From contig NZ_CP043626.1 in assembly GCF_008807415.1 (NCBI RefSeq), forward strand, positions 930,001 through 994,000: DNA of 64,000 nucleotides. Direction: 5' to 3'. The translations under genes were made by a program, and so were the position numbers. Source of the stretch: Pseudomonas denitrificans (nom. rej.). Its GTDB lineage: Bacteria; Pseudomonadota; Gammaproteobacteria; Pseudomonadales; Pseudomonadaceae. Numbering within the stretch: the stretch's first letter is position 1; every line of letters starts with the position of its first letter. A model generated the notes under the pieces. The model had not been told where the DNA came from. It did not search any database and was given only the letters and a program-made list of their open reading frames with translations. Shown in pieces: positions 1 to 64,000 of the stretch.

Positions 1-291
1 ATGCAGGATTCTCCAGGGCACGACGACGGCGGAAAGTGCTGCACGGGATGAGCAGCTTGCGCGCGTCGATGACATGGAGCGCAAGGCTAGGGAGCCGAGG
101 GAATGAGCTCTATCGGAAAATTCCTGCACGTAGCGGCGATAATTACGAAGTCTCTCGTGGCCAACTTCGGCGGCTGATGCATGACTGGTGCGTTCCCGCC
201 AAGAGCGAAGCACTGGCCTGTGATCTGATGCAGACGGTCTGTCCGCCGCGTCGCAAAGGAACAGCATGATGGTTAACCAAGGGCTGGTGGA
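1..291. other. Left edge, no confident gene
   Basis: A short open frame from base 1 to the stop at 49-51 could be the 3' end of a gene beginning outside the window, but it is too short to identify. A 77-codon open frame at 36-269 on the plus strand has no recognisable domain, an unusual Arg/Ser-rich composition and no good ribosome binding site, so I do not call it a gene. Confidence 0.3.
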
Positions 292-849
292 ATGAAGTCA
301 GACTTGTCGATGCTCCTGTGGGGCGCACCGCTGGTGATGCTGCTCGGTGGCTACCTGCTGATTCGCTGCATCGGCGGCCTGCGCCGGGTGATCGCGCCCG
401 ACGTCTGCTACCGCTGGGCCGATCCCGCCCGCGCAGAAGTGGTCGCGCTGCCGCAACCGGGGCGCTACGTGGTCAACATCGTCTTCCCGCCCTTCACCGT
501 CGTCACCGGTACCGCGCACTTCAACGCCGATTTCGCCATCACCGCCTGCGCCAGCGGCAATCCCGTACCCTACGAGGCGTACAGCCGCTTCAACGTCTTC
601 ACCGTGCGCCGCAGCGACATGGGCGGCAACTCCAGCAATCCCCTGGGCGAATTCCACTGCAACGAACCCGGCGACTACCGGATCACCTGCCTGACCCCGC
701 ACCACATCCGCCCCGGCTTCCTGCTGGAAGTGACGCCCTACGTCTCGCCGGGCGGCGTCGTCCCGCTGATCCTCGGCACGCTGCTCGCGTCCTTCATGAC
801 CATCGGCGGGCTGATAACGACCCTCCTCAAGCTGGGCGGGAAGCTCTGA
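292..849 (+). CDS. Small two-helix membrane protein of unknown function
   Basis: The product is 185 aa and I do not recognise its family. A hydrophobic segment at about residues 8-28 and another at about 157-180 suggest that both ends sit in the inner membrane, with a 120-residue loop between them. The loop is rich in beta-forming residues and holds a few cysteines, so it may fold outside the cytoplasm. Codon use is that of a normal high-GC chromosomal gene. It stands alone, with a degenerate REP just after its stop and the toxin-antitoxin pair 145 bases downstream. Function cannot be inferred. Confidence 0.65.
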   Translation: MKSDLSMLLWGAPLVMLLGGYLLIRCIGGLRRVIAPDVCYRWADPARAEVVALPQPGRYVVNIVFPPFTVVTGTAHFNADFAITACASGNPVPYEAYSRFNVFTVRRSDMGGNSSNPLGEFHCNEPGDYRITCLTPHHIRPGFLLEVTPYVSPGGVVPLILGTLLASFMTIGGLITTLLKLGGKL

Positions 850-864
850 CGGGGCCCTCTTGGC

Positions 865-907
865 GAGCGGGCCATGCCCGCGATCGCGCGCATGGCGCGC
901 TCCTACA
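865..907. repeat. REP-like repeat, family A, degenerate
   Basis: Imperfect inverted repeat containing GAGCGGGCCATGCCCGCGAT and ending in GCGCTCCTACAG. The same sequence type recurs at 1654, 34411 and 40522. Confidence 0.6.
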
Positions 908-933
908 GGTGATTCGGCGGACGTCGATGTATT

Positions 934-953
934 TTAGCTAACATCTTAGCTAA
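934..953. promoter_or_regulatory. Probable antitoxin operator: two TTAGCTAA palindromes
   Basis: The self-complementary octamer TTAGCTAA occurs at 934-941 and again at 946-953, twelve bases apart, starting 60 bases upstream of the antitoxin start. Paired short palindromes directly before a Phd/YefM gene are typical operators for autorepression by the antitoxin or the toxin-antitoxin complex. The site is AT-rich and could overlap the promoter. Its role is inferred from position and symmetry. Confidence 0.6.
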
Positions 954-993
954 GCTGGACTCGTCGCCAACCTGTCCCCGGAGGGGCGCAGCC

Positions 994-1245
994 ATGCAAG
1001 CACCTGACGTCCACAACATCCATGACGCAAAATCCAACCTGTCCAAGCTTGTCGATCAGGCGGCGAAAGGGGAGGTGGTGATCATTGGCAAGGCAGGCAA
1101 GCCCGTCGCCAAGCTGGTATCGCTGACCTATGGAGAGGGGCAGCGCAAACCCTTCATCGGTAGCCTGAAAGGACGTCTGTCCGACGAGTTCGATGCTCTG
1201 GATGACGAAATTGCCCAGCTTTATCTCGAGGAGCCATCCGATTGA
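994..1245 (+). CDS. Type II antitoxin, Phd/YefM family
   Basis: The 83-aa protein has the Phd/YefM N-terminal DNA-binding fold signature (an N-terminal DAKSNLSKLVDQ helix followed by GEVVIIGKAGKPVAKLV) and an acidic C-terminal tail that would wrap the toxin. It should neutralise the PIN toxin encoded next to it and repress the operon through the TTAGCTAA pair just upstream. Its stop overlaps the TTG start of the toxin gene by three bases (1243-1245), which implies translational coupling. Length is normal for the family. Confidence 0.9.
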   Translation: MQAPDVHNIHDAKSNLSKLVDQAAKGEVVIIGKAGKPVAKLVSLTYGEGQRKPFIGSLKGRLSDEFDALDDEIAQLYLEEPSD

Positions 1246-1649
1246 TATTGTTGGATACCCACATCCTGATCTGGGCCGCCACGGATGACCCACGGCTGAC
1301 TCCCAAAGCCCGCCAGATGATCGAGAGTGCGCTGGACAATGGCCAGCCTGTGCATTTCAGCGCCATCAGCCTGGCGGAAGTCGCCATCAAGGCCAGCCTT
1401 GCGAAAAAGTCGCTGGGCGTGGAGCCCGATGATCTGCGCCGAGCGTCCCTTGAGGGTGGTCTGCGCGAACTGCCCTTCGTCGGCGCTCATGCAGTTGCAC
1501 TGCGCGCGCTGCCGCTGCATGAGGACCACAAGGACCCGCACGACCGCATGCTGGTTGCCCAGGCACAGGTCGAGGGGCTGCAACTAGTGACGGCGGACGC
1601 CAAGCTGGAGCGTTACGGCTCTGCCGTTCTCTATCTGAAAAGCCGGTAA
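1242..1649 (+). CDS. Type II toxin, PIN-domain ribonuclease (VapC-like)
   Basis: This 135-aa PIN-domain protein is a predicted Mg-dependent RNase. The acidic active-site residues are visible: Asp5 in LLDTHIL, Glu46 in ISLAEVAIK, Asp98/Asp101 in the DPHDRMLVAQA motif and Asp119 in VTADA. It pairs with the Phd-type antitoxin just upstream. Translation appears to begin at TTG 1242, overlapping the antitoxin stop. The H-x-DPHDR-L-AQA block places it in the chromosomal VapC-like subgroup usually paired with Phd/YefM proteins. RNA target unknown. Confidence 0.88.
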   Translation: MILLDTHILIWAATDDPRLTPKARQMIESALDNGQPVHFSAISLAEVAIKASLAKKSLGVEPDDLRRASLEGGLRELPFVGAHAVALRALPLHEDHKDPHDRMLVAQAQVEGLQLVTADAKLERYGSAVLYLKSR

Positions 1650-1653
1650 GTAC

Positions 1654-1692
1654 CTGTAGGAGCGCGCCATGCCCGCGATCGCGCTCCTACAG
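1654..1692. repeat. REP palindrome, family A
   Basis: Inverted repeat: CTGTAGGAGCGCG at the left and CGCGCTCCTACAG at the right, around a central GCCATGCCCGCGAT. It lies just after the PIN toxin gene and may act as a transcript-end hairpin. Confidence 0.7.
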
Positions 1693-1722
1693 GGAGCTTC
1701 GCAGCTTCGGTCAGACGATGCC

Positions 1723-2229
1723 CTACGTCCGCAAGCGCTTCGCCCAACCGCGCCAGCCGCTGCGCCCGGCAATCGGCGAGCGCCCGCCGAGTACGCGCGG
1801 CAGGTCGCCGAAGCGCACCCACAGATCGTCCTGCCAATCCAGCACCCGCAGGCAGTGCCGGTCGAATTGCAGTCGCACATGGCGCGGGCCGCTGGCGTTG
1901 AACTGGCTGCGTACCTGCGGCACCACCGTGCCGCTGATCCAGCGCCGCAGCGCGCCATAGTCCGGCACGTTGAACGTCACCAGCGCCTGGTACACGGCGG
2001 ATTCGCTCAGCAGCACGTAATCGAGCTCCAGGCCGTCCTCGGTCAGCAGCCGCTCCTGGCGAATCTGGTCGTCCGCCATGCGCATGGCCAGGCGTTCTTC
2101 GTGCGTGTAACCCGTCACGCGGCAGAAGTCGGCGAGGATGAACCAGACCTGATCGTCGATCAGCAGCGCGCGCAGGGTGCGGCGATTACGGAGGAAAGGG
2201 AGTGGGATTGGCAGGGAAGAATCGTCCAT
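1723..2229 (-). CDS. Bro-N domain protein (phage antirepressor-like)
   Basis: The 168-aa protein resembles the N-terminal domain of BRO/antirepressor proteins: a TLRALLIDDQVWFILADFCR block near residue 18 is followed by a GYTHEERLAMR segment. A second, weaker copy of the same pattern (CLRVLDWQDDLWVRFGDLPR) occurs near residue 126, so the protein may hold two Bro-N-like units. Such proteins bind DNA and are usual in phages and phage-derived regions; stand-alone chromosomal copies are common in Pseudomonas. It lies between the toxin-antitoxin pair and the AT-rich insert. No other phage genes are nearby. Role unknown. Confidence 0.7.
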   Translation of the reverse strand: MDDSSLPIPLPFLRNRRTLRALLIDDQVWFILADFCRVTGYTHEERLAMRMADDQIRQERLLTEDGLELDYVLLSESAVYQALVTFNVPDYGALRRWISGTVVPQVRSQFNASGPRHVRLQFDRHCLRVLDWQDDLWVRFGDLPRVLGGRSPIAGRSGWRGWAKRLRT

Positions 2230-2317
2230 TTCAGTCGCATCTCTACTACGAGCAGACCACCTACGGACGATGTTGGATCAGCAGCCATACGAACCAACAC
2301 GCCGCGTTCCGGTGGAC

Positions 2318-2337
2318 GGCCCAAATGGTTGGGCCGC
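2318..2337. terminator. GC-rich stem-loop near the edge of the AT-rich insert
   Basis: CGGCCCAA and TTGGGCCG form an 8-bp stem around the loop ATGG. There is no clear T tract, so its action as a terminator is uncertain. It lies about 75 bases before the sharp fall in GC content that marks the insert. Confidence 0.35.
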
Positions 2338-2447
2338 CGATACAGATCGGCGATTGTCTCTAGGGTTTCGGGCTGCTAATCCCGGCCCTGCACTCAGCAA
2401 GGCCGGTAGATATTAAAAGTACGAATTTAGTTATTCAATGGCGGTGG

Positions 2448-3092
2448 CTACTCCGTAGCTAACTTGGATTGTGAGAAATTTCGAATTAATGTTCTGAAAT
2501 TTCTATAAGAGTCAAGGTTGTTTACTGGTCCTTCAGGATCTAAGTCATAAGTCAGGCGTGCACGCATGTCCTGAAAACGATTTTTAAATTTCCTAAGGCG
2601 CGCGCCTTCGGTCTCGCTAATGAGACATAGAGCTTCGAGAAGGACTTGCTTGGAGTTTGCAATTGTTTCTAGGTTTCGGTGTCTACTTAATGGTTCTATG
2701 TTCCCGCGAAATGATTGATTTCCCGCTACTCTCTTTAATGCTTGAGTGTCTGCAAGAAGCCATGTTTCTAACATTGTGACAGGAATTACAGGTATTACCT
2801 TGTCTGCTGATATTATGTTTTGTGCCGAATCTAGTATCTCTCTTTCTCTTGCAATTAATCCCGCGCCATCTGCATCTCGATGTACGAAGAAAACGTCGGC
2901 ACTCGGGTAGTTTCTTGCAAGAGTTACGAGCTTGTCTCTCACAGAGTTTCCTATGGGAGGCTCAAAAAGTCGAAGATCGGGGGCTTCGCCACTCACTTCA
3001 GAGAAACCTTCGTTTATGAGTATGGTTTCTATGTGGTCTACTAGGCGAAGATCTGACGTTCCTTCGCCGGTTAGTATGAAATTTATTTTCAT
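2448..3092 (-). CDS. TOPRIM-like (DUF4276-type) protein, effector partner of the ATPase
   Basis: The 214-aa protein starts with a beta strand and a GEGTSD turn (residues 9-14, Glu10), and has HRDADG at 71-76 (Asp73, Asp75) and ETW at 109-111. A single early Glu followed by DxD is the TOPRIM metal-site pattern seen in DUF4276/RloB-type proteins and in the nuclease half of OLD. The gene begins 17 bases after the ATPase stop, with AGGAAG before its ATG, so the two form an operon. Base composition is far more AT-rich than elsewhere in the window. I infer a nuclease-type effector held or armed by the ATPase, by analogy with split OLD-like systems such as PARIS or AbiL. Family assignment is tentative. 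Confidence 0.6.
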   Translation of the reverse strand: MKINFILTGEGTSDLRLVDHIETILINEGFSEVSGEAPDLRLFEPPIGNSVRDKLVTLARNYPSADVFFVHRDADGAGLIAREREILDSAQNIISADKVIPVIPVTMLETWLLADTQALKRVAGNQSFRGNIEPLSRHRNLETIANSKQVLLEALCLISETEGARLRKFKNRFQDMRARLTYDLDPEGPVNNLDSYRNFRTLIRNFSQSKLATE

Positions 3093-3109
3093 GATGCACT
3101 TCCTAGTGC

Positions 3110-4492
3110 TTACTCTTCGAAGGCAAGGGATATCTGACTGTCAGGTGGGAGATTCAAGTAAGAGATTATTGAGCCTTTCTCAATGCACTCATCGCCAGCC
3201 TTGCTTCTCCAACTGCCCTTCAGGCTCTTGCAACGTATAGTCGAGGCGGGTTTTCCGTCCAGACCTCGAACCTTAACTACATCTGCATAAATTAGATCGT
3301 CGGGCACTTCGAGTTTCACGAGGACTGGGGAGTGGGTGGCAATTAGAATCTGGCGCATTGGGTTATCCTCGCCAGTTGCTTCTGTAGGATCGACTGCAAG
3401 CTCTTTGAGTAAAGAAAGCATTGCTTGCATTTTGGCCGGGTGAATACCGTTTTCCGGCTCCTCGAAGCAGAGCAGTCCCTTGAAGTCTGGATCCTCTGCA
3501 ATTATGCAAAGCGATAAAAACCGTAACGTTCCATCCGAGAGTGCTCGTGCTGGTAGAAATGCTCCTGAACGTTCTTTTACTTCAACAGTTAGAAGCTGTC
3601 TTACCTGGTCAACATCTACTCTTACGTCCGAGGTAGGGATGATGGCTGAGAGTCGGCTTGCTACTCGAGAGTATACATTTTCATCTCTGCGGTATAGTCG
3701 GTGAAGTGTTGCAGCGAGCTTTCCTCCATCGGCGCCAACAGTTCCGTCCTCATGCATTTTGTTTGAACGTCGCATAGCGCTAGGCTCTAATGAGAGGAAA
3801 CGCCATGATTGCATTTCTCTGCGTGCAGCAAGAATCGTTGGCCAGACTGCGCTATTGGTGTTTGCAATAACTGTCTTGGGAATATGGCGTGCAGGGATTT
3901 TTTGAGGTTGACCGCTGCTACCTCCGTCTTGGTGGAGATGGATTTCAATAACACCATCATCCATTACTTGCGTCGAGATGAAGCCTGCGCCTTTACGTTT
4001 GTTAATTACGACTTGGTCGCGAAACTGGGAGGCGCTAAGAGGGAAGTTTATTAGGTTGGCCGCATCGCCTTTGTTGATGTGATTAAGCGTTTCGCGGGCG
4101 AGGTACAATCCTAATGATCCCTCTTTTTCTTCGTTGGGGTCGCGAGCGATTTCGATCTCGTACCTCAAAAATGTGGACTTTGCTTGAGCTTTTCGGCCGA
4201 AGTCATCGACTATGTCTAAGGGGACAATCATCTCGACGGCGAGGCTTATACGATCAGCCCTGTAGTCACCGTTTGTCCAGAAGATATCTAAAGGATCGGT
4301 GGACTCTGAGTCGCGTACTGCCAAGGCTGCTTCGACAATGCTCTTGTCGCTTAGGAGTGATAGGAATTTTATTGCGTCAAATATATTGGATTTCCCAACT
4401 CCGTTCAGGCCGGCTATGCAATTGAATGGGCCTAGAGACATTGAGAAATCTAGAAGATTTTTAAATCCATTTGCTTCAATCTTTGTGAGCAT
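3110..4492 (-). CDS. OLD/RecF-like AAA ATPase, probable anti-phage system sensor
   Basis: The 460-aa ATPase belongs to the AAA_21/OLD-like ABC-type group. Walker A GLNGVGKS is at 28-35, the LSDGT signature at 318-322, Walker B LLCFEE at 340-345 followed by PENGIHP, and the switch histidine in ATHSP at 385-389. The middle section (about 80-260) is a variable insertion, as is usual in these proteins. It has no nuclease domain of its own; the TOPRIM-like partner is encoded 17 bases downstream. The gene is AT-rich with rare codons for this genome, a sign of horizontal transfer. This split ATPase plus TOPRIM layout is that of known anti-phage systems, but I cannot match it to a named one. Confidence 0.72.
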   Translation of the reverse strand: MLTKIEANGFKNLLDFSMSLGPFNCIAGLNGVGKSNIFDAIKFLSLLSDKSIVEAALAVRDSESTDPLDIFWTNGDYRADRISLAVEMIVPLDIVDDFGRKAQAKSTFLRYEIEIARDPNEEKEGSLGLYLARETLNHINKGDAANLINFPLSASQFRDQVVINKRKGAGFISTQVMDDGVIEIHLHQDGGSSGQPQKIPARHIPKTVIANTNSAVWPTILAARREMQSWRFLSLEPSAMRRSNKMHEDGTVGADGGKLAATLHRLYRRDENVYSRVASRLSAIIPTSDVRVDVDQVRQLLTVEVKERSGAFLPARALSDGTLRFLSLCIIAEDPDFKGLLCFEEPENGIHPAKMQAMLSLLKELAVDPTEATGEDNPMRQILIATHSPVLVKLEVPDDLIYADVVKVRGLDGKPASTIRCKSLKGSWRSKAGDECIEKGSIISYLNLPPDSQISLAFEE

Positions 4493-4603
4493 GTGTTCTC
4501 CGTGCTATCCCATTCTTGCTTGGCAAGCCGTTACACCGTATCTAGGCGCTCAGAACAGACCTTGCCATAGACAGAGTGTATCAAACCAGTGCGGTATTTA
4601 GGC

Positions 4604-5758
4604 TCACTCCCCACCCACCCCATTCCTCTCATGCCGATAAACACTCACCGCCTCATAAACCGCCTTCCTTAGCCGGTTGATGCCGCCAATCGGGCGGTGT
4701 TCGGGGAGGGCGTGCCAGGGGTTGTAGGAGAGGTTGTCGCAGGCGAGGTTCTGTTCGCGGCTGTCGAAGTCCTGGGGCGGGATGCTGACGGTGGCGACGG
4801 TCTGGAAGGGGGAGTCCTTCTCGCTCCATTCGACGCTGACGTCTTCGATGGGCATGTACTTGCTCGGGTCCTGTTTCTGCACTTGCAGGGCGAAGCAGGC
4901 GGGGACGCGGTCGACCGAGAGTTGCTGGTACATCGCAGTGCGCAGGAAGTTGGGAAGCTTCTCGTTGAGCTTGGGTAGCTGGTAGGCCGGGCAGCCTTCG
5001 CTCAGCGGGATGACGCGGTATTTGATGTTGTTGGCTTCGCCGAGCTTGTAGGGGGCGATGCCGTTGTAGCCGGCCTGCAGGGGGCTGTCCGGGGCGGGGG
5101 CGAGGGTCTGCAGGGCGATGACCAGGTGGCGGATTTCCCAGGTGCTGGGCTTCCAGCTGGGGAAGAAGGCGGCGACCTTCTGGCCGCTGGCTTGCGCGGC
5201 GAAGTTCTGCCGGTACTCGGCGACGTCGCGGACGAAGAACACCGGGTGGTTGAACATGACGAAGTCCTGTTCGGTGTCGTGGCCCTTGCCGGGCATCAGC
5301 TTGGCGCCGGGCACGTCGAGCAGCTTGATGGCCATGCCGCGGGCGTCGCGGGCGCTGTCGAACTGCGGGTAGGCGTTGCCGTTGGAGAAACGGACCATGG
5401 CCGCCCATTTGTGCCCCGGTTCGGCGAACACGCCCTGGCGCAGGCCGGGGGCGAGGTCGCTGGCGACCGTGACTTCGGCCTTCACGCAGCCGTGTGCCTT
5501 GGCGTGGGCGTCGCGCAGGACGCGGGTGTTGTCGCGGTGCTGTTCGACGATGCGCACGGCGTCTTCGATGATGGCCTGGGTGAGCTGGGCTTCGCCCGGC
5601 GGGATTTCTTCCTGGGCGGAGACGGGGCCGGAGAATTTCCACGCATAGTAGAGGCTGCCGATGCCCCAGCCGAGCAGGCCGATGGTGGCGACGGCGAGCA
5701 GCAGACGGCCGAGCCATTTGCCGAGGAAGAGCCAGATTCGGGTGAGCAGGGAGCGCAT
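4604..5758 (-). CDS. Membrane-anchored catalase-family haem protein
   Basis: The 384-aa protein has an N-terminal membrane anchor (about residues 15-38) and then a catalase-fold domain. Recognisable catalase-family blocks are DAHAKAHGCVKAEVTV (distal His region), MVRFSNGNAYPQFD, DARGMAIKLLDV and QDFVMFNHPVFFVRD. It is shorter than true catalases, as in SrpA-like or plant-peroxygenase-like catalase relatives, so catalase activity should not be assumed; peroxidase or peroxygenase chemistry is as likely. The domain would face the periplasm. The next gene on the same strand encodes a RoxA-like di-haem cytochrome, and the pair probably work together. Confidence 0.8.
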   Translation of the reverse strand: MRSLLTRIWLFLGKWLGRLLLAVATIGLLGWGIGSLYYAWKFSGPVSAQEEIPPGEAQLTQAIIEDAVRIVEQHRDNTRVLRDAHAKAHGCVKAEVTVASDLAPGLRQGVFAEPGHKWAAMVRFSNGNAYPQFDSARDARGMAIKLLDVPGAKLMPGKGHDTEQDFVMFNHPVFFVRDVAEYRQNFAAQASGQKVAAFFPSWKPSTWEIRHLVIALQTLAPAPDSPLQAGYNGIAPYKLGEANNIKYRVIPLSEGCPAYQLPKLNEKLPNFLRTAMYQQLSVDRVPACFALQVQKQDPSKYMPIEDVSVEWSEKDSPFQTVATVSIPPQDFDSREQNLACDNLSYNPWHALPEHRPIGGINRLRKAVYEAVSVYRHERNGVGGE

Positions 5759-5805
5759 GGCACGGGGTCCTTTGGTGTTCTTTTTATGGAGGGGATTCCA
5801 GGAGC

Positions 5806-6011
5806 TTCCCTCTCCCTGACCCTCTCTCTCGGGAGAGGAGACTGCTTGGCGGATCGGTGTTGCGGGAGGGGAATGGTGCTGGGCGTTTCCCTCTCCCTAG
5901 CCCTCTCCCTGAAGGGAGAGGGAACTGGTTCGGCGACTCGGTGGGACTTCAGAGTGGGGGCTGGCCCTCACCCCAGCCCTGGCTACGCGCCCCGCTCCGG
6001 AGGGAGAGGGG
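5806..6011. repeat. Three CTCTCCC-type inverted repeats (family D)
   Basis: Three imperfect hairpins stand in a row: CCCTCTCCCTGACCCTCTCT with CGGGAGAGGAG, then CCCTCTCCCT with AGGGAGAGGG around 5887-5925, then CCCTCACCCCAGCCCTGG with GGAGGGAGAGGG ending near 6011. The family recurs at 14737, 29918, 60208 and 60326. With the REP pair at 6054-6133 these fill the 387-base gap between the catalase-family gene and the cytochrome gene; I see no gene there. Confidence 0.7.
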
Positions 6012-6053
6012 GCGGATCGATGTTTCGGTGGCGGCTGGGAGTTGCCCTTCACA

Positions 6054-6133
6054 TGTAGGAGCGAGCTTGCTCGCGAACCCGGCCAACGCCGGAGCTGCCG
6101 GGGAATCTGTTCGCGAGCACGCTCGGTCCTACG
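6054..6133. repeat. REP doublet (REPIN-like), family A
   Basis: Two REP units face each other: TGTAGGAGCGAGCTTGCTCG at the left and GTTCGCGAGCACGCTCGGTC followed by CTACG at the right. It sits just past the stop of the cytochrome gene. Confidence 0.75.
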
Positions 6134-6145
6134 AAAAGCGTGTCG

Positions 6146-8053
6146 TCACTCGCACTTCGGCCCCGGCGTCCACGGCGGGGTGGGGACGTTCGGGTCGAGC
6201 TTGCTTTCGTATTCGGGGTTGCCCAGCACCTTCAGGTATTCCACCAGTGCCCAGCGTTCTTCCGGCGACAGGGCGCGGCCGATGGCGCCGTCCTTGCGGC
6301 AGCCGTCGCGGAATTCGTGGCCGCCGTTGCTGTTGCCGGTGACGCTGGTCTTGTAGAGGAAGCCGCCGGGGAAGCGCTCGGTGCGGTAGCCGGCGTATTT
6401 CGGGTCGTACTCGAAGCTACCGACCCAGAACTGGCTGTCGCGCTCGGCCACCGGGGAGAGCATCTGGAACAGGTTGGGCACCGAGCCGTTGTGCAGGAAG
6501 GGCGGGGTGGCCCAGATGCCGTCCAGCGGGCGGGCCTTGTAGGCGCGCAGTTCGCGGACGCCGATGGGCAGGCCGTAGCCGTTCATTTCCTGCTGCTGCA
6601 GCGGGCTGATGTGGGCGTCGCGGTAGGCGCGCTGCTCGACGAAGGCGGTGACGTAGGCCAGGCCCTTGGCGGCGGAGATCTTCGACAGGTCCAGCGGCGC
6701 GTCGGATTTGGGCACGAGGACCACGTTCATGTTCTGCAGCTCATCGAGCTTGAGCTTCAGCGGGCGCACGTCGAAGGTGTGGTCGGCAATGTTGTCGGCG
6801 GTGGTCGGGTCGGTGCCGATCTCGCTGGTGGGCACCATCTTCATGCGCCACTCGGGCACGCGCGCCGGGGCGATGTAGTCCTTGGCGCCGGGCTCCTTGA
6901 CGTGCGGGCCGTGGCAGTAGACGCAGTTGGCCTGGAACAGGGCGCGGCCCTGGGAGGCCTTCTTCAGGTCGATCTCGCCGAAGACGTCCTTCGGCCAGGC
7001 CGGCGGCTTGAGCTGTTTGAGGGTCTCTTCCAGGGTGTAGAGGTCGCGCAGGCGCACGCTGGAGGCGTAGCGCTCATCGCCCATCACCGGTTTGCCGTCG
7101 CTCTCGAACATGCGCAGGGTGGCGCCGACGCCGAGGGCTTCGCCGATGTTGCGTGCCATGGGCTGCATGGCCGAGCCGTTCCACTGCACCCAGTCGAATT
7201 TCCAGATGTCCCACACCTGCGGGTAGTTCACCGGGGCGTTGGCGACGCGGTAGTTGGAGGCGTCGATGCCGTCGCCGAACACGCTGTTGGCGATGCGGCC
7301 GAAGGCGTCGGCGCGGCCGGGGCCTTCCAGGGTTGGGTAGAGGCCGCGGTGGGTGTCGTTCCAGGCGGTGGAGACGAGGGTGCCAAGCACGTTGCGCACG
7401 TCGCGCTTGAGTGCGGCCTTGCCCTTGGGATAGCGGTCGCCCAGCACGCCCTTGGCGAAGCGGTCGAACTTCCACGGCACGTAGTAGGTGGAGGCAAGGC
7501 TGGCGCCCAGCGCCTGGCCGAACGCGCCGCCGCGCAGGGTAGGCACGGTGGAGGCGATGGAGTGCATGGCGGCGCCGCCGTCGATGCGCACGGCGGTGCC
7601 TTTGTAGCGCAGCTCGCCGGTGTGGCAGGCGGAGCAGGTGATGTCGAGGTACCAGGCGCCGGACTCGCCGTCCTGGTGGCGGGCGAAGCCGACCGGCAGG
7701 TTGCCGGGGTTCCTGGAGGTGGCCGCCAGGGTGTCGTCGGCGTCGCGGCCGATCTGTTCGGGCTCGATGAGGAAGCCGAAGCGCGCGAGGTTTTCGGGGC
7801 TGGCGAACTTGTCCCTGGAGAAGGGCTGCTCGAGGTGGGTGAACCAGTCGTAGCGCAGGCCTTTCACCTGGGTGCCCTGGGGCGTGTAGTAGTAGGTTTC
7901 GCGGTCTGCCGGGCTCCACTGGTCGAGGTGGATCATCTTCTCCGGCCTGGAATACTCGGGGAGATTGGGATGCGCGGTGTACCAGGCGATGACGCCCCCG
8001 ATGAGCAAAAGCAGCAGCAGGACTGCAAGTAGGACGCGGCCGATAATGCGCAT
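6146..8053 (-). CDS. RoxA-like di-haem cytochrome c (peroxidase/oxygenase family)
   Basis: The start is ATG 8053, which has AAGGAAG in front and gives 635 aa; an in-frame extension to 8209 lacks a signal sequence. Residues 5-25 form a membrane anchor or uncleaved signal. Two c-type haem motifs, CSACH at 140-144 and CVYCH at 377-381, place it in the di-haem cytochrome c peroxidase/MauG superfamily. The large size and the inter-haem region recall RoxA/RoxB rubber oxygenases. The substrate could be peroxide, an unsaturated polymer or another organic compound. It is followed on the same strand by the catalase-family gene, suggesting a joint periplasmic oxidative pathway. Confidence 0.8.
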   Translation of the reverse strand: MRIIGRVLLAVLLLLLLIGGVIAWYTAHPNLPEYSRPEKMIHLDQWSPADRETYYYTPQGTQVKGLRYDWFTHLEQPFSRDKFASPENLARFGFLIEPEQIGRDADDTLAATSRNPGNLPVGFARHQDGESGAWYLDITCSACHTGELRYKGTAVRIDGGAAMHSIASTVPTLRGGAFGQALGASLASTYYVPWKFDRFAKGVLGDRYPKGKAALKRDVRNVLGTLVSTAWNDTHRGLYPTLEGPGRADAFGRIANSVFGDGIDASNYRVANAPVNYPQVWDIWKFDWVQWNGSAMQPMARNIGEALGVGATLRMFESDGKPVMGDERYASSVRLRDLYTLEETLKQLKPPAWPKDVFGEIDLKKASQGRALFQANCVYCHGPHVKEPGAKDYIAPARVPEWRMKMVPTSEIGTDPTTADNIADHTFDVRPLKLKLDELQNMNVVLVPKSDAPLDLSKISAAKGLAYVTAFVEQRAYRDAHISPLQQQEMNGYGLPIGVRELRAYKARPLDGIWATPPFLHNGSVPNLFQMLSPVAERDSQFWVGSFEYDPKYAGYRTERFPGGFLYKTSVTGNSNGGHEFRDGCRKDGAIGRALSPEERWALVEYLKVLGNPEYESKLDPNVPTPPWTPGPKCE

Positions 8054-8206
8054 CGAAACTTCCTTGTTATGTGTGCGAAAAAGAATCGGACGTTTATGCC
8101 AAGTACGCGGCGGCTTGGCAAGGTGATGCCGTACGGAATTCAGGGTTTTTATGGCGGGATACGGGGCTGGGGTGGCGTGTTTCTGGCTTTGTTCGAAGAG
8201 CGACAG

Positions 8207-8300
8207 CATGGGTATCGCTGCGCTCCACCCATCCTACGGAAAGCTCCTAGGCGGACAGTTGGCACTTCGTAGGATGGTGTGGAGCGAAGCGATACCCATC
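8207..8300. repeat. REPIN-like doublet, family B
   Basis: Left unit CATGGGTATCGCTGCGCTCC continues to ACCCATCCTACG; right unit CGTAGGATGGTGTGGAGCGA continues to AGCGATACCCATC. The two units are inverted copies. Five more doublets of this family occur at 26051, 34297, 39817, 53827 and 61767. Confidence 0.75.
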
Positions 8301-8317
8301 GTCTTTCAGACGGAGGC

Positions 8318-8785
8318 CTAGGGCGCAGGTCGCAGCTCCAGCAGCAGGCTCAGGCAGATCGCCGCGCCGATCAGCACACCGACCACGCTGGCGATGATCA
8401 GCGGCCAGCGCAGGCCAGGACTGTCGGCCTCGTCATCGGGAATGCGCGCGTGGATGACGGGCCAGAGTTCGTCCGGCGGCGGCAGTTCTGGCCAGGGTTC
8501 GTCGCTGGCTGGTGGGGAAGGGTGGTCGGCGAGCTGGTAGAGCAGGGCGATCATCCAGTCCAGCGCGGCGATGCGCGTAGGGTGGTAGTGATCGGCGTCT
8601 GTCCAGACGTGGAGGAAGGTGTCGACCAGCAGGGCTTCCGCTTCTGTCTGATCGGTCTTCAGCTTCAGCGCCAGTGGGTAGAGGCGCGAGGCCGTGCTGC
8701 GGTACAGCGTGGCAAAGGCGCGAGCGTCGCCGTCGCCGCTTTCGGCGAGCAGGTAGCTGAGGAAGTTCGCTTCGTCCGGGTCGAT
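8318..8785 (-). CDS. ECF-sigma-like region 2 domain fused to a C-terminal membrane helix; start codon abnormal
   Basis: The open frame runs from 8878 down to the stop at 8318. Its first 80 codons after 8785 resemble ECF sigma region 2: SYLLAESGDGDARAF, ATLYRSTASRLYPLAL, then AEALLVDTFLHVWTDAD and a DWMIALLYQL helix. Region 4 is missing; instead a proline-rich linker leads to a membrane helix (LIIASVVGVLIGAAICLSLL) near the C terminus. No ATG, GTG or TTG lies in frame before 8554, which is inside the domain. An ATC at 8785-8783 sits five bases after a perfect GGAGG, so either a rare AUC start is used or the ATG has mutated. A REP doublet invades the upstream edge. Confidence 0.5.
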   Translation of the reverse strand: MDPDEANFLSYLLAESGDGDARAFATLYRSTASRLYPLALKLKTDQTEAEALLVDTFLHVWTDADHYHPTRIAALDWMIALLYQLADHPSPPASDEPWPELPPPDELWPVIHARIPDDEADSPGLRWPLIIASVVGVLIGAAICLSLLLELRPAP

Positions 8786-8850
8786 GACGGCCTCCGGCGG
8801 TGTCGCGGCGAGCGGTGTGGCTGGAGGGTAAGGATAGTCGTGGGCTGTTT

Positions 8851-8929
8851 GCAGGAGCGAGCTTGCTCGCGAACGGCGTTACCGGCAGCTCCGGTGTAAG
8901 GAGGTTCGTGAGCAAGCTCGCTCCTGCAG
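8851..8929. repeat. REP doublet (REPIN-like), family A
   Basis: Left unit GCAGGAGCGAGCTTGCTCGC and right unit GAGCAAGCTCGCTCCTGC are inverted copies separated by about 40 bases. It overlaps the upstream end of the sigma-like open frame. Confidence 0.75.
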
Positions 8930-8933
8930 AATC

Positions 8934-9010
8934 GTAGGGCGGATAACCTGGAACAGGTTATCCGCCGGCTCTTGAATGGCGGATAACGCTGGCGCGTTAT
9001 GCGCCCTACG
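8934..9010. repeat. REPIN-like doublet, family C
   Basis: Left unit GTAGGGCGGATAACCTGGAA continues to CAGGTTATCCGCC; right unit GGCGGATAACGCTGGCGCGT continues to TATGCGCCCTAC. It lies just downstream of pobA. Other doublets of the family are at 26191, 37491, 40394, 48254 and 49340. Confidence 0.75.
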
Positions 9011-9027
9011 GGGCTGGAGAAATGCCG

Positions 9028-10311
<1,284 letters not shown>

Positions 10312-10317
10312 TCATGG

Positions 10318-11199
10318 ATGTGGGCGGTGATCGATCAACGCGCTGACACGCTGGTCCCGGTGTTCCGCCTGTATGGCGAGACGACGGTGTGGCCGACGCC
10401 GGACCTGATCCACTGCGAATCCATCGCCTCGCGCAGCCGCCTGCATGACTGGGAAATCCGCCCGCACCGGCATGGCGACCTGGTGCAGTTGCTGTATGTG
10501 CAGTCCGGCGCGGCGGAGCTGGAAGTGGAGGGGCGGGTGACGCCAGTCCGCGAGGCTTCGCTGCAGGTCACGCCGGCGCTGGCTGTGCACGGCTTCCGCT
10601 TTGCCGAGGACGTGCAGGGCTGGGTGCTGAGCATGGGCCTGCCGCTGGCCGAGCAGCTCGGCGGCCTGCTGCAGAGCCCGGTACTGGAGCAGCCGGCGTG
10701 CTTCACGGTGGGCGAGGGCAAGCGCCAGCTGGATGCGCTGTTCGAGTCCATCGACCGTGAGTACGCCCAGCAGGCGCCGGGCCGCGACCTGATGCTGCAG
10801 TCGCTGCTCAACATGCTGCTGGTCTGGCTCAGCCGCCGGGCGCTGGAGCAGGCTCGCGCGCAGGCGAGCCAGCAGGATCGCGGCGTCGAGCATGTGCATG
10901 CGTTCTCCCGCCTGCTCGAGCAGGACTTCCGTTTACACCGGCCCATCGAGCATTACGCGGCGGCGCTGGGGATCAGCGCCGCGCACCTCAATGCGCTGTG
11001 CCGGCGACTGGCCGGGCAGTCGGCGCTACAGATGATCCACCAGCGCCTGCTGCTGGAGGCCAAGCGCAACCTGGTGTACACAGCCATGACCATCCAGCAG
11101 GTGTCGGACAGCCTGGGCTTCTCCGAACCTGCCTACTTCTCCCGATTCTTCAAGCGCTACGCCGGGGTCTCGCCCCGCGCGTTCCGCGAGCCGCGTTGA
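10318..11199 (+). CDS. pobR: AraC-family activator of pobA
   Basis: About 293 aa from ATG 10318; a TTG at 10303 in the same frame would add five residues, and neither start has a strong ribosome binding site. The N-terminal half is a cupin-type sensor (HDWEIRPHRHGDLVQLLYVQ). The C-terminal half has two AraC/XylS helix-turn-helix units, with HYAAALGISAAHLNALCRRL and IQQVSDSLGFSEPAYFSRFF followed by KRYAGVSPRAFR. Divergence from pobA indicates the 4-hydroxybenzoate-responsive activator PobR of the pseudomonad (AraC) type rather than the Acinetobacter IclR type. Confidence 0.9.
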   Translation: MWAVIDQRADTLVPVFRLYGETTVWPTPDLIHCESIASRSRLHDWEIRPHRHGDLVQLLYVQSGAAELEVEGRVTPVREASLQVTPALAVHGFRFAEDVQGWVLSMGLPLAEQLGGLLQSPVLEQPACFTVGEGKRQLDALFESIDREYAQQAPGRDLMLQSLLNMLLVWLSRRALEQARAQASQQDRGVEHVHAFSRLLEQDFRLHRPIEHYAAALGISAAHLNALCRRLAGQSALQMIHQRLLLEAKRNLVYTAMTIQQVSDSLGFSEPAYFSRFFKRYAGVSPRAFREPR

Positions 11200-11205
11200 G
11201 CCGCC

Positions 11206-12135
11206 ATGAATATCGATTCGCGTATCAAGTTCCGCCACCTGGTGTGTTTCCTCGAAGTGGCCCGGCAGGGCAGCCTGGCCCGCGCGGCGGACGCCCTGGC
11301 GGTGAGCCAGCCGGCCATCTCGAAGACGCTCAAGGAGCTGGAGGACCTGCTCGAGGCCAGCCTGTTCGAGCGCGGCAAGAGCGGCGCCAGCCTGACCGAG
11401 GCGGGCGTGGCCTTCCTGCGCTACGCCGGCCCTTGCGTGCAGGCGTTGCGCGACGGGGTGAACAGCCTGCGCGGCGGCGAGTACGCCTCCAGCACGGTGC
11501 GCCTTGGCGTGCTCTCCACCGTGGAAAGCCTGCTGATGCCGGAGACGGTGCGGCGCCTGCACGAGCGCCACCCGGCGCTGGTGGTCAGCGTGGTGACCGG
11601 GCCGAGCGCGCACCTGCTCTCGCAACTGCGCGTGGGCGAGCTGGACCTGGTGGTCGGCCGCATGACCGAAAGCCCGCAGATCCAGGGTCTTGCCTTCGAA
11701 CACCTGTACAGCGAATCCATGACCCTGGTGGCCCGCGCCGGGCACCCGCTGCTGGGTCGCCCGCTGCCGCCCTCGGCGCTGGACGACTGGCCGCTGGTGC
11801 TGCCGTTGGCCGGCACCACCATCCGCAAGTCCGCCGACAGCCTGCTGGTGCAGAGCGGCCTCGGCCAGCCGCGTCGTCGACTGGAAACCCTGTCCACGGT
11901 ACTCAGCCGCCGTTATGTATTGACCAGCGACGCACTGTGGATCGCCCCGCTGGATTCGGTGCGCCTGGACCTGCGTTCCGGCGAGATGGTCGAACTGCCT
12001 CTGGATGTACAGGAACCGGGCGGTTCAGTAGGGGTTTGCAGCAACTCGACGCTGCCGCTTTCGCTCGGTGCGCACTGGTGCCTGGAGGTGCTGCGCGAGG
12101 TCGGCGAAGCGTACCGTGAGGGTGCTTATCCATAA
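11206..12135 (+). CDS. pcaQ: LysR-family regulator of protocatechuate genes
   Basis: The 309-aa LysR protein starts with a typical HTH (FRHLVCFLEVARQGSLARAA, then ALAVSQPAISKTLKELE) and has a LysR substrate domain. It matches PcaQ, the activator of protocatechuate 3,4-dioxygenase genes. It begins seven bases after pobR, on the same strand as pcaHG downstream, whereas in many bacteria pcaQ is divergent. A palindrome with PcaQ-box symmetry overlaps its stop codon and lies just before pcaH, so PcaQ probably acts from the end of its own gene. Confidence 0.9.
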   Translation: MNIDSRIKFRHLVCFLEVARQGSLARAADALAVSQPAISKTLKELEDLLEASLFERGKSGASLTEAGVAFLRYAGPCVQALRDGVNSLRGGEYASSTVRLGVLSTVESLLMPETVRRLHERHPALVVSVVTGPSAHLLSQLRVGELDLVVGRMTESPQIQGLAFEHLYSESMTLVARAGHPLLGRPLPPSALDDWPLVLPLAGTTIRKSADSLLVQSGLGQPRRRLETLSTVLSRRYVLTSDALWIAPLDSVRLDLRSGEMVELPLDVQEPGGSVGVCSNSTLPLSLGAHWCLEVLREVGEAYREGAYP

Positions 12136-12151
12136 CTGAATGGTTATGGAT
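12128..12151. promoter_or_regulatory. Probable PcaQ operator overlapping the pcaQ stop codon
   Basis: ATCCATAAC and GTTATGGAT form a perfect 9-bp inverted repeat around TGAATG. The core ATAAC-N5-GGTTAT has LysR T-N11-A form and resembles the ATAACC/GGTTAT PcaQ box described in rhizobia. It covers the pcaQ stop (12133-12135) and starts 125 bases before the pcaH start, a normal distance for a LysR activator. Confidence 0.7.
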
Positions 12152-12252
12152 TGTGGGCATCTTTTCAGTTTTCGGCGTCGGGCTTGCGGGCGACACTCCG
12201 TCGCACTGCCTGATGCAACAGGCTCCTATAAATCCAACAAGAGGAGACCGAC

Positions 12253-12972
12253 ATGTCCGACGCGGAGAACAGCCGCTTCGTCATTCGTGACCGAAACTGG
12301 CACCCCAAAGCCCTCACCCCCGACTACAAGACCTCCATCGCCCGTTCCCCGCGCCAGGCGCTGGTGAGCATTCCGCAATCGGTCTCCGAAACCAGCGGCC
12401 CGGATTTCTCGCACCTGAAGATGGGCGAGCACGACAACGACCTGCTGCTCAACTTCAACAACGGTGGCCTGCCCATCGGCGAGCGCATCATCGTTTCCGG
12501 CCGGGTCATGGACCAGTACGGCAAGCCCGTGCCGCACACCCTGGTGGAGATGTGGCAGGCCAACGCCGGCGGCCGCTACCGGCACAAGAACGACCGCTAC
12601 CTGGCGCCGCTGGACCCGAACTTCGGCGGTGTCGGCCGTGCGCTGACCGACAGCGAAGGGCGCTACGTCTTCCGCACCATCAAGCCCGGCCCGTACCCGT
12701 GGCGCAACGGCCCGAACGACTGGCGCCCGGCGCACATCCACTTCTCCATCAGCGGCCCGTCGATCTCCACGCGGCTGATCACCCAGTTGTACTTCGAGGG
12801 TGACCCGTTGATCCCGATGTGCCCCATCGTCAAATCCATCGCCAACCCGGACGCGGTGGAGTCGCTGATCGCGAAGCTCGACATGAGCAACGCCAACCCC
12901 ATGGACTGCCTGGCCTACCGCTTCGACATCGTGCTGCGCGGCCAACGCAAGACCCATTTCGAGAACAAGTGA
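12253..12972 (+). CDS. pcaH: Protocatechuate 3,4-dioxygenase beta subunit
   Basis: The 239-aa beta subunit carries the non-haem Fe(III) of intradiol protocatechuate 3,4-dioxygenase. The four iron ligands are all visible: Tyr109 (GGRYRHKND), Tyr148 (PGPYPW), His161 and His163 (RPAHIHFS), one residue offset from the P. putida enzyme numbering. It cleaves protocatechuate to 3-carboxy-cis,cis-muconate together with PcaG. AGAGGAG precedes the ATG. pcaG follows after 12 bases. Confidence 0.97.
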
Positions 12973-12984
12973 GGAGGACCGACC

Positions 12985-13590
12985 ATGCCTATCGAACTGC
13001 TGCCGGAAACCCCCTCGCAGACCGCCGGCCCCTACGTACACATCGGCCTGGCGCTTTCCGCCGCCGGCAACCCGGCCCGTGACCAGGAAATCTGGAGCGA
13101 GATGGCCAAGCCTGGCGCGCCCGGCGAACACATCCTGCTGATCGGTAACGTGTACGACGGCAACGGCCACCTGATCCGCGACTCCTTCCTGGAGCTGTGG
13201 CAGGCGAATCACGAAGGTGTGTATGACGCTGCCTACGATCAGGAGAAGCCCTTCAACGGCTTCGGACGCACAGCAACGACCTTCGATGCCGGCGAATGGC
13301 AGGTGCAGACCATCAAGCCCGGCGTGGTGAAGAATGCCGCCGGCGTGCCCATGGCGCCGCACATCAACGTTTCGCTGTTTGCCCGTGGCATCAACATCCA
13401 CCTGCAGACCCGCCTGTACTTCGAGGACGAGGCTCAGGCCAATGCCGTGGACCCGGTGCTGAACCTGATCGAGCAGCCCGAACGTCGGCAAACCCTCATC
13501 GCAAAGCGTTGCGAGGTGGACGGCAGGCTCGCTTACCGGTTTGATATCCGCGTCCAGGGAAATGCGGAAACGGTGTTCTTTGACTTCTGA
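12985..13590 (+). CDS. pcaG: Protocatechuate 3,4-dioxygenase alpha subunit
   Basis: The 201-aa alpha subunit has the intradiol dioxygenase fold (TPSQTAGPYVHIGL at the start, then LIRDSFLELWQANHEGVYD) but lacks the iron-ligand set of the beta subunit, as expected. It forms the alpha-beta protomer with PcaH and lines the active site. AGGAGG lies just before the ATG. The 3' end overlaps the probable start of zapE by 29 bases. Confidence 0.96.
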   Translation: MPIELLPETPSQTAGPYVHIGLALSAAGNPARDQEIWSEMAKPGAPGEHILLIGNVYDGNGHLIRDSFLELWQANHEGVYDAAYDQEKPFNGFGRTATTFDAGEWQVQTIKPGVVKNAAGVPMAPHINVSLFARGINIHLQTRLYFEDEAQANAVDPVLNLIEQPERRQTLIAKRCEVDGRLAYRFDIRVQGNAETVFFDF

Positions 13591-14659
13591 TACACGACTA
13601 CAGGAAACATCCGCCGAGCCGGTCGCCGACCGTGTCCGGCGGCACTTCGCCGCCGCGCTCGATGAGCGCGGCTACCGCGCGGACGATGCCCAGATGGCGG
13701 CGGTGGACCACCTCGCCAGCTGGCTCGACGACTTCCTCGCGGGTCGCCACGGCTTCCTGCGCAAGCCGGTGGCCGGTGTCTACCTGTGGGGCGGCGTGGG
13801 GCGCGGCAAGAGCTTCGTCATGGACCAGTTCTTTGCCGCCGCACCGACCCAGGCCAAGCGCCGCGTGCACTTCCATGCCTTCCTGCAGGAACTGCAGGGG
13901 CGCATGCTGGCGATCACCGGGCAGTCCGACCCGCTGGTGCGCGTGGCCCGCGCCATCGCCGAAGAAACCCGGTTGCTGTGCTTCGACGAATTCCATGTGC
14001 ATGACATCGGCGACGCCATGCTCCTGGGGCGGATGCTGAAGGTATTGGTGGACGAAGGTGTAGGCCTGGTCTGTACGTCCAACTACGAGCCGGAAAATCT
14101 CTGCCCGAACCCGCTGTACCGCGAGCGCTTCCGCCCGGCCATCGAGCTGATCGAAAAGCGCTTCGAGGTGATTTCGGTGGATGCCGGGCAGGATTATCGC
14201 GAGCAGAGCAGCGCGCTGGAGGAGTGGGGCACTTATCTTTGGCCGGCGACGACGGATGATATCGAGTTGATTGATTCGCGCCTGGGGTTGGCGGACGAGG
14301 CGCACTTCAATGAAACGCTCAGCGTCAACCACCACCCGCTGAAGGTGCATGCCCACGACGATCATTGTGCGTGGATGGATTTCAGCGAGATGTTCGAACG
14401 CCCGCGCTCGGCCAGCGACTACCTGTGGCTGATCGAGCATTACCCGCGCATGGCGGTGAGCGGTCTCGGTCCGCTGGCGGACTACCCGCCGGACGTGAGC
14501 ATGCGTTTCCTCAATTTCATCGACATTGCCTATGACCGGCAGCTGAAGCTGCAGCTGTTCGCCACGGTGTCGCTGGATGACCTGGCGGCAGGCGGCGCAG
14601 CACTGGATTTCTCGCGCACGCTGAGCCGGCTGCGGCAGCTTAAGCTGGAGCCGCTGTAG
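13562..14659 (+). CDS. zapE: AFG1/ZapE-family P-loop ATPase
   Basis: About 365 aa from ATG 13562; TTG 13541 and TTG 13580 are alternative in-frame starts, all overlapping pcaG. Walker A is WGGVGRGKS, Walker B is LLCFDEFHVHD, and CTSNYEPENLCPNPLYRERF is typical of the AFG1/ZapE family. ZapE acts in cell division in E. coli; mitochondrial relatives help degrade respiratory subunits. A copy inside a protocatechuate operon is unexpected, and it may be a second paralogue alongside the usual chromosomal zapE. The overlap with pcaG implies co-translation. Confidence 0.82.
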   Translation: MRKRCSLTSDTRLQETSAEPVADRVRRHFAAALDERGYRADDAQMAAVDHLASWLDDFLAGRHGFLRKPVAGVYLWGGVGRGKSFVMDQFFAAAPTQAKRRVHFHAFLQELQGRMLAITGQSDPLVRVARAIAEETRLLCFDEFHVHDIGDAMLLGRMLKVLVDEGVGLVCTSNYEPENLCPNPLYRERFRPAIELIEKRFEVISVDAGQDYREQSSALEEWGTYLWPATTDDIELIDSRLGLADEAHFNETLSVNHHPLKVHAHDDHCAWMDFSEMFERPRSASDYLWLIEHYPRMAVSGLGPLADYPPDVSMRFLNFIDIAYDRQLKLQLFATVSLDDLAAGGAALDFSRTLSRLRQLKLEPL

Positions 14660-14736
14660 CCGCGCTGTTTCAGCGAAGGACGGATTCAACCTGTAGGAGC
14701 AACTGTCTTTCCCTGGTAGTTCGGTGTTTGTGCTTT

Positions 14737-14786
14737 CCCCCTCACCCCCGCCCTCTCCCTTCAGGGAGAGGGCGGGGGAGAGGGTT
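14737..14786. repeat. CTCTCCC-type inverted repeat (family D)
   Basis: CCCCCTCACCCCCGCCCTCT pairs with GGGAGAGGGCGGGGGAGAGG across TCAGGG. It sits in the gap before pcaR and could end transcription from pcaHG-zapE. Confidence 0.65.
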
Positions 14787-14827
14787 AGGCTGTGCAGGGT
14801 ATTTCCCAAGAAAGGGTTACAACCTCT

Positions 14828-14884
14828 GTTCGATAATCGGCCATTTGTATTGCGATAATCGCCCGCGCGTGTCGATAATCGCCC
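14828..14884 (+). promoter_or_regulatory. Three PcaR boxes before pcaR
   Basis: CGATAATCG occurs at 14831-14839, 14853-14861 and 14873-14881, spaced 22 and 20 bases apart, about two DNA turns. The first is GTTCGATAATCGGCC, very close to the 15-bp PcaR site GTTCGATAATCGCAC known from P. putida. Three sites ending 30 bases before the pcaR start point to autoregulation. Confidence 0.85.
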
Positions 14885-14910
14885 GGCATTCGCCTGCCAG
14901 GACAACAACA

Positions 14911-15753
14911 ATGACCGACGCTCCCCGTGCCAGCCTGCCGCCCCTCGCGCCGCCGATCATCGCTTCGCCCGCCAAGCGCATCGAGGCCTTTACCGGCGAC
15001 CCGAATTTCATGACCTCGCTGGCCCGAGGCCTGGCGGTGATCCATGCGTTCCAGGAGCGCAAGCGCCACCTGACCATCGCGCAGATCAGCCACCGTACCG
15101 AGATACCCCGCGCCGCCGTGCGCCGCTGCCTGCACACACTGATGAAGCTGGGCTACGTCACTTCCGACGGCCGCACCTATTCGCTGCTGCCCAAGGTACT
15201 GACCCTCGGTCACGCCTACCTGTCTTCGACGCCGCTGGCGGTCACCGCCCAGCCGATCCTCGACCGTCTCAGCGAGCAACTGCACGAGGCCTGCTCCATG
15301 GCCACGCTCGAAGGCGACGAGATTCTCTACATCGCCCGCTCGGCCACGCCGCAGCGCCTGATCTCGGTGGACCTGAGCGTCGGCAGCCGCCTGCCGGCCT
15401 ACTGCACGTCCATGGGGCGCATCCTGCTCGCCGGGCTGAACGACGACGCGCTGGAGGATTACCTGGCCCACGCCGACCTGCAGGTGAAGACCAGCCGCAC
15501 CGTACATACCCCGGAAATGCTCCGTGCGAGCATCGCCGAGATCCGCCAGCAGGGCTGGGTGATCATCGACCAGGAACTGGAGGTCGGTCTGCGCTCCATC
15601 GCCGTGCCGCTGAAGGATTCCGCCGGCCAGGTACTGGCCGCGTTGAACGTCGGCACCCACGCCGGCCGCGTCTCCCGCCAGGAACTGGAAACGCGCTTCC
15701 TGCCGGTGCTGCTGGAAGCCAGCCGCGAGCTGGGCACGCGGCTGTTCCATTGA
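14911..15753 (+). CDS. pcaR: IclR-family regulator of the beta-ketoadipate pathway
   Basis: The 280-aa protein has the IclR N-terminal winged HTH (SLARGLAVIHAFQERKRHLT, then EIPRAAVRRCLHTLMKLGYV) and the C-terminal effector domain with HEACSMATLEGDEILYIAR and SMGRILLAGL. It is PcaR, which binds beta-ketoadipate and activates pcaIJ, pcaF, pcaBDC and pcaK. ATG 14911 is chosen because the three PcaR boxes lie immediately upstream; a longer frame from 14728 would translate through the operator and a repeat. Confidence 0.94.
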   Translation: MTDAPRASLPPLAPPIIASPAKRIEAFTGDPNFMTSLARGLAVIHAFQERKRHLTIAQISHRTEIPRAAVRRCLHTLMKLGYVTSDGRTYSLLPKVLTLGHAYLSSTPLAVTAQPILDRLSEQLHEACSMATLEGDEILYIARSATPQRLISVDLSVGSRLPAYCTSMGRILLAGLNDDALEDYLAHADLQVKTSRTVHTPEMLRASIAEIRQQGWVIIDQELEVGLRSIAVPLKDSAGQVLAALNVGTHAGRVSRQELETRFLPVLLEASRELGTRLFH

Positions 15754-15817
15754 GTGTGAGGGAGGTCGGGCGTCTTTCGCCGGCCTTCGGCATTCCCTGT
15801 TCGCTAACCGCCCACAG

Positions 15818-15832
15818 GCGCGATTATCGAAT
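15818..15832 (-). promoter_or_regulatory. PcaR box before pcaK
   Basis: Read on the minus strand the site is ATTCGATAATCGCGC, matching the PcaR box core CGATAATCG. It lies between pcaR and pcaK, about 210 bases before the pcaK start, and would allow induction of the transporter by beta-ketoadipate. Confidence 0.7.
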
Positions 15833-16043
15833 TGAACGGCTGAACGTCTCTTCGTACTGTTGAGCGACCCGTCCAGCCGGACGGGCAATAACAACAATGA
15901 GCGTCAGCCATGGCCCCTGTGTGCCTGCCCCATCCGCCGGTCCGTGCGTCCACCGGCTCGCGCCTCATTCCTGTCCAGCTTGCGGGAGTGCAGGGCGATA
16001 AAGCCGGCCTTCCCGCGACGACGCCTTCGCAGGAAGTCTTCGC

Positions 16044-17392
16044 ATGACCAGCTCCGCCCACGTGCCCGCTGCCGGCACCCTCGACGTCCAGTCCTTCATC
16101 AACGCCCAGCCGCTGTCGCTGTACCAGTGCCGCATCGTGCTGCTGTGCTTCCTCATCGTTTTCCTCGACGGCCTGGATACCGCCGCCATGGGCTTCATCG
16201 CCCCGGCGCTGACCCAGGACTGGGGCATCGACCGCGCCAGCCTCGGCCCGGTGATGAGCGCCGCGCTGATCGGCATGGTGTTCGGCGCCCTGGGCTCCGG
16301 CCCGCTGGCCGACCGCTTCGGGCGCAAGGGCGTGCTGGTGGTGGCGGTGTTCCTCTTCGGCCTGTTCAGCCTGATTTCGGCCTACAGCAGCAACCTCGAA
16401 GAGTTGATGGTACTGCGCCTGCTGACCGGTATCGGCCTCGGCGCGGCAATGCCCAACGCCACTACGCTGCTCTCGGAGTACACCCCGAGCGCCTCAAGTC
16501 GCTGCTGGTGACCAGCATGTTCTGCGGCTTCAACCTGGGCATGGCGTCGGGCGGTTTCGTCTCCGCCAAGCTGATCCCGGCCTACGGCTGGCACAGCCTG
16601 CTGCTGCTCGGCGGCGTGCTGCCGCTGGTGCTGGCGGTGGTGCTGCTGGTGTGGCTGCCGGAGTCGGCGCGCTTCCTGGTGGTGCGCAATCGCGGGGCGG
16701 ACAAGGTCAAGCGCGCCCTGGCGCCCATCGCGCCGGCCGAGGTGGTTGCCGCCCGTGACTTCAGCGTGCCCGAGCAGAGGACGGTGCAGAGCCGCAACGT
16801 GTTCAGGGTGATCTTCTCCGGCACCTACAGCGCCGGAACCCTGCTGCTGTGGCTGACCTACTTCATGGGCCTGGTGATCGTCTACCTGCTCACCAGCTGG
16901 TTGCCGACGCTGATGCGCGACGCCGGCGCGAGCATGGAACAGGCTGCCTTCATCGGTGCGCTGTTCCAGCTCGGCGGGGTGCTCAGTTCGGTGGCGGTCG
17001 GTTGGGCCATGGACCGCTTCAATCCGCACAAGGTCATCGGCATCTTCTACTGCCTGGCCGGGGTGTTCGCCTATTGCGTGGGGCAGAGCCTGGGCACCGT
17101 CACGCTGCTGGCGACCCTGGTGCTGGCGGCTGGCATGTGCGTGAACGGCGCGCAGTCGGCCATGCCGTCGCTGGCAGCACGCTTCTATCCCACTCAGGGT
17201 CGTGCGACGGGGGTTTCCTGGATGCTTGGCATTGGTCGTTTCGGCGCCATCCTCGGTGCCTGGATCGGCGCCACGCTGCTGGGCCTGGGCTGGAACTTCG
17301 AGCAGGTGCTGACCGCGCTGATGGTGCCCGCCGCCATCGCCACCGCCGCGGTGCTGATCAAGGGGCTGGTGAGCCACGCCGACGCGACCTGA
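16044..17392 (+). pseudogene. pcaK: 4-hydroxybenzoate/protocatechuate MFS transporter, frameshifted
   Basis: The N-terminal 150 residues (from ATG 16044: LDVQSFINAQPLSLYQCRIV, then FLDGLDTAAMGFIAPAL and the MFS loop DRFGRKG) match PcaK of the aromatic acid:H+ symporter family. The frame then ends at 16511, but the next frame continues as ERLKSLLVTSMFCGFNLGMA through the last helices to 17392. One missing base near 16485-16487, in the run ACCCCGAG, explains the break. Adding one base gives a 449-aa protein, the normal PcaK length of about 448. All twelve membrane segments seem present. Either a recent loss of transport function or a sequencing error. Confidence 0.88.
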
Positions 17393-17404
17393 CGGACGCG
17401 TCTG

Positions 17405-17436
17405 AAAGGGGCCGCGATGCAAGGTCGTGGCCCTTC
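17405..17436. terminator. Possible hairpin after pcaK
   Basis: AAAGGGGCCGCGA and TCGTGGCCCTT can pair, with one mismatch, around TGCAAGG. No T tract follows, so termination is uncertain. Confidence 0.35.
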
Positions 17437-17499
17437 CGCCGGCGAACGTTTCCTACGCTGCAGAGCTCGACGCAATGTCGGTTGTTCTGGCGTCAATAG

Positions 17500-17531
17500 G
17501 ATGAACGGTCTCTGAGCGGGAGTGAACGGTC
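17500..17531 (-). promoter_or_regulatory. Two AlgR-like direct repeats before the minor pilin operon
   Basis: TGAACGGTC occurs at 17502-17510 and 17523-17531, 21 bases apart. On the minus strand the first reads CCGTTCATC, one change from the AlgR core CCGTTCGTC. AlgR is known to activate the fimU-pilVWXY1Y2E operon of P. aeruginosa, so these are good candidates for its binding sites. The rest of the 278-base gap shows no gene. Confidence 0.5.
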
Positions 17532-17670
17532 GAAAAATCGGCCCGTTTCGCTGAAATAGATTCAACTCCCTGAAGAAATTGCTGTCGGACCAATAGCCAA
17601 TCTTTGTCCTGGCACCCCAAAAGGGGGCTCCACACGGGGCCCGGCCACCTGACCATCGTTGGAAAAGTCC

Positions 17671-18183
17671 ATGGTTCTTCATGCAGTTGGATGCTCATTT
17701 TCCCGCCTGAAATCGCGGCGGGGCCCCGGACGCCAGGAAGGCTTCTCCCTGGTGGAAATGATGGTGGTTGTCGCGCTGCTGGCGATCTTCGCTGGCGTGG
17801 CCCTGCCAGGTTTTCGCTACCTGATCGAATCCAGCCGTGTGCAGAGCGGCGCATCGACGCTTTTCCGGCTGCTCCAGGCGTCCCGTGCGGATGCGGTAAA
17901 CACCCGACAGACCCTCACGCTCTGCCCCAGCAGTGGAAACCTGCAGTGGGTGGTGGTGCGCGCCAGCACCTGTGGTTCGATCACCTCCACCTCGGTGAGC
18001 CAGCGCCTGGACCTGCCGAGCAGCCTCAGCGTGAGCAGCACCATCAGCAACCTCTCGTTCAAGCCTGATGGCAGCGCCGCGGCAGCTGACCTGGACATCT
18101 CCAGCAGCGGTACCAGCAAGGCATTCAGCATCAAGGTGGCCGCTTCGGGTTACATCAGCCTGCAGGGAGCGACCGGGCAATGA
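17671..18183 (+). CDS. fimU: Minor pseudopilin, FimU/FimT (GspH) family
   Basis: About 170 aa from ATG 17671; TTG 17659 would add four residues. A long 27-residue leader ends in RQEG, then FSLVEMMVVVALLAIFAGVA, the type III prepilin cleavage site with Glu at +5. The C-terminal domain is of GspH type with a Cys pair. It is the first gene of a minor pilin operon whose products prime type IV pilus assembly. P. aeruginosa has separate fimT and fimU; only one such gene is here, and its place before pilV favours fimU. Confidence 0.85.
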   Translation: MVLHAVGCSFSRLKSRRGPGRQEGFSLVEMMVVVALLAIFAGVALPGFRYLIESSRVQSGASTLFRLLQASRADAVNTRQTLTLCPSSGNLQWVVVRASTCGSITSTSVSQRLDLPSSLSVSSTISNLSFKPDGSAAAADLDISSSGTSKAFSIKVAASGYISLQGATGQ

Positions 18184-18737
18184 AACGGAACATGGCGAGC
18201 CGGAGCATGGCCGGTTTCAGCCTGGTGGAGGTGATGGTGGCCCTGCTGGTCACCTGCTTCGGCGTGCTCGGCATGCTGGCGATGCAGGGGCGAACCATCG
18301 CCTTTGCCCAGGACACTATCCTGCGCAGCAACGCGGCGGAGCTGGCGGACGAGCTGATGGAGATGATGCGCACCGATATCTACTCCACCCAGGACGGCAG
18401 CGCGGCCCAGGTGGTGCCACCGACCAGTTGGGGCTACTACAAGGCTGCCAGCGCGTCATTTCCCACCGCTCCCAGCAGTTGCGCCTCACTGGCTTCGCTG
18501 ACTGCCAGCCAGCGCCTGGCCTGCTGGTCGCAGCGGGTTAACCAGGCGCTGCCGGGCGCTTCCGGCCTGGCCAGCGAATTCTATGTCTGCCGCACCAATG
18601 GCAGCAGCAAGTGCAGTAACAGCGGGTCAGCGATCGAGATCCAGCTGGCCTGGCGGGTGAAGGCCGGCGAATGCCTGGACGCCAACGCCACCGGCGACAA
18701 CACCATCTGCCGTTACGTGCTGCGGGAGGAACCCTAG
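18180..18737 (+). CDS. pilV: Type IV pilus minor pilin PilV
   Basis: The 185-aa prepilin has the cleavage site in SMAG followed by FSLVEVMVALLVTCFGVLGM (Glu at +5). Its start ATGA overlaps the fimU stop, so the genes are translationally coupled. The soluble domain contains several cysteines that probably form disulfides. With FimU, PilW and PilX it forms the tip-located priming complex that supports PilY1. Confidence 0.9.
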   Translation: MKRNMASRSMAGFSLVEVMVALLVTCFGVLGMLAMQGRTIAFAQDTILRSNAAELADELMEMMRTDIYSTQDGSAAQVVPPTSWGYYKAASASFPTAPSSCASLASLTASQRLACWSQRVNQALPGASGLASEFYVCRTNGSSKCSNSGSAIEIQLAWRVKAGECLDANATGDNTICRYVLREEP

Positions 18738-18738
18738 G

Positions 18739-19515
18739 ATGCGCAGGTCAGGCGTGCGCGCCCAGGCTGGGGTGACGCTCATCGAGCTGATGATCTCCAT
18801 GGGCCTGAGCCTGTTCCTGATCCTGGGCATCACCCAGATGTTCCTCGACGGGCAGAACCGTTCGCGCTACTTCGATGGCCAGGCGCAGAACCAGGACAGC
18901 GCGCGCTACGCCCAGCAGATGCTTGATGGGCGCCTGTCGAAAGCCGGTTACCGGCGTCTGCCGTCCTCGCGCATGACCGCCGCGTTTCCCGCGCAGACCA
19001 GTAATGGCTGCGTCTTCGCAGCCGGCCAGGCGCTGGTGCGGGTGGATGCCAACACCGTCTGCCTGCGCTACCAGCCGCGCGACACCACTGACGTCGATTG
19101 CACTGGCGCATCGCTGGCCAGCCGCGCCGGGGTCAACAAGCCCTACAGCAACTACAGCCCGAGCAACAACGTGGTCGAGAAACTCACCCTGAGCAACGGC
19201 AAGCTGACCTGTAACGGTTCCAGCCTGGTGGAGAACGTGGTGGCGCTGCGCTTCGACTTCGGGGTGGACAGCGAGAGCGACGAATTCAATCGCCAGGTGG
19301 CGCAGTACGTCGCCACGCCGGCGGCTGGTCAGACAGTGCGCAGTCTGCGTTACGCGTTGCTGCTGGCCAGCAGCAGCTCGGTGAGCGGCGGCTTGGCTGC
19401 CACCACCTGCCAGCGCTGGCAGGACCTCTACGGCAGCAAGGCCTGCACCGATGGCGACGGGCCCGTGCGGCGCATCGTCAGCGGCACCAGCATGTTGAGG
19501 AACCTGATGCCATGA
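18739..19515 (+). CDS. pilW: Type IV pilus minor pilin PilW
   Basis: The 258-aa prepilin has a short leader ending RAQAG, then VTLIELMISMGLSLFLILGI; Glu at +5 is present. The large C-terminal domain (NRSRYFDGQAQNQDSARYAQ onwards) is typical of PilW, a GspJ-like minor pilin. It starts one base after the pilV stop and its own stop overlaps pilX by four bases. Confidence 0.9.
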   Translation: MRRSGVRAQAGVTLIELMISMGLSLFLILGITQMFLDGQNRSRYFDGQAQNQDSARYAQQMLDGRLSKAGYRRLPSSRMTAAFPAQTSNGCVFAAGQALVRVDANTVCLRYQPRDTTDVDCTGASLASRAGVNKPYSNYSPSNNVVEKLTLSNGKLTCNGSSLVENVVALRFDFGVDSESDEFNRQVAQYVATPAAGQTVRSLRYALLLASSSSVSGGLAATTCQRWQDLYGSKACTDGDGPVRRIVSGTSMLRNLMP

Positions 19516-20054
19516 AACGACTGTCTTCCCGCCGGCAGCGTGGCGCGGTGTTGTTCGTCGCGCTGGTGATGTTGCTGCTGATCACCCTGGCTGCCGTCAG
19601 CGGCATGCGCGGCATGCAGCTGGAAGGGCGGATGACCGGCAATCGCCTGGAGCAGCAACGGCTGATGAGCGCGGCCGAGTCCGCGCTGCGCGAAGGGGAA
19701 GGGCGCCTGCGCAAGAGTACCCGCGCACTGGACAACTGCACGGCGGGCACCTCGCCGTGCTTCACCGCAGCGGCGACCAACTACAGCACCGACTTCAGCA
19801 AGTCCAACCTGTACTCCGGCATGGAAGGCGGCACCAGCCTGCTGCGCAGTGCGCGCTGGTACCTGCGCTACATCTCCAACAACTGCAAGGGCGGCGCGGG
19901 AGGCAGCGCGAATTCCTACCTGTCGAAGGGGCAGGTGGGGTGCACCTACTACTACGAGGTCAACTCCCAGGCCTACAAGGGCACGGCCACCAGCAAGGCC
20001 TGCGGTGCCGACGCGCTGTGCCTGCGCTCGACCTTCGGGCTGGTGATCCAGTGA
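19512..20054 (+). CDS. pilX: Type IV pilus minor pilin PilX
   Basis: The 180-aa protein has a leader RRQRG then AVLFVALVMLLLITLAAVSG, the PilX-type N terminus that lacks the usual +5 Glu, as in the GspK family. MQLEGRMTGNRLEQQRLMSA and the AAESALREGE segment are PilX hallmarks. It overlaps pilW by ATGA and precedes pilY1 by 31 bases. Confidence 0.9.
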   Translation: MKRLSSRRQRGAVLFVALVMLLLITLAAVSGMRGMQLEGRMTGNRLEQQRLMSAAESALREGEGRLRKSTRALDNCTAGTSPCFTAAATNYSTDFSKSNLYSGMEGGTSLLRSARWYLRYISNNCKGGAGGSANSYLSKGQVGCTYYYEVNSQAYKGTATSKACGADALCLRSTFGLVIQ

Positions 20055-20085
20055 ATTTTTCCGGTCGTACAAGGATGCCGACACC

Positions 20086-23000
20086 ATGAAGTCGTTGCGT
20101 GCGACGCTGTTCCTGCTGCTGTCCTGCCTGGCGGGTGGCCAGGCCTGGGGCGCGTCCCTGGCGCAGACGCCGCTGTTCGTCAGCAACATCGCGCCGCCGA
20201 TGAACATGCTGGTGGTGGGCCGCGACCAGAAGCTCTACTTCCCGGCCTACAACGACGCCTCCGACATCGACGGCGACGGCCAGCTGGATACCTATTACAA
20301 GCCCAGCATCGACTACACCGGCTACTTCGACTCCTACAAGTGCTACATCTACGATGTGCTGAGCGGCACCTTCGCGCCCTCCAGCGCCACCAGCACCAAG
20401 AAGTGCACCAGCGCGGTTGGCCGCTGGAGCGGCGACTACCTGAACTACCTCACCATGTCGCGCCAGGATGTGCTGCGCAAGGTGCTCTACGGCGGCTACC
20501 GCTCTACCGACAGCGCCTTCTCCACGGTGCTCGAGCGCGCCTTCATCCCCAACGACGCGCACAGCTGGGGCAAGGAGTACCTGAGCGTCGCCCGCGACGG
20601 TTACAGCCTGGCGGACTACACCCCGATCCCGGTCCCCACCAACGGCAAGTACGTACTCTTCGCCAACACCTCGATCGGCTCCAGCACGCTGGGTTCCTAC
20701 AACAGCAGCGCCGCGCCGAGGCTACGGATCATCACCAGCCTGCAGCAGGCGCTGCTGGGCACTTACCGGATCTGGGGCTGGGTGTCGCGCGAGTCGGCCC
20801 AGGGCACCAACACCGTCACCAGCACCACCAACAGCGACACCACCATCATCCCGCGTACGACCTCAACGTCCGGGTGCAGGTGTGCGTGGCCGGCCTGCTG
20901 GAAAGCAACTGCGCTCAGTACGGCAACCTCTACAAACCTACCGGTGTGCTCCACGACTACGGCGCCTCGGACAAGATGTACTTCGGCCTGGTTACCGGCA
21001 CCTACGCCAACAACCTGCGCGGTGGCGTGGTGCGCAAGGCGGCGGCGTCCTTCAGCAACGAATACAACAGCTCCACCGGGCGCTTTCTGACCGACTCCAC
21101 CACCGGCACCGGCTGCCTCAACGGCCGCTGCTACGTGAACAACAGCGGCATAGTCGCCAACCTCGACCGCCTGGTGTTTTCCGCCGGCTGCACTGACTCC
21201 AGCGGCTACAACCTCAATCCGCTGACCAACGGCAAGTGCGTCGACTGGGGCAACCCGCTCGGCGAGATGGCCTACGAGACGCTGCGCTACTACGCCGGCA
21301 AGGCGCCGACCGCGGCTTACGCGGCCGGCACAGCCGACACCAACCTGGGCCTCTCCAGCCTGACCAGCTGGGCCAACCCCTACAGCACCTACCCGTCCTG
21401 CACCCGGCCGTTCATGACGCTGATGAGCGACGTCAACCCGAGCTACGACTCGGATGTGCCGGGCAGCTCCCTGGGCACCGACAGCCAGCCGACCAACGAC
21501 ATCAGCTTCAACTTCGCCAGCATCGGCGCCACCCTGTGGAGCCGCGAGGTCGGCGGCAGTGCCTCGGTGAACGTCGGCCAGTCCGGCGGCACCAATGACT
21601 CGGCGCCCACCGCCAAGACCGCCAGCAGCTTCGCCACCATTCGCGGGCTTGCCGAGGAGCCCACGCGCCAGGGCAGTTACGCAACCTCGGCCGTGTCCTT
21701 CTTCGGCAGCCAGAACGCGCTCACCACCGCGGGTTCGAACCGGGTGCAGAGCTTCTCCATCGCCCAGTCCTCGACTCTGCCCAACATCCGCATCAAGACC
21801 AGCAAGGGGACATTGCGCCTGGTGCCGTTCAGCATGAACGTCAGCCAGAGCGTGGTCAGCCAGATCACCGGCTTCTACATCGACACATTGACCCGCGACA
21901 GCGCCGGCAACCTCACCTCCATCACCTTCCGCGTGGTCTACGACGACTCCGCCCAGGGCCGTGACTACGACATGGACGCCATCGTGCTCTACACGGTGAC
22001 GGCCAGGAGCGACGGTACCGTGGACGTGACCAGCCAGACCGAATACTCGGTGGCCGGCGATGAATCGCACATGGGCTACACCATGGCCGGCACCACGAAG
22101 GATGGCGTGTACCTGGAGGTCACCGGCGGTGGCAGCGGCAGCTCGCGTTTCCGGCTCGACACTCCGGATGGCCGGTCCCCCGGCGACTGCTCGTCGATCA
22201 CCTGCGCGCTGTTGCCTGGCCTGAGCGGCAGCAGCGGGGCGCTCAGCGGCAACCGGCCGGCCTACCACACGCGCAATTTCACGCCGTCGGCCACTACCGC
22301 CGTGACCAGCCTGCAGGACCCCATGTGGTACGCCGCCAAGTACGGCAAGACCGACCTCACCAATTGGGACCGCGACGGCGATGGCGTGCCGGACAACTAC
22401 TTCCTGGTCAGCAACCCCAGCAAGCTCGCCTCCCAGCTCAAGTCGGCCTTCGACGACATCCTCCAGCTCAATACGTCGGTCGCCGCCGTGGCGGTCGACT
22501 CCCAGTCGCTGGACAGTGGCAGCTACACCTACGGCACCAGCTTCGTCACCGGCGACTGGACCGGCGACCTGCTGAAGAAGCAGCGAACCATGACCACCAG
22601 CAGCTCCGGCGCCGTCACCACGACCACAACCACGCTGTGGCGGGCGTCGGCGCAACTGGGCACACCCAGCACGCGCAACATCCTGTTCGCCAAGAGCGGA
22701 GCGCTCACCGCCTTCAACTGGAGCAACCTGACCGCCGCCCAGCAGACCCAGCTCAATCGCACCGTTGCCGGTGTGGTCGATACCCAGGGGCAGGCGCGGG
22801 TCGGTTTCCTGCGTGGTGAGAACAACACCTTCCGCACCCGCACGACGCTACTCGGCGACATGATCAATTCGGCACCGGTGCTGGTCAGCGGCTCCGACTA
22901 TCTGTCCTCGCGCGCCGACGCCCTGGAGGGCAGCACCACCTATGCGGCGTTCGCCACCGCGCTGGCGGCGAAGCCCTCGGTGGTCTATGTCGGCGCCAAC

Positions 23001-24410
23001 GACGGCATGCTGCATGCCTTCAACGCGACCACCGGCGCCGAGATCTTCGCCTTCATCCCCAGCGCGGTGATCCCCAACCTGAACGCCCTCACCGCGCCGG
23101 ACTACGGCAAGCAGCAAGGCACCGAGCATCGCTTTTTCGTCGACGGCACGCCCGTGGTGTCCGACGTCTACTACGGCTCGGCCTGGCACAAGGTCCTGCT
23201 GGGCAGCCTTGGCGCCGGCGGCCGCGAGGTGTTCGCCCTCGACGTCACCGACCCTGCCGCGCCCAGGCTGCTCTGGGAGTTCACCAGCGACAACGACAGC
23301 AGCCTCGGCTACACGGCGGCGCGGCCTTCCATTGCGCGCCTGCACAACGGCAAGTGGGTGGCACTGGTGCCCAATGGCTACGACATCGGCAGCAGCACTG
23401 CGTCGCTGCTGATCATCGACATCCAGACCGGTGCGTTGCTGAAGAAGATCACCGCCACGCCGAGCCTGACCGCCGCCGAGACCGCCTCTCTGGATGCCCT
23501 CAACAACGGCCTGTCGCGACTGTTCGTGGCGGACACCAACAATGACGGCATCGCCGACTATGCCTACGGCGGCGACCTGCTGGGCAACCTCTGGCGTTTC
23601 GACCTGATCGACACCAGCGGGGGCGACCCGCTCAACAGCACGGCCTCGGAGGCGCGATACGCCGTTTCCTTCGGCGGCAACCCGCTGTACGTTGCGCGCA
23701 ATGCCAGCGGTACGCGCCAACCGATCACCACCGCGCCGTCGCTGGTCGATCACCCCAGCGGCACCGGCTACATCGTCGCCTTCGGCACGGGCCGCTATCT
23801 GCTCACCGCCGACAAGACCTCCACGGCGCAACAGAGTGTCTACGGCATCTGGGACCGCAAGATCGCCGGCGAGGCCACCACCTCCTCACTGACGGCGGCG
23901 CGCACGCGCAGCAACCTGCAGGCACAGACGCTCAGCACGGGGACCTTCAACAGCACCTCGACCTACACCCTGAGCAACAACGAAGTGGCGTGGTATGACA
24001 CCTCTGGCAACACCGCCGATGCCAACGTCAACAAATGGGGCTGGTACTTCGACTTCCCGGTGGCCGGCGAGCGGCAGATCTACGACATGACGCTCTACGG
24101 CTCCGCCCTCATCTTCAGCAGCTCCACGCCGCAGACCGGCACCTGCGCCGCCGGCCTCTCCGGCACCCGCTACGCCATCGATCCCGAGCGTGGCGGGCTG
24201 ACGCCGTACAACGTCTTCGACCTGAACAACGACGGCAGCTTCGATGCGCTCTCGGCGTTCATCACCGGCGGTGGCGATATCACCGTCTCCGGTGGCTACA
24301 CCTACACCGGCGGCGAGGGCGGCGGCACCAACCTGCTGCCGGACGCCATCCGCACCAACTCCGGCACCGTGAGCGGCCGGCGTACCTGGCAGATCCAGCC
24401 AGCCAACTGA
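20086..24410 (+). pseudogene. pilY1: Type IV pilus tip adhesin PilY1, frameshifted
   Basis: The signal peptide (LFLLLSCLAGGQAWGA) and N-terminal region begin at ATG 20086, but the frame is lost near 20850-20852. The next frame continues from YDLNVRVQVCVAGLLESNCA to 24410, so one base is missing in CATCCCGCGTACG. Restored, the protein is about 1441 aa, longer than P. aeruginosa PilY1 (about 1160). Four calcium-loop motifs of D-x-[DN]-x-DG-x-x-D form are visible: DIDGDGQLD (60-68), DRDGDGVPD (about 761), DTNNDGIAD (about 1149, in the C-terminal propeller) and DLNNDGSFD (about 1378). PilY1 is the pilus tip adhesin and mechanosensor. No pilY2 follows. Confidence 0.9.
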
Positions 24411-24422
24411 CGGGGAGAAAGC

Positions 24423-24836
24423 ATGAATCAACGTCGGCAGGAGAGGGGGTTCACCCTGATCGAACTGATGGTCACGGTGGCGATAGTGGCGATCCTCGCC
24501 GCCATCGCCTTCCCCAGCTACCAGCGTTACGTGCTGCGCGGCCACCGGGTCGAAGCCCAGGCCGTGCTCAGCGAGGCGGCGGCCCGGCAGGAGCGCTACT
24601 ACTCGCAGAACAATGCCTACGCCAGCACTGCCGCCGCGCTGAACATGACCAGCAATGTCAACGCTCTGCAGTACTACAGCCTGGCCATTTCCAACATCAC
24701 CGCCACCACCTACACGCTCACCGCCACCGCCACGGGCTCCCAGGCCAAGGATGCCCCGTGCCTGACCCTGAGCCTCGACCAGGCCGGCACTCGCAGCAAT
24801 ACCGGCACCGGAACCGGCACCACCTGCTGGCAATGA
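24423..24836 (+). CDS. pilE: Type IV pilus minor pilin PilE
   Basis: The 137-aa prepilin has the classic type IVa N terminus: QERG then [20 protein letters not shown] with Glu at +5, and [17 protein letters not shown] after it. Two cysteines near the C terminus ([13 protein letters not shown] and TTCWQ) form the D-loop. It closes the operon 12 bases after pilY1. It is a minor pilin rather than the main PilA because of its operon position. Confidence 0.9.
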
Positions 24837-25057
24837 GTGGGCGACGAAAGCGTGCGATTGGCGAACACTGCGCCACAGGTCGAATTGCGCCGGCCGGTAC
24901 CGGCCCCTAGGGTGAAGCGGATTCGCGGGCCTGCCTTGCACCTGGACTACCCGCGCGACCGTCCATCCCGGCCGATGCCCGTATTCCGGGCCACGGCATA
25001 GACTGGGCGCACGAGCCGCGACGAAGAGCGCGGCCAACCACAAGAGTGAGTGCCTGT

Positions 25058-26011
25058 ATGCAAAGCCTGCTGAGCGAGCGCAGCCGCGTGTTCGAGCGTG
25101 CCGATCCCTATGCGGTGTCCGGCTACGTCAACCAGCATGTGGGCACCCACGACCTGCGCCTGCCGGCCCACGGCCATCCCCAGGCCAGCCTCAATCACCG
25201 GCGTTTTGCCAGCCTCGACCTGTGCCGCATCAGCTATGGCGGCGCGGTGCGCGTCACCTCGCCGGCGCTGGAGAGCATCTTCCACCTGCAGATCCTCCTC
25301 AGTGGCCACTGCCTGTGGCGCGGCCAGCGCCAGGAGCACTACCTGGCGCCGGGCGAGCTGCTGCTGATCAACCCGGACGACCCGGTCGACCTGACCTACT
25401 CGGACGACTGCGAGAAATTCATCCTGAAGATTCCGGTGACCCTGCTCGAAGCCGTCTGCGCCGAGCAGCGCTGGAACCACCCGCGCGCCGGTGTGCGCTT
25501 CACCGAGAACCGCTACCAGCTGGGCGAACTGGAAGGCTTCGTCAACCTGCTGTCGATGGTCTGCCAGGAGTCCGAAGCCGGCGAGCGCCTGGCGCGGGTC
25601 GACGAGCACTACCAGCAGATAGTCGCCAGCAAGCTGCTGACTCTGCTGAAGACCAACGTCAGCCGCGAACCCATTGCCGGTGCCAGCGCTTCCTTCGAAC
25701 GCATCGAGGCGTACATCGAGGGCCACCTGCGCGAGGACATCGACGTCGAAGCGCTGGCGCGCCAGGCTTCAATGAGCCTGCGCTCGCTCTACGCGCTGTT
25801 CGAGCGGCGTGCCGGCGCCACGCCGCGCCAGTATATCCGCCGCCTCAAGCTGGAGCGCATCCGCGCCTGCCTGAGCGACCCGGCCTGCCCGGTGCGCAAC
25901 GTCACCGAGCTGGCGCTGGACTATGGCTTCCTGCACCTGGGGCGCTTCGCCGAAGGTTACCGCCAGCAGTTCGGCGAATTGCCCTCGGAGACGCTCAAGC
26001 GCCGCAGCTGA
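25058..26011 (+). CDS. benR: AraC/XylS-family activator of benzoate degradation
   Basis: About 317 aa from ATG 25058; GTG 25046 is an in-frame alternative. The C-terminal AraC unit is clear (RIEAYIEGHLREDIDVEALA, then SMSLRSLYALFERRAGATPR and QYIRRLKLERIRACL). The N-terminal half carries the XylS/BenR-type sensor. It lies before benABCD on the same strand, and two perfect XylS/BenR half-sites precede benA, which favours BenR over the related AntR. It should bind benzoate and activate benA. Confidence 0.88.
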   Translation: MQSLLSERSRVFERADPYAVSGYVNQHVGTHDLRLPAHGHPQASLNHRRFASLDLCRISYGGAVRVTSPALESIFHLQILLSGHCLWRGQRQEHYLAPGELLLINPDDPVDLTYSDDCEKFILKIPVTLLEAVCAEQRWNHPRAGVRFTENRYQLGELEGFVNLLSMVCQESEAGERLARVDEHYQQIVASKLLTLLKTNVSREPIAGASASFERIEAYIEGHLREDIDVEALARQASMSLRSLYALFERRAGATPRQYIRRLKLERIRACLSDPACPVRNVTELALDYGFLHLGRFAEGYRQQFGELPSETLKRRS

Positions 26012-26050
26012 TCTCTGCTGGCTCACGCCGACGTTATGCTTGAGCACCAA

Positions 26051-26133
26051 CGTAGGATGGCGTGGAGCGCAGCGATACCCATCAATTCCGGCGCACCGAC
26101 AGCATGGGTATCGCAAGCTCCACCCATCCTACT
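26051..26133. repeat. REPIN-like doublet, family B
   Basis: CGTAGGATGGCGTGGAGCGC, AGCGATACCCATC and, inverted, GATGGGTATCGCAAGCTCCA-type sequence then CCCATCCTAC. The 355-base gap between benR and the cupin gene holds this and a family C doublet, and no gene. Confidence 0.75.
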
Positions 26134-26190
26134 CAAGCGTTCGCCGGGGAAGGCGGCAGGGCACCAGGCCATTCCTGCGAAAGCCGATTG

Positions 26191-26267
26191 GTAGGGCGCA
26201 TAACGCGCCAGCGTTATCCGCCGCGAGGTGGCCGGCGGATAACCCGTTCCGGGTTATGCGCCCTACG
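26191..26267. repeat. REPIN-like doublet, family C
   Basis: GTAGGGCGCATAACGCGCCA, GCGTTATCCGCC, and inverted GGCGGATAACCCGTTCCGGG, TTATGCGCCCTACG. Confidence 0.75.
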
Positions 26268-26366
26268 TGCTGCCGTTCCTCCGATTCCCCGCTTCGCTTG
26301 CCGGGGTGGGGCTGTACTGGGAAGAGGCGTGCGCAATTCCTGCGCAATCCCAGCGAGGTCGCGTCC

Positions 26367-26810
26367 ATGAATCCCACCCCGTTCATTCTCTCGCCGGGAG
26401 CGCGCAGCCCGGCCCTCAATGTCGTCGGCATCCGCATCAACGTGCTGGTCGCCGACACCGACTCGGCGGCGCAGCGGATTACCTTTCAGGCAGGCGAGGA
26501 GGGTGCCGGGCCGCCGTCGCACACCCATGACTGGGACGAGTCCTTCTATGTGCTCCACGGCGAAGTCGTCTTCACGGTCGCCGAACGCACGGCCGCCTGC
26601 CAGGCCGGCACGTTGATCCACATTCCCGCCGGCACCTTGCATGGCTTCAACTTCGGCCCCGGCGGTGGCGAGATGCTCGAAATCACCGGCGCCCAGAGCC
26701 AGGCCATCGAGATGTTCCGCGCCCTGGATCGCGAGCTTGCGCCCGGCCCCGTGGACGTACCGAAGACCGTCGAAGTGGCCGCTGAATACGGCGTTATCTT
26801 CCACCTCTGA
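26367..26810 (+). CDS. Small cupin-domain protein
   Basis: The 147-aa protein is a single cupin_2 domain. Metal-site residues of the two cupin motifs are visible: SHTHDWDESFYVLHGEVVF (His, His, Glu) and IPAGTLHGFNFGPGG (His). It lies between benR and benA with a 355-base repeat-filled gap upstream and the BenR operator downstream, so it is probably its own transcription unit. It may be a small metal-dependent dioxygenase, isomerase or sensor. No substrate can be named, although the position suggests aromatic metabolism. Confidence 0.75.
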   Translation: MNPTPFILSPGARSPALNVVGIRINVLVADTDSAAQRITFQAGEEGAGPPSHTHDWDESFYVLHGEVVFTVAERTAACQAGTLIHIPAGTLHGFNFGPGGGEMLEITGAQSQAIEMFRALDRELAPGPVDVPKTVEVAAEYGVIFHL

Positions 26811-26861
26811 ATCCCCGGCGGCCTGCTCGCGCGGGCCTTCGTTGCGGCTTCACGGCAACCC

Positions 26862-26897
26862 TGCAGAAAACGGATAGCACTCTGCACAAAGCGGATA
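26862..26897 (+). promoter_or_regulatory. BenR/XylS operator: two direct TGCA-N6-GGATA half-sites
   Basis: TGCAGAAAACGGATA at 26862-26876 and TGCACAAAGCGGATA at 26883-26897 each match the XylS/BenR consensus TGCA-N6-GGNTA exactly. They are separated by six bases, a 21-base period, the arrangement described for the Pm promoter. The site ends 63 bases before the benA start. Confidence 0.9.
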
Positions 26898-26960
26898 TTG
26901 CCCCGCCGAACCCAGCCCTAACCTGAGCCTGCCTGAACAATAACAACGGAGGCCCCGGCC

Positions 26961-28328
26961 ATGTCCCTGGGTATCGACTACCTGCGTTCGCTGCTTGAGG
27001 AAGACCCTGCCAAAGGCGTCTATCGCTGCCGGCGGGAGATGTTCACCGACCCGCGCCTGTTCGACCTGGAGATGAAACACATCTTCGAAGGCAACTGGGT
27101 CTACCTCGCCCATGAAAGCCAGATCCCCGAGAAGAACGACTTCCTGACCACGATGATCGGTCGCCAGTCGGTCTTCATCGCGCGCAACAAGGACGGCGTG
27201 CTCAACGCCTTCCTGAACGCCTGCAGCCACAAGGGCGCCATGCTCTGCCGGCACAAGTCCGGCAACCGCGCAAGCTACACCTGCCCGTTCCACGGCTGGA
27301 CCTTCAACAACTCCGGCAAGCTGCTCAAGGTCAAGGACCCGGCCGAGGCCGGCTACCCGGAAGGCTTCAACTGCGAAGGCTCCCACGACCTGACGAAAGT
27401 GGCGCGCTTCGAGTCCTACCGCGGCTTCCTCTTCGGCAGTTTGAAGGCCGAGGTCAAGCCGCTGGTGGAGCACCTGGGCGAGTCGGCGAAGATCATCGAC
27501 ATGATCGTCGACCAGTCCCCCGAAGGCCTGGAAGTGCTGCGCGGCTCCAGCAGCTACATCTACGAAGGCAACTGGAAACTCACCGCCGAAAACGGCGCCG
27601 ACGGCTACCACGTCAGCTCGGTGCACTGGAACTACGCCGCCACCCAGAGCCAGCGCCAGCAGCGCGAAGCCGGCGAAGAAGTGAAGACCATGAGCGCCGG
27701 TGGTTGGGCCAAGCATGGCGGCGGTTTCTACTCCTTCGACCACGGCCACCTACTGCTCTGGAGCCGCTGGGCCAACCCCGAGGCGCGCCCGGCCTTCGAG
27801 CGCCGCGACGAACTGGCCCGCGACCATGGCCGCGCCCGCGCCGACTGGATGATCGAGAACTCGCGCAACCTCTGCCTGTACCCCAACGTCTACCTGATGG
27901 ACCAGTTCAGCTCGCAGATCCGCATCGCCCGGCCCATCGACGTCAACCGCACCGAAATCACCATCTACTGCATCGCGCCCAGGGGCGAGAGCAGCGAGGC
28001 TCGTGCCCAGCGCATCCGCCAGTACGAGGACTTCTTCAACGTCAGCGGCATGGCCACGCCGGACGACCTGGAGGAATTCCGTTCCTGCCAGCAGGCCTAC
28101 CAGGGCAGCGCGGGCGGCTGGAACGACATGTCGCGCGGGGCGCAGCACTGGATCGAAGGCGCCGACGATGCGGCGCGGGAAATCGACCTGGCGCCGGCTC
28201 TGTCCGGCGTACGCACCGAGGACGAAGGCCTGTTCGTGCTGCAGCACCAGTACTGGCAGCAGATCATGATCGATGCGCTGGCCGCCGAGCAGGCCAATCG
28301 CATCGCCGTGACAGAGGAGGGCGTGTGA
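26961..28328 (+). CDS. benA: Benzoate 1,2-dioxygenase large subunit
   Basis: The 455-aa alpha subunit of the ring-hydroxylating dioxygenase converts benzoate to the cis-1,2-dihydrodiol acid with O2. The Rieske ligands are Cys88-x-His90 (CSHKGAMLC) and Cys108-x2-His111 (CPFHGW). Mononuclear iron ligands lie in [20 protein letters not shown]. Blocks such as [20 protein letters not shown] and [15 protein letters not shown] match BenA rather than AntA, in agreement with benD downstream and the BenR site upstream. The stop overlaps benB by one base (TGATG). Confidence 0.94.
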
Positions 28329-28813
28329 TGAGCCGCTACGAGAGCGTCCGCGACTTCCTCTACCGCGAAGCGCGCTACCTCGATGACAAGGACTGGGATG
28401 CGTGGCTGGAGCTGTACGCCGCCGACGCCACCTTCTGGATGCCCTCCTGGGACGACCGCGACCAGCTCACCGAAGACCCGCAGCGGGAAATCTCGCTGAT
28501 CTGGTACGGCAGCCGTGGCGGCCTGGAAGACCGCGTGTTCCGCATCAAGACCGAGCGCTCCAGCGCGACCCTGCCGGACACGCGCACCTCGCACAACCTG
28601 AGCAACATCGAGGTGCTCGGCGAGGCCGACGGGCAGTGCCAGGTGCGCTTCAACTGGCACACCCTGAGCTTCCGCTACAAGACCGTCGACAGCTACTTCG
28701 GCACCAGCTTCTACACGCTCGACGTGCGTGGCGAGCAGCCGCTGGTAAAGGCGAAGAAGGTCGTGCTGAAGAACGACTACGTCAGGCAAGTCATCGACAT
28801 CTACCACATCTGA
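28328..28813 (+). CDS. benB: Benzoate 1,2-dioxygenase small subunit
   Basis: The 161-aa beta subunit has the SnoaL-like cone fold of ring-hydroxylating dioxygenases: YLDDKDWDAWLELYAADATF near the start, then EISLIWYGSRGGLEDRVFRI and ATLPDTRTSHNLSN. It forms the alpha3beta3 enzyme with BenA and is structural. Its ATG overlaps the benA stop by one base, so expression is coupled. The C-terminal LKNDYVRQVIDIYH block is a BenB signature. Confidence 0.94.
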   Translation: MSRYESVRDFLYREARYLDDKDWDAWLELYAADATFWMPSWDDRDQLTEDPQREISLIWYGSRGGLEDRVFRIKTERSSATLPDTRTSHNLSNIEVLGEADGQCQVRFNWHTLSFRYKTVDSYFGTSFYTLDVRGEQPLVKAKKVVLKNDYVRQVIDIYHI

Positions 28814-28891
28814 TTCGCCGTCGCAGGCTGTGCGGCGCGTGCGTGGATTCGCCGCGCGCGATGCTGCCTGCGCGGCACCGAGGTGCACGCC

Positions 28892-29905
28892 ATGAACCAC
28901 AAGATCGCCCTCAATTTCGAAGACGGCGTTACCCGCTTCATCGACGCCAGCCCCAGCGAGACCGTGGCCGATGCGGCCTACCGCCAGGGCATCAACATTC
29001 CGCTGGATTGCCGCGACGGCGCCTGCGGCACCTGCAAGTGCTTCGCCGAAGCCGGCCGCTACGACCTGGGCCAGGACTACATCGAGGACGCGCTCACCGA
29101 GGACGAAGCCGAGCAGGGCTACGTGCTCACCTGCCAGATGCGCGCGCAGAGCGATTGCGTGGTGCGCGTGCCGGCCTCCTCGCAAGTCTGCAAGACCGCC
29201 CAGGCCAGTTTCGAGGCCAGCATCAGCGCGGTGCGCCAGCTCTCCGAAAGCACCATCGCGCTGTCGATCAAGGGCGAGTCGCTGAGCAGGCTGGCCTTCC
29301 TGCCGGGGCAGTACGTCAACCTGCAGGTGCCGGGCAGCGAGCAAAGCCGCGCTTACTCCTTCAGCTCGCTGCAGAAGGACGGCGAGGTCAGCTTCCTGAT
29401 CCGCAACGTGCCGGGCGGCCTGATGAGCAGCTTCCTCACCGGTCTGGCCAAGGCCGGGGACGCGCTGTTCCTGGCCGGCCCGCTGGGCAGCTTCTACCTG
29501 CGCGAGATCAAGCGGCCCTTGCTTCTGCTGGCCGGTGGCACGGGCCTGGCGCCCTTCACCGCGATGCTCGAACAGATCGCCGAGCGCGGCAGCGAACATC
29601 CGCTGCACCTGATCTACGGCGTCACCCACGACTTCGACCTGGTGGAGATGGACCGCCTGGAAGCCTTCGCCGCGCGCATCCCCAATTTCACCTGGAGCGC
29701 CTGCGTGGCCAGCCCGGAGAGCAGCTATCCGCGCAAGGGCTACGTCACCCAGCACATCGAGCCGGCGCACCTGCACGACGGCGAGGTGGACATCTACCTC
29801 TGCGGCCCGCCGCCGATGGTCGAGGCGGTCAGCCAGTACATCCGCGAGCAGGGCATCACGCCGGCGAATTTCTACTACGAGAAGTTTGCGGCGAGCGCGG
29901 CCTGA
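28892..29905 (+). CDS. benC: Benzoate 1,2-dioxygenase electron transfer reductase
   Basis: The 337-aa reductase feeds electrons from NADH to BenA. It has an N-terminal plant-type [2Fe-2S] ferredoxin domain with Cys40, Cys45, Cys48 (CRDGACGTCKC) and a fourth Cys near 79 in VLTCQMRA, then an FAD domain (RAYSFSS) and an NAD domain (LLLAGGTGLAPFTAML, CGPPPMVEAV). ATG 28892 is chosen; GTG 28883 in frame would add three residues. Confidence 0.94.
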   Translation: MNHKIALNFEDGVTRFIDASPSETVADAAYRQGINIPLDCRDGACGTCKCFAEAGRYDLGQDYIEDALTEDEAEQGYVLTCQMRAQSDCVVRVPASSQVCKTAQASFEASISAVRQLSESTIALSIKGESLSRLAFLPGQYVNLQVPGSEQSRAYSFSSLQKDGEVSFLIRNVPGGLMSSFLTGLAKAGDALFLAGPLGSFYLREIKRPLLLLAGGTGLAPFTAMLEQIAERGSEHPLHLIYGVTHDFDLVEMDRLEAFAARIPNFTWSACVASPESSYPRKGYVTQHIEPAHLHDGEVDIYLCGPPPMVEAVSQYIREQGITPANFYYEKFAASAA

Positions 29906-29917
29906 TGGGTCAAGAGC

Positions 29918-29965
29918 CCCTCACCCCAGCCCTCTCCCGCAAGCGGGAGAGGGCTGGGGTGAGGG
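29918..29965. repeat. Perfect 23-bp inverted repeat between benC and benD (family D)
   Basis: CCCTCACCCCAGCCCTCTCC followed by CGC is mirrored exactly on the other side of a two-base AA loop, ending GGCTGGGGTGAGGG. Such a long perfect stem inside the ben operon could dampen expression of benD or stabilise benABC mRNA. Confidence 0.85.
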
Positions 29966-30014
29966 TGGTGGGTAACGCACCAAGTTTCGGGAATCAACTG
30001 AACATGAGGTTTCC

Positions 30015-30788
30015 ATGAACCGATTCAACAACAAGATCGCCCTCGTCACCGGCGCCGCCCAGGGCATCGGCCGGCGCGTCGCCGAACGCCTGGTGGAAGA
30101 GGGCGCCAAGGTCATCGCCGTGGACCGCTCGGAAATCGTCCACGAACTGCAGGACGCCCTCGGCCAGCACGGCGAAGTGCTCACCCTGACTGCCGACCTG
30201 GAGCGCTTTGCCGACTGCCAGGGCGTGGTCGCCCAGGCCATCGAGCGCTTCGGCCGCCTCGACATCCTGGTCAACAACGTCGGCGGCACCATCTGGGCGA
30301 AGCCCTTCGAGCATTACGCCGAGGACGAGATCGAAGCCGAGGTGCGCCGCTCGCTGTTCCCGACCCTGTGGTGCTGCCGCGCGGCGTTGGTGCCGATGCT
30401 GGAGCAGGGCGCGGGCGCCATCGTCAACGTCTCGTCCATCGCCACCCGTGGGGTTAATCGCGTGCCCTACGGGGCGGCGAAGGGCGGGGTGAACGCGCTG
30501 ACTGCGTGCCTGGCCTTCGAGACCGCCGAGCGCGGCGTGCGGGTCAACGCCACCGCGCCCGGCGGCACCGAAGCGCCGCCGCGGCGCATCCCGCGCAACG
30601 CGGCGCAGCAGAGCGAGGAGGAGAAAGCCTGGTACCAGCAGATCGTCGACCAGACCCTCGACAGCAGCCTGATGAAGCGCTACGGCAGCATCGACGAGCA
30701 GGTCGGCGCGATCCTCTTCCTCGCCTCCGACGAAGCCAGCTACATCACCGGCGTGACCCTGCCGGTGGGTGGCGGCGACCTGGGCTGA
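30015..30788 (+). CDS. benD: cis-1,2-dihydroxycyclohexadiene-1-carboxylate dehydrogenase
   Basis: The 257-aa short-chain dehydrogenase oxidises the BenABC product to catechol with NAD+. The nucleotide motif GAAQGIG, the NNVGG segment and the catalytic Ser/Tyr/Lys in VNVSSIATRGVNRVPYGAAK are all present. GAGGT precedes the ATG. It is the last ben gene; the convergent catR ends 18 bases beyond. Confidence 0.94.
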   Translation: MNRFNNKIALVTGAAQGIGRRVAERLVEEGAKVIAVDRSEIVHELQDALGQHGEVLTLTADLERFADCQGVVAQAIERFGRLDILVNNVGGTIWAKPFEHYAEDEIEAEVRRSLFPTLWCCRAALVPMLEQGAGAIVNVSSIATRGVNRVPYGAAKGGVNALTACLAFETAERGVRVNATAPGGTEAPPRRIPRNAAQQSEEEKAWYQQIVDQTLDSSLMKRYGSIDEQVGAILFLASDEASYITGVTLPVGGGDLG

Positions 30789-30806
30789 GTCGCCGCCATG
30801 ATGCCC

Positions 30807-31679
30807 TTACGGCAGGTTTGCGCCGATCAGTTGCAGGCAGCGTTGCAGCGGCGCACTGACGTCGCCGCGGCGCTGGCTGAGGATGATCGGCGAGACCGCC
30901 CCGGCGTCGGTCAGCGTGGCGTAGCCGATGTCGGCGCGGTGCTGTTGCTGCACCGACGCCGGCACCAGCGCCACGCCCAGCCCGGCGGCGACCAGGCCGA
31001 TGGCGGTCTGCAATTCGTTGGTCCACTGCGCCACGCGGATGCCCAGGCCGTGGTTGGCGAACAGCGCCAGCACGTGGTCGGCGTAGCTGGGGCGCGGGTT
31101 GGCGGGGTAGAGCACGAAGTCCTCGCCGGCCAGCTGGTCCAGGCTCAGCGGCGCACCCAGCAGGCGATGCCCGGCCGGCAGCACGGCGACCATCGGCTCC
31201 TCGCGCAAGACCTGCTGGGTAATCGCCGGATCGTCGATGCGGATGCGCCCGAAGCCGATGTCGATGCGCCCGCTTTTCAGCGCCTCGACCTGCTGCACCG
31301 TGGTCATTTCCTGCAGCCCCAGCTCCAGAGCGGCGTCGCCGCGCAACTCGCGGATCAGTTCGGGCAGGCCGTCGTACAGCGTCGAGGGCGCGAAGCCGAT
31401 GCCGAACCACTGGCGCTCGCCCTGGCCGATGCGTCGGGTGCTCTCGCAGATGCTTTCCAGCTGCGCTAGCAGGGTGCCGGTCTGCTCGTGGAAGTAGCGC
31501 CCGGCGTCGGTCAGGCGCAGCGGCCGGCCACGCTCCAGCAGCGCTACGCCAAGCAGTTCCTCGAGCTGCTGGATCTGCCGGCTCAGCGGCGGCTGGGCGA
31601 TGTGCAGGCGCTCGGCGGCGCGGGTGAAGTTGAGGGTGCCGGCCACCTCGCGGAAGTAGCGCAGGTGTCGCAGTTCCAT
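30807..31679 (-). CDS. catR: LysR-family activator of catechol genes
   Basis: The 290-aa LysR protein begins MELRHLRYFREVAGTLNFTR and has the HTH continuing through HIAQPPLSRQIQQLEELLG. It is CatR, the cis,cis-muconate-responsive activator of catBCA. Start 31679 is chosen because the longer frame to 31988 runs through the divergent catB gene. The 148-base catR-catB interval contains a LysR-type palindrome immediately before catR, consistent with autorepression and activation of catB. Confidence 0.93.
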   Translation of the reverse strand: MELRHLRYFREVAGTLNFTRAAERLHIAQPPLSRQIQQLEELLGVALLERGRPLRLTDAGRYFHEQTGTLLAQLESICESTRRIGQGERQWFGIGFAPSTLYDGLPELIRELRGDAALELGLQEMTTVQQVEALKSGRIDIGFGRIRIDDPAITQQVLREEPMVAVLPAGHRLLGAPLSLDQLAGEDFVLYPANPRPSYADHVLALFANHGLGIRVAQWTNELQTAIGLVAAGLGVALVPASVQQQHRADIGYATLTDAGAVSPIILSQRRGDVSAPLQRCLQLIGANLP

Positions 31680-31680
31680 G

Positions 31681-31695
31681 ATACCTCCAGGGTAT
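31681..31695. promoter_or_regulatory. CatR operator palindrome
   Basis: ATACC-TCCAG-GGTAT is a dyad of LysR form lying two bases from the catR start and 133 bases from catB. It resembles the CatR recognition site described for P. putida catBC. Confidence 0.75.
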
Positions 31696-31827
31696 GCAAC
31701 AAGATGGCAACGATATTGGACTGCCTGCAGGCCCCGGCGCAATCCTTCGTCAATCGTGAAAAGACCTGTCGGGTATCGCCGCAATGCGGCCCGGCCCATC
31801 CACAAATCCAAGACCGGAACGCCGTCC

Positions 31828-32949
31828 ATGAGTAGCCCCGTCATCGAACGCATCGAGTCGATCATCGTCGACCTGCCGACCATCCGCCCGCACAAGCTGG
31901 CCATGCACACCATGCAGCAGCAGACGCTGGTGATCATCCGCCTGCGCTGCTCCGACGGCGTCGAGGGCATCGGCGAAGCCACCACCATCGGCGGCCTGGC
32001 CTATGGCAACGAGAGCCCGGAAAGCATCAAGGCCAACATCGACGCGCATTTCGCGCCGCTGCTCAAGGGCCAGGACGCCAGCAACATCAATGCCTGCATG
32101 CAGCGCCTGGACAAGTCGATCAAGGGCAACACCTTTGCCCGCTCGGGTATCGAGAGCGCGCTGTTGGACGCCCAGGGCAAGCGCCTCGGCCTGCCGGTCA
32201 GCGAGCTGCTCGGCGGTCGGGTGCGCGACAGTCTCGAAGTGGCCTGGACCCTGGCCTCCGGCGACACCGCCCGCGACATCGCCGAAGCCGAGCAGATGCT
32301 CGACATCCGCCGCCACCGCATCTTCAAGCTGAAGATCGGCGCCAACCCGCTGGAGCAGGACCTCAAGCACGTGGTGGCGATCAAGAAGGCCCTGGGCGAG
32401 CGCGCCAGCGTGCGCGTGGACGTCAACCAGGGCTGGGACGAATCCCAGGCCATCCGTGGCTGCCAGGTGCTCGGCGAGAACGGCATCGACCTCATCGAAC
32501 AACCCATCTCGCGCATCAACCGCAGCGGCCAGGTGCGCCTGAACCAGCGCAGCCCGGCGCCGATCATGGCCGACGAATCCATCGAGAGCGTGGCCGACGC
32601 CTTCAGCCTCGCCGCTGACGGCGCCGCCAGCATCTTCGCCCTGAAGATCGCCAAGAACGGTGGCCCGCGCGCCGTGCTGCGCACTGCGCAGATCGCCGAA
32701 GCCGCCGGCATCGCGTTGTACGGCGGGACCATGCTCGAAGGCGCGGTCGGCACCCTGGCCTCGGCCCACGCCTTCATCACCCTGGAGAAGCTGACCTGGG
32801 CCACCGAGCTGTTCGGCCCGCTGCTGCTCACCGAGGAAATCGTCACCGAGGCGCCGGTCTACCGCGACTTCCAGCTGCACGTTCCGCGCACGCCCGGCCT
32901 GGGCCTGACTCTCGACGAGGAGCGCCTGGCGCGCTTCCGCCGCCACTGA
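31828..32949 (+). CDS. catB: Muconate cycloisomerase
   Basis: The 373-aa enolase-superfamily enzyme turns cis,cis-muconate into muconolactone. Visible active-site blocks are HRIFKLKIGANP (catalytic Lys pair), RVDVNQGWDE (metal Asp), DLIEQPI (metal Glu), IMADESI (metal Asp) and FALKIAKNGG (second Lys). Length equals P. putida CatB. The start at 31828 fits this length; the same frame extends upstream into the catR operator without support. Confidence 0.96.
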   Translation: MSSPVIERIESIIVDLPTIRPHKLAMHTMQQQTLVIIRLRCSDGVEGIGEATTIGGLAYGNESPESIKANIDAHFAPLLKGQDASNINACMQRLDKSIKGNTFARSGIESALLDAQGKRLGLPVSELLGGRVRDSLEVAWTLASGDTARDIAEAEQMLDIRRHRIFKLKIGANPLEQDLKHVVAIKKALGERASVRVDVNQGWDESQAIRGCQVLGENGIDLIEQPISRINRSGQVRLNQRSPAPIMADESIESVADAFSLAADGAASIFALKIAKNGGPRAVLRTAQIAEAAGIALYGGTMLEGAVGTLASAHAFITLEKLTWATELFGPLLLTEEIVTEAPVYRDFQLHVPRTPGLGLTLDEERLARFRRH

Positions 32950-32990
32950 TTTGCAACCCTTTCCGACTGCCCGATAGAGGAGAAGACCCG

Positions 32991-33281
32991 ATGCTGTTCC
33001 ACGTGAAGATGACCGTGAAATTGCCCGTCGACATGGACCCGGCGAAAGCCGCCCAGCTCAAGGCCGACGAGAAGGAACTGGCCCAGCGCCTGCAGCGCGA
33101 GGGCAAGTGGCGCCACCTGTGGCGCATCGCCGGGCACTACGCCAACTACAGCGTGTTCGACCTCGCCAGCGTCGAGGAGCTGCACGACACCCTGATGCAG
33201 CTGCCGCTGTTCCCCTACATGGACATCGAGGTCGACGGGCTCTGCCGCCATCCGTCCTCGATCCATACCGACGACCGCTGA
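32991..33281 (+). CDS. catC: Muconolactone delta-isomerase
   Basis: The 96-aa protein isomerises muconolactone to 3-oxoadipate enol-lactone, the substrate of PcaD. It starts MLFHVKMTVKLPVDMD and has the conserved WRHLWRIAGHYANYSVFD and LFPYMDIEVDGLCRHPSS blocks of CatC, which forms a decamer. AGAGGAGA precedes the ATG. It lies 41 bases after catB and 47 bases before catA. Confidence 0.97.
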   Translation: MLFHVKMTVKLPVDMDPAKAAQLKADEKELAQRLQREGKWRHLWRIAGHYANYSVFDLASVEELHDTLMQLPLFPYMDIEVDGLCRHPSSIHTDDR

Positions 33282-33328
33282 TTTACGTCCCGGACGAATC
33301 AACAAGAACAAGACTTGAGGATCGCATC

Positions 33329-34261
33329 ATGACCGTGAAGATTTCCCAGACTGCCGACATCCAGAAGTTCTTCGAAGAGGCCAGCGGCGCCCTGAATGAC
33401 CAGGGCAACCCGCGCGTGAAGAACCTCGTCCTGCGCATCCTACAGGACACCGCGAAACTCATCGAAGACATGAACGTCACCCCCGACGAATTCTGGAAGG
33501 CGGTGGACTACCTCAACCGTCTCGGCTCCCGCCAGGAAGCCGGCCTGGTCGTCGCCGGCCTCGGCGTCGAGCACTACCTCGATCTGCTGCTGGATGCCCA
33601 GGACGCGGCTGCCGGTATCGGCGGCGGTACCCCGCGCACCATCGAAGGCCCGCTGTATGTGGCCGGCGCGCCGCTGTCCGAAGGCGAAGCGCGGATGGAC
33701 GATGGCAAGGACGCGGGCACCGTGATGTTCCTTTCCGGCCGCGTGTTCGACCCGCAGGGCAAGCCGCTGGCCGGCGCCGTGGTCGACCTCTGGCACGCGA
33801 ACACCCAGGGCACCTACTCGTACTTCGACAGCACCCAGTCCGAGTTCAACCTGCGCCGGCGCATCGTCACCGACGCCGAAGGCCGCTACAAGGCCCGCAG
33901 CATCGTGCCCAGCGGCTACGGCTGCCCGCCGGACGGCCCGACCCAGGAGCTCCTCGATCAGCTTGGCCGCCACGGCCAGCGCCCGGCGCACATCCACTTC
34001 TTCATCTCCGCGCCGGGGCATCGCCACCTGACCACGCAGATCAACCTCGCGGGCGACCAGTACCTGTGGGACGACTTCGCCTATGCCACCCGTGACGGAC
34101 TGATCGGCGAGGTGCGTTTTGTCGAGGACGCGGCTGCCGCCAAGGTGCGCGGTGTGGAAGGGCGCTTCGCCGAGATCGAGTTCGACTTCCAGTTGCAGCA
34201 GGCGGTTTCTGCCGATGCCGAGGACCGCAGCAACCGTCCCCGCGCCTTGCAGGAAGCCTGA
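33329..34261 (+). CDS. catA: Catechol 1,2-dioxygenase
   Basis: The 310-aa intradiol dioxygenase cleaves catechol to cis,cis-muconate. Iron ligands are Tyr163 (GTYSYFD), Tyr197 (PSGYGCPP), His221 and His223 (RPAHIHFF). An N-terminal helical linker that binds phospholipid in CatA precedes the dioxygenase core. The gene order catBCA is the usual Pseudomonas arrangement. After the stop come a family B doublet and a REP pair. Confidence 0.97.
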   Translation: MTVKISQTADIQKFFEEASGALNDQGNPRVKNLVLRILQDTAKLIEDMNVTPDEFWKAVDYLNRLGSRQEAGLVVAGLGVEHYLDLLLDAQDAAAGIGGGTPRTIEGPLYVAGAPLSEGEARMDDGKDAGTVMFLSGRVFDPQGKPLAGAVVDLWHANTQGTYSYFDSTQSEFNLRRRIVTDAEGRYKARSIVPSGYGCPPDGPTQELLDQLGRHGQRPAHIHFFISAPGHRHLTTQINLAGDQYLWDDFAYATRDGLIGEVRFVEDAAAAKVRGVEGRFAEIEFDFQLQQAVSADAEDRSNRPRALQEA

Positions 34262-34296
34262 TTCCCGCCAACGCTCCGACTTTGCCGGTACCCCGA

Positions 34297-34372
34297 CGTA
34301 GGGTGGAGCGGAGCGTACCCATGCTGTCGGCGCACGGATTGATGGGTATCGCTGCGCTCCACCCATCCTACG
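34297..34372. repeat. REPIN-like doublet, family B
   Basis: CGTAGGGTGGAGCGGAGCGT with ACCCATG at the left and GATGGGTATCGCTGCGCTCC with ACCCATCCTACG at the right. It is one of several repeats filling the 385 bases between catA and pcaI. Confidence 0.75.
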
Positions 34373-34410
34373 CAGAGCGCCCTGATGCTCCGCAGCTCGG
34401 GCTGTCGCAG

Positions 34411-34470
34411 GCATGGCCAACTCCTACAGACCAACGCTGTGCCAACACTGTAGGAGCGGGCCATGCCCGC
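34411..34470. repeat. REP pair, family A
   Basis: GCATGGCCAACTCCTACAG at the left faces CTGTAGGAGCGGGCCATGCC at the right. Confidence 0.7.
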
Positions 34471-34549
34471 CACCCGCGGACAACGTCCGCGTCCACCTTC
34501 AGACACCTCCGATCCCGTGAAAACCAGCCGTTAGCCCCCTAAGAGAAGT

Positions 34550-34583
34550 GTTCGATATTCGCACCAATAGTCGATTATCGCAT
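34550..34583 (+). promoter_or_regulatory. Two PcaR boxes before pcaI
   Basis: GTTCGATATTCGCAC at 34550-34564 differs from the PcaR box GTTCGATAATCGCAC by one base. A second site, AGTCGATTATCGCAT at 34569-34583, lies 19 bases further on. They lie 64-97 bases before the pcaI ATG. In P. putida PcaR binds over the promoter elements of pcaIJ, which fits this layout. Confidence 0.85.
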
Positions 34584-34646
34584 TGTTCGCCCATCCCCCG
34601 ACGGTACTGTTTTCCCATCGGCACCCCCTACACAACGAGACCGACC

Positions 34647-35495
34647 ATGGCTGAACTCCTGACTCTCCGCGAAGCGGTCGAGCGCTTCGTCAACGACGGC
34701 GATACCGTCGCGCTCGAAGGCTTCACTCACCTGATCCCGACCGCTGCCTCCCACGAGCTGATCCGCCAGGGCAAGAAAGACCTGCACCTGGTGCGCATGA
34801 CGCCCGACCTGGTCTACGACCTGCTGATCGGCGCCGGCTGCGTGCGCAAGCTGACCTTCTCCTGGGGCGGCAACCCCGGTGTCGGTTCGCTGCATCGCCT
34901 GCGTGACGCGGTGGAGAAGGGCTGGCCGCGGGAGCTGGAGATCGACGAGCACAGCCACGCCGACCTCGCCAACTCCTACGTCGCCGGCGCCTCGGGCCTG
35001 CCGTTCGCCGTGCTGCGTGCCTACGCCGGTTCCGACCTGCCGAAGGTCAACCCGAACATCAAGTTCATCAACTGCCCGTTCACCGGTGAGCAACTGGCCG
35101 CCGTGCCTTCGGTGCGTCCGGACGTCACCGTGATCCACGCGCAGAAGGCCGACCGCAAGGGCAACGTGCTGCTGTGGGGCATCCTTGGCGTGCAGAAGGA
35201 AGCCGCCCTGGCCGCCAAGCGCTGCATCGTCACCGTCGAGGAAATCGTCGACGACCTGAATGCGCCGATGAACTCCTGCGTGCTGCCGACCTGGGCGCTG
35301 TCCGCCGTCTGCCTGGTGCCCGGCGGTTCGCACCCGTCCTACGCCCACGGCTACTCCGAGCGCGACAACCGCTTCTACCAGGCCTGGGACCCGATCGCCC
35401 GCGACCGCGACACCTTCAACGCCTGGATCGATACCTACATCCGCGGCACGAAAGATTTCAACGAGTTCAAAGCCAAGCTCGCGGAGGCCAAGTAA
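34647..35495 (+). CDS. pcaI: 3-oxoadipate CoA-transferase subunit A
   Basis: The 282-aa subunit of succinyl-CoA:3-oxoadipate CoA-transferase activates beta-ketoadipate. The family I CoA-transferase blocks LREAVERFVNDGDTVALEGF and SWGGNPGVGSLHRLRDAVEK are visible. ATG 34647 is chosen because the upstream in-frame sequence is the PcaR operator. Its stop overlaps the pcaJ start by one base (TAATG). Confidence 0.93.
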   Translation: MAELLTLREAVERFVNDGDTVALEGFTHLIPTAASHELIRQGKKDLHLVRMTPDLVYDLLIGAGCVRKLTFSWGGNPGVGSLHRLRDAVEKGWPRELEIDEHSHADLANSYVAGASGLPFAVLRAYAGSDLPKVNPNIKFINCPFTGEQLAAVPSVRPDVTVIHAQKADRKGNVLLWGILGVQKEAALAAKRCIVTVEEIVDDLNAPMNSCVLPTWALSAVCLVPGGSHPSYAHGYSERDNRFYQAWDPIARDRDTFNAWIDTYIRGTKDFNEFKAKLAEAK

Positions 35496-36273
35496 TGAGC
35501 GCCTACAGCACCAATGAAATGATGACCGTGGCCGCCGCCCGCCGCCTGAAGAACGGTGCCGTCTGCTTCGTCGGTATCGGCCTGCCGTCCAAGGCCGCCA
35601 ACCTCGCGCGTCTGACTGCCTCGCCGGACGTGGTCCTGATCTACGAATCGGGCCCCATCGGCGCCAAGCCCAGCGTGCTGCCGCTGTCCATCGGCGACGG
35701 CGAGCTGGCCGAGACCGCCGACACCGTGGTGCCCACCGGCGAGATCTTCCGCTACTGGCTGCAGGGCGGGCGCATTGACGTCGGCTTCCTCGGCGCAGCC
35801 CAGGTCGACCGCTTCGGCAACATCAACACCACTGTCATCGGCGACTACAACAAGCCCAAGGTGCGCCTGCCTGGCGCCGGTGGCGCGCCGGAGATCGCCG
35901 GTTCCGCCAAGGAAGTGCTGATCATCCTCAAGCAGTCCCACCGCACCTTCGTCGACAAGCTGGCCTTCATCACCTCGGTCGGCTTCGGCGAGGGCGGCGA
36001 CCATCGCAAGCAGCTCGGCCTCCCAGGCAAGGGCCCGGTGGCGATCATCACCGACCTGTGCATCATGGAGCCGGAAGCCGGCAGCAACGAATTCATCGTC
36101 ACCACCCTGCACCCGGGCGTGACCCGCGAGCAGGTGGTCGAGAACACCGGCTGGGCGATCCGCTTCGCTGAGCAGGTGACCGAGACCGTCGCGCCGACCG
36201 ACGTCGAGCTGGAAGCTCTGCGCGCCCTCGAAGCTCGCACCGCCGCCGCCCACGGCCAGCTGGGAGGTGAGGA

Positions 36274-36277
<4 letters not shown>
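35495..36277 (+). CDS. pcaJ: 3-oxoadipate CoA-transferase subunit B
   Basis: The 260-aa beta subunit contains the GIGLPSKAANLARL block and the catalytic glutamate in VVLIYESGPIGAK. It forms the transferase with PcaI and produces beta-ketoadipyl-CoA for PcaF. One-base overlap with pcaI and ATGA overlap with pcaF show a tightly coupled operon. Confidence 0.94.
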
Positions 36278-37479
<1,202 letters not shown>

Positions 37480-37490
37480 CCTCTGGCTTT

Positions 37491-37566
37491 GTAGGGCGCA
37501 TAACCTGGAACAGGTTATCCGCCGGCCATGGGTCGGCGGATACGCTGGCGCGTTATGCGCCCTACG
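37491..37566. repeat. REPIN-like doublet, family C
   Basis: GTAGGGCGCATAACCTGGAA, CAGGTTATCCGCC and inverted GGCGGATACGCTGGCGCGTT, ATGCGCCCTACG. It lies inside the pcaIJF-pcaBDC series. Confidence 0.75.
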
Positions 37567-37624
37567 AAAGGCAACTCTCCGGTCATACTGTCCGACAACG
37601 CCCGCCGATCTCCGGAGCCACCTC

Positions 37625-38995
37625 GTGAGCACCAACCTTCTGTTCGACGCCTACTTCACCCAGCCCGCCATGCGCGCGATCTTCAGCGACCACGGCCGGG
37701 TGCAGGGCATGCTCGACTTCGAGGCCGCGCTGGCCCGTGCCGAGGCCCGCGTGGGTGTGATCCCGGCAAGCGCCGTGGCGCCCGTCGCCGCCGCCTGCCG
37801 CGCCGAACTCTACGATTTCGCTGCACTGGCGCAGGCCATCTGCAGCGCCGGTAATTCCGCGATCCCGCTGGTGAAGGCGCTGGGCAAGCGTATCGCCGCC
37901 GAGGACGCCGAAGCCGAGCGCTACGTGCACCTGGGCGCCACCAGCCAGGACGCCATGGACTCCGGGTTGGTCCTGCAGTTGCGTGCCGCCATCGAGCTGC
38001 TCGAAGGCGACCTCGCCCAGCTGGCCGACGCGCTCGCCCTACAAGCACAAGCCCACGCTGGCACACCCATGGTCGGCCGCACCTGGCTGCAGCACGCCAC
38101 GCCCGTTACCCTCGGCATGAAGATCGCCGGCTGGCTGGGTGCGATCACCCGCCATCGCCAGCGTCTGAACGAACTCAAGCCGCGCCTGCTGTGCCTGCAA
38201 TTCGGCGGCGCCTCCGGCAGCCTCGCCGCGCTGGGCGAGCAGGGCTTCGCCGTGGCCGAAGCGCTGGCTGAAGAGCTGGGCCTGCAACTCCCCGAACAAC
38301 CCTGGCACACCCAGCGCGACCGCCTGGTGGAGTTCGCCAGCCTGCTCGGCCTGATCGCCGGCAGCCTGGGCAAACTGGGCCGCGATCTCAGCCTGCTGAT
38401 GCAGACCGAGGCCGGCGAAGTCTTCGAGCCTTCCGCGCCGGGCAAGGGTGGTTCCTCCACCATGCCGCACAAGCGCAACCCGGTGGGCGCCGCCGTGCTG
38501 ATTGGCGCGGCGACCCGCGCGCCCGGCCTGGTCTCGACCCTGTTCGCCGCCATGCCCCAGGAGCACGAGCGCAGCCTCGGCCTGTGGCACGCCGAATGGG
38601 AAAGCCTGCCGGAGCTGTGCTGCCTTGTCTCCGGTGCGTTGCAACAGGCGCTGAGCCTGGTGCCGGGCCTGGAAGTCGACGCCAGGCGCATGCTGGCGAA
38701 CCTCGACCTGACCCGTGGCCTGGTGCTCGCCGAAGCCGTGAGCATCGCCCTGGCCCAGCGCATCGGCCGCGACGCCGCACACCACCTGGTGGAGCAGTGC
38801 TGCAAACAGGCGGTGAAGGAGGGTGCACACCTGCGCGCGGTGCTCGGTGCCAACGCCGAAGTCGCCGCCCAACTGAATGCCGAAGAGCTGGATCGCCTGC
38901 TCGATCCCGCCCATTACCTGGGCCAGGCGCGCCGCTGGGTCGAGCGCGCGCTGGCCGAACACCAAGCTCTTTCCTTGCGCAAAGAATCCCCATAG
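37625..38995 (+). CDS. pcaB: 3-carboxy-cis,cis-muconate cycloisomerase
   Basis: The 456-aa fumarase/aspartase-superfamily enzyme converts 3-carboxymuconate to 4-carboxymuconolactone. The superfamily signature GGSSTMPHKRNPVGAAV is present, with VHLGATSQDAMDSGLVLQLR upstream. Translation starts at GTG 37625, with GGAG eight bases before. The pcaD gene follows after nine bases. Confidence 0.95.
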   Translation: MSTNLLFDAYFTQPAMRAIFSDHGRVQGMLDFEAALARAEARVGVIPASAVAPVAAACRAELYDFAALAQAICSAGNSAIPLVKALGKRIAAEDAEAERYVHLGATSQDAMDSGLVLQLRAAIELLEGDLAQLADALALQAQAHAGTPMVGRTWLQHATPVTLGMKIAGWLGAITRHRQRLNELKPRLLCLQFGGASGSLAALGEQGFAVAEALAEELGLQLPEQPWHTQRDRLVEFASLLGLIAGSLGKLGRDLSLLMQTEAGEVFEPSAPGKGGSSTMPHKRNPVGAAVLIGAATRAPGLVSTLFAAMPQEHERSLGLWHAEWESLPELCCLVSGALQQALSLVPGLEVDARRMLANLDLTRGLVLAEAVSIALAQRIGRDAAHHLVEQCCKQAVKEGAHLRAVLGANAEVAAQLNAEELDRLLDPAHYLGQARRWVERALAEHQALSLRKESP

Positions 38996-39004
38996 GAGCC
39001 TTGC

Positions 39005-39808
39005 ATGCCTGCCGTACGTCTCGCCGATGGCGACCTGAATTACTTACTTGAAGGGCCGCAACTCTCAGGCCCCGCCGACGCTCCGGTTTTGGTGCTGTCC
39101 AACTCCCTGGGCACCGACCTGCACATGTGGGACGCGCAGGTCGCCGCCTTCGCCGAACACTTCCGCGTGCTGCGCTATGACACCCGTGGCCACGGCGCTT
39201 CGCTGGTCACTCCCGGCCCGTACAGCATCGAGCAGAACGGCCGTGACGTGCTGGCCCTGCTGGACGCGCTGGACATCCCGCGCGCGCATTTCTGCGGCCT
39301 GTCCATGGGTGGCCTGATCGGCCAGTGGCTGGCCATCCATGCGCCGGAGCGCATCGAGCGTCTGGTGGTGTGCAACACCGCCGCGAAGATCGGCACCCCG
39401 GAAGTCTGGAACCCGCGCATCGAGACCGTGCTCAGTGGCGGCGCCGAGGCTATGCGCAACCTGCGTGACGCGTCGATCTCGCGCTGGTTCACCGCCGACT
39501 TCGCCGAAGCTGAGCCGGGCAAGGTCGAGCCTATCGTCGGCATGCTGGCGCAGACTTCGCCGGAAGGTTACGCAGCCAACTGCGCGGCTGTGCGTGATGC
39601 CGATTTCCGTGGAGAGATCGGTGCTATCTCGGCGCGGACCCTGGTGGTCTGCGGCGCTGCCGACCCGGTGACCACCACCGAGGACGGCCGCTTCCTGCAG
39701 GCGCGCATTCCCGGCGCCGAGCTGGCGGAATTCCGCGCCGCGCACCTGTCCAACGTGCAGGCCGGCGATGCCTTCAGCCAGCGCGTGCTGGACTTCCTGC
39801 GCGCTTAA
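39005..39808 (+). CDS. pcaD: 3-oxoadipate enol-lactonase
   Basis: The 267-aa alpha/beta hydrolase opens 3-oxoadipate enol-lactone to beta-ketoadipate, where the two branches meet. The nucleophile elbow is CGLSMGG, the oxyanion segment follows LVLSNSLGTDLHMWD, and acid and His lie in VVCGAADPVTTTEDG and FRAAHLSNVQAG. It is nine bases after pcaB and is followed by a family B doublet, then pcaC. Confidence 0.95.
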   Translation: MPAVRLADGDLNYLLEGPQLSGPADAPVLVLSNSLGTDLHMWDAQVAAFAEHFRVLRYDTRGHGASLVTPGPYSIEQNGRDVLALLDALDIPRAHFCGLSMGGLIGQWLAIHAPERIERLVVCNTAAKIGTPEVWNPRIETVLSGGAEAMRNLRDASISRWFTADFAEAEPGKVEPIVGMLAQTSPEGYAANCAAVRDADFRGEIGAISARTLVVCGAADPVTTTEDGRFLQARIPGAELAEFRAAHLSNVQAGDAFSQRVLDFLRA

Positions 39809-39816
39809 CCGCTCTT

Positions 39817-39899
39817 CGTAGGATGGTGTAGAGCGCAGCGAACCCCATCGGTTCTGTGCGATGACAGCATGGGTATCGCTGCGCTCCACCCATCCTACG
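39817..39899. repeat. REPIN-like doublet, family B, inside pcaDC
   Basis: CGTAGGATGGTGTAGAGCGC with AGCGAACCCCATC and inverted CATGGGTATCGCTGCGCTCC with ACCCATCCTACG. It fills almost all of the pcaD-pcaC gap. Confidence 0.75.
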
Positions 39900-39919
39900 G
39901 GGATTTGACGGAGTTTGAG

Positions 39920-40318
39920 ATGGACGAGAAAGAACGCTACGAAGCCGGCATGCAGGTGCGCCGCGCGGTGCTGGGCGACGCCCACGTCGACCGCAGCCTG
40001 CAGAAGCGCAACACCTTCAACGAAGAGTTCCAGGAAATGATCACCCGCCATGCCTGGGGTGACATCTGGACTCGTCCCGGCTTGCCGCGCCACACCCGCA
40101 GCCTGATCACCATCGCCATGCTGATTGGCATGAACCGCGAGGGCGAGCTCACGCTGCACCTGCGCGCCGCGCGCAACAACGGCGTGACCCGCGAAGAGAT
40201 CAAAGAAGTCCTGCTGCAGAGTGCGATCTACTGCGGCATCCCGGCCGCCAACGCCACCTTCCACCTCGCCGAGGCGGTGTGGGACGAGCTGGGCACCGAG
40301 TCGCTGGGCGACGCCTGA
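39920..40318 (+). CDS. pcaC: 4-carboxymuconolactone decarboxylase
   Basis: The 132-aa CMD-family protein decarboxylates 4-carboxymuconolactone to 3-oxoadipate enol-lactone. Characteristic blocks are FNEEFQEMITRHAWGDIWTR, PGLPRHTRSLITIAML and EVLLQSAIYCGIPAAN. ATG 39920 has GGAG before it; a longer frame would start in the repeat. It is a stand-alone PcaC, not a PcaCD fusion. Confidence 0.95.
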   Translation: MDEKERYEAGMQVRRAVLGDAHVDRSLQKRNTFNEEFQEMITRHAWGDIWTRPGLPRHTRSLITIAMLIGMNREGELTLHLRAARNNGVTREEIKEVLLQSAIYCGIPAANATFHLAEAVWDELGTESLGDA

Positions 40319-40393
40319 TCAGCGCCGCCCGGACCACGCATCCGGGCGGTGACTGATTGGCGAGAGCGCTGATCGCAGGTAGGGGCTGTTCTT

Positions 40394-40470
40394 GTAGGGC
40401 GCATAACGCGCCAGCGTTATCCGCCGCAGGATCGCCGGCGGATAACCTGTTCCAGGTTATGCGCCCTACG
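40394..40470. repeat. REPIN-like doublet, family C
   Basis: GTAGGGCGCATAACGCGCCA, GCGTTATCCGCC, then inverted GGCGGATAACCTGTTCCAGG, TTATGCGCCCTACG. The 317-base gap after pcaC contains this and a REP, with no gene. Confidence 0.75.
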
Positions 40471-40521
40471 ATGGATCGTGGGCATGGGCCGGGTGCCCCA
40501 GCCCATCCGAATGCGATGTCC

Positions 40522-40550
40522 CTGTAGGAGCGGGCCATGCCCGCGATGGC
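40522..40550. repeat. REP unit, family A
   Basis: CTGTAGGAGCGGGCCATGCC followed by CGCGATGGC; a single unit without an obvious inverted partner. Confidence 0.55.
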
Positions 40551-40635
40551 GGAACAGGCCTGCCGGCCTGCCAGCCGGATCGCGGAGAAGCTCTGCTACG
40601 AGATCAAGAGCCGCTCTCCACGAATCTGGAGAGAC

Positions 40636-42591
<1,956 letters not shown>

Positions 42592-42692
42592 TGACGACGA
42601 CTCCAGCGAAGGAACGGTGGGCACCGCCGACCAGCGGCCCCCATCATCTTGACACGAAGCGTCGCCGGAAGTGCTTCGCCGCTGCGGGTGAA

Positions 42693-43463
42693 TCACTGCG
42701 CGACCCAGCCGCCGTCCATGTTCCAGGCGGCGCCGCGGACCTGGGCGGCGGCTTCAGAACACAAGAATAGCGCCAGCTCGCCCAGCTGGTCGGCGGTGAC
42801 GAAGTCGAGCGACGGCTGCTTCTCCGCCAGCAGGTCGTGGCGTGCCTGTTCGGGTGTGGCACCGGCCGCTATGCGCGAGTCGATCTGCTGCTGCACCAGC
42901 GGCGTCAGCACCCAGCCGGGGCAGATGGCGTTGCAGGTGATGGCGCTGGTGGCGGTTTCCAGGGCGGTGGTCTTGGTCAGGCCGATCACCCCGTGCTTGG
43001 CGGCCACGTAGGCGCTCTTGCCGGCGGAGGCGACCAGGCCGTGGGTCGAGGCGATATTGAGGATGCGCCCCCAGCCGCGCTGGCGCATGCCCGGCAACGC
43101 CAGGCGGGTGGTGTGGAACACCGAGGAGAGGTTGATGGCGATGATCGCGTTCCAGCGCTCCACGGGGAACTCCTCCAGCGCCGCGACGTGCTGGATGCCG
43201 GCATTGTTGACCAGGATGTCGAGGCCGCCGAACTCGCGCTCGACGTAGGCGATCATCTCGGCGATCTGTTCGGGTTGCGCCATGTCCGCGCCGTGGTGGC
43301 CGATATGCGTGCCGTGTACCGACAGCTCGCGCACCGCCGCGTCGATGTCGCCGAAGCCGTTGACCACCACGTTGGCGCCCGCCTGTGCAAGGCGCGCGGC
43401 GATGCCCAGGCCGATGCCGCTGGTGGAGCCGGTGACCAGTGCGGTCTTGCCTTTGAGAGTCAT
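42693..43463 (-). CDS. bdhA: 3-hydroxybutyrate dehydrogenase
   Basis: The 256-aa short-chain dehydrogenase oxidises D-3-hydroxybutyrate to acetoacetate with NAD+. Motifs are TGSTSGIG, NNAGIQHVA and the catalytic Ser-Tyr-Lys in NIASTHGLVASAGKSAYVAA. The C-terminal NMDGGWVAQ is typical of this enzyme. AGAGGAG precedes the ATG. A palindromic element of 124 bases lies between the permease and this gene. Confidence 0.92.
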   Translation of the reverse strand: MTLKGKTALVTGSTSGIGLGIAARLAQAGANVVVNGFGDIDAAVRELSVHGTHIGHHGADMAQPEQIAEMIAYVEREFGGLDILVNNAGIQHVAALEEFPVERWNAIIAINLSSVFHTTRLALPGMRQRGWGRILNIASTHGLVASAGKSAYVAAKHGVIGLTKTTALETATSAITCNAICPGWVLTPLVQQQIDSRIAAGATPEQARHDLLAEKQPSLDFVTADQLGELALFLCSEAAAQVRGAAWNMDGGWVAQ

Positions 43464-43533
43464 GCAAATCTCCTCTGGAACGGGTTGGCCGCATTGCTGC
43501 GACTATCAAAACATTGGATTGCCCGGAATTCGT

Positions 43534-43657
43534 TTGTGGCCTTGCGAGCTAGAGCAGAACAAGGAAAAAGCAGGCGAGGACGCGGAGTTGACGTGTAGTC
43601 AATGAGCAGCCATCGCCTGCTTTTGACGCAGTTATGCCGACGCGCAGCTAGCCACAA
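43534..43657 (+). repeat. Palindromic three-helix element, copy 1
   Basis: Three nested helices: TTGTGGC/GCCACAA at the ends, AAAAGCAGGCGA (43566-43577)/TCGCCTGCTTTT (43613-43624), and TTGAC-GTGTA-GTCAA at the centre. Unpaired blocks GCGAGCTAGAGC, CAAGG, ACGCGGAGTT, AATGAGCAG and CCGACGCGCAGC are identical in copy 2 (55120-55238), while all three helices differ in sequence but remain complementary. It begins nine bases after the permease stop, in mRNA terms. It is either a miniature mobile element or a structured RNA/DNA element. Confidence 0.8.
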
Positions 43658-43665
43658 GCGGATTC

Positions 43666-45057
43666 TCAGACGATGCCGGTGGCGTAGAACGTGCCGATCA
43701 CCACGAACACCGCGAGGGTCTTGATCAGGGTGATGGCGAAGATGTCCTTGTAGGCCTCGCGGTGGGTCAGGCCGGTGACCGCGAGCAGGGTGATGACCGC
43801 GCCGTTGTGCGGCAGGGTGTCCATGCCGCCGGAGGCCATGGCCGCGACCCGGTGCAGCACTTCCAGCGGGATGTTGGCGGCGTGGGCGGCGGCGATGAAC
43901 TGCTCGGACATGGCCGCCAGGGCGATGCTCATGCCGCCCGACGCCGAGCCGGTGATGCCGGCCAGGGTGGTGACGGCGATGGCCTCGTTGATCAGCGGAT
44001 CGGGAATCTTCTTCAGCGCATCGGCCAGCACCAGGAAGCCCGGCAGCGAGGCGATCACCGCACCGAAGCCGTATTCCGAGGCCGTGTTCATGGCCGCCAG
44101 CAGCGCGCCGCCCACGGCGGTCTTGCTGCCCTCGGCAAGCTTGCTGCGGATCACCGTGAAGCTGGTCACCAGCACCAGCAGGATGCCCAGCAGCAGCGCC
44201 GCCTGCACCGCCCAGATGCCGGTCAGCTTGGCCACGTCGCTGGCCACCGGGGCGGCCATGCCGGCCAGTTGCAGGCTGTGGGTCTTGCCGTAGACCTGGG
44301 GAATCCAGTGGGTGAACAGCAGGTTGGCGACGCCCACCAGCACCAGCGGCGAGAGCGCCAGCAGCGGGTTGGGCAGCCGGATGTCGTCGGCGGTTTCCGG
44401 CTCGTTGCGCAGCTCGCTGCCGTAGCCCTCGCCGGCGGCGCGCGCCTTGCCGGCCTGGCGACGCAGGAACAGCATGCCGACGCTGAACACGAAGAGGCTG
44501 CCGATCAGCCCCAGCCAGGGCGCGGCCCAGCCGGTGGTGTTGAAGAAGGCGGTGGGGATGATGTTCTGGATCTGCGGGGTGCCGGGCAAGGCATCCATGG
44601 TGAAACTGAACGCGCCCAGGGCGATGGTCGCCGGGATCAGCCGCTTGGGAATGTTGCTCTGGCGGAACATCTCGGCAGCGAAGGGGTAGACCGCGAACAC
44701 CACCACGAACAGCGAGACGCCGCCGTAGGTGAGCAGGGCGCAGACCAGCACGATCACCAGCATCGCCTGGCTGGTGCCAAGCAGGCGGATGGCGGCGGCG
44801 ACAATGGAGCGCGAGAAGCCCGACAGCTCGATCAGCTTGCCGAACACCGCGCCGAGCAGGAACACCGGGAAGTAGAGTTTGACGAAGCCGACCATCTTCT
44901 CCATGAACACCCCGGTGAAGGCCGGGGCGACGGCGGCAGGGTCCGTCAGCAGCACCGCGAGCAGCGCCGCGATGGGGGCGAAGAGGATCACGCTGTAGCC
45001 GCGGTAGGCGGCGAGCATCAGCAGGGCGAGGGCCGCAAGGGCGATGACCACGCTCAT
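43666..45057 (-). CDS. GntP-family permease, probably for 3-hydroxybutyrate
   Basis: The 463-aa protein has about 12-14 membrane segments and GntP/ArsB-superfamily blocks (VFMEKMVGFVKLYFPVFLLG, ALPGTPQIQNIIPTAFF, ASGGMSIALAAMSEQFI, ASGGMDTLPHNGAVITLLAV). Position between the porin and bdhA in a sigma-54-driven run indicates uptake of D-3-hydroxybutyrate, as for the equivalent P. aeruginosa gene next to bdhA. The substrate is inferred from context. Confidence 0.85.
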   Translation of the reverse strand: MSVVIALAALALLMLAAYRGYSVILFAPIAALLAVLLTDPAAVAPAFTGVFMEKMVGFVKLYFPVFLLGAVFGKLIELSGFSRSIVAAAIRLLGTSQAMLVIVLVCALLTYGGVSLFVVVFAVYPFAAEMFRQSNIPKRLIPATIALGAFSFTMDALPGTPQIQNIIPTAFFNTTGWAAPWLGLIGSLFVFSVGMLFLRRQAGKARAAGEGYGSELRNEPETADDIRLPNPLLALSPLVLVGVANLLFTHWIPQVYGKTHSLQLAGMAAPVASDVAKLTGIWAVQAALLLGILLVLVTSFTVIRSKLAEGSKTAVGGALLAAMNTASEYGFGAVIASLPGFLVLADALKKIPDPLINEAIAVTTLAGITGSASGGMSIALAAMSEQFIAAAHAANIPLEVLHRVAAMASGGMDTLPHNGAVITLLAVTGLTHREAYKDIFAITLIKTLAVFVVIGTFYATGIV

Positions 45058-45150
45058 CGAAGTATCTCCAGTTGTCGCGCGGCCAGGAGCCGCGCGTCGT
45101 TCTTGTTGTAGTGGGCTTGCTTGACGATCAGGAGTCAGGCGGTCAGTTGG

Positions 45151-46401
45151 TTACCAGAGCGGCAGCACGTAGCTGAGGATCAGGCGGTTCTCGTCCAGGT
45201 CGTTGCCGAAGTGGCTGGAGCGCACCGTCGCATTGCGCCACTTCACGCCGACGTTCTTCAGCGGGCCGCTCTGCACCACGTAGCCGATATCGGTGTCGCG
45301 TTCCCATTCCTTGCCTTCGGGCTTGCCCGCGCCCAGCTCGATGCTGTCGCCGGACAGGTAGCGCGTCATGAAGGTCAGGCCGGGAACCCCGAGGGCGCCG
45401 AAGTCGTAGTCGTAGCGAGCCTGCCAGGACTTCTCGTCGCGGTTGGCGAAGTCGCCGATCTGCACGAAGTTGACCAGGAAGGCGTCGGTGCCGCCGATGT
45501 AGGCGAAGCCGGTGTCGCCGCTCATTTTCTGGTAGCCGGCGCCGAAGCCGTGGCCGCCCAGCGTGTAGGTGAGCATCGCGCCGAAGGCGCGGTTGTCGAC
45601 GTTACTGTGGCCGTCGTCGTCGGAACGCGCGTAGCGCAGATCGGTCTTCAGCGACTGGCCGGCAGCGACGGGCAGCACGTGCACCAGGTTGACGATGTGC
45701 TGGTCGTAGAGCCCGTCGAGCTTGGCGTAGCTGTAGCCGGTGGTGAGTTGCGGCGTCCACTTGTAGCTCAGGCCGGCGAAGTCGAACTGGTCGCTGGTGT
45801 CGGTGGCGACGATGCCGCGCGCGCTGCCGCTGGTGACGGTCATGTCCTCGCGGTTGGACGAGTCGCGCTGGCTCACCTGGCGCAGGCGGCCACCGTCGAA
45901 GGTCAGGCCGGCGAACTCGGCGGAATTCAGGTGCGCGCCTTCGAAGGTCTGCGGCAGCAGACGCGAATCGTTGGCCAGCACGGTGGGCAGCTTGGGCAGC
46001 AGGGTGCCGATCTTCAGCGTGCTTTTTGAGGCGCGCAGCTTGGCGGTCAGGCCCAGCTCGCTGTAGTCGTCCGGGGCGCCGTTGACCTTGTCCTTGTCGC
46101 GCGGCAGCAGGCCGGAGCCGGCGCGGTCGGGGCTGGAATCCAGCTTCACGCCGAGCAGGCCGAGGGCATCCACGCCCACGCCGATGGTGCCTTCGGTGTA
46201 GCCGGATTCGTAGCGCAGCAGAAAGCCCTGGGCCCATTCGTCCTGCTTGGACTGCGCGGCGTTGTCCTGGCGGAAGTCGCGGTTGAAGTAGAAGTTGCGC
46301 AGTTCGACGCTGGCCTTGCTGTCGGCAAGAAATTCGGCGAAGGCCTGGGGCGAAAGGACGAGGGTGGAACCGAGGGCGGCCAGAATGGCGGTACGGCTCA
46401 T
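45151..46401 (-). CDS. OprD-family outer membrane porin
   Basis: The 416-aa protein has a signal peptide (ILAALGSTLVLSPQAFAE), then the OprD/OpdK-type start FLADSKASVELRNFYFNRDF, and ends with the outer membrane signal LSYVLPLW. It should be an 18-stranded substrate-specific channel. It is the first gene after a sigma-54 promoter and precedes the GntP permease and bdhA, so 3-hydroxybutyrate or a related short acid is the likely substrate. CAGGAGAT precedes the ATG. Confidence 0.9.
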   Translation of the reverse strand: MSRTAILAALGSTLVLSPQAFAEFLADSKASVELRNFYFNRDFRQDNAAQSKQDEWAQGFLLRYESGYTEGTIGVGVDALGLLGVKLDSSPDRAGSGLLPRDKDKVNGAPDDYSELGLTAKLRASKSTLKIGTLLPKLPTVLANDSRLLPQTFEGAHLNSAEFAGLTFDGGRLRQVSQRDSSNREDMTVTSGSARGIVATDTSDQFDFAGLSYKWTPQLTTGYSYAKLDGLYDQHIVNLVHVLPVAAGQSLKTDLRYARSDDDGHSNVDNRAFGAMLTYTLGGHGFGAGYQKMSGDTGFAYIGGTDAFLVNFVQIGDFANRDEKSWQARYDYDFGALGVPGLTFMTRYLSGDSIELGAGKPEGKEWERDTDIGYVVQSGPLKNVGVKWRNATVRSSHFGNDLDENRLILSYVLPLW

Positions 46402-46534
46402 CGGGTGATCTCCTGGCGCGGCGCCGTGTGCGAAGCGGGACTAGCCGTGGTGTCCGCTGGGGTCTGTTCGCGTTCGGGCTGCGTTGATTGTTGTTATGTC
46501 GGCTGTGCGGCGCGAAGGCCGCGAGAGGCGACAT

Positions 46535-46550
46535 AGCCAGGACCGTGCCA
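46535..46550 (-). promoter_or_regulatory. Sigma-54 promoter of the porin-permease-bdhA-ligase run
   Basis: Read on the minus strand: TGGCACG-GTCC-TGGCT, with GG and GC exactly ten bases apart. The -24 element is perfect; the -12 element is TGGCT in place of TTGCA/T. It lies about 135 bases before the porin start, giving a long leader. Confidence 0.8.
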
Positions 46551-46611
46551 GGATTGTAACTATCTGATTTTCAAGTCTTATTTTGAGAAAATCGACTGCT
46601 GATGGGTATCG

Positions 46612-46706
46612 TTTGTCTCTGAATGGAGACGAATTTCCGCAGGGCTATGCCAGGGGGTAGTGATTTTGTGGAGAAACTGGCTTGTCTCGTTTTTGAGACT
46701 TGTCTC
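46612..46706. promoter_or_regulatory. Paired GTCTC-N6-GAGAC palindromes, probable enhancer for the sigma-54 activator
   Basis: GTCTC-TGAATG-GAGAC at 46615-46630 and GTCTC-GTTTTT-GAGAC at 46684-46699 share the same 16-base form, 69 bases apart; a further GTCTC stands at 46702. They lie 65-150 bases upstream of the sigma-54 promoter, the usual enhancer position. Together with the promoter they explain the 323-base gap between the activator and porin genes. Confidence 0.75.
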
Positions 46707-46724
46707 TGTTTCGGGATTGGCGGG

Positions 46725-48149
<1,425 letters not shown>

Positions 48150-48253
48150 CGGTGGGCCGTGCGCGAGAAGGGCAGAGGGCGCACTGTACCGGGATGTGGG
48201 AACGGGGTCAGTAGCGGTGAATGGGTGGGAATTTCGTAGGGGCGGCCGGCCGG

Positions 48254-48331
48254 GTAGGGCGCATAACGCCAAAGGCGTTATCCGCCGATGGCCTGGCGGG
48301 GGATAACGCGTTCCGCTTTATGCGCCCTACG
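48254..48331. repeat. REPIN-like doublet, family C
   Basis: GTAGGGCGCATAACGCCAAA, GGCGTTATCCGCC and inverted GGCGGGGGATAACGCGTTCC, CTTTATGCGCCCTACG. It fills most of the gap between hbcR and liuE. Confidence 0.75.
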
Positions 48332-48344
48332 GTCTCCGCCGACT

Positions 48345-49247
48345 TCAGCGCTTGGACAGCTGCGCCTTGGCCACGCGCGAGCCGTTGGGCTTGTCGAGCA
48401 CGGCGCAGATGCGTTGGCCGGCGTCGATCAGCAGGTCCAGGTCGATGCCGGTGTGGATGCCCAGGCCGTTGAGCAGGTAGAGCACGTCTTCGGTGGCAAC
48501 GTTGCCGGTGGCGCCCTTGGCGTAGGGGCAACCGCCGAGACCCGCGACCGAGCTGTCGAACACCGCGATGCCTTCCAGCAGGCTCGCGTAGACGTTAGCC
48601 GTGGCCTGGCCATAGGTGTCGTGGAAGTGCCCGGCCAGTTGCGCGCGCGGCACGCGCTGGCCGACGACTTCGAACATGTGCCGGGTAGCGCCGGCGGTGC
48701 CGACGCCGATGGTGTCGCCCAGGGAAACTTCATAGCAGCCCATGGCGTGCAGTTCCGCAGCGACGGCAGCAACCTGTTCCGCGTCCACCTCACCCTGGTA
48801 GGGGCAGCCGAGCACGCAGGAGACGTAGCCGCGCACGCGCACGCCGTGCTGGCGCGCGGCTTCCATCACCGGCACGAAGCGCTCCAGGCTCTCCTTGATC
48901 GAGCAGTTGATGTTCTTCTGCGAGAAGGCCTCGGAGGCGGCGGCGAATACCGCAACTTCCTTCACCTGCGATTCCAGCGCGGCCTCGAAGCCCTTCAGGT
49001 TCGGTGCCAGCGCGGCGTAGGTGACGCCGGCCTTCTGCTGGATGCCGGCGAAGACTTCGGCCGAGCCGGCCATCTGCGGCACCCACTTGGGCGAGACGAA
49101 GCTGCCGACCTCGATGTAGCTCAGGCCGGCGGCGGTGAGGTCGTCCACCAGGCGCACCTTGTCGGCGACGGCGATGGGCTGTTTCTCGTTCTGCAGGCCG
49201 TCGCGCGGGCCGACTTCGACCAGGCGGACGGATGGGGGCAGGGTCAT
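48345..49247 (-). CDS. liuE: Hydroxymethylglutaryl-CoA lyase
   Basis: The 300-aa lyase cleaves HMG-CoA to acetoacetate and acetyl-CoA, the last step of leucine breakdown. VEVGPRDGLQNEKQPI near the start, the HFHDTYGQA metal site and the GLGGCPYAKGATGNVATED signature with its catalytic Cys are present. It is last in liuABCDE, separated from liuD by a REP and a family C doublet. Confidence 0.95.
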   Translation of the reverse strand: MTLPPSVRLVEVGPRDGLQNEKQPIAVADKVRLVDDLTAAGLSYIEVGSFVSPKWVPQMAGSAEVFAGIQQKAGVTYAALAPNLKGFEAALESQVKEVAVFAAASEAFSQKNINCSIKESLERFVPVMEAARQHGVRVRGYVSCVLGCPYQGEVDAEQVAAVAAELHAMGCYEVSLGDTIGVGTAGATRHMFEVVGQRVPRAQLAGHFHDTYGQATANVYASLLEGIAVFDSSVAGLGGCPYAKGATGNVATEDVLYLLNGLGIHTGIDLDLLIDAGQRICAVLDKPNGSRVAKAQLSKR

Positions 49248-49288
49248 GGAATGTCCTCGTTGGGTTCACGCGAAGGGCGGTGCTTTCT

Positions 49289-49314
49289 GCAGGAGCGAGC
49301 TTGCTCGCTCCTGC
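49289..49314. repeat. Perfect REP palindrome, family A
   Basis: GCAGGAGCGAG-CTTG-CTCGCTCCTGC, an 11-bp perfect stem within the liuD-liuE gap. Confidence 0.75.
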
Positions 49315-49339
49315 AAATGCGGCATCAAGCGGAAGTCGT

Positions 49340-49414
49340 GTAGGGCGCATAAAGCGGAACGCTTTATCCGCCGTTGTCTGGCGGCGGATAACGCTGGCGC
49401 GTTATGCGCCCTAC
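49340..49414. repeat. REPIN-like doublet, family C
   Basis: GTAGGGCGCATAAAGCGGAA, CGCTTTATCCGCC, then inverted GGCGGATAACGCTGGCGCGT, TATGCGCCCTAC. It lies 11 bases past the liuD stop. Confidence 0.75.
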
Positions 49415-49425
49415 AAAAGCCGGCG

Positions 49426-51387
49426 TCAGGCCGACGCCTCCTCCAGCTCCACCAGCGCCGTACCTTCCGACACCAGTTCGCCTTCGCTGCAATACAGCGA
49501 TTTCACCACGCCAGCGTGCGGCGCGCGAATGCTGTGTTCCATCTTCATCGCTTCGAGCACCACCAGCGCGGCGCCGGCTTCGACGCTCTGGCCGGGTTCG
49601 ACCAGGATGCGCACGATGCTGCCGTTCATGGGCGCGCCCAGGCCACCCTGGTGCGAGTGCGCGGCTTCGGCCTCGGCGATCGGGTCGAAGCGTTGCACGC
49701 TGACCAGCTCGCCGTTCCATTCCAGGTAGAGGCTGTCGCCACGGCGGATCACCTGGTGACGGCGGCGGATTTCGCCGTCCTTCACGTCCAGCCACTGTCC
49801 ATCGAGCTTGGCAATGCGCTGGCCATCAGCGTGGCGCAGGCGCACGACATGCGACTCGCCCTTGGCCAGCAGGTGCAGGTCGGTTTCCCCCGGCAGGCCA
49901 CTGCGCCAGCCGCTCTGGGCGGACCATGGCGAATGGGCATCGTCGCCACGCACGCGGGCGGCTTCGCTCTGCACCCAGGCTTCGGCGGCGAGCTGCCAGA
50001 AACGCTCAGGCAGGGCGGTGGCCGCGGGCAGCAAGTCATCCTGGTAGCGGCCGATGAAGCCGGTATCCAGCTCGCCCTCGGCGAAGGCCGGGTGGGCCAG
50101 CACGCGGCGCAGGAAGGCCAGGTTGGTCTTGAAGCCGCCGACGGCGGTTTCGCCGAGCATCGACAGCAGGCGCTGGCGCGCTTCCTCGCGGTTCTCGCCC
50201 CAGGCGATCAGCTTGGCCAGCATCGGGTCGTAGAACGGCGAGATGTCGTCGCCCTCGCGGATGCCGCTGTCCACCCGGCGGCCGGGGCCGGCGGCGGGTT
50301 CGCGGTACAGCGCGAGGTGGCCGCTGGCAGGCAGGAAGCCGCCCTCGGGGTCTTCGGCGTAGAGGCGCACTTCGATGGCATGGCCGATCAGCGGCACCTG
50401 TTCCTGGGTGATCGGTAGCGGTTCACCACGGGCAACGCGAATCTGCAGGGCGACCAGGTCGAGGCCGGTGATGGCTTCGGTGACCGGGTGCTCCACCTGC
50501 AGGCGGGTGTTCATTTCCATGAAGAAGAACTGGCCGCTGCCTTCGTCGTAGAGGAACTCCACGGTGCCGGCGCCGACGTAGCCGATGGCCTGGGCGGCGC
50601 GCACGGCGGCCTCGCCCATGCCCTGGCGCAGTTCCAGCGAGAGGCCCGGAGCCGGCGCTTCTTCCACCACTTTCTGGTGACGACGCTGAATCGAGCAGTC
50701 GCGTTCGTTGAGGTACAGGCAGTTGCCGTGCTGGTCGGCGAATACCTGGATTTCCACGTGGCGCGGCTTGGTCAGGTACTTCTCCACCAGCATGCGCGAG
50801 TCGCCGAAACCGGACTGTGCTTCACGCTGGGCGGATTCCAGCGCCTCGGCCAGTTCGGCCTCGCGCTCGACCACCTTCATGCCCTTGCCACCGCCACCGG
50901 CGGCGGCCTTGAGCAGCACCGGGTAGCCGATGCGCTCGGCCTCGCGCTGGAAGGTCGCATAGTCCTGCGCCTCGCCGTGGTAGCCGGGTACCAGTGGCAC
51001 GCCGGCGGTTTCCATCAGCGCCTTGGCGGCGGACTTGCTGCCCATGGCGTCGATGGCGCTGGCCGGCGGGCCGAGGAACACCAGTCCGGCCTCTTCGCAG
51101 GCGCGGGCGAAGCCGGCGTTCTCCGAAAGGAAGCCATAGCCGGGGTGGATGGCCTGGGCGCCGGCGGCTTTCGCGGCGGCCAGCACGGCGTCTGCGCGCA
51201 AGTAGCTTTCAGCGGCTTTGGCGCCGCCCAGGTCGATGGCGATGTCCGCCTCCTCGACGTGGCGGGCGTTGCGGTCGGTGGCGCTGTGCACGGCCACGGT
51301 GGTCAGGCCCAGGGCCTTGGCGGTGCGCATCACGCGGCAGGCGATCTCGCCGCGGTTGGCCACCAGCAGGGTATCGATCTTCTTCAT
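49426..51387 (-). CDS. liuD: Methylcrotonyl-CoA carboxylase biotin-containing subunit
   Basis: The 653-aa alpha subunit carries a biotin carboxylase domain (LVANRGEIACRVMRTAKALG, GGGGKGM ATP loop, EMNTRLQVEHPVTE) and a C-terminal biotinyl domain with VLEAMKMEHSI, the biotin Lys being near residue 610. It carboxylates biotin and passes CO2 to methylcrotonyl-CoA bound by LiuB. Its ATG overlaps the liuC stop by one base. Confidence 0.95.
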   Translation of the reverse strand: MKKIDTLLVANRGEIACRVMRTAKALGLTTVAVHSATDRNARHVEEADIAIDLGGAKAAESYLRADAVLAAAKAAGAQAIHPGYGFLSENAGFARACEEAGLVFLGPPASAIDAMGSKSAAKALMETAGVPLVPGYHGEAQDYATFQREAERIGYPVLLKAAAGGGGKGMKVVEREAELAEALESAQREAQSGFGDSRMLVEKYLTKPRHVEIQVFADQHGNCLYLNERDCSIQRRHQKVVEEAPAPGLSLELRQGMGEAAVRAAQAIGYVGAGTVEFLYDEGSGQFFFMEMNTRLQVEHPVTEAITGLDLVALQIRVARGEPLPITQEQVPLIGHAIEVRLYAEDPEGGFLPASGHLALYREPAAGPGRRVDSGIREGDDISPFYDPMLAKLIAWGENREEARQRLLSMLGETAVGGFKTNLAFLRRVLAHPAFAEGELDTGFIGRYQDDLLPAATALPERFWQLAAEAWVQSEAARVRGDDAHSPWSAQSGWRSGLPGETDLHLLAKGESHVVRLRHADGQRIAKLDGQWLDVKDGEIRRRHQVIRRGDSLYLEWNGELVSVQRFDPIAEAEAAHSHQGGLGAPMNGSIVRILVEPGQSVEAGAALVVLEAMKMEHSIRAPHAGVVKSLYCSEGELVSEGTALVELEEASA

Positions 51388-52184
51388 CAGACTTGCTCCT
51401 GCCAGGCCGGTTTGCGTTTTTCCAGGAAGGCGCGCAGGCCTTCCTGCCCTTCGGGGCTGATGCGGATGCGGGCGATGGCGGCTTCGGTGTAGCGGCGGCG
51501 CTCGGGCGTGAGTTCGCCGGCGCCGATTTCATGGAACAGCGCCTTGCAGGCCACCAGGGCCGCCGGACTGTTGTTCAGCAGGTTGGCGATCCAGGCGTCG
51601 GCTTCGTCATCCAGATCGGCGGCCGGGTAGTGCTCGTCCACCAGGCCCAGTTCGCGGGCGCGCAGGCCGCTGAAGCGTTCGGCAGTCATGGCGTAGCGGG
51701 TGGCGGCACGCTGGCCGATGGCCTTGGTGACGAACGGGCCGATGGTCGCGGGGATCAGGCCGATGCGCACTTCGGACAGGCAGAACTGCGCGTCCTCGGC
51801 GGCCAGCGCCATGTCGCAGCAGGCCACCAGCCCGACGCCACCACCGAAGGCCGCGCCCTGCACGATGGCGAGGGTCGGCTTGTTCAGCTGGTGCAGGTTG
51901 TAGAGCAGTTCGGCGAGCTGCTGGGCGTCGTTGAGGTTGCCCTGGTAGTCCAGCTGCACGGATTCCTGCATCCACGCCAGGTCCGCGCCACCGCAGAAGT
52001 GCCGGCCGCGGCCGCGCAGCACGACCAGGCGCACGCGCTCGTCGCTGGCCACGGCAGCCAGCGCCTGGATCAGCTCGGCGATGGTCTGGGCGTTGAAGGC
52101 GTTGTTCTTCTCCGGGCGGTTCAGCCAGAGAGTGGCGACGCCGCGCGGGTCGATATCAAGCTCAATGTTCTGATAGTCGGTCAT
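51387..52184 (-). CDS. liuC: Methylglutaconyl-CoA hydratase
   Basis: The 265-aa crotonase-family enzyme hydrates 3-methylglutaconyl-CoA to HMG-CoA. Visible crotonase blocks are RGRGRHFCGGADLAWM and VQGAAFGGGVGLVACCDMAL, with SEVRIGLIPATIGPFV after. Start 52184 is the crotonase N terminus; a longer frame to 52466 overlaps liuB. It overlaps liuD by one base and is 10 bases after liuB. Confidence 0.93.
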   Translation of the reverse strand: MTDYQNIELDIDPRGVATLWLNRPEKNNAFNAQTIAELIQALAAVASDERVRLVVLRGRGRHFCGGADLAWMQESVQLDYQGNLNDAQQLAELLYNLHQLNKPTLAIVQGAAFGGGVGLVACCDMALAAEDAQFCLSEVRIGLIPATIGPFVTKAIGQRAATRYAMTAERFSGLRARELGLVDEHYPAADLDDEADAWIANLLNNSPAALVACKALFHEIGAGELTPERRRYTEAAIARIRISPEGQEGLRAFLEKRKPAWQEQV

Positions 52185-52194
52185 GGCTGCGGCC

Positions 52195-53802
52195 TTACAT
52201 GCGGAAGACGCCGAAGCGCGTGGCTTCGACAGGCGCGTTGAGCGAGGCGGAGAGGGCCAGGCCGAGCACGTCGCGGGTCTGCGCCGGGTCGATGACACCG
52301 TCATCCCACAGGCGCGCGCTGGAGTAGTAGGGGTGACCCTGGCGCTCGTACTGTTCGAGGATCGGCGCCTTGATCTTCGCCTCGTCCTCGGCCGACAGCG
52401 CGTTACCGGCGCGTTCGGCCTGCTCGCGCTTGACCTGGGCGAGCACGCCGGCGGCCTGCTCGCCACCCATCACGCCGATCCGCGCGTTGGGCCACATCCA
52501 CAGGAAGCGCGGGTCGTAGGCGCGGCCGCACATGCCGTAGTTACCGGCGCCGAAGCTGCCACCGATGATCACGGTGAACTTCGGCACCTGGGCGCAGGCC
52601 ACCGCGGTGACCAGCTTGGCGCCGTGCTTGGCGATGCCGCCGGCCTCGTACTTCTGGCCGACCATGAAGCCGGTGATGTTCTGCAGGAATACCAGCGGGA
52701 TACCGCGCTGGCAGGCCAGTTCGATGAAGTGCGCGCCTTTCTGCGCGGCCTCGGCGAAGAGGATGCCGTTGTTGGCGAGGATCGCCACCGGGTAGCCGTG
52801 CAGGTGGGCGAAGCCGCACACCAGGGTGGTGCCGAACAGTGCCTTGAACTCGTCGAATTCGCTGCCGTCGACCAGGCGGGCGATGATCTCGCGCACGTCG
52901 AAGGGCTGCTTGCTGTCTACCGGGATCACCCCGTACAGCTCGTCGCTGGCGTACAGCGGGGCGCGCGGGGCGCGGGTGTTGAGCTGGCCCTGCTTGCTCC
53001 AGTTGAGGTTGGCGATGCAGCGGCGGGCGATGGCCAGCGCGTGCTCGTCGTCCTCGGCGTAGTGGTCGGCCACGCCGGAGGTCTTGCAGTGCACGTCGGC
53101 GCCGCCCAGGTCCTCGGCGCTCACCACCTCACCAGTTGCGGCCTTCACCAGCGGCGGGCCGGCAAGGAAGATGGTGGCCTGGTTGCGCACCATGATGGTC
53201 TCGTCGCTCATGGCCGGCACGTAGGCGCCGCCAGCGGTGCAGGAGCCCATCACCACGGCGATCTGCGGGATGCCCTGGGCGCTCATGTTGGCCTGGTTGA
53301 AGAAGATCCGCCCGAAGTGCTCGCGGTCGGGGAAGACTTCGTCCTGGCGCGGCAGGTTGGCTCCGCCGGAGTCCACCAGGTAGATACATGGCAGGCGGTT
53401 CTGCTGGGCGATGGTCTGGGCGCGCAAGTGCTTCTTCACGGTCAGTGGGTAGTAGCTGCCGCCTTTCACCGTGGCGTCGTTGCCGACGATCATGCATTCC
53501 ACGCCTTCCACGCGGCCGATGCCGGCGACCACGCCAGCGGCGGCGACGTCTTCGCCGTACACGTCATGGGCGGCGAGGGCGGAGACTTCGAGGAAGGGCG
53601 AGCCGGCGTCGAGCAGGCGGTTGATGCGCTCGCGCACCAGCAGCTTGCCGCGCGCGGTGTGCTTGGCCTGGGCGGCAGCGCCGCCGCCTTCATGGACGCG
53701 GCCGAGGACGGCGCGCAGGTCCTGGACGTTCTCCAGCATGGTCGCGGCGTTGGCGGCGTATTCCGGGGAACGGGTGTTGAGTTGGGTGCCGAGGATGGTC
53801 AT
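52195..53802 (-). CDS. liuB: Methylcrotonyl-CoA carboxylase carboxyltransferase subunit
   Basis: The 535-aa beta subunit transfers CO2 from biotin to methylcrotonyl-CoA. It has the two crotonase-like carboxyltransferase halves, with [39 protein letters not shown] and [20 protein letters not shown]. Start 53802 is used because the longer frame runs into the upstream repeat. A family B doublet lies between it and liuA. Confidence 0.95.
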
Positions 53803-53826
53803 GGCGTCTCCACGTGCGAAGGGCAG

Positions 53827-53900
53827 GTAGGATGGGTGGAGCCTGCGATACCCATCGCAGGTCAAGCTGATGGGTATCGCTTCGCTCCACCCATCCTACG
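53827..53900. repeat. REPIN-like doublet, family B, between liuA and liuB
   Basis: GTAGGATGGGTGGAGCCTGC, GATACCCATC and inverted GATGGGTATCGCTTCGCTCC, ACCCATCCTACG. Confidence 0.75.
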
Positions 53901-53916
53901 AATCGGCGAGTTAGGC

Positions 53917-55080
53917 TTAACGGGTCTCGTTGAACAGCTCGCGGCCGATCAGCATGCGGCGGATTTCGCTGGTGCCGGCGCCGATCTCGTAGAGCTTGGC
54001 GTCGCGCAGCAGGCGGCCGGTGGGGAACTCGTTGATGTAGCCGTTGCCGCCGAGGATCTGGATGGCGTCCAGGGCCATCTGGGTGGCGCGCTCGGCGGTG
54101 TAGAGGATCACCCCGGCGGCGTCCTTGCGGGTGGTCTCGCCACGGTCGCAGGCCTGGGCCACGGCATAGAGGTAGGCGCGGCTGGCGTTGAGCTGGGTGT
54201 ACATGTCGGCGACCTTGCCCTGGATCAGCTGGAACTCGCCGATGCTCTGGCCGAACTGCTTGCGGTCGTGGATGTAGGGGACGATCACGTCCATGCAGGC
54301 CTGCATGATGCCGATCGGGCCACCGGCGAGGACGACGCGCTCGTAGTCCAGGCCGCTCATCAGCACCTTCACGCCGCCGTTGACTGCGCCCAGTACGTTC
54401 TCTTCCGGCACTTCCACGTCATCGAAGAACAGCTCGCAGGTGTTCGAGCCGCGCATGCCCAGCTTGTCGAACTTGCTGCCACGGCTGAAGCCTTTCCAGT
54501 CGCGCTCGACGATGAACGCGGTGATGCCGTGGGCGCCTTTCTCCGGCTCGGTCTTGGCGTAGATGACGTAGGTGTTGGCGTCCGGGCCGTTGGTGATCCA
54601 GGTCTTGCTGCCATTGAGGACGAAGCGGTCGCCGCGCTTCTCGGCGCGCAGCTTCATCGACACCACGTCGGAGCCGGCGTTGGGCTCGCTCATGGCCAGG
54701 GCGCCGATGTGCTCGCCGCTGATCAGCTTGGGCAGGTACTTGGCCTTCTGCTCGGCGTTGCCATTGCGCTTGATCTGGTTGACGCACAGGTTGGAGTGCG
54801 CGCCGTAGGACAGGCCGACCGAAGCCGAGCCACGGCTGATCTCCTCGATGGCGATGACGTGGGCCAGGTAACCCATGTTGGCGCCGCCGTACTCCTCAGC
54901 GACGGTGATGCCGAGCAGGCCCATGTCACCGAACTTCTTCCACATGTCCATGGGGAACAGGTTGTCGGCGTCGATCTGCGCGGCGCGCGGGGCGAGTTCG
55001 CTGGCGACGAAGCCCTGCACCTGCTCGCGCAGCATGTCGATGGTTTCGCCGAGGCCGAAGTTGAGGGAGGGGTAGCTCAT
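53917..55080 (-). CDS. liuA: Isovaleryl-CoA dehydrogenase
   Basis: The 387-aa acyl-CoA dehydrogenase oxidises isovaleryl-CoA to methylcrotonyl-CoA with FAD. Acyl-CoA dehydrogenase signatures [20 protein letters not shown] and [20 protein letters not shown] are present, and the glutamate of [14 protein letters not shown] corresponds to the isovaleryl-specific catalytic base position. Start 55080 fits the family. The upstream gap to liuR holds the second palindromic three-helix element. Confidence 0.95.
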
Positions 55081-55119
55081 GGGATCACCTGTACTTGTAT
55101 TTGTAATCTGATGGGTGAA

Positions 55120-55238
55120 TGGACCTGCTGCGCGTCGGCCATGCTGCGTTGAAAGCCGCCGAGAACTGCTCATTTACAAGCGTAAACTCCGCGTTCTCGG
55201 CGCCTTTCGCCTTGCCTGGCTCTAGCTCGCGAGGTCCA
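55120..55238 (-). repeat. Palindromic three-helix element, copy 2
   Basis: On the minus strand the helices are TGGACCT/AGGTCCA, AAAGGCGCCGAGAAC/GTTCTCGGCGGCTTT (one mismatch) and TTTAC-GCTT-GTAAA. Unpaired blocks GCGAGCTAGAGC, CAAGG, ACGCGGAGTT, AATGAGCAG, ACGCAG and CCGACGCGCAGC equal those of copy 1 (43534-43657). It starts ten bases after the liuR stop and ends 40 bases before the liuA start. Here its conserved sense is the same as the mRNA; in copy 1 it is the opposite. Confidence 0.8.
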
Positions 55239-55248
55239 GGAGATTGTC

Positions 55249-55653
55249 TTAAACCGGCACGCGCTGCTTGCGGGGTTTGTCGGTCTCGGCCATGGCCGCC
55301 AGGCAGCGCTCCTCGGCCGTGTCCAGTTCCAGTTTCATCTGCTCGATGTCGAGCAACTGCTGTTCCAGCTGTGCGCGGCGCGCGGTGATCTTGTCGAGGA
55401 AGGTCTGCAGCTGCTTGGTGTTGCCGCTGCTGGGGTCGTAGAGGTCGATCAGCTCCTTGCACTCGGCTAGCGAGAAGCCGATGCGCTTGCCGCGCAGGAT
55501 CAGCTTCAGTGCCACCAGGTCCTTCGCGCTGTAGACGCGCTCCTGGCCGCGGCGCTCGGGGCTGAGCATTTCCTGCTCCTCGTAGAAGCGGATGGCGCGG
55601 GTGGTGACGTCCAGTTCGCGGGCAAGCTCGGAGATGGTGTAGGTCGTGGCCAT
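55249..55653 (-). CDS. liuR: MerR-family repressor of leucine/isovalerate genes
   Basis: The 134-aa MerR protein begins MATTYTISELARELDVTTRA followed by IRFYEEQEMLSPERRGQERV, the MerR winged HTH, then a dimerising coiled coil (about 80-120). It is LiuR, which represses liu genes until branched acyl-CoA intermediates accumulate. It is the first gene of liuRABCDE. A 16-bp perfect palindrome lies 28 bases upstream over its own promoter. Confidence 0.92.
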   Translation of the reverse strand: MATTYTISELARELDVTTRAIRFYEEQEMLSPERRGQERVYSAKDLVALKLILRGKRIGFSLAECKELIDLYDPSSGNTKQLQTFLDKITARRAQLEQQLLDIEQMKLELDTAEERCLAAMAETDKPRKQRVPV

Positions 55654-55680
55654 GGGAATGCTCTTGCTAGGTCGTTTACC

Positions 55681-55717
55681 TTTACGTTAACGTAAACCTG
55701 CCTTGAGTCAGTGTCAA
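55681..55717 (-). promoter_or_regulatory. liuR promoter with LiuR operator
   Basis: The perfect palindrome TTTACGTTAACGTAAA is at 55681-55696. On the minus strand a consensus TTGACA -35 element is at 55717-55712, and a TACGTT -10 candidate 17 bases on falls inside the palindrome, so bound LiuR would cover the promoter. Confidence 0.85.
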
Positions 55718-55748
55718 TACAACTCGAAGGCGGCGTAGGAAGGGGGAG

Positions 55749-55764
55749 TGGCGCGGGAATTGCC
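55749..55764 (+). promoter_or_regulatory. Sigma-54 promoter before the second activator gene
   Basis: TGGCGCG-GGAA-TTGCC has GG and GC ten bases apart and differs from the consensus TGGCACG-N4-TTGC by one base in the -24 element. It lies about 140 bases before ATG 55904 and may serve autoregulation of the activator and the qhp genes after it. Confidence 0.72.
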
Positions 55765-55850
55765 TGGTGCTCCCTACTAGACTTTCCTACCTGGGGCTTC
55801 CCCTTTACTGACGCCGCCTGCGGGTGTACACAGCCCTGACCAGCCTGCGA

Positions 55851-55888
55851 GTTCCGCGCCCCGACATCCCTGAAAAGGGGCACGGAAC
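55851..55888 (+). promoter_or_regulatory. Strong leader hairpin before the sigma-54 activator gene
   Basis: GTTCCGCGCCCC pairs with GGGGCACGGAAC (12 bp, one mismatch) around a 14-base loop. It ends five bases before the GGAG ribosome binding site, so as RNA it could affect translation; as DNA it could be an inverted-repeat operator. Confidence 0.6.
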
Positions 55889-55903
55889 CTACCGGAGCGA
55901 TGC

Positions 55904-57802
55904 ATGACTACAAGAACAATAAGCAGCGACCTGCTGCGTGAAGCCCACCTGGCCCGTGAACGCCTGCAACAGGAAGGCGAAGTCCCCAGCGGCGTGCTCC
56001 GCGAGGAAATCGACGCCTCCTGGCGGCGCAGCGTCGGCCATGGCCTGGACTGCGCCAGCGGCACCGAGCACGGCCTCGATACGCGGGTGAAGCCCGACGT
56101 GCTGCTGGCCGGCAACCGCCTGCTGCTCGACGCCGCCACCCCCGAACTCGACTACCTGCAACAGCGCCAGGGCCACGACGGCGTGATCATCCTGGCCAAC
56201 GCCGACGCCACCATCCTCTGTGTCGAAGGCGCCCGCGAGCGCATGCAGAGCAAGGGCCTGGCCGATATCGTCCAGGGCGCCTGCTGGAGCGAAGCCTCGC
56301 GCGGCACCAACGCCCTGGGCACTGCGCTGGTGGAAAAGCGCGCCACGCAGATCGACTGCGGCGAACACTTCCTCGACCGCCTGAGCCGTTTCTCCTGCAC
56401 CTCGGTGCCCATCGAGGGGCCGCAGGGCACACTGCTCGGTGTGCTCGACATGACCCGTGAAGGGCCACTCTCCGGCCCGCGCGAAAGCCTCTCGCTGCTC
56501 AGCCTCGCGGTGTTCCAGATCGAGGCGCGGCTGTTCGCCGTCAGCCATCCGGGGCAGGTGGTGATCGCCTTCCATTACCGTCGCCAGTACCTCGATTCCG
56601 CCTGGCAGGGCTTGCTGGCGCTGGGGCTGGACGGCAAGGTGCTGGCCGTCAGCGGCCAGGCCTGCCAGTTGCTCGGCGCCCACCGCGAAAGCCTGGTGGG
56701 CCGGCGCAGCGAAGATTTCCTCGGCCTGCGCGGCGACCAGTTGCTCGGCCGTCTCTACCAGGGCAGCGTCGGCAGCCTGCAGACGCCCAAGGGCGAGCTG
56801 TTCTACAAGACGTTGCAGGCACCGCTGCGCAGCCACGCGGTGCCGGTCAGCGCCCGCGCGCCGCGCCCGGCCGCCGGCCCCGAACTCGAAGCCCTCGCCG
56901 GCAGCCACCCACGCTACGCCCGCGCTCTGCGCATGGCGCGCCAGGGACTGGTCAACGAACTACCGGTGCTGCTGCTGGGTGAAACCGGCAGCGGCAAGGA
57001 AGTGGTCGCCCGCGCCCTGCACCAGGCCAGCGCGCGCAGCGACAAACCCTTCGTCGCGGTGAACTGCGCGGCGATTCCCGAGGGCCTGATCGAATCCGAA
57101 CTGTTCGGCTACCGCGACGGCGCCTTCACCGGCTCGCGGCGCGGCGGCATGGTCGGCCGGCTGCAGCAGGCCCATGGCGGCACGCTGTTCCTCGACGAAA
57201 TCGGCGACATGCCGCTGGCCCTGCAGGCGCGCCTGTTGCGCGTGCTGCAGGAGCGCAAGGTGGCGCCGCTGGGCGCGGGCGAGGAACAGGACATCGACGT
57301 CGCGCTGATCTGTGCGACGCACCGCGACCTGAAGCGCCTGGTGGAGGAAAAGCACTTCCGCGAGGACCTCTACTACCGCGTCAACGGCATCAGCGTGAAG
57401 TTGCCGGCGCTGCGCGAGCGCGACGACCTTGCCGAGCTGGCCACCGGTCTGCTGGCGCGCCTGGGCGCTCCCAAGGTGAAGCTCTCCGCCGAGCTGCTCG
57501 GCCTGCTGCGCGAGTACCACTGGCCGGGCAACATCCGCCAGCTGGAGATGGTCCTGCGCACGGCGCTGGCCATGCGCGAGGAGGGCGAGGAGGAACTGAG
57601 CCTCGAGCACCTGCCCGACAGCACCCTGGACGAACTCGCCGCCGGCGAGCGCCCGCAGAGTGGCAGCATCCGCGAGAACGAACTGGAACTGATCCGCCAG
57701 GCGCTGGAGCGCCACCAGGGCAACGTCTCCGCCGCCGCCGACGCACTGGGTATCAGCCGCGCCACGCTGTACCGCAAGCTCAAGCAACTCAAGGTGGGCT
57801 GA
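55904..57802 (+). CDS. Sigma-54-dependent activator (AcoR-like), probable regulator of amine dehydrogenase genes
   Basis: The 632-aa protein has an N-terminal GAF-type sensor ([20 protein letters not shown], then FTCTSVPI-like sequence), the AAA+ core with GETGSGKE at about 359-366, and a C-terminal Fis HTH ([20 protein letters not shown]). The sigma-54 contact loop reads GAFTGS (about 406-411) instead of GAFTGA. Its stop overlaps the ABC transporter start by one base, so it is co-transcribed with qhpF-E-G homologues. A sigma-54 promoter and a strong hairpin precede it. The likely target is the quinohemoprotein amine dehydrogenase regulon; the inducer is unknown. Confidence 0.82.
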
Positions 57803-59529
57803 TGTTCTTCACCCGCCTTATCGACAGCGAGGACCCGCAGCAGCTCAAGGCCTCGCTGCGCTGGCTGTACGGCTTCGTGCGGCCGCACAAGACCGCCGTT
57901 GCCGGCCTGCTCGGGTTGTCGTTCTGTGCCTCGATCCTGGTGCTCGCGCAGCCCTGGCTGACCAAGACGCTGATCGACGACGGCCTGCTGGCGAAGGATT
58001 TCCCGGTGCTGGTGATGGTGGCCGGCGCGATGATCGTCGTCGGCCTGGTCGGCACGGCGTTGTCCGGCCTGAACCGCTACCTGCACACGCGCCTTTCCGG
58101 ACGCATCCTGTTCTCCCTGCGCGACGCGCTGTACCGCCACCTGCAGACGCTCTCGCCGAGCTTCTTCGGCCGCCGCCGCATCGGCGACCTGATGTCCCGG
58201 CTCGACGGCGACGTCGCCGAGATCCAGCGCTTCGCCGTGGACTCGCTGTTCTCCGCGGTCTCCAGCGTGATCGGCCTGGTCGGTGCGCTGGTGCTTCTGC
58301 TGACCCTGTCATGGAAGCTTTCGCTGCTGGTGGCGCTGCTGATTCCGCTGGACGTGCTCTGGCTGCGCTGGATGCGGCGCAAGGTGGAGCGCGAGGCGCG
58401 GGGCCTGCGCGAGCGTTCGGCAGACCTGTCGTCGTTCTTCGTCGAGACGCTGCCGGCGATGAAATTCATCCAGTCCGCCGGCCAGCAATCCCGCGAATCC
58501 GGGCGCCTGGAAGGCCTGGGGCAGGGCTACCTCGGCCAACTGCTGCGCCTGCAACTCACCGAGTTCTTCACCCAGGCGGTGCCCGGCACGCTGATGTCCC
58601 TGTCCCGCGCCTGCGCCTTCCTGGTCGGCGGTTACTGGGTGGTGCAGGGCACCTGGCAGCTCGGCTCGCTGATCGCTTTTTCCACCTACCTGGGCATGGC
58701 CATCGGGCCGGTGCAGAGCCTGCTCGGCCTGTACGTCGCGCTGCAGCGCATGACCGTCAGCCTCGGCCGGGTAATGGAGCTGCGTGGCGAGGAAGCGACC
58801 ATCGTTTCGCCCGCCGCGCCGCGACCGATGCCGGCGGTGGGCGAGCTGCGCCTGGAGAATCTGCACTACGCCTGGCCTGGCCGTGTGCAGCCGGTTTTAC
58901 AGGATGTGCAGGCGGTGATTCCCGCCGGCCTCAAGGTTGCCCTGAGCGGCCCGTCCGGGGTCGGCAAGAGCACCCTGATCGATCTGCTGCAACGCTTCTA
59001 CGACCCCGACCAGGGGCGCATCCTGCTCGACGGCATCGACCTGCGCGAACTCGACCTGCACGCCCTGCGCCGGCGCGTGGCGGTGGTCAGCCAGGACATC
59101 GTGCTGTTCCGCGGCAGCCTCGCCGACAACCTGGCCTACAGCGCGCCCGAGTCGAGCCGCGAGGCCATCGACAGGGCCGCCCGCGCGGCGCAGCTGGACA
59201 GCCTGATCGCCAGCCTGCCCGAAGGCCTCGACAGCCCCCTGGGCGAACGGGGTCAGCAGCTTTCCGGCGGCCAGAAGCAACGCATCGCCATCGCCCGCGC
59301 GCTGTTGCAGGACCCGCTGATCCTGGTGCTCGACGAAGCCACTTCGCAGGTGGACGAGAGCACCGAGCGCGAGGTGATCGCGGCTATCGACCGACTGTTC
59401 GCCGGGCGCACGCGGCTGCTGATCAGCCACCGCACCTCGACCCTGGCCGCCGCCGACCTGCACCTGGAGTTGCAGGATGGGCAGATGCGTGTGCGTGAGG
59501 CGCAGCTGGTGCAGCAGCATGAGGCCTGA
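57802..59529 (+). CDS. qhpF: ABC exporter of the amine dehydrogenase maturation set (QhpF-like)
   Basis: The 575-aa half-transporter has about six membrane helices (residues about 25-310) and an ATPase domain with Walker A SGPSGVGKST, signature LSGGQKQR and Walker B LILVLDEATS. Between a sigma-54 regulator and a subtilisin-like protease plus FAD monooxygenase it corresponds to QhpF, thought to export the cross-linked gamma subunit of quinohemoprotein amine dehydrogenase to the periplasm. Without these neighbours it would be read only as a lipid or peptide exporter. Confidence 0.8.
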   Translation: MFFTRLIDSEDPQQLKASLRWLYGFVRPHKTAVAGLLGLSFCASILVLAQPWLTKTLIDDGLLAKDFPVLVMVAGAMIVVGLVGTALSGLNRYLHTRLSGRILFSLRDALYRHLQTLSPSFFGRRRIGDLMSRLDGDVAEIQRFAVDSLFSAVSSVIGLVGALVLLLTLSWKLSLLVALLIPLDVLWLRWMRRKVEREARGLRERSADLSSFFVETLPAMKFIQSAGQQSRESGRLEGLGQGYLGQLLRLQLTEFFTQAVPGTLMSLSRACAFLVGGYWVVQGTWQLGSLIAFSTYLGMAIGPVQSLLGLYVALQRMTVSLGRVMELRGEEATIVSPAAPRPMPAVGELRLENLHYAWPGRVQPVLQDVQAVIPAGLKVALSGPSGVGKSTLIDLLQRFYDPDQGRILLDGIDLRELDLHALRRRVAVVSQDIVLFRGSLADNLAYSAPESSREAIDRAARAAQLDSLIASLPEGLDSPLGERGQQLSGGQKQRIAIARALLQDPLILVLDEATSQVDESTEREVIAAIDRLFAGRTRLLISHRTSTLAAADLHLELQDGQMRVREAQLVQQHEA

Positions 59530-60190
59530 ACTGCGGGTTGGAGTGGTCGACAGTGGTTTTGCCGAGGCTCAATCCGCGAGCGTCAGCGGTGCGCGGCGGT
59601 TCTTCCTGACTGATGACGGTCATGCTGACGGCGAGCCTGTGGTGGATGCACTGGGCCACGGCAGCGTCGTCTGCGAAGCGATTCTTTCACAGGCGCCCGA
59701 AGCTCGCCTTTCCGTCGCCCAGGTCTTCGATGAGCGTGGCGTGACCAGCCCGCTGCAGATCGCCGCCGCGCTGCACTGGCTCGGCGAGCAGGGCGTGCGG
59801 CTGATCAACCTGAGCCTGGGCGTGCGCCAGGACCGGCCGATCCTGCGCGAAGCCGTGACGGAGCTGATCGAGGCCGGCGTACTGGTTTGCGCGTCCAGCC
59901 CGGCGCGGGGCGAGCCGGTGTTCCCGGCAAGCTACGCGGGGGTGATCCGGGTGACCGGCGATGCCCGTTGCGGCGAGGGCGAGTGGTCCTGGCTGGACAG
60001 CCCGCAGGCCGATTTCGGTGCGGCGGTGAAGGTGGGCGGGCGCTCCGGTGCGAGCCTGGGATGCGCGGCATTCGCTGGGCATCTGGCGGCGCTGCTGGCG
60101 GAGCGGCCGGAGCTGTCGAATGTTCAGCTCGTCGAGCTGATGCGGGCGCGGGCGGCTTTTCGGGGGATTGAGCGGAGGGTGGGGTTGTGA
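59519..60190 (+). CDS. qhpE: Subtilisin-like maturation protease (QhpE-like)
   Basis: The 223-aa protein is a short S8-family serine protease without prodomain or signal peptide, so it is cytoplasmic. The triad is Asp11 (VGVVDSGF), His47 (ALGHGSVV) and Ser179 (RSGASLGCAAFAG). Small size and position after the exporter match QhpE, which removes the leader of the amine dehydrogenase gamma subunit after cross-linking. ATG 59519 overlaps the exporter stop by 11 bases; an earlier in-frame start at 59477 would add a Cys/Arg-rich stretch inside qhpF. Confidence 0.82.
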   Translation: MRPELRVGVVDSGFAEAQSASVSGARRFFLTDDGHADGEPVVDALGHGSVVCEAILSQAPEARLSVAQVFDERGVTSPLQIAAALHWLGEQGVRLINLSLGVRQDRPILREAVTELIEAGVLVCASSPARGEPVFPASYAGVIRVTGDARCGEGEWSWLDSPQADFGAAVKVGGRSGASLGCAAFAGHLAALLAERPELSNVQLVELMRARAAFRGIERRVGL

Positions 60191-60207
60191 GTGGAGGTCG
60201 AGTCCGT

Positions 60208-60360
60208 CCCCCTCACCCCAGCCCTCTCCCGGAGGGAGAGGGGGCCGTCCTCCGTAGGGGCTCATCTCTGGCGTTTGTCCATTGCTATCGGCGTGCGCAG
60301 AAACCTCCAAAAGCACCGAACAGTCCCCTCTCCCTCTGGAAGAGGGTTAGGGTGAGGGCA
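60208..60360. repeat. Two CTCTCCC-type repeats (family D) between qhpE and qhpG
   Basis: CCCCCTCACCCCAGCCCTCT with CCCGGAGGGAGAGGG at 60208-60243 and CCCCTCTCCCTCTGGAAGAG with GGTTAGGGTGAGGGC at 60326-60360. They may separate qhpG from the upstream genes. Confidence 0.65.
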
Positions 60361-60368
60361 TCCGGAGC

Positions 60369-61685
60369 ATGACTGATCTCCCCATCCTGATCCTCGGCGC
60401 CGGTCCTGCCGGAGCGGCGGTCGCCCTCGGCCTGCGCCGCCTCGGACACCCCGTCACCGTGATCAGTGAATGGCGTCGCTTCGCTGCGGTGGAAGGTGTG
60501 TCCCAGCGCGTGCTGGAAGGTCTGCGCAATTCCGGCCTGCAGCGCGCACTGGCGTGCGCCGCGCCGCCGTCGCAACGGCGCGTGCACTGGAACGGCGTGG
60601 CAAGCGCGCAGAACATCGAATGCGTCCTCGACCGCCCGCGCTTCGATGCCGGGCTGCGCGAGGACCTGAAGCAGGCCGGCGTCGAACTGATCGAAGCCCA
60701 GGTGCTGGCCGTGGCGGAAGAAGCCCCCGGCTGGCGGGTAAAGCTCGAAGGCGGCCGCGAAGTGCAGGGCGCCTTTCTGGTCGAGGCCCGCGGCCGGCAG
60801 GCGCCGCTGAACCAGAAGGGCAACAAGGCCCGGCGCGGCCCGGAAACCCTCAGCCTGCTCAATCGCTGGCAGGGCGCGCCCGGTCCGCTGGCGACGGCGG
60901 TGGAAAGCCTGGCCGATGGCTGGGCATGGATGGCGCGGCTGGAGGACGGGCGCTGCTACTGGCAGCTCACCCTGGATGTCGCCTGCAGCCAACTGCCGCC
61001 CCGCGAGCAGTTGCTGGACTACTGCCGCGAGCGCCGCGCCGCGTCGACGCTGGTCCGACAGTTCTTCGGCGATGCCGCCGAGCACGAGCTGGACCTGCAC
61101 GCCCGCAGCAGCACGGCGATCCTCTGCCTGGAAGCCTGTGGCGACCACTGGATTCGCGTGGGCGATGCGGCGATGGCCGTGGACCCGCTGTCCGGCAATG
61201 GCATCTTCCAGTCGCTGTCCTCGGCCCTGCAGGCGCCGCTGGTGATCAACACGCTGCTGCGCGCGCCGGAGCGGGTGGAGTTGGCCAAGCGCTTCCATCA
61301 GCAGCGGGTCGAGCAGTTGTTCCTGCGCTTCGCCCGTGTCGGCCGCGACTTCTATGCCAGCGAAACGCAGTGGGCCGATCTGCCGTTCTGGCAGGCGCGC
61401 CGCGCCTGGCCCGACGAGCAGCCGAGCCACATGTCGGCGGACTTCGCCAGCCTGCGTATCGAGCGCGCTCCCGTGTTGAAGGGTGAGTTCGTCGACGAGG
61501 CGGAAGTGGTGGTCAGCGCCGATCAGCCGCTGGGCATCTGGCACCTCGACGGGCTGGAGCTGGCGCCCTGGCTGCGGCGGTTGCGCGCGGAGCCCGAGGC
61601 CCAGGTGCTGGCAGACCTGCCGCCGGAGCGCCGCCGGGCCTTCCAGGGCTGGCTGCTGTCCCAGGGATATCGTCCGCGATCCTGA
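60369..61685 (+). CDS. qhpG: FAD-dependent monooxygenase (QhpG-like)
   Basis: The 438-aa flavoprotein has GAGPAG at 10-15 and the second FAD motif in IRVGDAAMAVDPLSGNGIFQ, as in the single-component flavin monooxygenase and halogenase group. In the Qhp set, QhpG hydroxylates a Trp of the gamma subunit during CTQ cofactor formation; the adjacent qhpF and qhpE homologues support this reading. Long C-terminal half (about 310-438) is typical of QhpG-like proteins. Confidence 0.8.
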   Translation: MTDLPILILGAGPAGAAVALGLRRLGHPVTVISEWRRFAAVEGVSQRVLEGLRNSGLQRALACAAPPSQRRVHWNGVASAQNIECVLDRPRFDAGLREDLKQAGVELIEAQVLAVAEEAPGWRVKLEGGREVQGAFLVEARGRQAPLNQKGNKARRGPETLSLLNRWQGAPGPLATAVESLADGWAWMARLEDGRCYWQLTLDVACSQLPPREQLLDYCRERRAASTLVRQFFGDAAEHELDLHARSSTAILCLEACGDHWIRVGDAAMAVDPLSGNGIFQSLSSALQAPLVINTLLRAPERVELAKRFHQQRVEQLFLRFARVGRDFYASETQWADLPFWQARRAWPDEQPSHMSADFASLRIERAPVLKGEFVDEAEVVVSADQPLGIWHLDGLELAPWLRRLRAEPEAQVLADLPPERRRAFQGWLLSQGYRPRS

Positions 61686-61702
61686 TTGCGCAGCCCCCGT
61701 CA

Positions 61703-61737
61703 TGGCGGATAACGCCGCTGGCGCTATGCGCCCTACG
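61703..61737. repeat. Family C single unit
   Basis: GGCGGATAACGCCGCTGGCG then CTATGCGCCCTACG. The 316-base gap after qhpG holds this, a family B doublet and another family C unit, and no gene. Confidence 0.65.
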
Positions 61738-61766
61738 GTCCGCTGGACGTTCGCGTGAGGGCTCTT

Positions 61767-61850
61767 CGCAGGATGGCGTGGAGCGAAGCGATACCCATCA
61801 ATTCCTGGGAGGGGCCGCTCGATGGGTATCGCAAGCTCCACCCATCCTAC
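61767..61850. repeat. REPIN-like doublet, family B
   Basis: CGCAGGATGGCGTGGAGCGA, AGCGATACCCATC and inverted GATGGGTATCGCAAGCTCCA, CCCATCCTAC. Confidence 0.75.
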
Positions 61851-61875
61851 TCCGGCGCTAGCCGGTGACTGGGTG

Positions 61876-61910
61876 TGACGGATAACACCGTAGGCGTTAT
61901 GCGCCCTACG
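61876..61910. repeat. Family C single unit
   Basis: TGACGGATAACACCGTAGGC then GTTATGCGCCCTACG, an unpaired copy. Confidence 0.6.
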
Positions 61911-62013
61911 GATCTGTTTTTTGTCCCAGGGCTATCGACTGCAGCTTTAACCACTTCACGGAATTTCGAGGCCGCGTCGGGCGATGATGCCCGGCTGACC
62001 GATGGAGAATCCC

Positions 62014-62541
62014 ATGGCCTTCCTGCGATCCGCTTTCGCCCTGTCGCTGATCCTGCTGACGCTCTTCGATACTTCGCTGGCGGCCTCGACGTCGGCGACC
62101 GATAGCGCCAGCGCCGAACGCTTCCTGCGCCGGCTGTACGCCAGCTATACGCCGGACGGCCCGGGCGTGCCGAACCCGACATTGAAGGAAGAGGACGTCT
62201 ACGATGCCTCGCTGATCGCACTGATGAAGGCTGACCAGGACGCCGCCGATGGCGAGTTGGGCTACCTCGGTGGCGACCCGTTGTGTGATTGCCAGGACTG
62301 GGGCGATATCAAGGTGAAGTCGCTGGCGTTCACTCCGGTGGACGACGAGCGCATCAAGGCGCGGGTAGTGCTCAAGGATGCCCTGACGGGGGAGGATCGC
62401 GATCTCGGCCTGTTGCTGCATCGCACGGCTGGCGGCTGGCTTGTCGAAGACTGCTTCAACGAGCAGGGCAGCCTGGCCGAGAACCTGCGGCATAGCACCC
62501 TGGAACTGCTGCAGCTGAAGAAGGGCGCGAGCAAGCCCTGA
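62014..62541 (+). CDS. Exported DUF3828-like protein
   Basis: ATG 62014 is chosen because GGAG stands six bases before it; an ATG at 62002 in the same frame contains that GGAG. The 175-aa product has a signal peptide (MAFLRSAFALSLILLTLFDT, cleavage after about SLAA) and one compact domain with ERFLRRLYASYTPDGPGVPN, DPLCDCQDWGDIKVKSL and GGWLVEDCFNEQGSL, the DUF3828 pattern. It is likely periplasmic. Function is unknown. It ends at a bidirectional terminator shared with the convergent aldehyde dehydrogenase gene. Confidence 0.75.
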   Translation: MAFLRSAFALSLILLTLFDTSLAASTSATDSASAERFLRRLYASYTPDGPGVPNPTLKEEDVYDASLIALMKADQDAADGELGYLGGDPLCDCQDWGDIKVKSLAFTPVDDERIKARVVLKDALTGEDRDLGLLLHRTAGGWLVEDCFNEQGSLAENLRHSTLELLQLKKGASKP

Positions 62542-62584
62542 CGTACATTGTAGGAGCGGTGTGGGCGTTGTGATGCGCAATAAA

Positions 62585-62606
62585 AAAGGCCCCTCGAGGG
62601 GCCTTT
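62585..62606. terminator. Bidirectional intrinsic terminator
   Basis: AAAGGCCCCTC-GAGGGGCCTTT is a perfect 22-base palindrome with A and T tracts on either side, placed between the convergent ends of the DUF3828-like gene and the aldehyde dehydrogenase gene. Confidence 0.93.
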
Positions 62607-62619
62607 CTTGTGGGGCGAC

Positions 62620-64000
62620 TTACTTGCGGTCGATCCACACGGTCTGCGGGTTGGTGAACTCGCGCAGGCCGAAGTGCGACAGCTCGCGACCGAAGCCGCT
62701 CTTCTTCACGCCGCCGATCGGTACGCGGGGATCGGAGGCGGAGAAGCCGTTGATGAACACGCCGCCGCTGACCAGGCGACGGGCCATGTGCTGGGCCTTG
62801 GCCTTGTCGGCGGACCAGATCGCGCCGGAGAGACCGAACTCGCTGTCGTTGGCCAGCTCCAGGGCGTGCTCGGCGTCTCGGGCGACGATCAGCGAAGCGA
62901 CGGGGCCGAAGATTTCCTTCTTGAACGCGGTGTTGCCCGGCTTTACGTCGGCCAGCACGGTCGGCGCGTAGTAGTTGCCTTCGCCTTCAAGCTTGTGGCC
63001 GCCCAGCAGCAGGGTGGCGCCATCGGCGATGGCCTGCTGAACCTGGCCGTCCAGTTCGTCGCGCAGGTCGAAGCGGGCCATCGGGCCGACGAAGGTGTCG
63101 TCCGCCAGCGGGTCGCCGATCTTCAGCGCCTTGACGGCAGCCAGCAGCTTCTCGGTGAAGGCCGGGGCGATGGATTCTTCGAGGATCATGCGCTTGGCGG
63201 CGATGCAAACCTGGCCGCAGTTGCCGAAGCGGCTGGCGACGGCGGCTTTCACGGCGGCATCGAGGTCGGCGTCGGCGAGCACGATGAAGGCGTCGGAACC
63301 GCCCAGCTCCAGCACGCACTTCTTCAGCGCGGCACCGGCCTGGGAGGCGATGGCGGCGCCCGCGCCGACACTGCCGGTCACGGCGATGGAGGCGATGCGG
63401 TTATCGGCGATGGCCTTGGAGACCAGCGGCGGCTCGACGTTCAGCACCTCGAACACGCCTTCGGGCAGGCCGGCCTGCAGCCACGCGTCGCGCAGCTGAT
63501 AGGCGCAGCCCATGACGTTCGGCGCGTGCTTGAGGACGTAGGTGTTGCCGCCCAGGATGATGCTCACCGCGCCACGCATGACCTGCCAGGTGGGGAAGTT
63601 CCACGGCATCACGGCCAGCACCGGGCCCAGCGGCAGGTAGGAGATGTACGCGCCTTCGATGCTGGTCTTCTCGTCTTCGAGCATGGCCGGGCCGTTGTCG
63701 GCGTACCACTCGCAGAGGTTGGCGCACTTGTTGATCTCGCCACGGGCCTGGGTGACCGGCATGCCCATTTCCTGGGCTTCCATGCGGGCCATCGGCTCGA
63801 CGTTGGCGCGCAGGACTTCGGCCATCTTGCGCAGCACGGCGACACGTTCGGCGATGCTGGTGTCGCGCCATTGGCGGAACGCGGCATCGGTGCGGGCCAG
63901 CGAGGTTTCCAGCTGGGCGGCGTCTTCGAAGGTGTAGCGGGCCAGTTCCTGGCCGGTGGCGGGGCTGCGGGAGATGGCAGCGGGGATGGCGGCGATCTGG
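62620..64000 (-). CDS. Aldehyde dehydrogenase (succinate-semialdehyde dehydrogenase-like), 5' end outside the window
   Basis: About 460 codons are visible and the frame stays open to the right edge, so the N terminus is missing. NAD(P)-dependent aldehyde dehydrogenase blocks are PLGPVLAVMPWNFPTWQVMR, AVTGSVGAGAAIA, LELGGSDAFIV with the catalytic Glu, and FGNCGQVCIAAKRM with the catalytic Cys. The C terminus GVKKSGFGRELSHFGLREFT is typical of the Sad/GabD2-like group. Since amine dehydrogenase yields aldehydes and qhp maturation genes lie nearby, it may oxidise the aldehyde product. The exact substrate cannot be read. Confidence 0.9.
   Translation of the reverse strand, partial: QIAAIPAAISRSPATGQELARYTFEDAAQLETSLARTDAAFRQWRDTSIAERVAVLRKMAEVLRANVEPMARMEAQEMGMPVTQARGEINKCANLCEWYADNGPAMLEDEKTSIEGAYISYLPLGPVLAVMPWNFPTWQVMRGAVSIILGGNTYVLKHAPNVMGCAYQLRDAWLQAGLPEGVFEVLNVEPPLVSKAIADNRIASIAVTGSVGAGAAIASQAGAALKKCVLELGGSDAFIVLADADLDAAVKAAVASRFGNCGQVCIAAKRMILEESIAPAFTEKLLAAVKALKIGDPLADDTFVGPMARFDLRDELDGQVQQAIADGATLLLGGHKLEGEGNYYAPTVLADVKPGNTAFKKEIFGPVASLIVARDAEHALELANDSEFGLSGAIWSADKAKAQHMARRLVSGGVFINGFSASDPRVPIGGVKKSGFGRELSHFGLREFTNPQTVWIDRK

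Follow-up and report, generated by a model that had tools for sequence, protein, structure and literature searches.

The window analysed here, a stretch of 64,000 nucleotides of Pseudomonas denitrificans (nom. rej.) (contig NZ_CP043626.1, positions 930,001 to 994,000), carries two copies of a palindromic element, which the initial annotation had placed at 43534-43657 (plus strand) and 55120-55238 (minus strand), and both were found there (Table 1). The blocks GCGAGCTAGAGC, ACGCGGAGTT, AATGAGCAG and CCGACGCGCAGC that it described as shared are present in both copies, and the three stem pairs that it listed are complementary in each. Compared with dinucleotide shuffles, each copy folds better than 200 out of 200 on the read strand (z of -5.4 and -5.2). 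Relative to the upstream gene, copy 1 is antisense and copy 2 is sense.

Table 1. Features of the two element copies in the window
Feature	Position	Strand	Remarks
Copy 1, full element	43526..43665	+	140 bp, encloses 43534-43657; ends diverged; covariance model 131 bits
Inverted ends of copy 1			GAATTCGTTTGTGGC / rc GAATCCGCTTGTGGC; 6 and 8 mismatches in 17 against the family consensus
TCA trinucleotide at right edge of copy 1	43666..43668	.	Also the TGA stop of the minus-strand ORF 43666-45057
Left internal-loop block GCGAGCTAGAGC, copy 1	43544..43555	+	Conserved
Hairpin tip ACGCGGAGTTGAC-loop-GTCAATGAGCA, copy 1	43580..43608	+	Conserved
Right internal-loop block CCGACGCGCAGC, copy 1	43637..43648	+	Conserved
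Copy 2, full element	55109..55248	-	Ends decayed, right limit approximate; covariance model 140 bits
TAA stop of the minus-strand ORF 55249-55653	55249..55251	-	Where the left target trinucleotide of copy 2 is expected
Hairpin tip ACGCGGAGTTTAC-loop-GTAAATGAGCA, copy 2	55167..55194	-	Conserved

The elements are longer than was first proposed. Many copies in other genomes extend past the annotated stem into conserved ends, e.g., TTAGAGCCTGTTCAAAGTCT ... AGACTTTGAACAGGTTCTTAG, and the commonest length between ends is 139-140 bp, with ends of the GARCCTGTTYAMRRTCT type. The statement that each copy starts 9-10 bases beyond the upstream stop is thus right as measured from the annotated limits, which are too short by comparison with well-preserved relatives, but the full elements touch the stop codon. 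Because the ends of both window copies have diverged, their limits were set by length, by the orthologue of copy 1 (L011) and by the relatives. At its left edge copy 1 has CCG where the orthologue has CCA, so that an exact duplication is no longer present; none is left at either window copy. The ends of copy 2 differ from the 17-base family consensus at 8 and 10 positions and, with 6-10 of 17 bases changed across the two elements, both copies are, on the evidence of their sequences, old.

The pair belongs to a large family. Of 25 genomes of the genus, 15 contain an exact match to the tip pattern ACGCGGAGTTNAC-N-GTNAATGAGCA, the present genome four times, and a pattern scan of named genomes gave at least 120 loci; the 80 listed with names lie mostly in Pseudomonas and otherwise in Stutzerimonas, Halomonas, Salinicola, Chromohalobacter, Kushneria, Vibrio and one Thermodesulfobacteriota metagenome-assembled genome. 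The covariance-model search that the initial annotation had suggested was made with a model (R1) of 24 Pseudomonas copies (alignment A1), and found matches in 24 of the 25 genomes, the present one included, in which 19 places match, the two window copies among them. Beyond the genus, R1 matched at least 126 of 369 genomes and 103 of 272 genera of Gammaproteobacteria, and a second model, R2, at least 122 of 299 genomes across the phylum, rows outside the class included, both being lower bounds since 9 (R1) and 13 (R2) candidates per genome were scored. The folded core, as judged by these models, is thus recurrent in many of the Proteobacteria sampled. A blastn search with copy 1 gave no match among plasmids, 348 of whose records there hold ERIC repeats. 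Copy 2 had weak matches in three Pseudomonas phage records (best E value 8e-4).

The ends of the family are those of a transposon. Terminal inverted repeats of 17 bp with 0-1 mismatch at both ends were found in 54 pairs of the size of a miniature inverted-repeat transposable element (MITE). Identical trinucleotides flank 49 of 91 end pairs (eight of the 49 being of insertion sequence, IS, size), every one of them TNA, and the exact duplication is missing in the other 42. The loci L204-L233 and L238-L298 were fetched with a pattern that itself demands TNA on one side. Among loci fetched by the core and not by the end pattern (L016-L201), 24 of 45 have exact duplications, again all TNA. With at most one mismatch in the repeats, the duplication is exact in 35 of the 54 MITE-size and all eight IS-size pairs, a count in which many loci came from the pattern requiring one-sided TNA. 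At the site of copy 1, a search of the 25 genomes recovered 17 orthologous loci, with the element in three and absent from 14; the intergenic DNA of the empty loci has diverged, and the exact junction cannot be read. Insertion into terminator hairpins, with the outer stem reaching into the flanks, was considered and rejected, the outer 17 bp being conserved ends that belong to the element itself.

Insertion sequences with the same ends exist in other genomes. When viral contigs were scanned for the end pattern, short elements were found together with nine IS of 845-873 bp, all of which fit the end consensus with 0-2 mismatches and eight of which have an exact TNA duplication. In the three whose open reading frames were tested (L242, L250, L283) the transposase gene is divided between two frames, and the halves tested match PF13340 and/or PF01609 as well as NF033580, of the IS5 family. 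The 17-bp ends of one of them (L242) and of a short element (L087) are identical letter for letter, and a plasmid relative is annotated as ISStma16. In 22 genomes that host the element, reached through the named loci, NF033580 has some match in 16 and a match over the cut-off in nine. A second end type, GGTTYTGTACGAAAAGT, stands at either end of 910-bp IS5-type elements (L357, L358), which occur in two of these genomes, both hosts of first-type copies, and have TA beside their readable ends; the left end of two element copies (L110, L125) is these same 17 letters, two others (L097, L167) differ from them by at least one base, and a decayed element (L373) has ends of this type. A 1326-bp element (L368), with a transposase match below the cut-off, has ends three mismatches from a third type. 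Within the genus of the window, the L242 transposase matched none of 25 genomes, in a search run without a positive control, and PF13340 gave matches in three of 25, over the cut-off in one. No mobiliser was thus found in this genus, where it may have been lost, and mobilisation there is something that we infer.

Taken together, the elements of the window are most probably old copies of a non-autonomous transposon, a MITE, whose intact relatives have ends that a DDE transposase of the IS5 family would serve. The family has terminal inverted repeats, a target duplication and an autonomous partner, found in other genomes, whose ends match. Past mobility has good support, on sequence grounds, from the ends, the TNA duplication, one filled and empty site and the IS with matching ends, and the suggestion of the initial annotation that this may be a mobile hairpin was right. 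In this view, a DDE transposase of the IS5 family (NCBIfam IS5_3 type) would act in trans on the ends of intact relatives and move the double-stranded element into TNA targets, duplicating the TNA. The stretch between the ends is a long, imperfect hairpin whose internal loops are constant and whose helices covary.

The proposal first made from two copies, of covarying helices beside unchanged unpaired blocks, held in larger alignments. The initial annotation named identical stems in further copies and a covariation test without support as findings that would speak against it; the stems differ between copies, and the covariation score was reached by 0 of 500 shuffles in both A1 and a broader alignment, A4. 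Plain duplication of one hairpin was rejected on the same difference between stems. A4 holds 39 copies. Of the 29 loci L299-L327 it has 27, the close duplicates L309 and L314 being left out; to these are added ten copies from named loci or viral contigs and both window copies, and L129, L169, L272 and the second L244 copy were omitted. Its 31 consensus pairs are paired in 96.4% of cells, against 34-39% with slid partners, both sides have changed in 27 of the 31, and none of five values was reached by any of 500 shuffles. In A1, where the search pattern had fixed the tip, which is thus uninformative on covariation, 95.1% of cells are paired and 21 of 36 pairs have changed on both sides, with 0 of 500 shuffles reaching four measures, the covariation score among them, and 53 of 500 reaching the observed number of further pair types. 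Constant in A4 are the internal-loop letters around CAAGGC / AACGC and GCG-GAG / TGAGC, and in this class-wide alignment the internal loops are constant and not symmetric. Rfam gave no match above the gathering cut-off over the whole window, six matches around copy 1 that were all far below it, and no match at the element in nine further loci; the view that no named family covers the element is therefore correct for Rfam, but misses ERIC, a distant relative according to R2.

Covariation of this kind may arise in DNA. The terminal inverted repeat makes up part of the outer stem, whose complementarity can therefore be explained without RNA, and it is conceivable, if rather improbable, that the core too owes its covariation to correction of palindromes at the DNA level (template switching at hairpins), with no selection on a folded strand, a process compatible with a MITE. 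It would account for an outer stem that is needed as a DNA inverted repeat anyway, for the near equality of arm mismatches in a strand-neutral count of 183 copies (226 A-C and 206 G-T), and for the want of an overall G-U excess in A1, but such correction would erase the constant, asymmetric internal loops seen across the class. Against it stand also the mismatched cells of A4, read from an alignment that, like A1, was made by models permitting G-U: G-U is found in 89 and A-C in six (54 and six without one constant pair), with a G-U excess in 18 columns and an A-C excess in one. This excess suggests that it is the GGAG...TGAGC strand that folds. In A1, without the constant pair, there are 18 G-U and 15 A-C, and with that pair included eight columns favour each way; the inner helix shows 14:4 and the outer stem 4:9. 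The strand argument is accordingly mixed, A4 speaking for it and both A1 and the 183-copy count against.

The position of the insertions relative to genes bears on the same question. A lax test placed 49 of 74 at a stop codon, where the null, taken from CTNAG sites flanking 28 loci, gave 43 of 177; under a stricter test it was 25 of 74 against 23 of 115 other CTNAG sites (one-sided p of 0.026). With a codon-usage gene caller, the distance was 0 at 41 of 121 gene-facing sides of 85 copies. In the nine IS-size elements the duplication never coincides with the stop of an 80-codon frame. Targeting of stop codons as a strong rule was discarded, the lax result being weakened by the CTNAG null, and the data point to a moderate excess of such sites among insertions. 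Because TNA is a stop codon on one strand, an insertion there, frequent among copies, would duplicate the stop and spare the gene. As for orientation at stop codons, a first count gave 23 antisense and two sense, with 34 of 81 unclear; redone on 68 of 77 copies, those of clear orientation, after similar flanks had been removed, and with genes called by a codon-usage score whose training set was the window, it gave 18 antisense against three sense. It counts against the explanation given here that, with this bias, the mRNA of the flanking gene usually bears the other strand. From the 18:3 ratio, we guess that the core functions in folded, single-stranded form, most likely as RNA, formed by the GGAG...TGAGC strand. 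It would serve the element's own benefit, and copies that place this strand in host mRNA would have been weeded out. An effect of the element on mRNA is possible. The orientation-dependent effect on transcript stability reported for ERIC, in those parts of PMC2229807 and PMC10969869 that treat it, fits such weeding out.

The same ERIC report could also be enlisted for a host function, i.e., a structured RNA or mRNA-processing element useful to the host, spread and kept by it, with transposon ends that are incidental. Covarying helices around fixed loops are what it would predict, and in 19 Pseudomonas loci one copy precedes a pth-like start in a constant place and orientation. This explanation is nevertheless unlikely, given that the orthologous site is filled in some loci and empty in others, that the TNA duplications are exact, and that the two window copies are oppositely oriented relative to their genes. 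The proposal that the hairpin was copied as single-stranded DNA, by HUH transposition of the REP/RAYT or IS605 type, draws on the strong hairpin and the conserved unpaired bases and is very improbable, because terminal inverted repeats, 3-bp TNA target duplications and DDE-type IS with the same ends all indicate a DDE transposase of the ordinary kind.

Knowledge of the ERIC repeats dates from 1990-91. R2, none of whose 39 rows is an ERIC, recovers six of six ERIC loci (from E. coli, Rahnella (two), Kosakonia, Citrobacter and Klebsiella), each correctly placed and oriented, at 11.7-27.1 bits and E values of 1.5e-7 to 0.036 over 9.2 kb, the weakest being L386 at 0.036; as the calibration was short and the E values are rough, the joint recovery of all six outweighs any single one. 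The E. coli locus alone scores 15.6 bits with R2 and 13.3 with R1. For comparison, a copy on a Candidatus Fukatsuia plasmid reaches 35.8 bits with R2 and the best place outside an element 8.1, and blastn of the six loci against the 39 rows aligned short pieces only, of at most 47 bases. We take these matches as homology of the core and, because a model free of ERIC recovers every ERIC locus tested, ERIC looks like one branch of a superfamily. A bolder and quite tentative extension, which we think could well be wrong, is that the core is an independent parasite kept across the phylum, swapping its ends to ride different IS5-type transposases, with ERIC as its enterobacterial branch, and that its GGAG...TGAGC strand is active and harmful in host mRNA, hence mainly antisense near stops.

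The family supplies wide-ranging relatives of ERIC, IS with ends matching those relatives and a covariance model, through which the origin, the mobiliser and what the conserved fold does can be put to the test. The family also advises caution, since covariation among paralogous hairpins need not imply a host regulatory RNA. In the open-licence literature we found no description of this family in Pseudomonas, nor of a phylum-wide relative of ERIC.

Among known systems, IS5-family IS (NF033580) share with the element the 17-bp end consensus and the TNA duplication, and the 910-bp members the second end type; unlike them, the element has a hairpin for its interior and no room for a transposase gene. 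REP and REPIN sequences, with their RAYTs, are likewise small intergenic palindromes of Pseudomonas, but depend on a different enzyme and are not known to make such a target duplication, and single-strand transposons of the IS605 / REP type, which use an HUH enzyme and are not known to have inverted-repeat ends or a target duplication, differ from the family in these features. REP and REPIN are also shorter, 20-40 bp as given in a portion of PMC3733652. MITEPsy1 of Pseudomonas syringae is a MITE with IS5-type ends that was shown to move; by the description in part of its report, it is unlike the element in having 100 nt, 18-nt ends and a CTAG or YTAA duplication (PMC3189936). The intergenic repeats of P. 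fluorescens (R0, R2, R178 and others; here R2 is a repeat and not our model) include some hairpins and ends common to IS, according to sections of PMC2718517, and both these and MITEPsy1 could overlap with the family, the comparison being by description only. The section of a 2007 review dealing with such repeats states that IS matching them had not been sought or found, RUP excepted (PMC2229807). ERIC (also IRU or RU-1) is, like the family, a long imperfect hairpin, in which AAGGC, GGAG, TTAC-loop-GTAA, TGA and AACGC follow the same order and pair in the same way. It differs in its 127 bp and in its own termini, which are reported to bear TA, and is described from Enterobacteriaceae and Vibrionaceae (PMC2229807 and PMC10969869), whereas the family has 139-140 bp, other ends, a TNA duplication and a much wider range.

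A copy of the element stands at an equivalent position immediately upstream of one ORF in 19 Pseudomonas loci, including those of P. fluorescens, P. lini, P. farris and P. crudilactis, and in the same orientation as that gene, which we take, judging from its sequence, to resemble peptidyl-tRNA hydrolase (pth). The copy ahead of the pth-like ORF is proposed as a candidate domesticated regulatory RNA. Conservation of the hairpin tip among these 19 loci is not independent evidence, because they were selected by the exact tip pattern.

Certain copies carry additional hairpin modules at recurring positions, either in one arm (left or right) or in both arms; L179 also has a right-arm module, with differing stems. 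At three other loci, L129 (Vibrio maerlii), L169 and L188, the hairpin tip is identical to that of the element and the arms are different, and the covariance model built from 24 Pseudomonas copies (R1) scores them at only 23-26 bits. At L034, the locus covered by the riboswitch search, two divergent cobalamin riboswitches (RF00174) lie between a pair of copies that are inverted relative to each other and spaced by about 900 bp, and genome G021 holds a similar pair of copies (L035).

Loci (L numbers) and coordinates of the features described
Feature	Locus and position	TNA duplication
Copy before pth-like ORF	L091, L098, L111-L113, L116, L117, L122, L147, L150, L151, L156, L158, L162, L171, L180, L192, L197, L203	
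Copy with extra hairpin modules	L008, L016, L024, L030, L119, L178, L179, L184, L189, L211	
Inverted copy pair	L034:2384-2500 and 3292-3410	
Minimal element, 38 bp	L229:1504-1541	exact
Minimal element, 50 bp	L230:1504-1553	no exact duplication

When 25 genomes of the genus were searched, no copies were found at E <= 0.001 in G017, which is listed under the same species, yet is smaller, and the 24 others hold 3-64 copies each.

In the minimal elements the two ends lie nearly back to back. Four elements of 267-311 bp (L241, L243, L277 and L295) share the ends and have a different interior between them, with an exact TNA duplication at L241 and L295. These longer elements are perhaps a second MITE family associated with the same insertion sequences.
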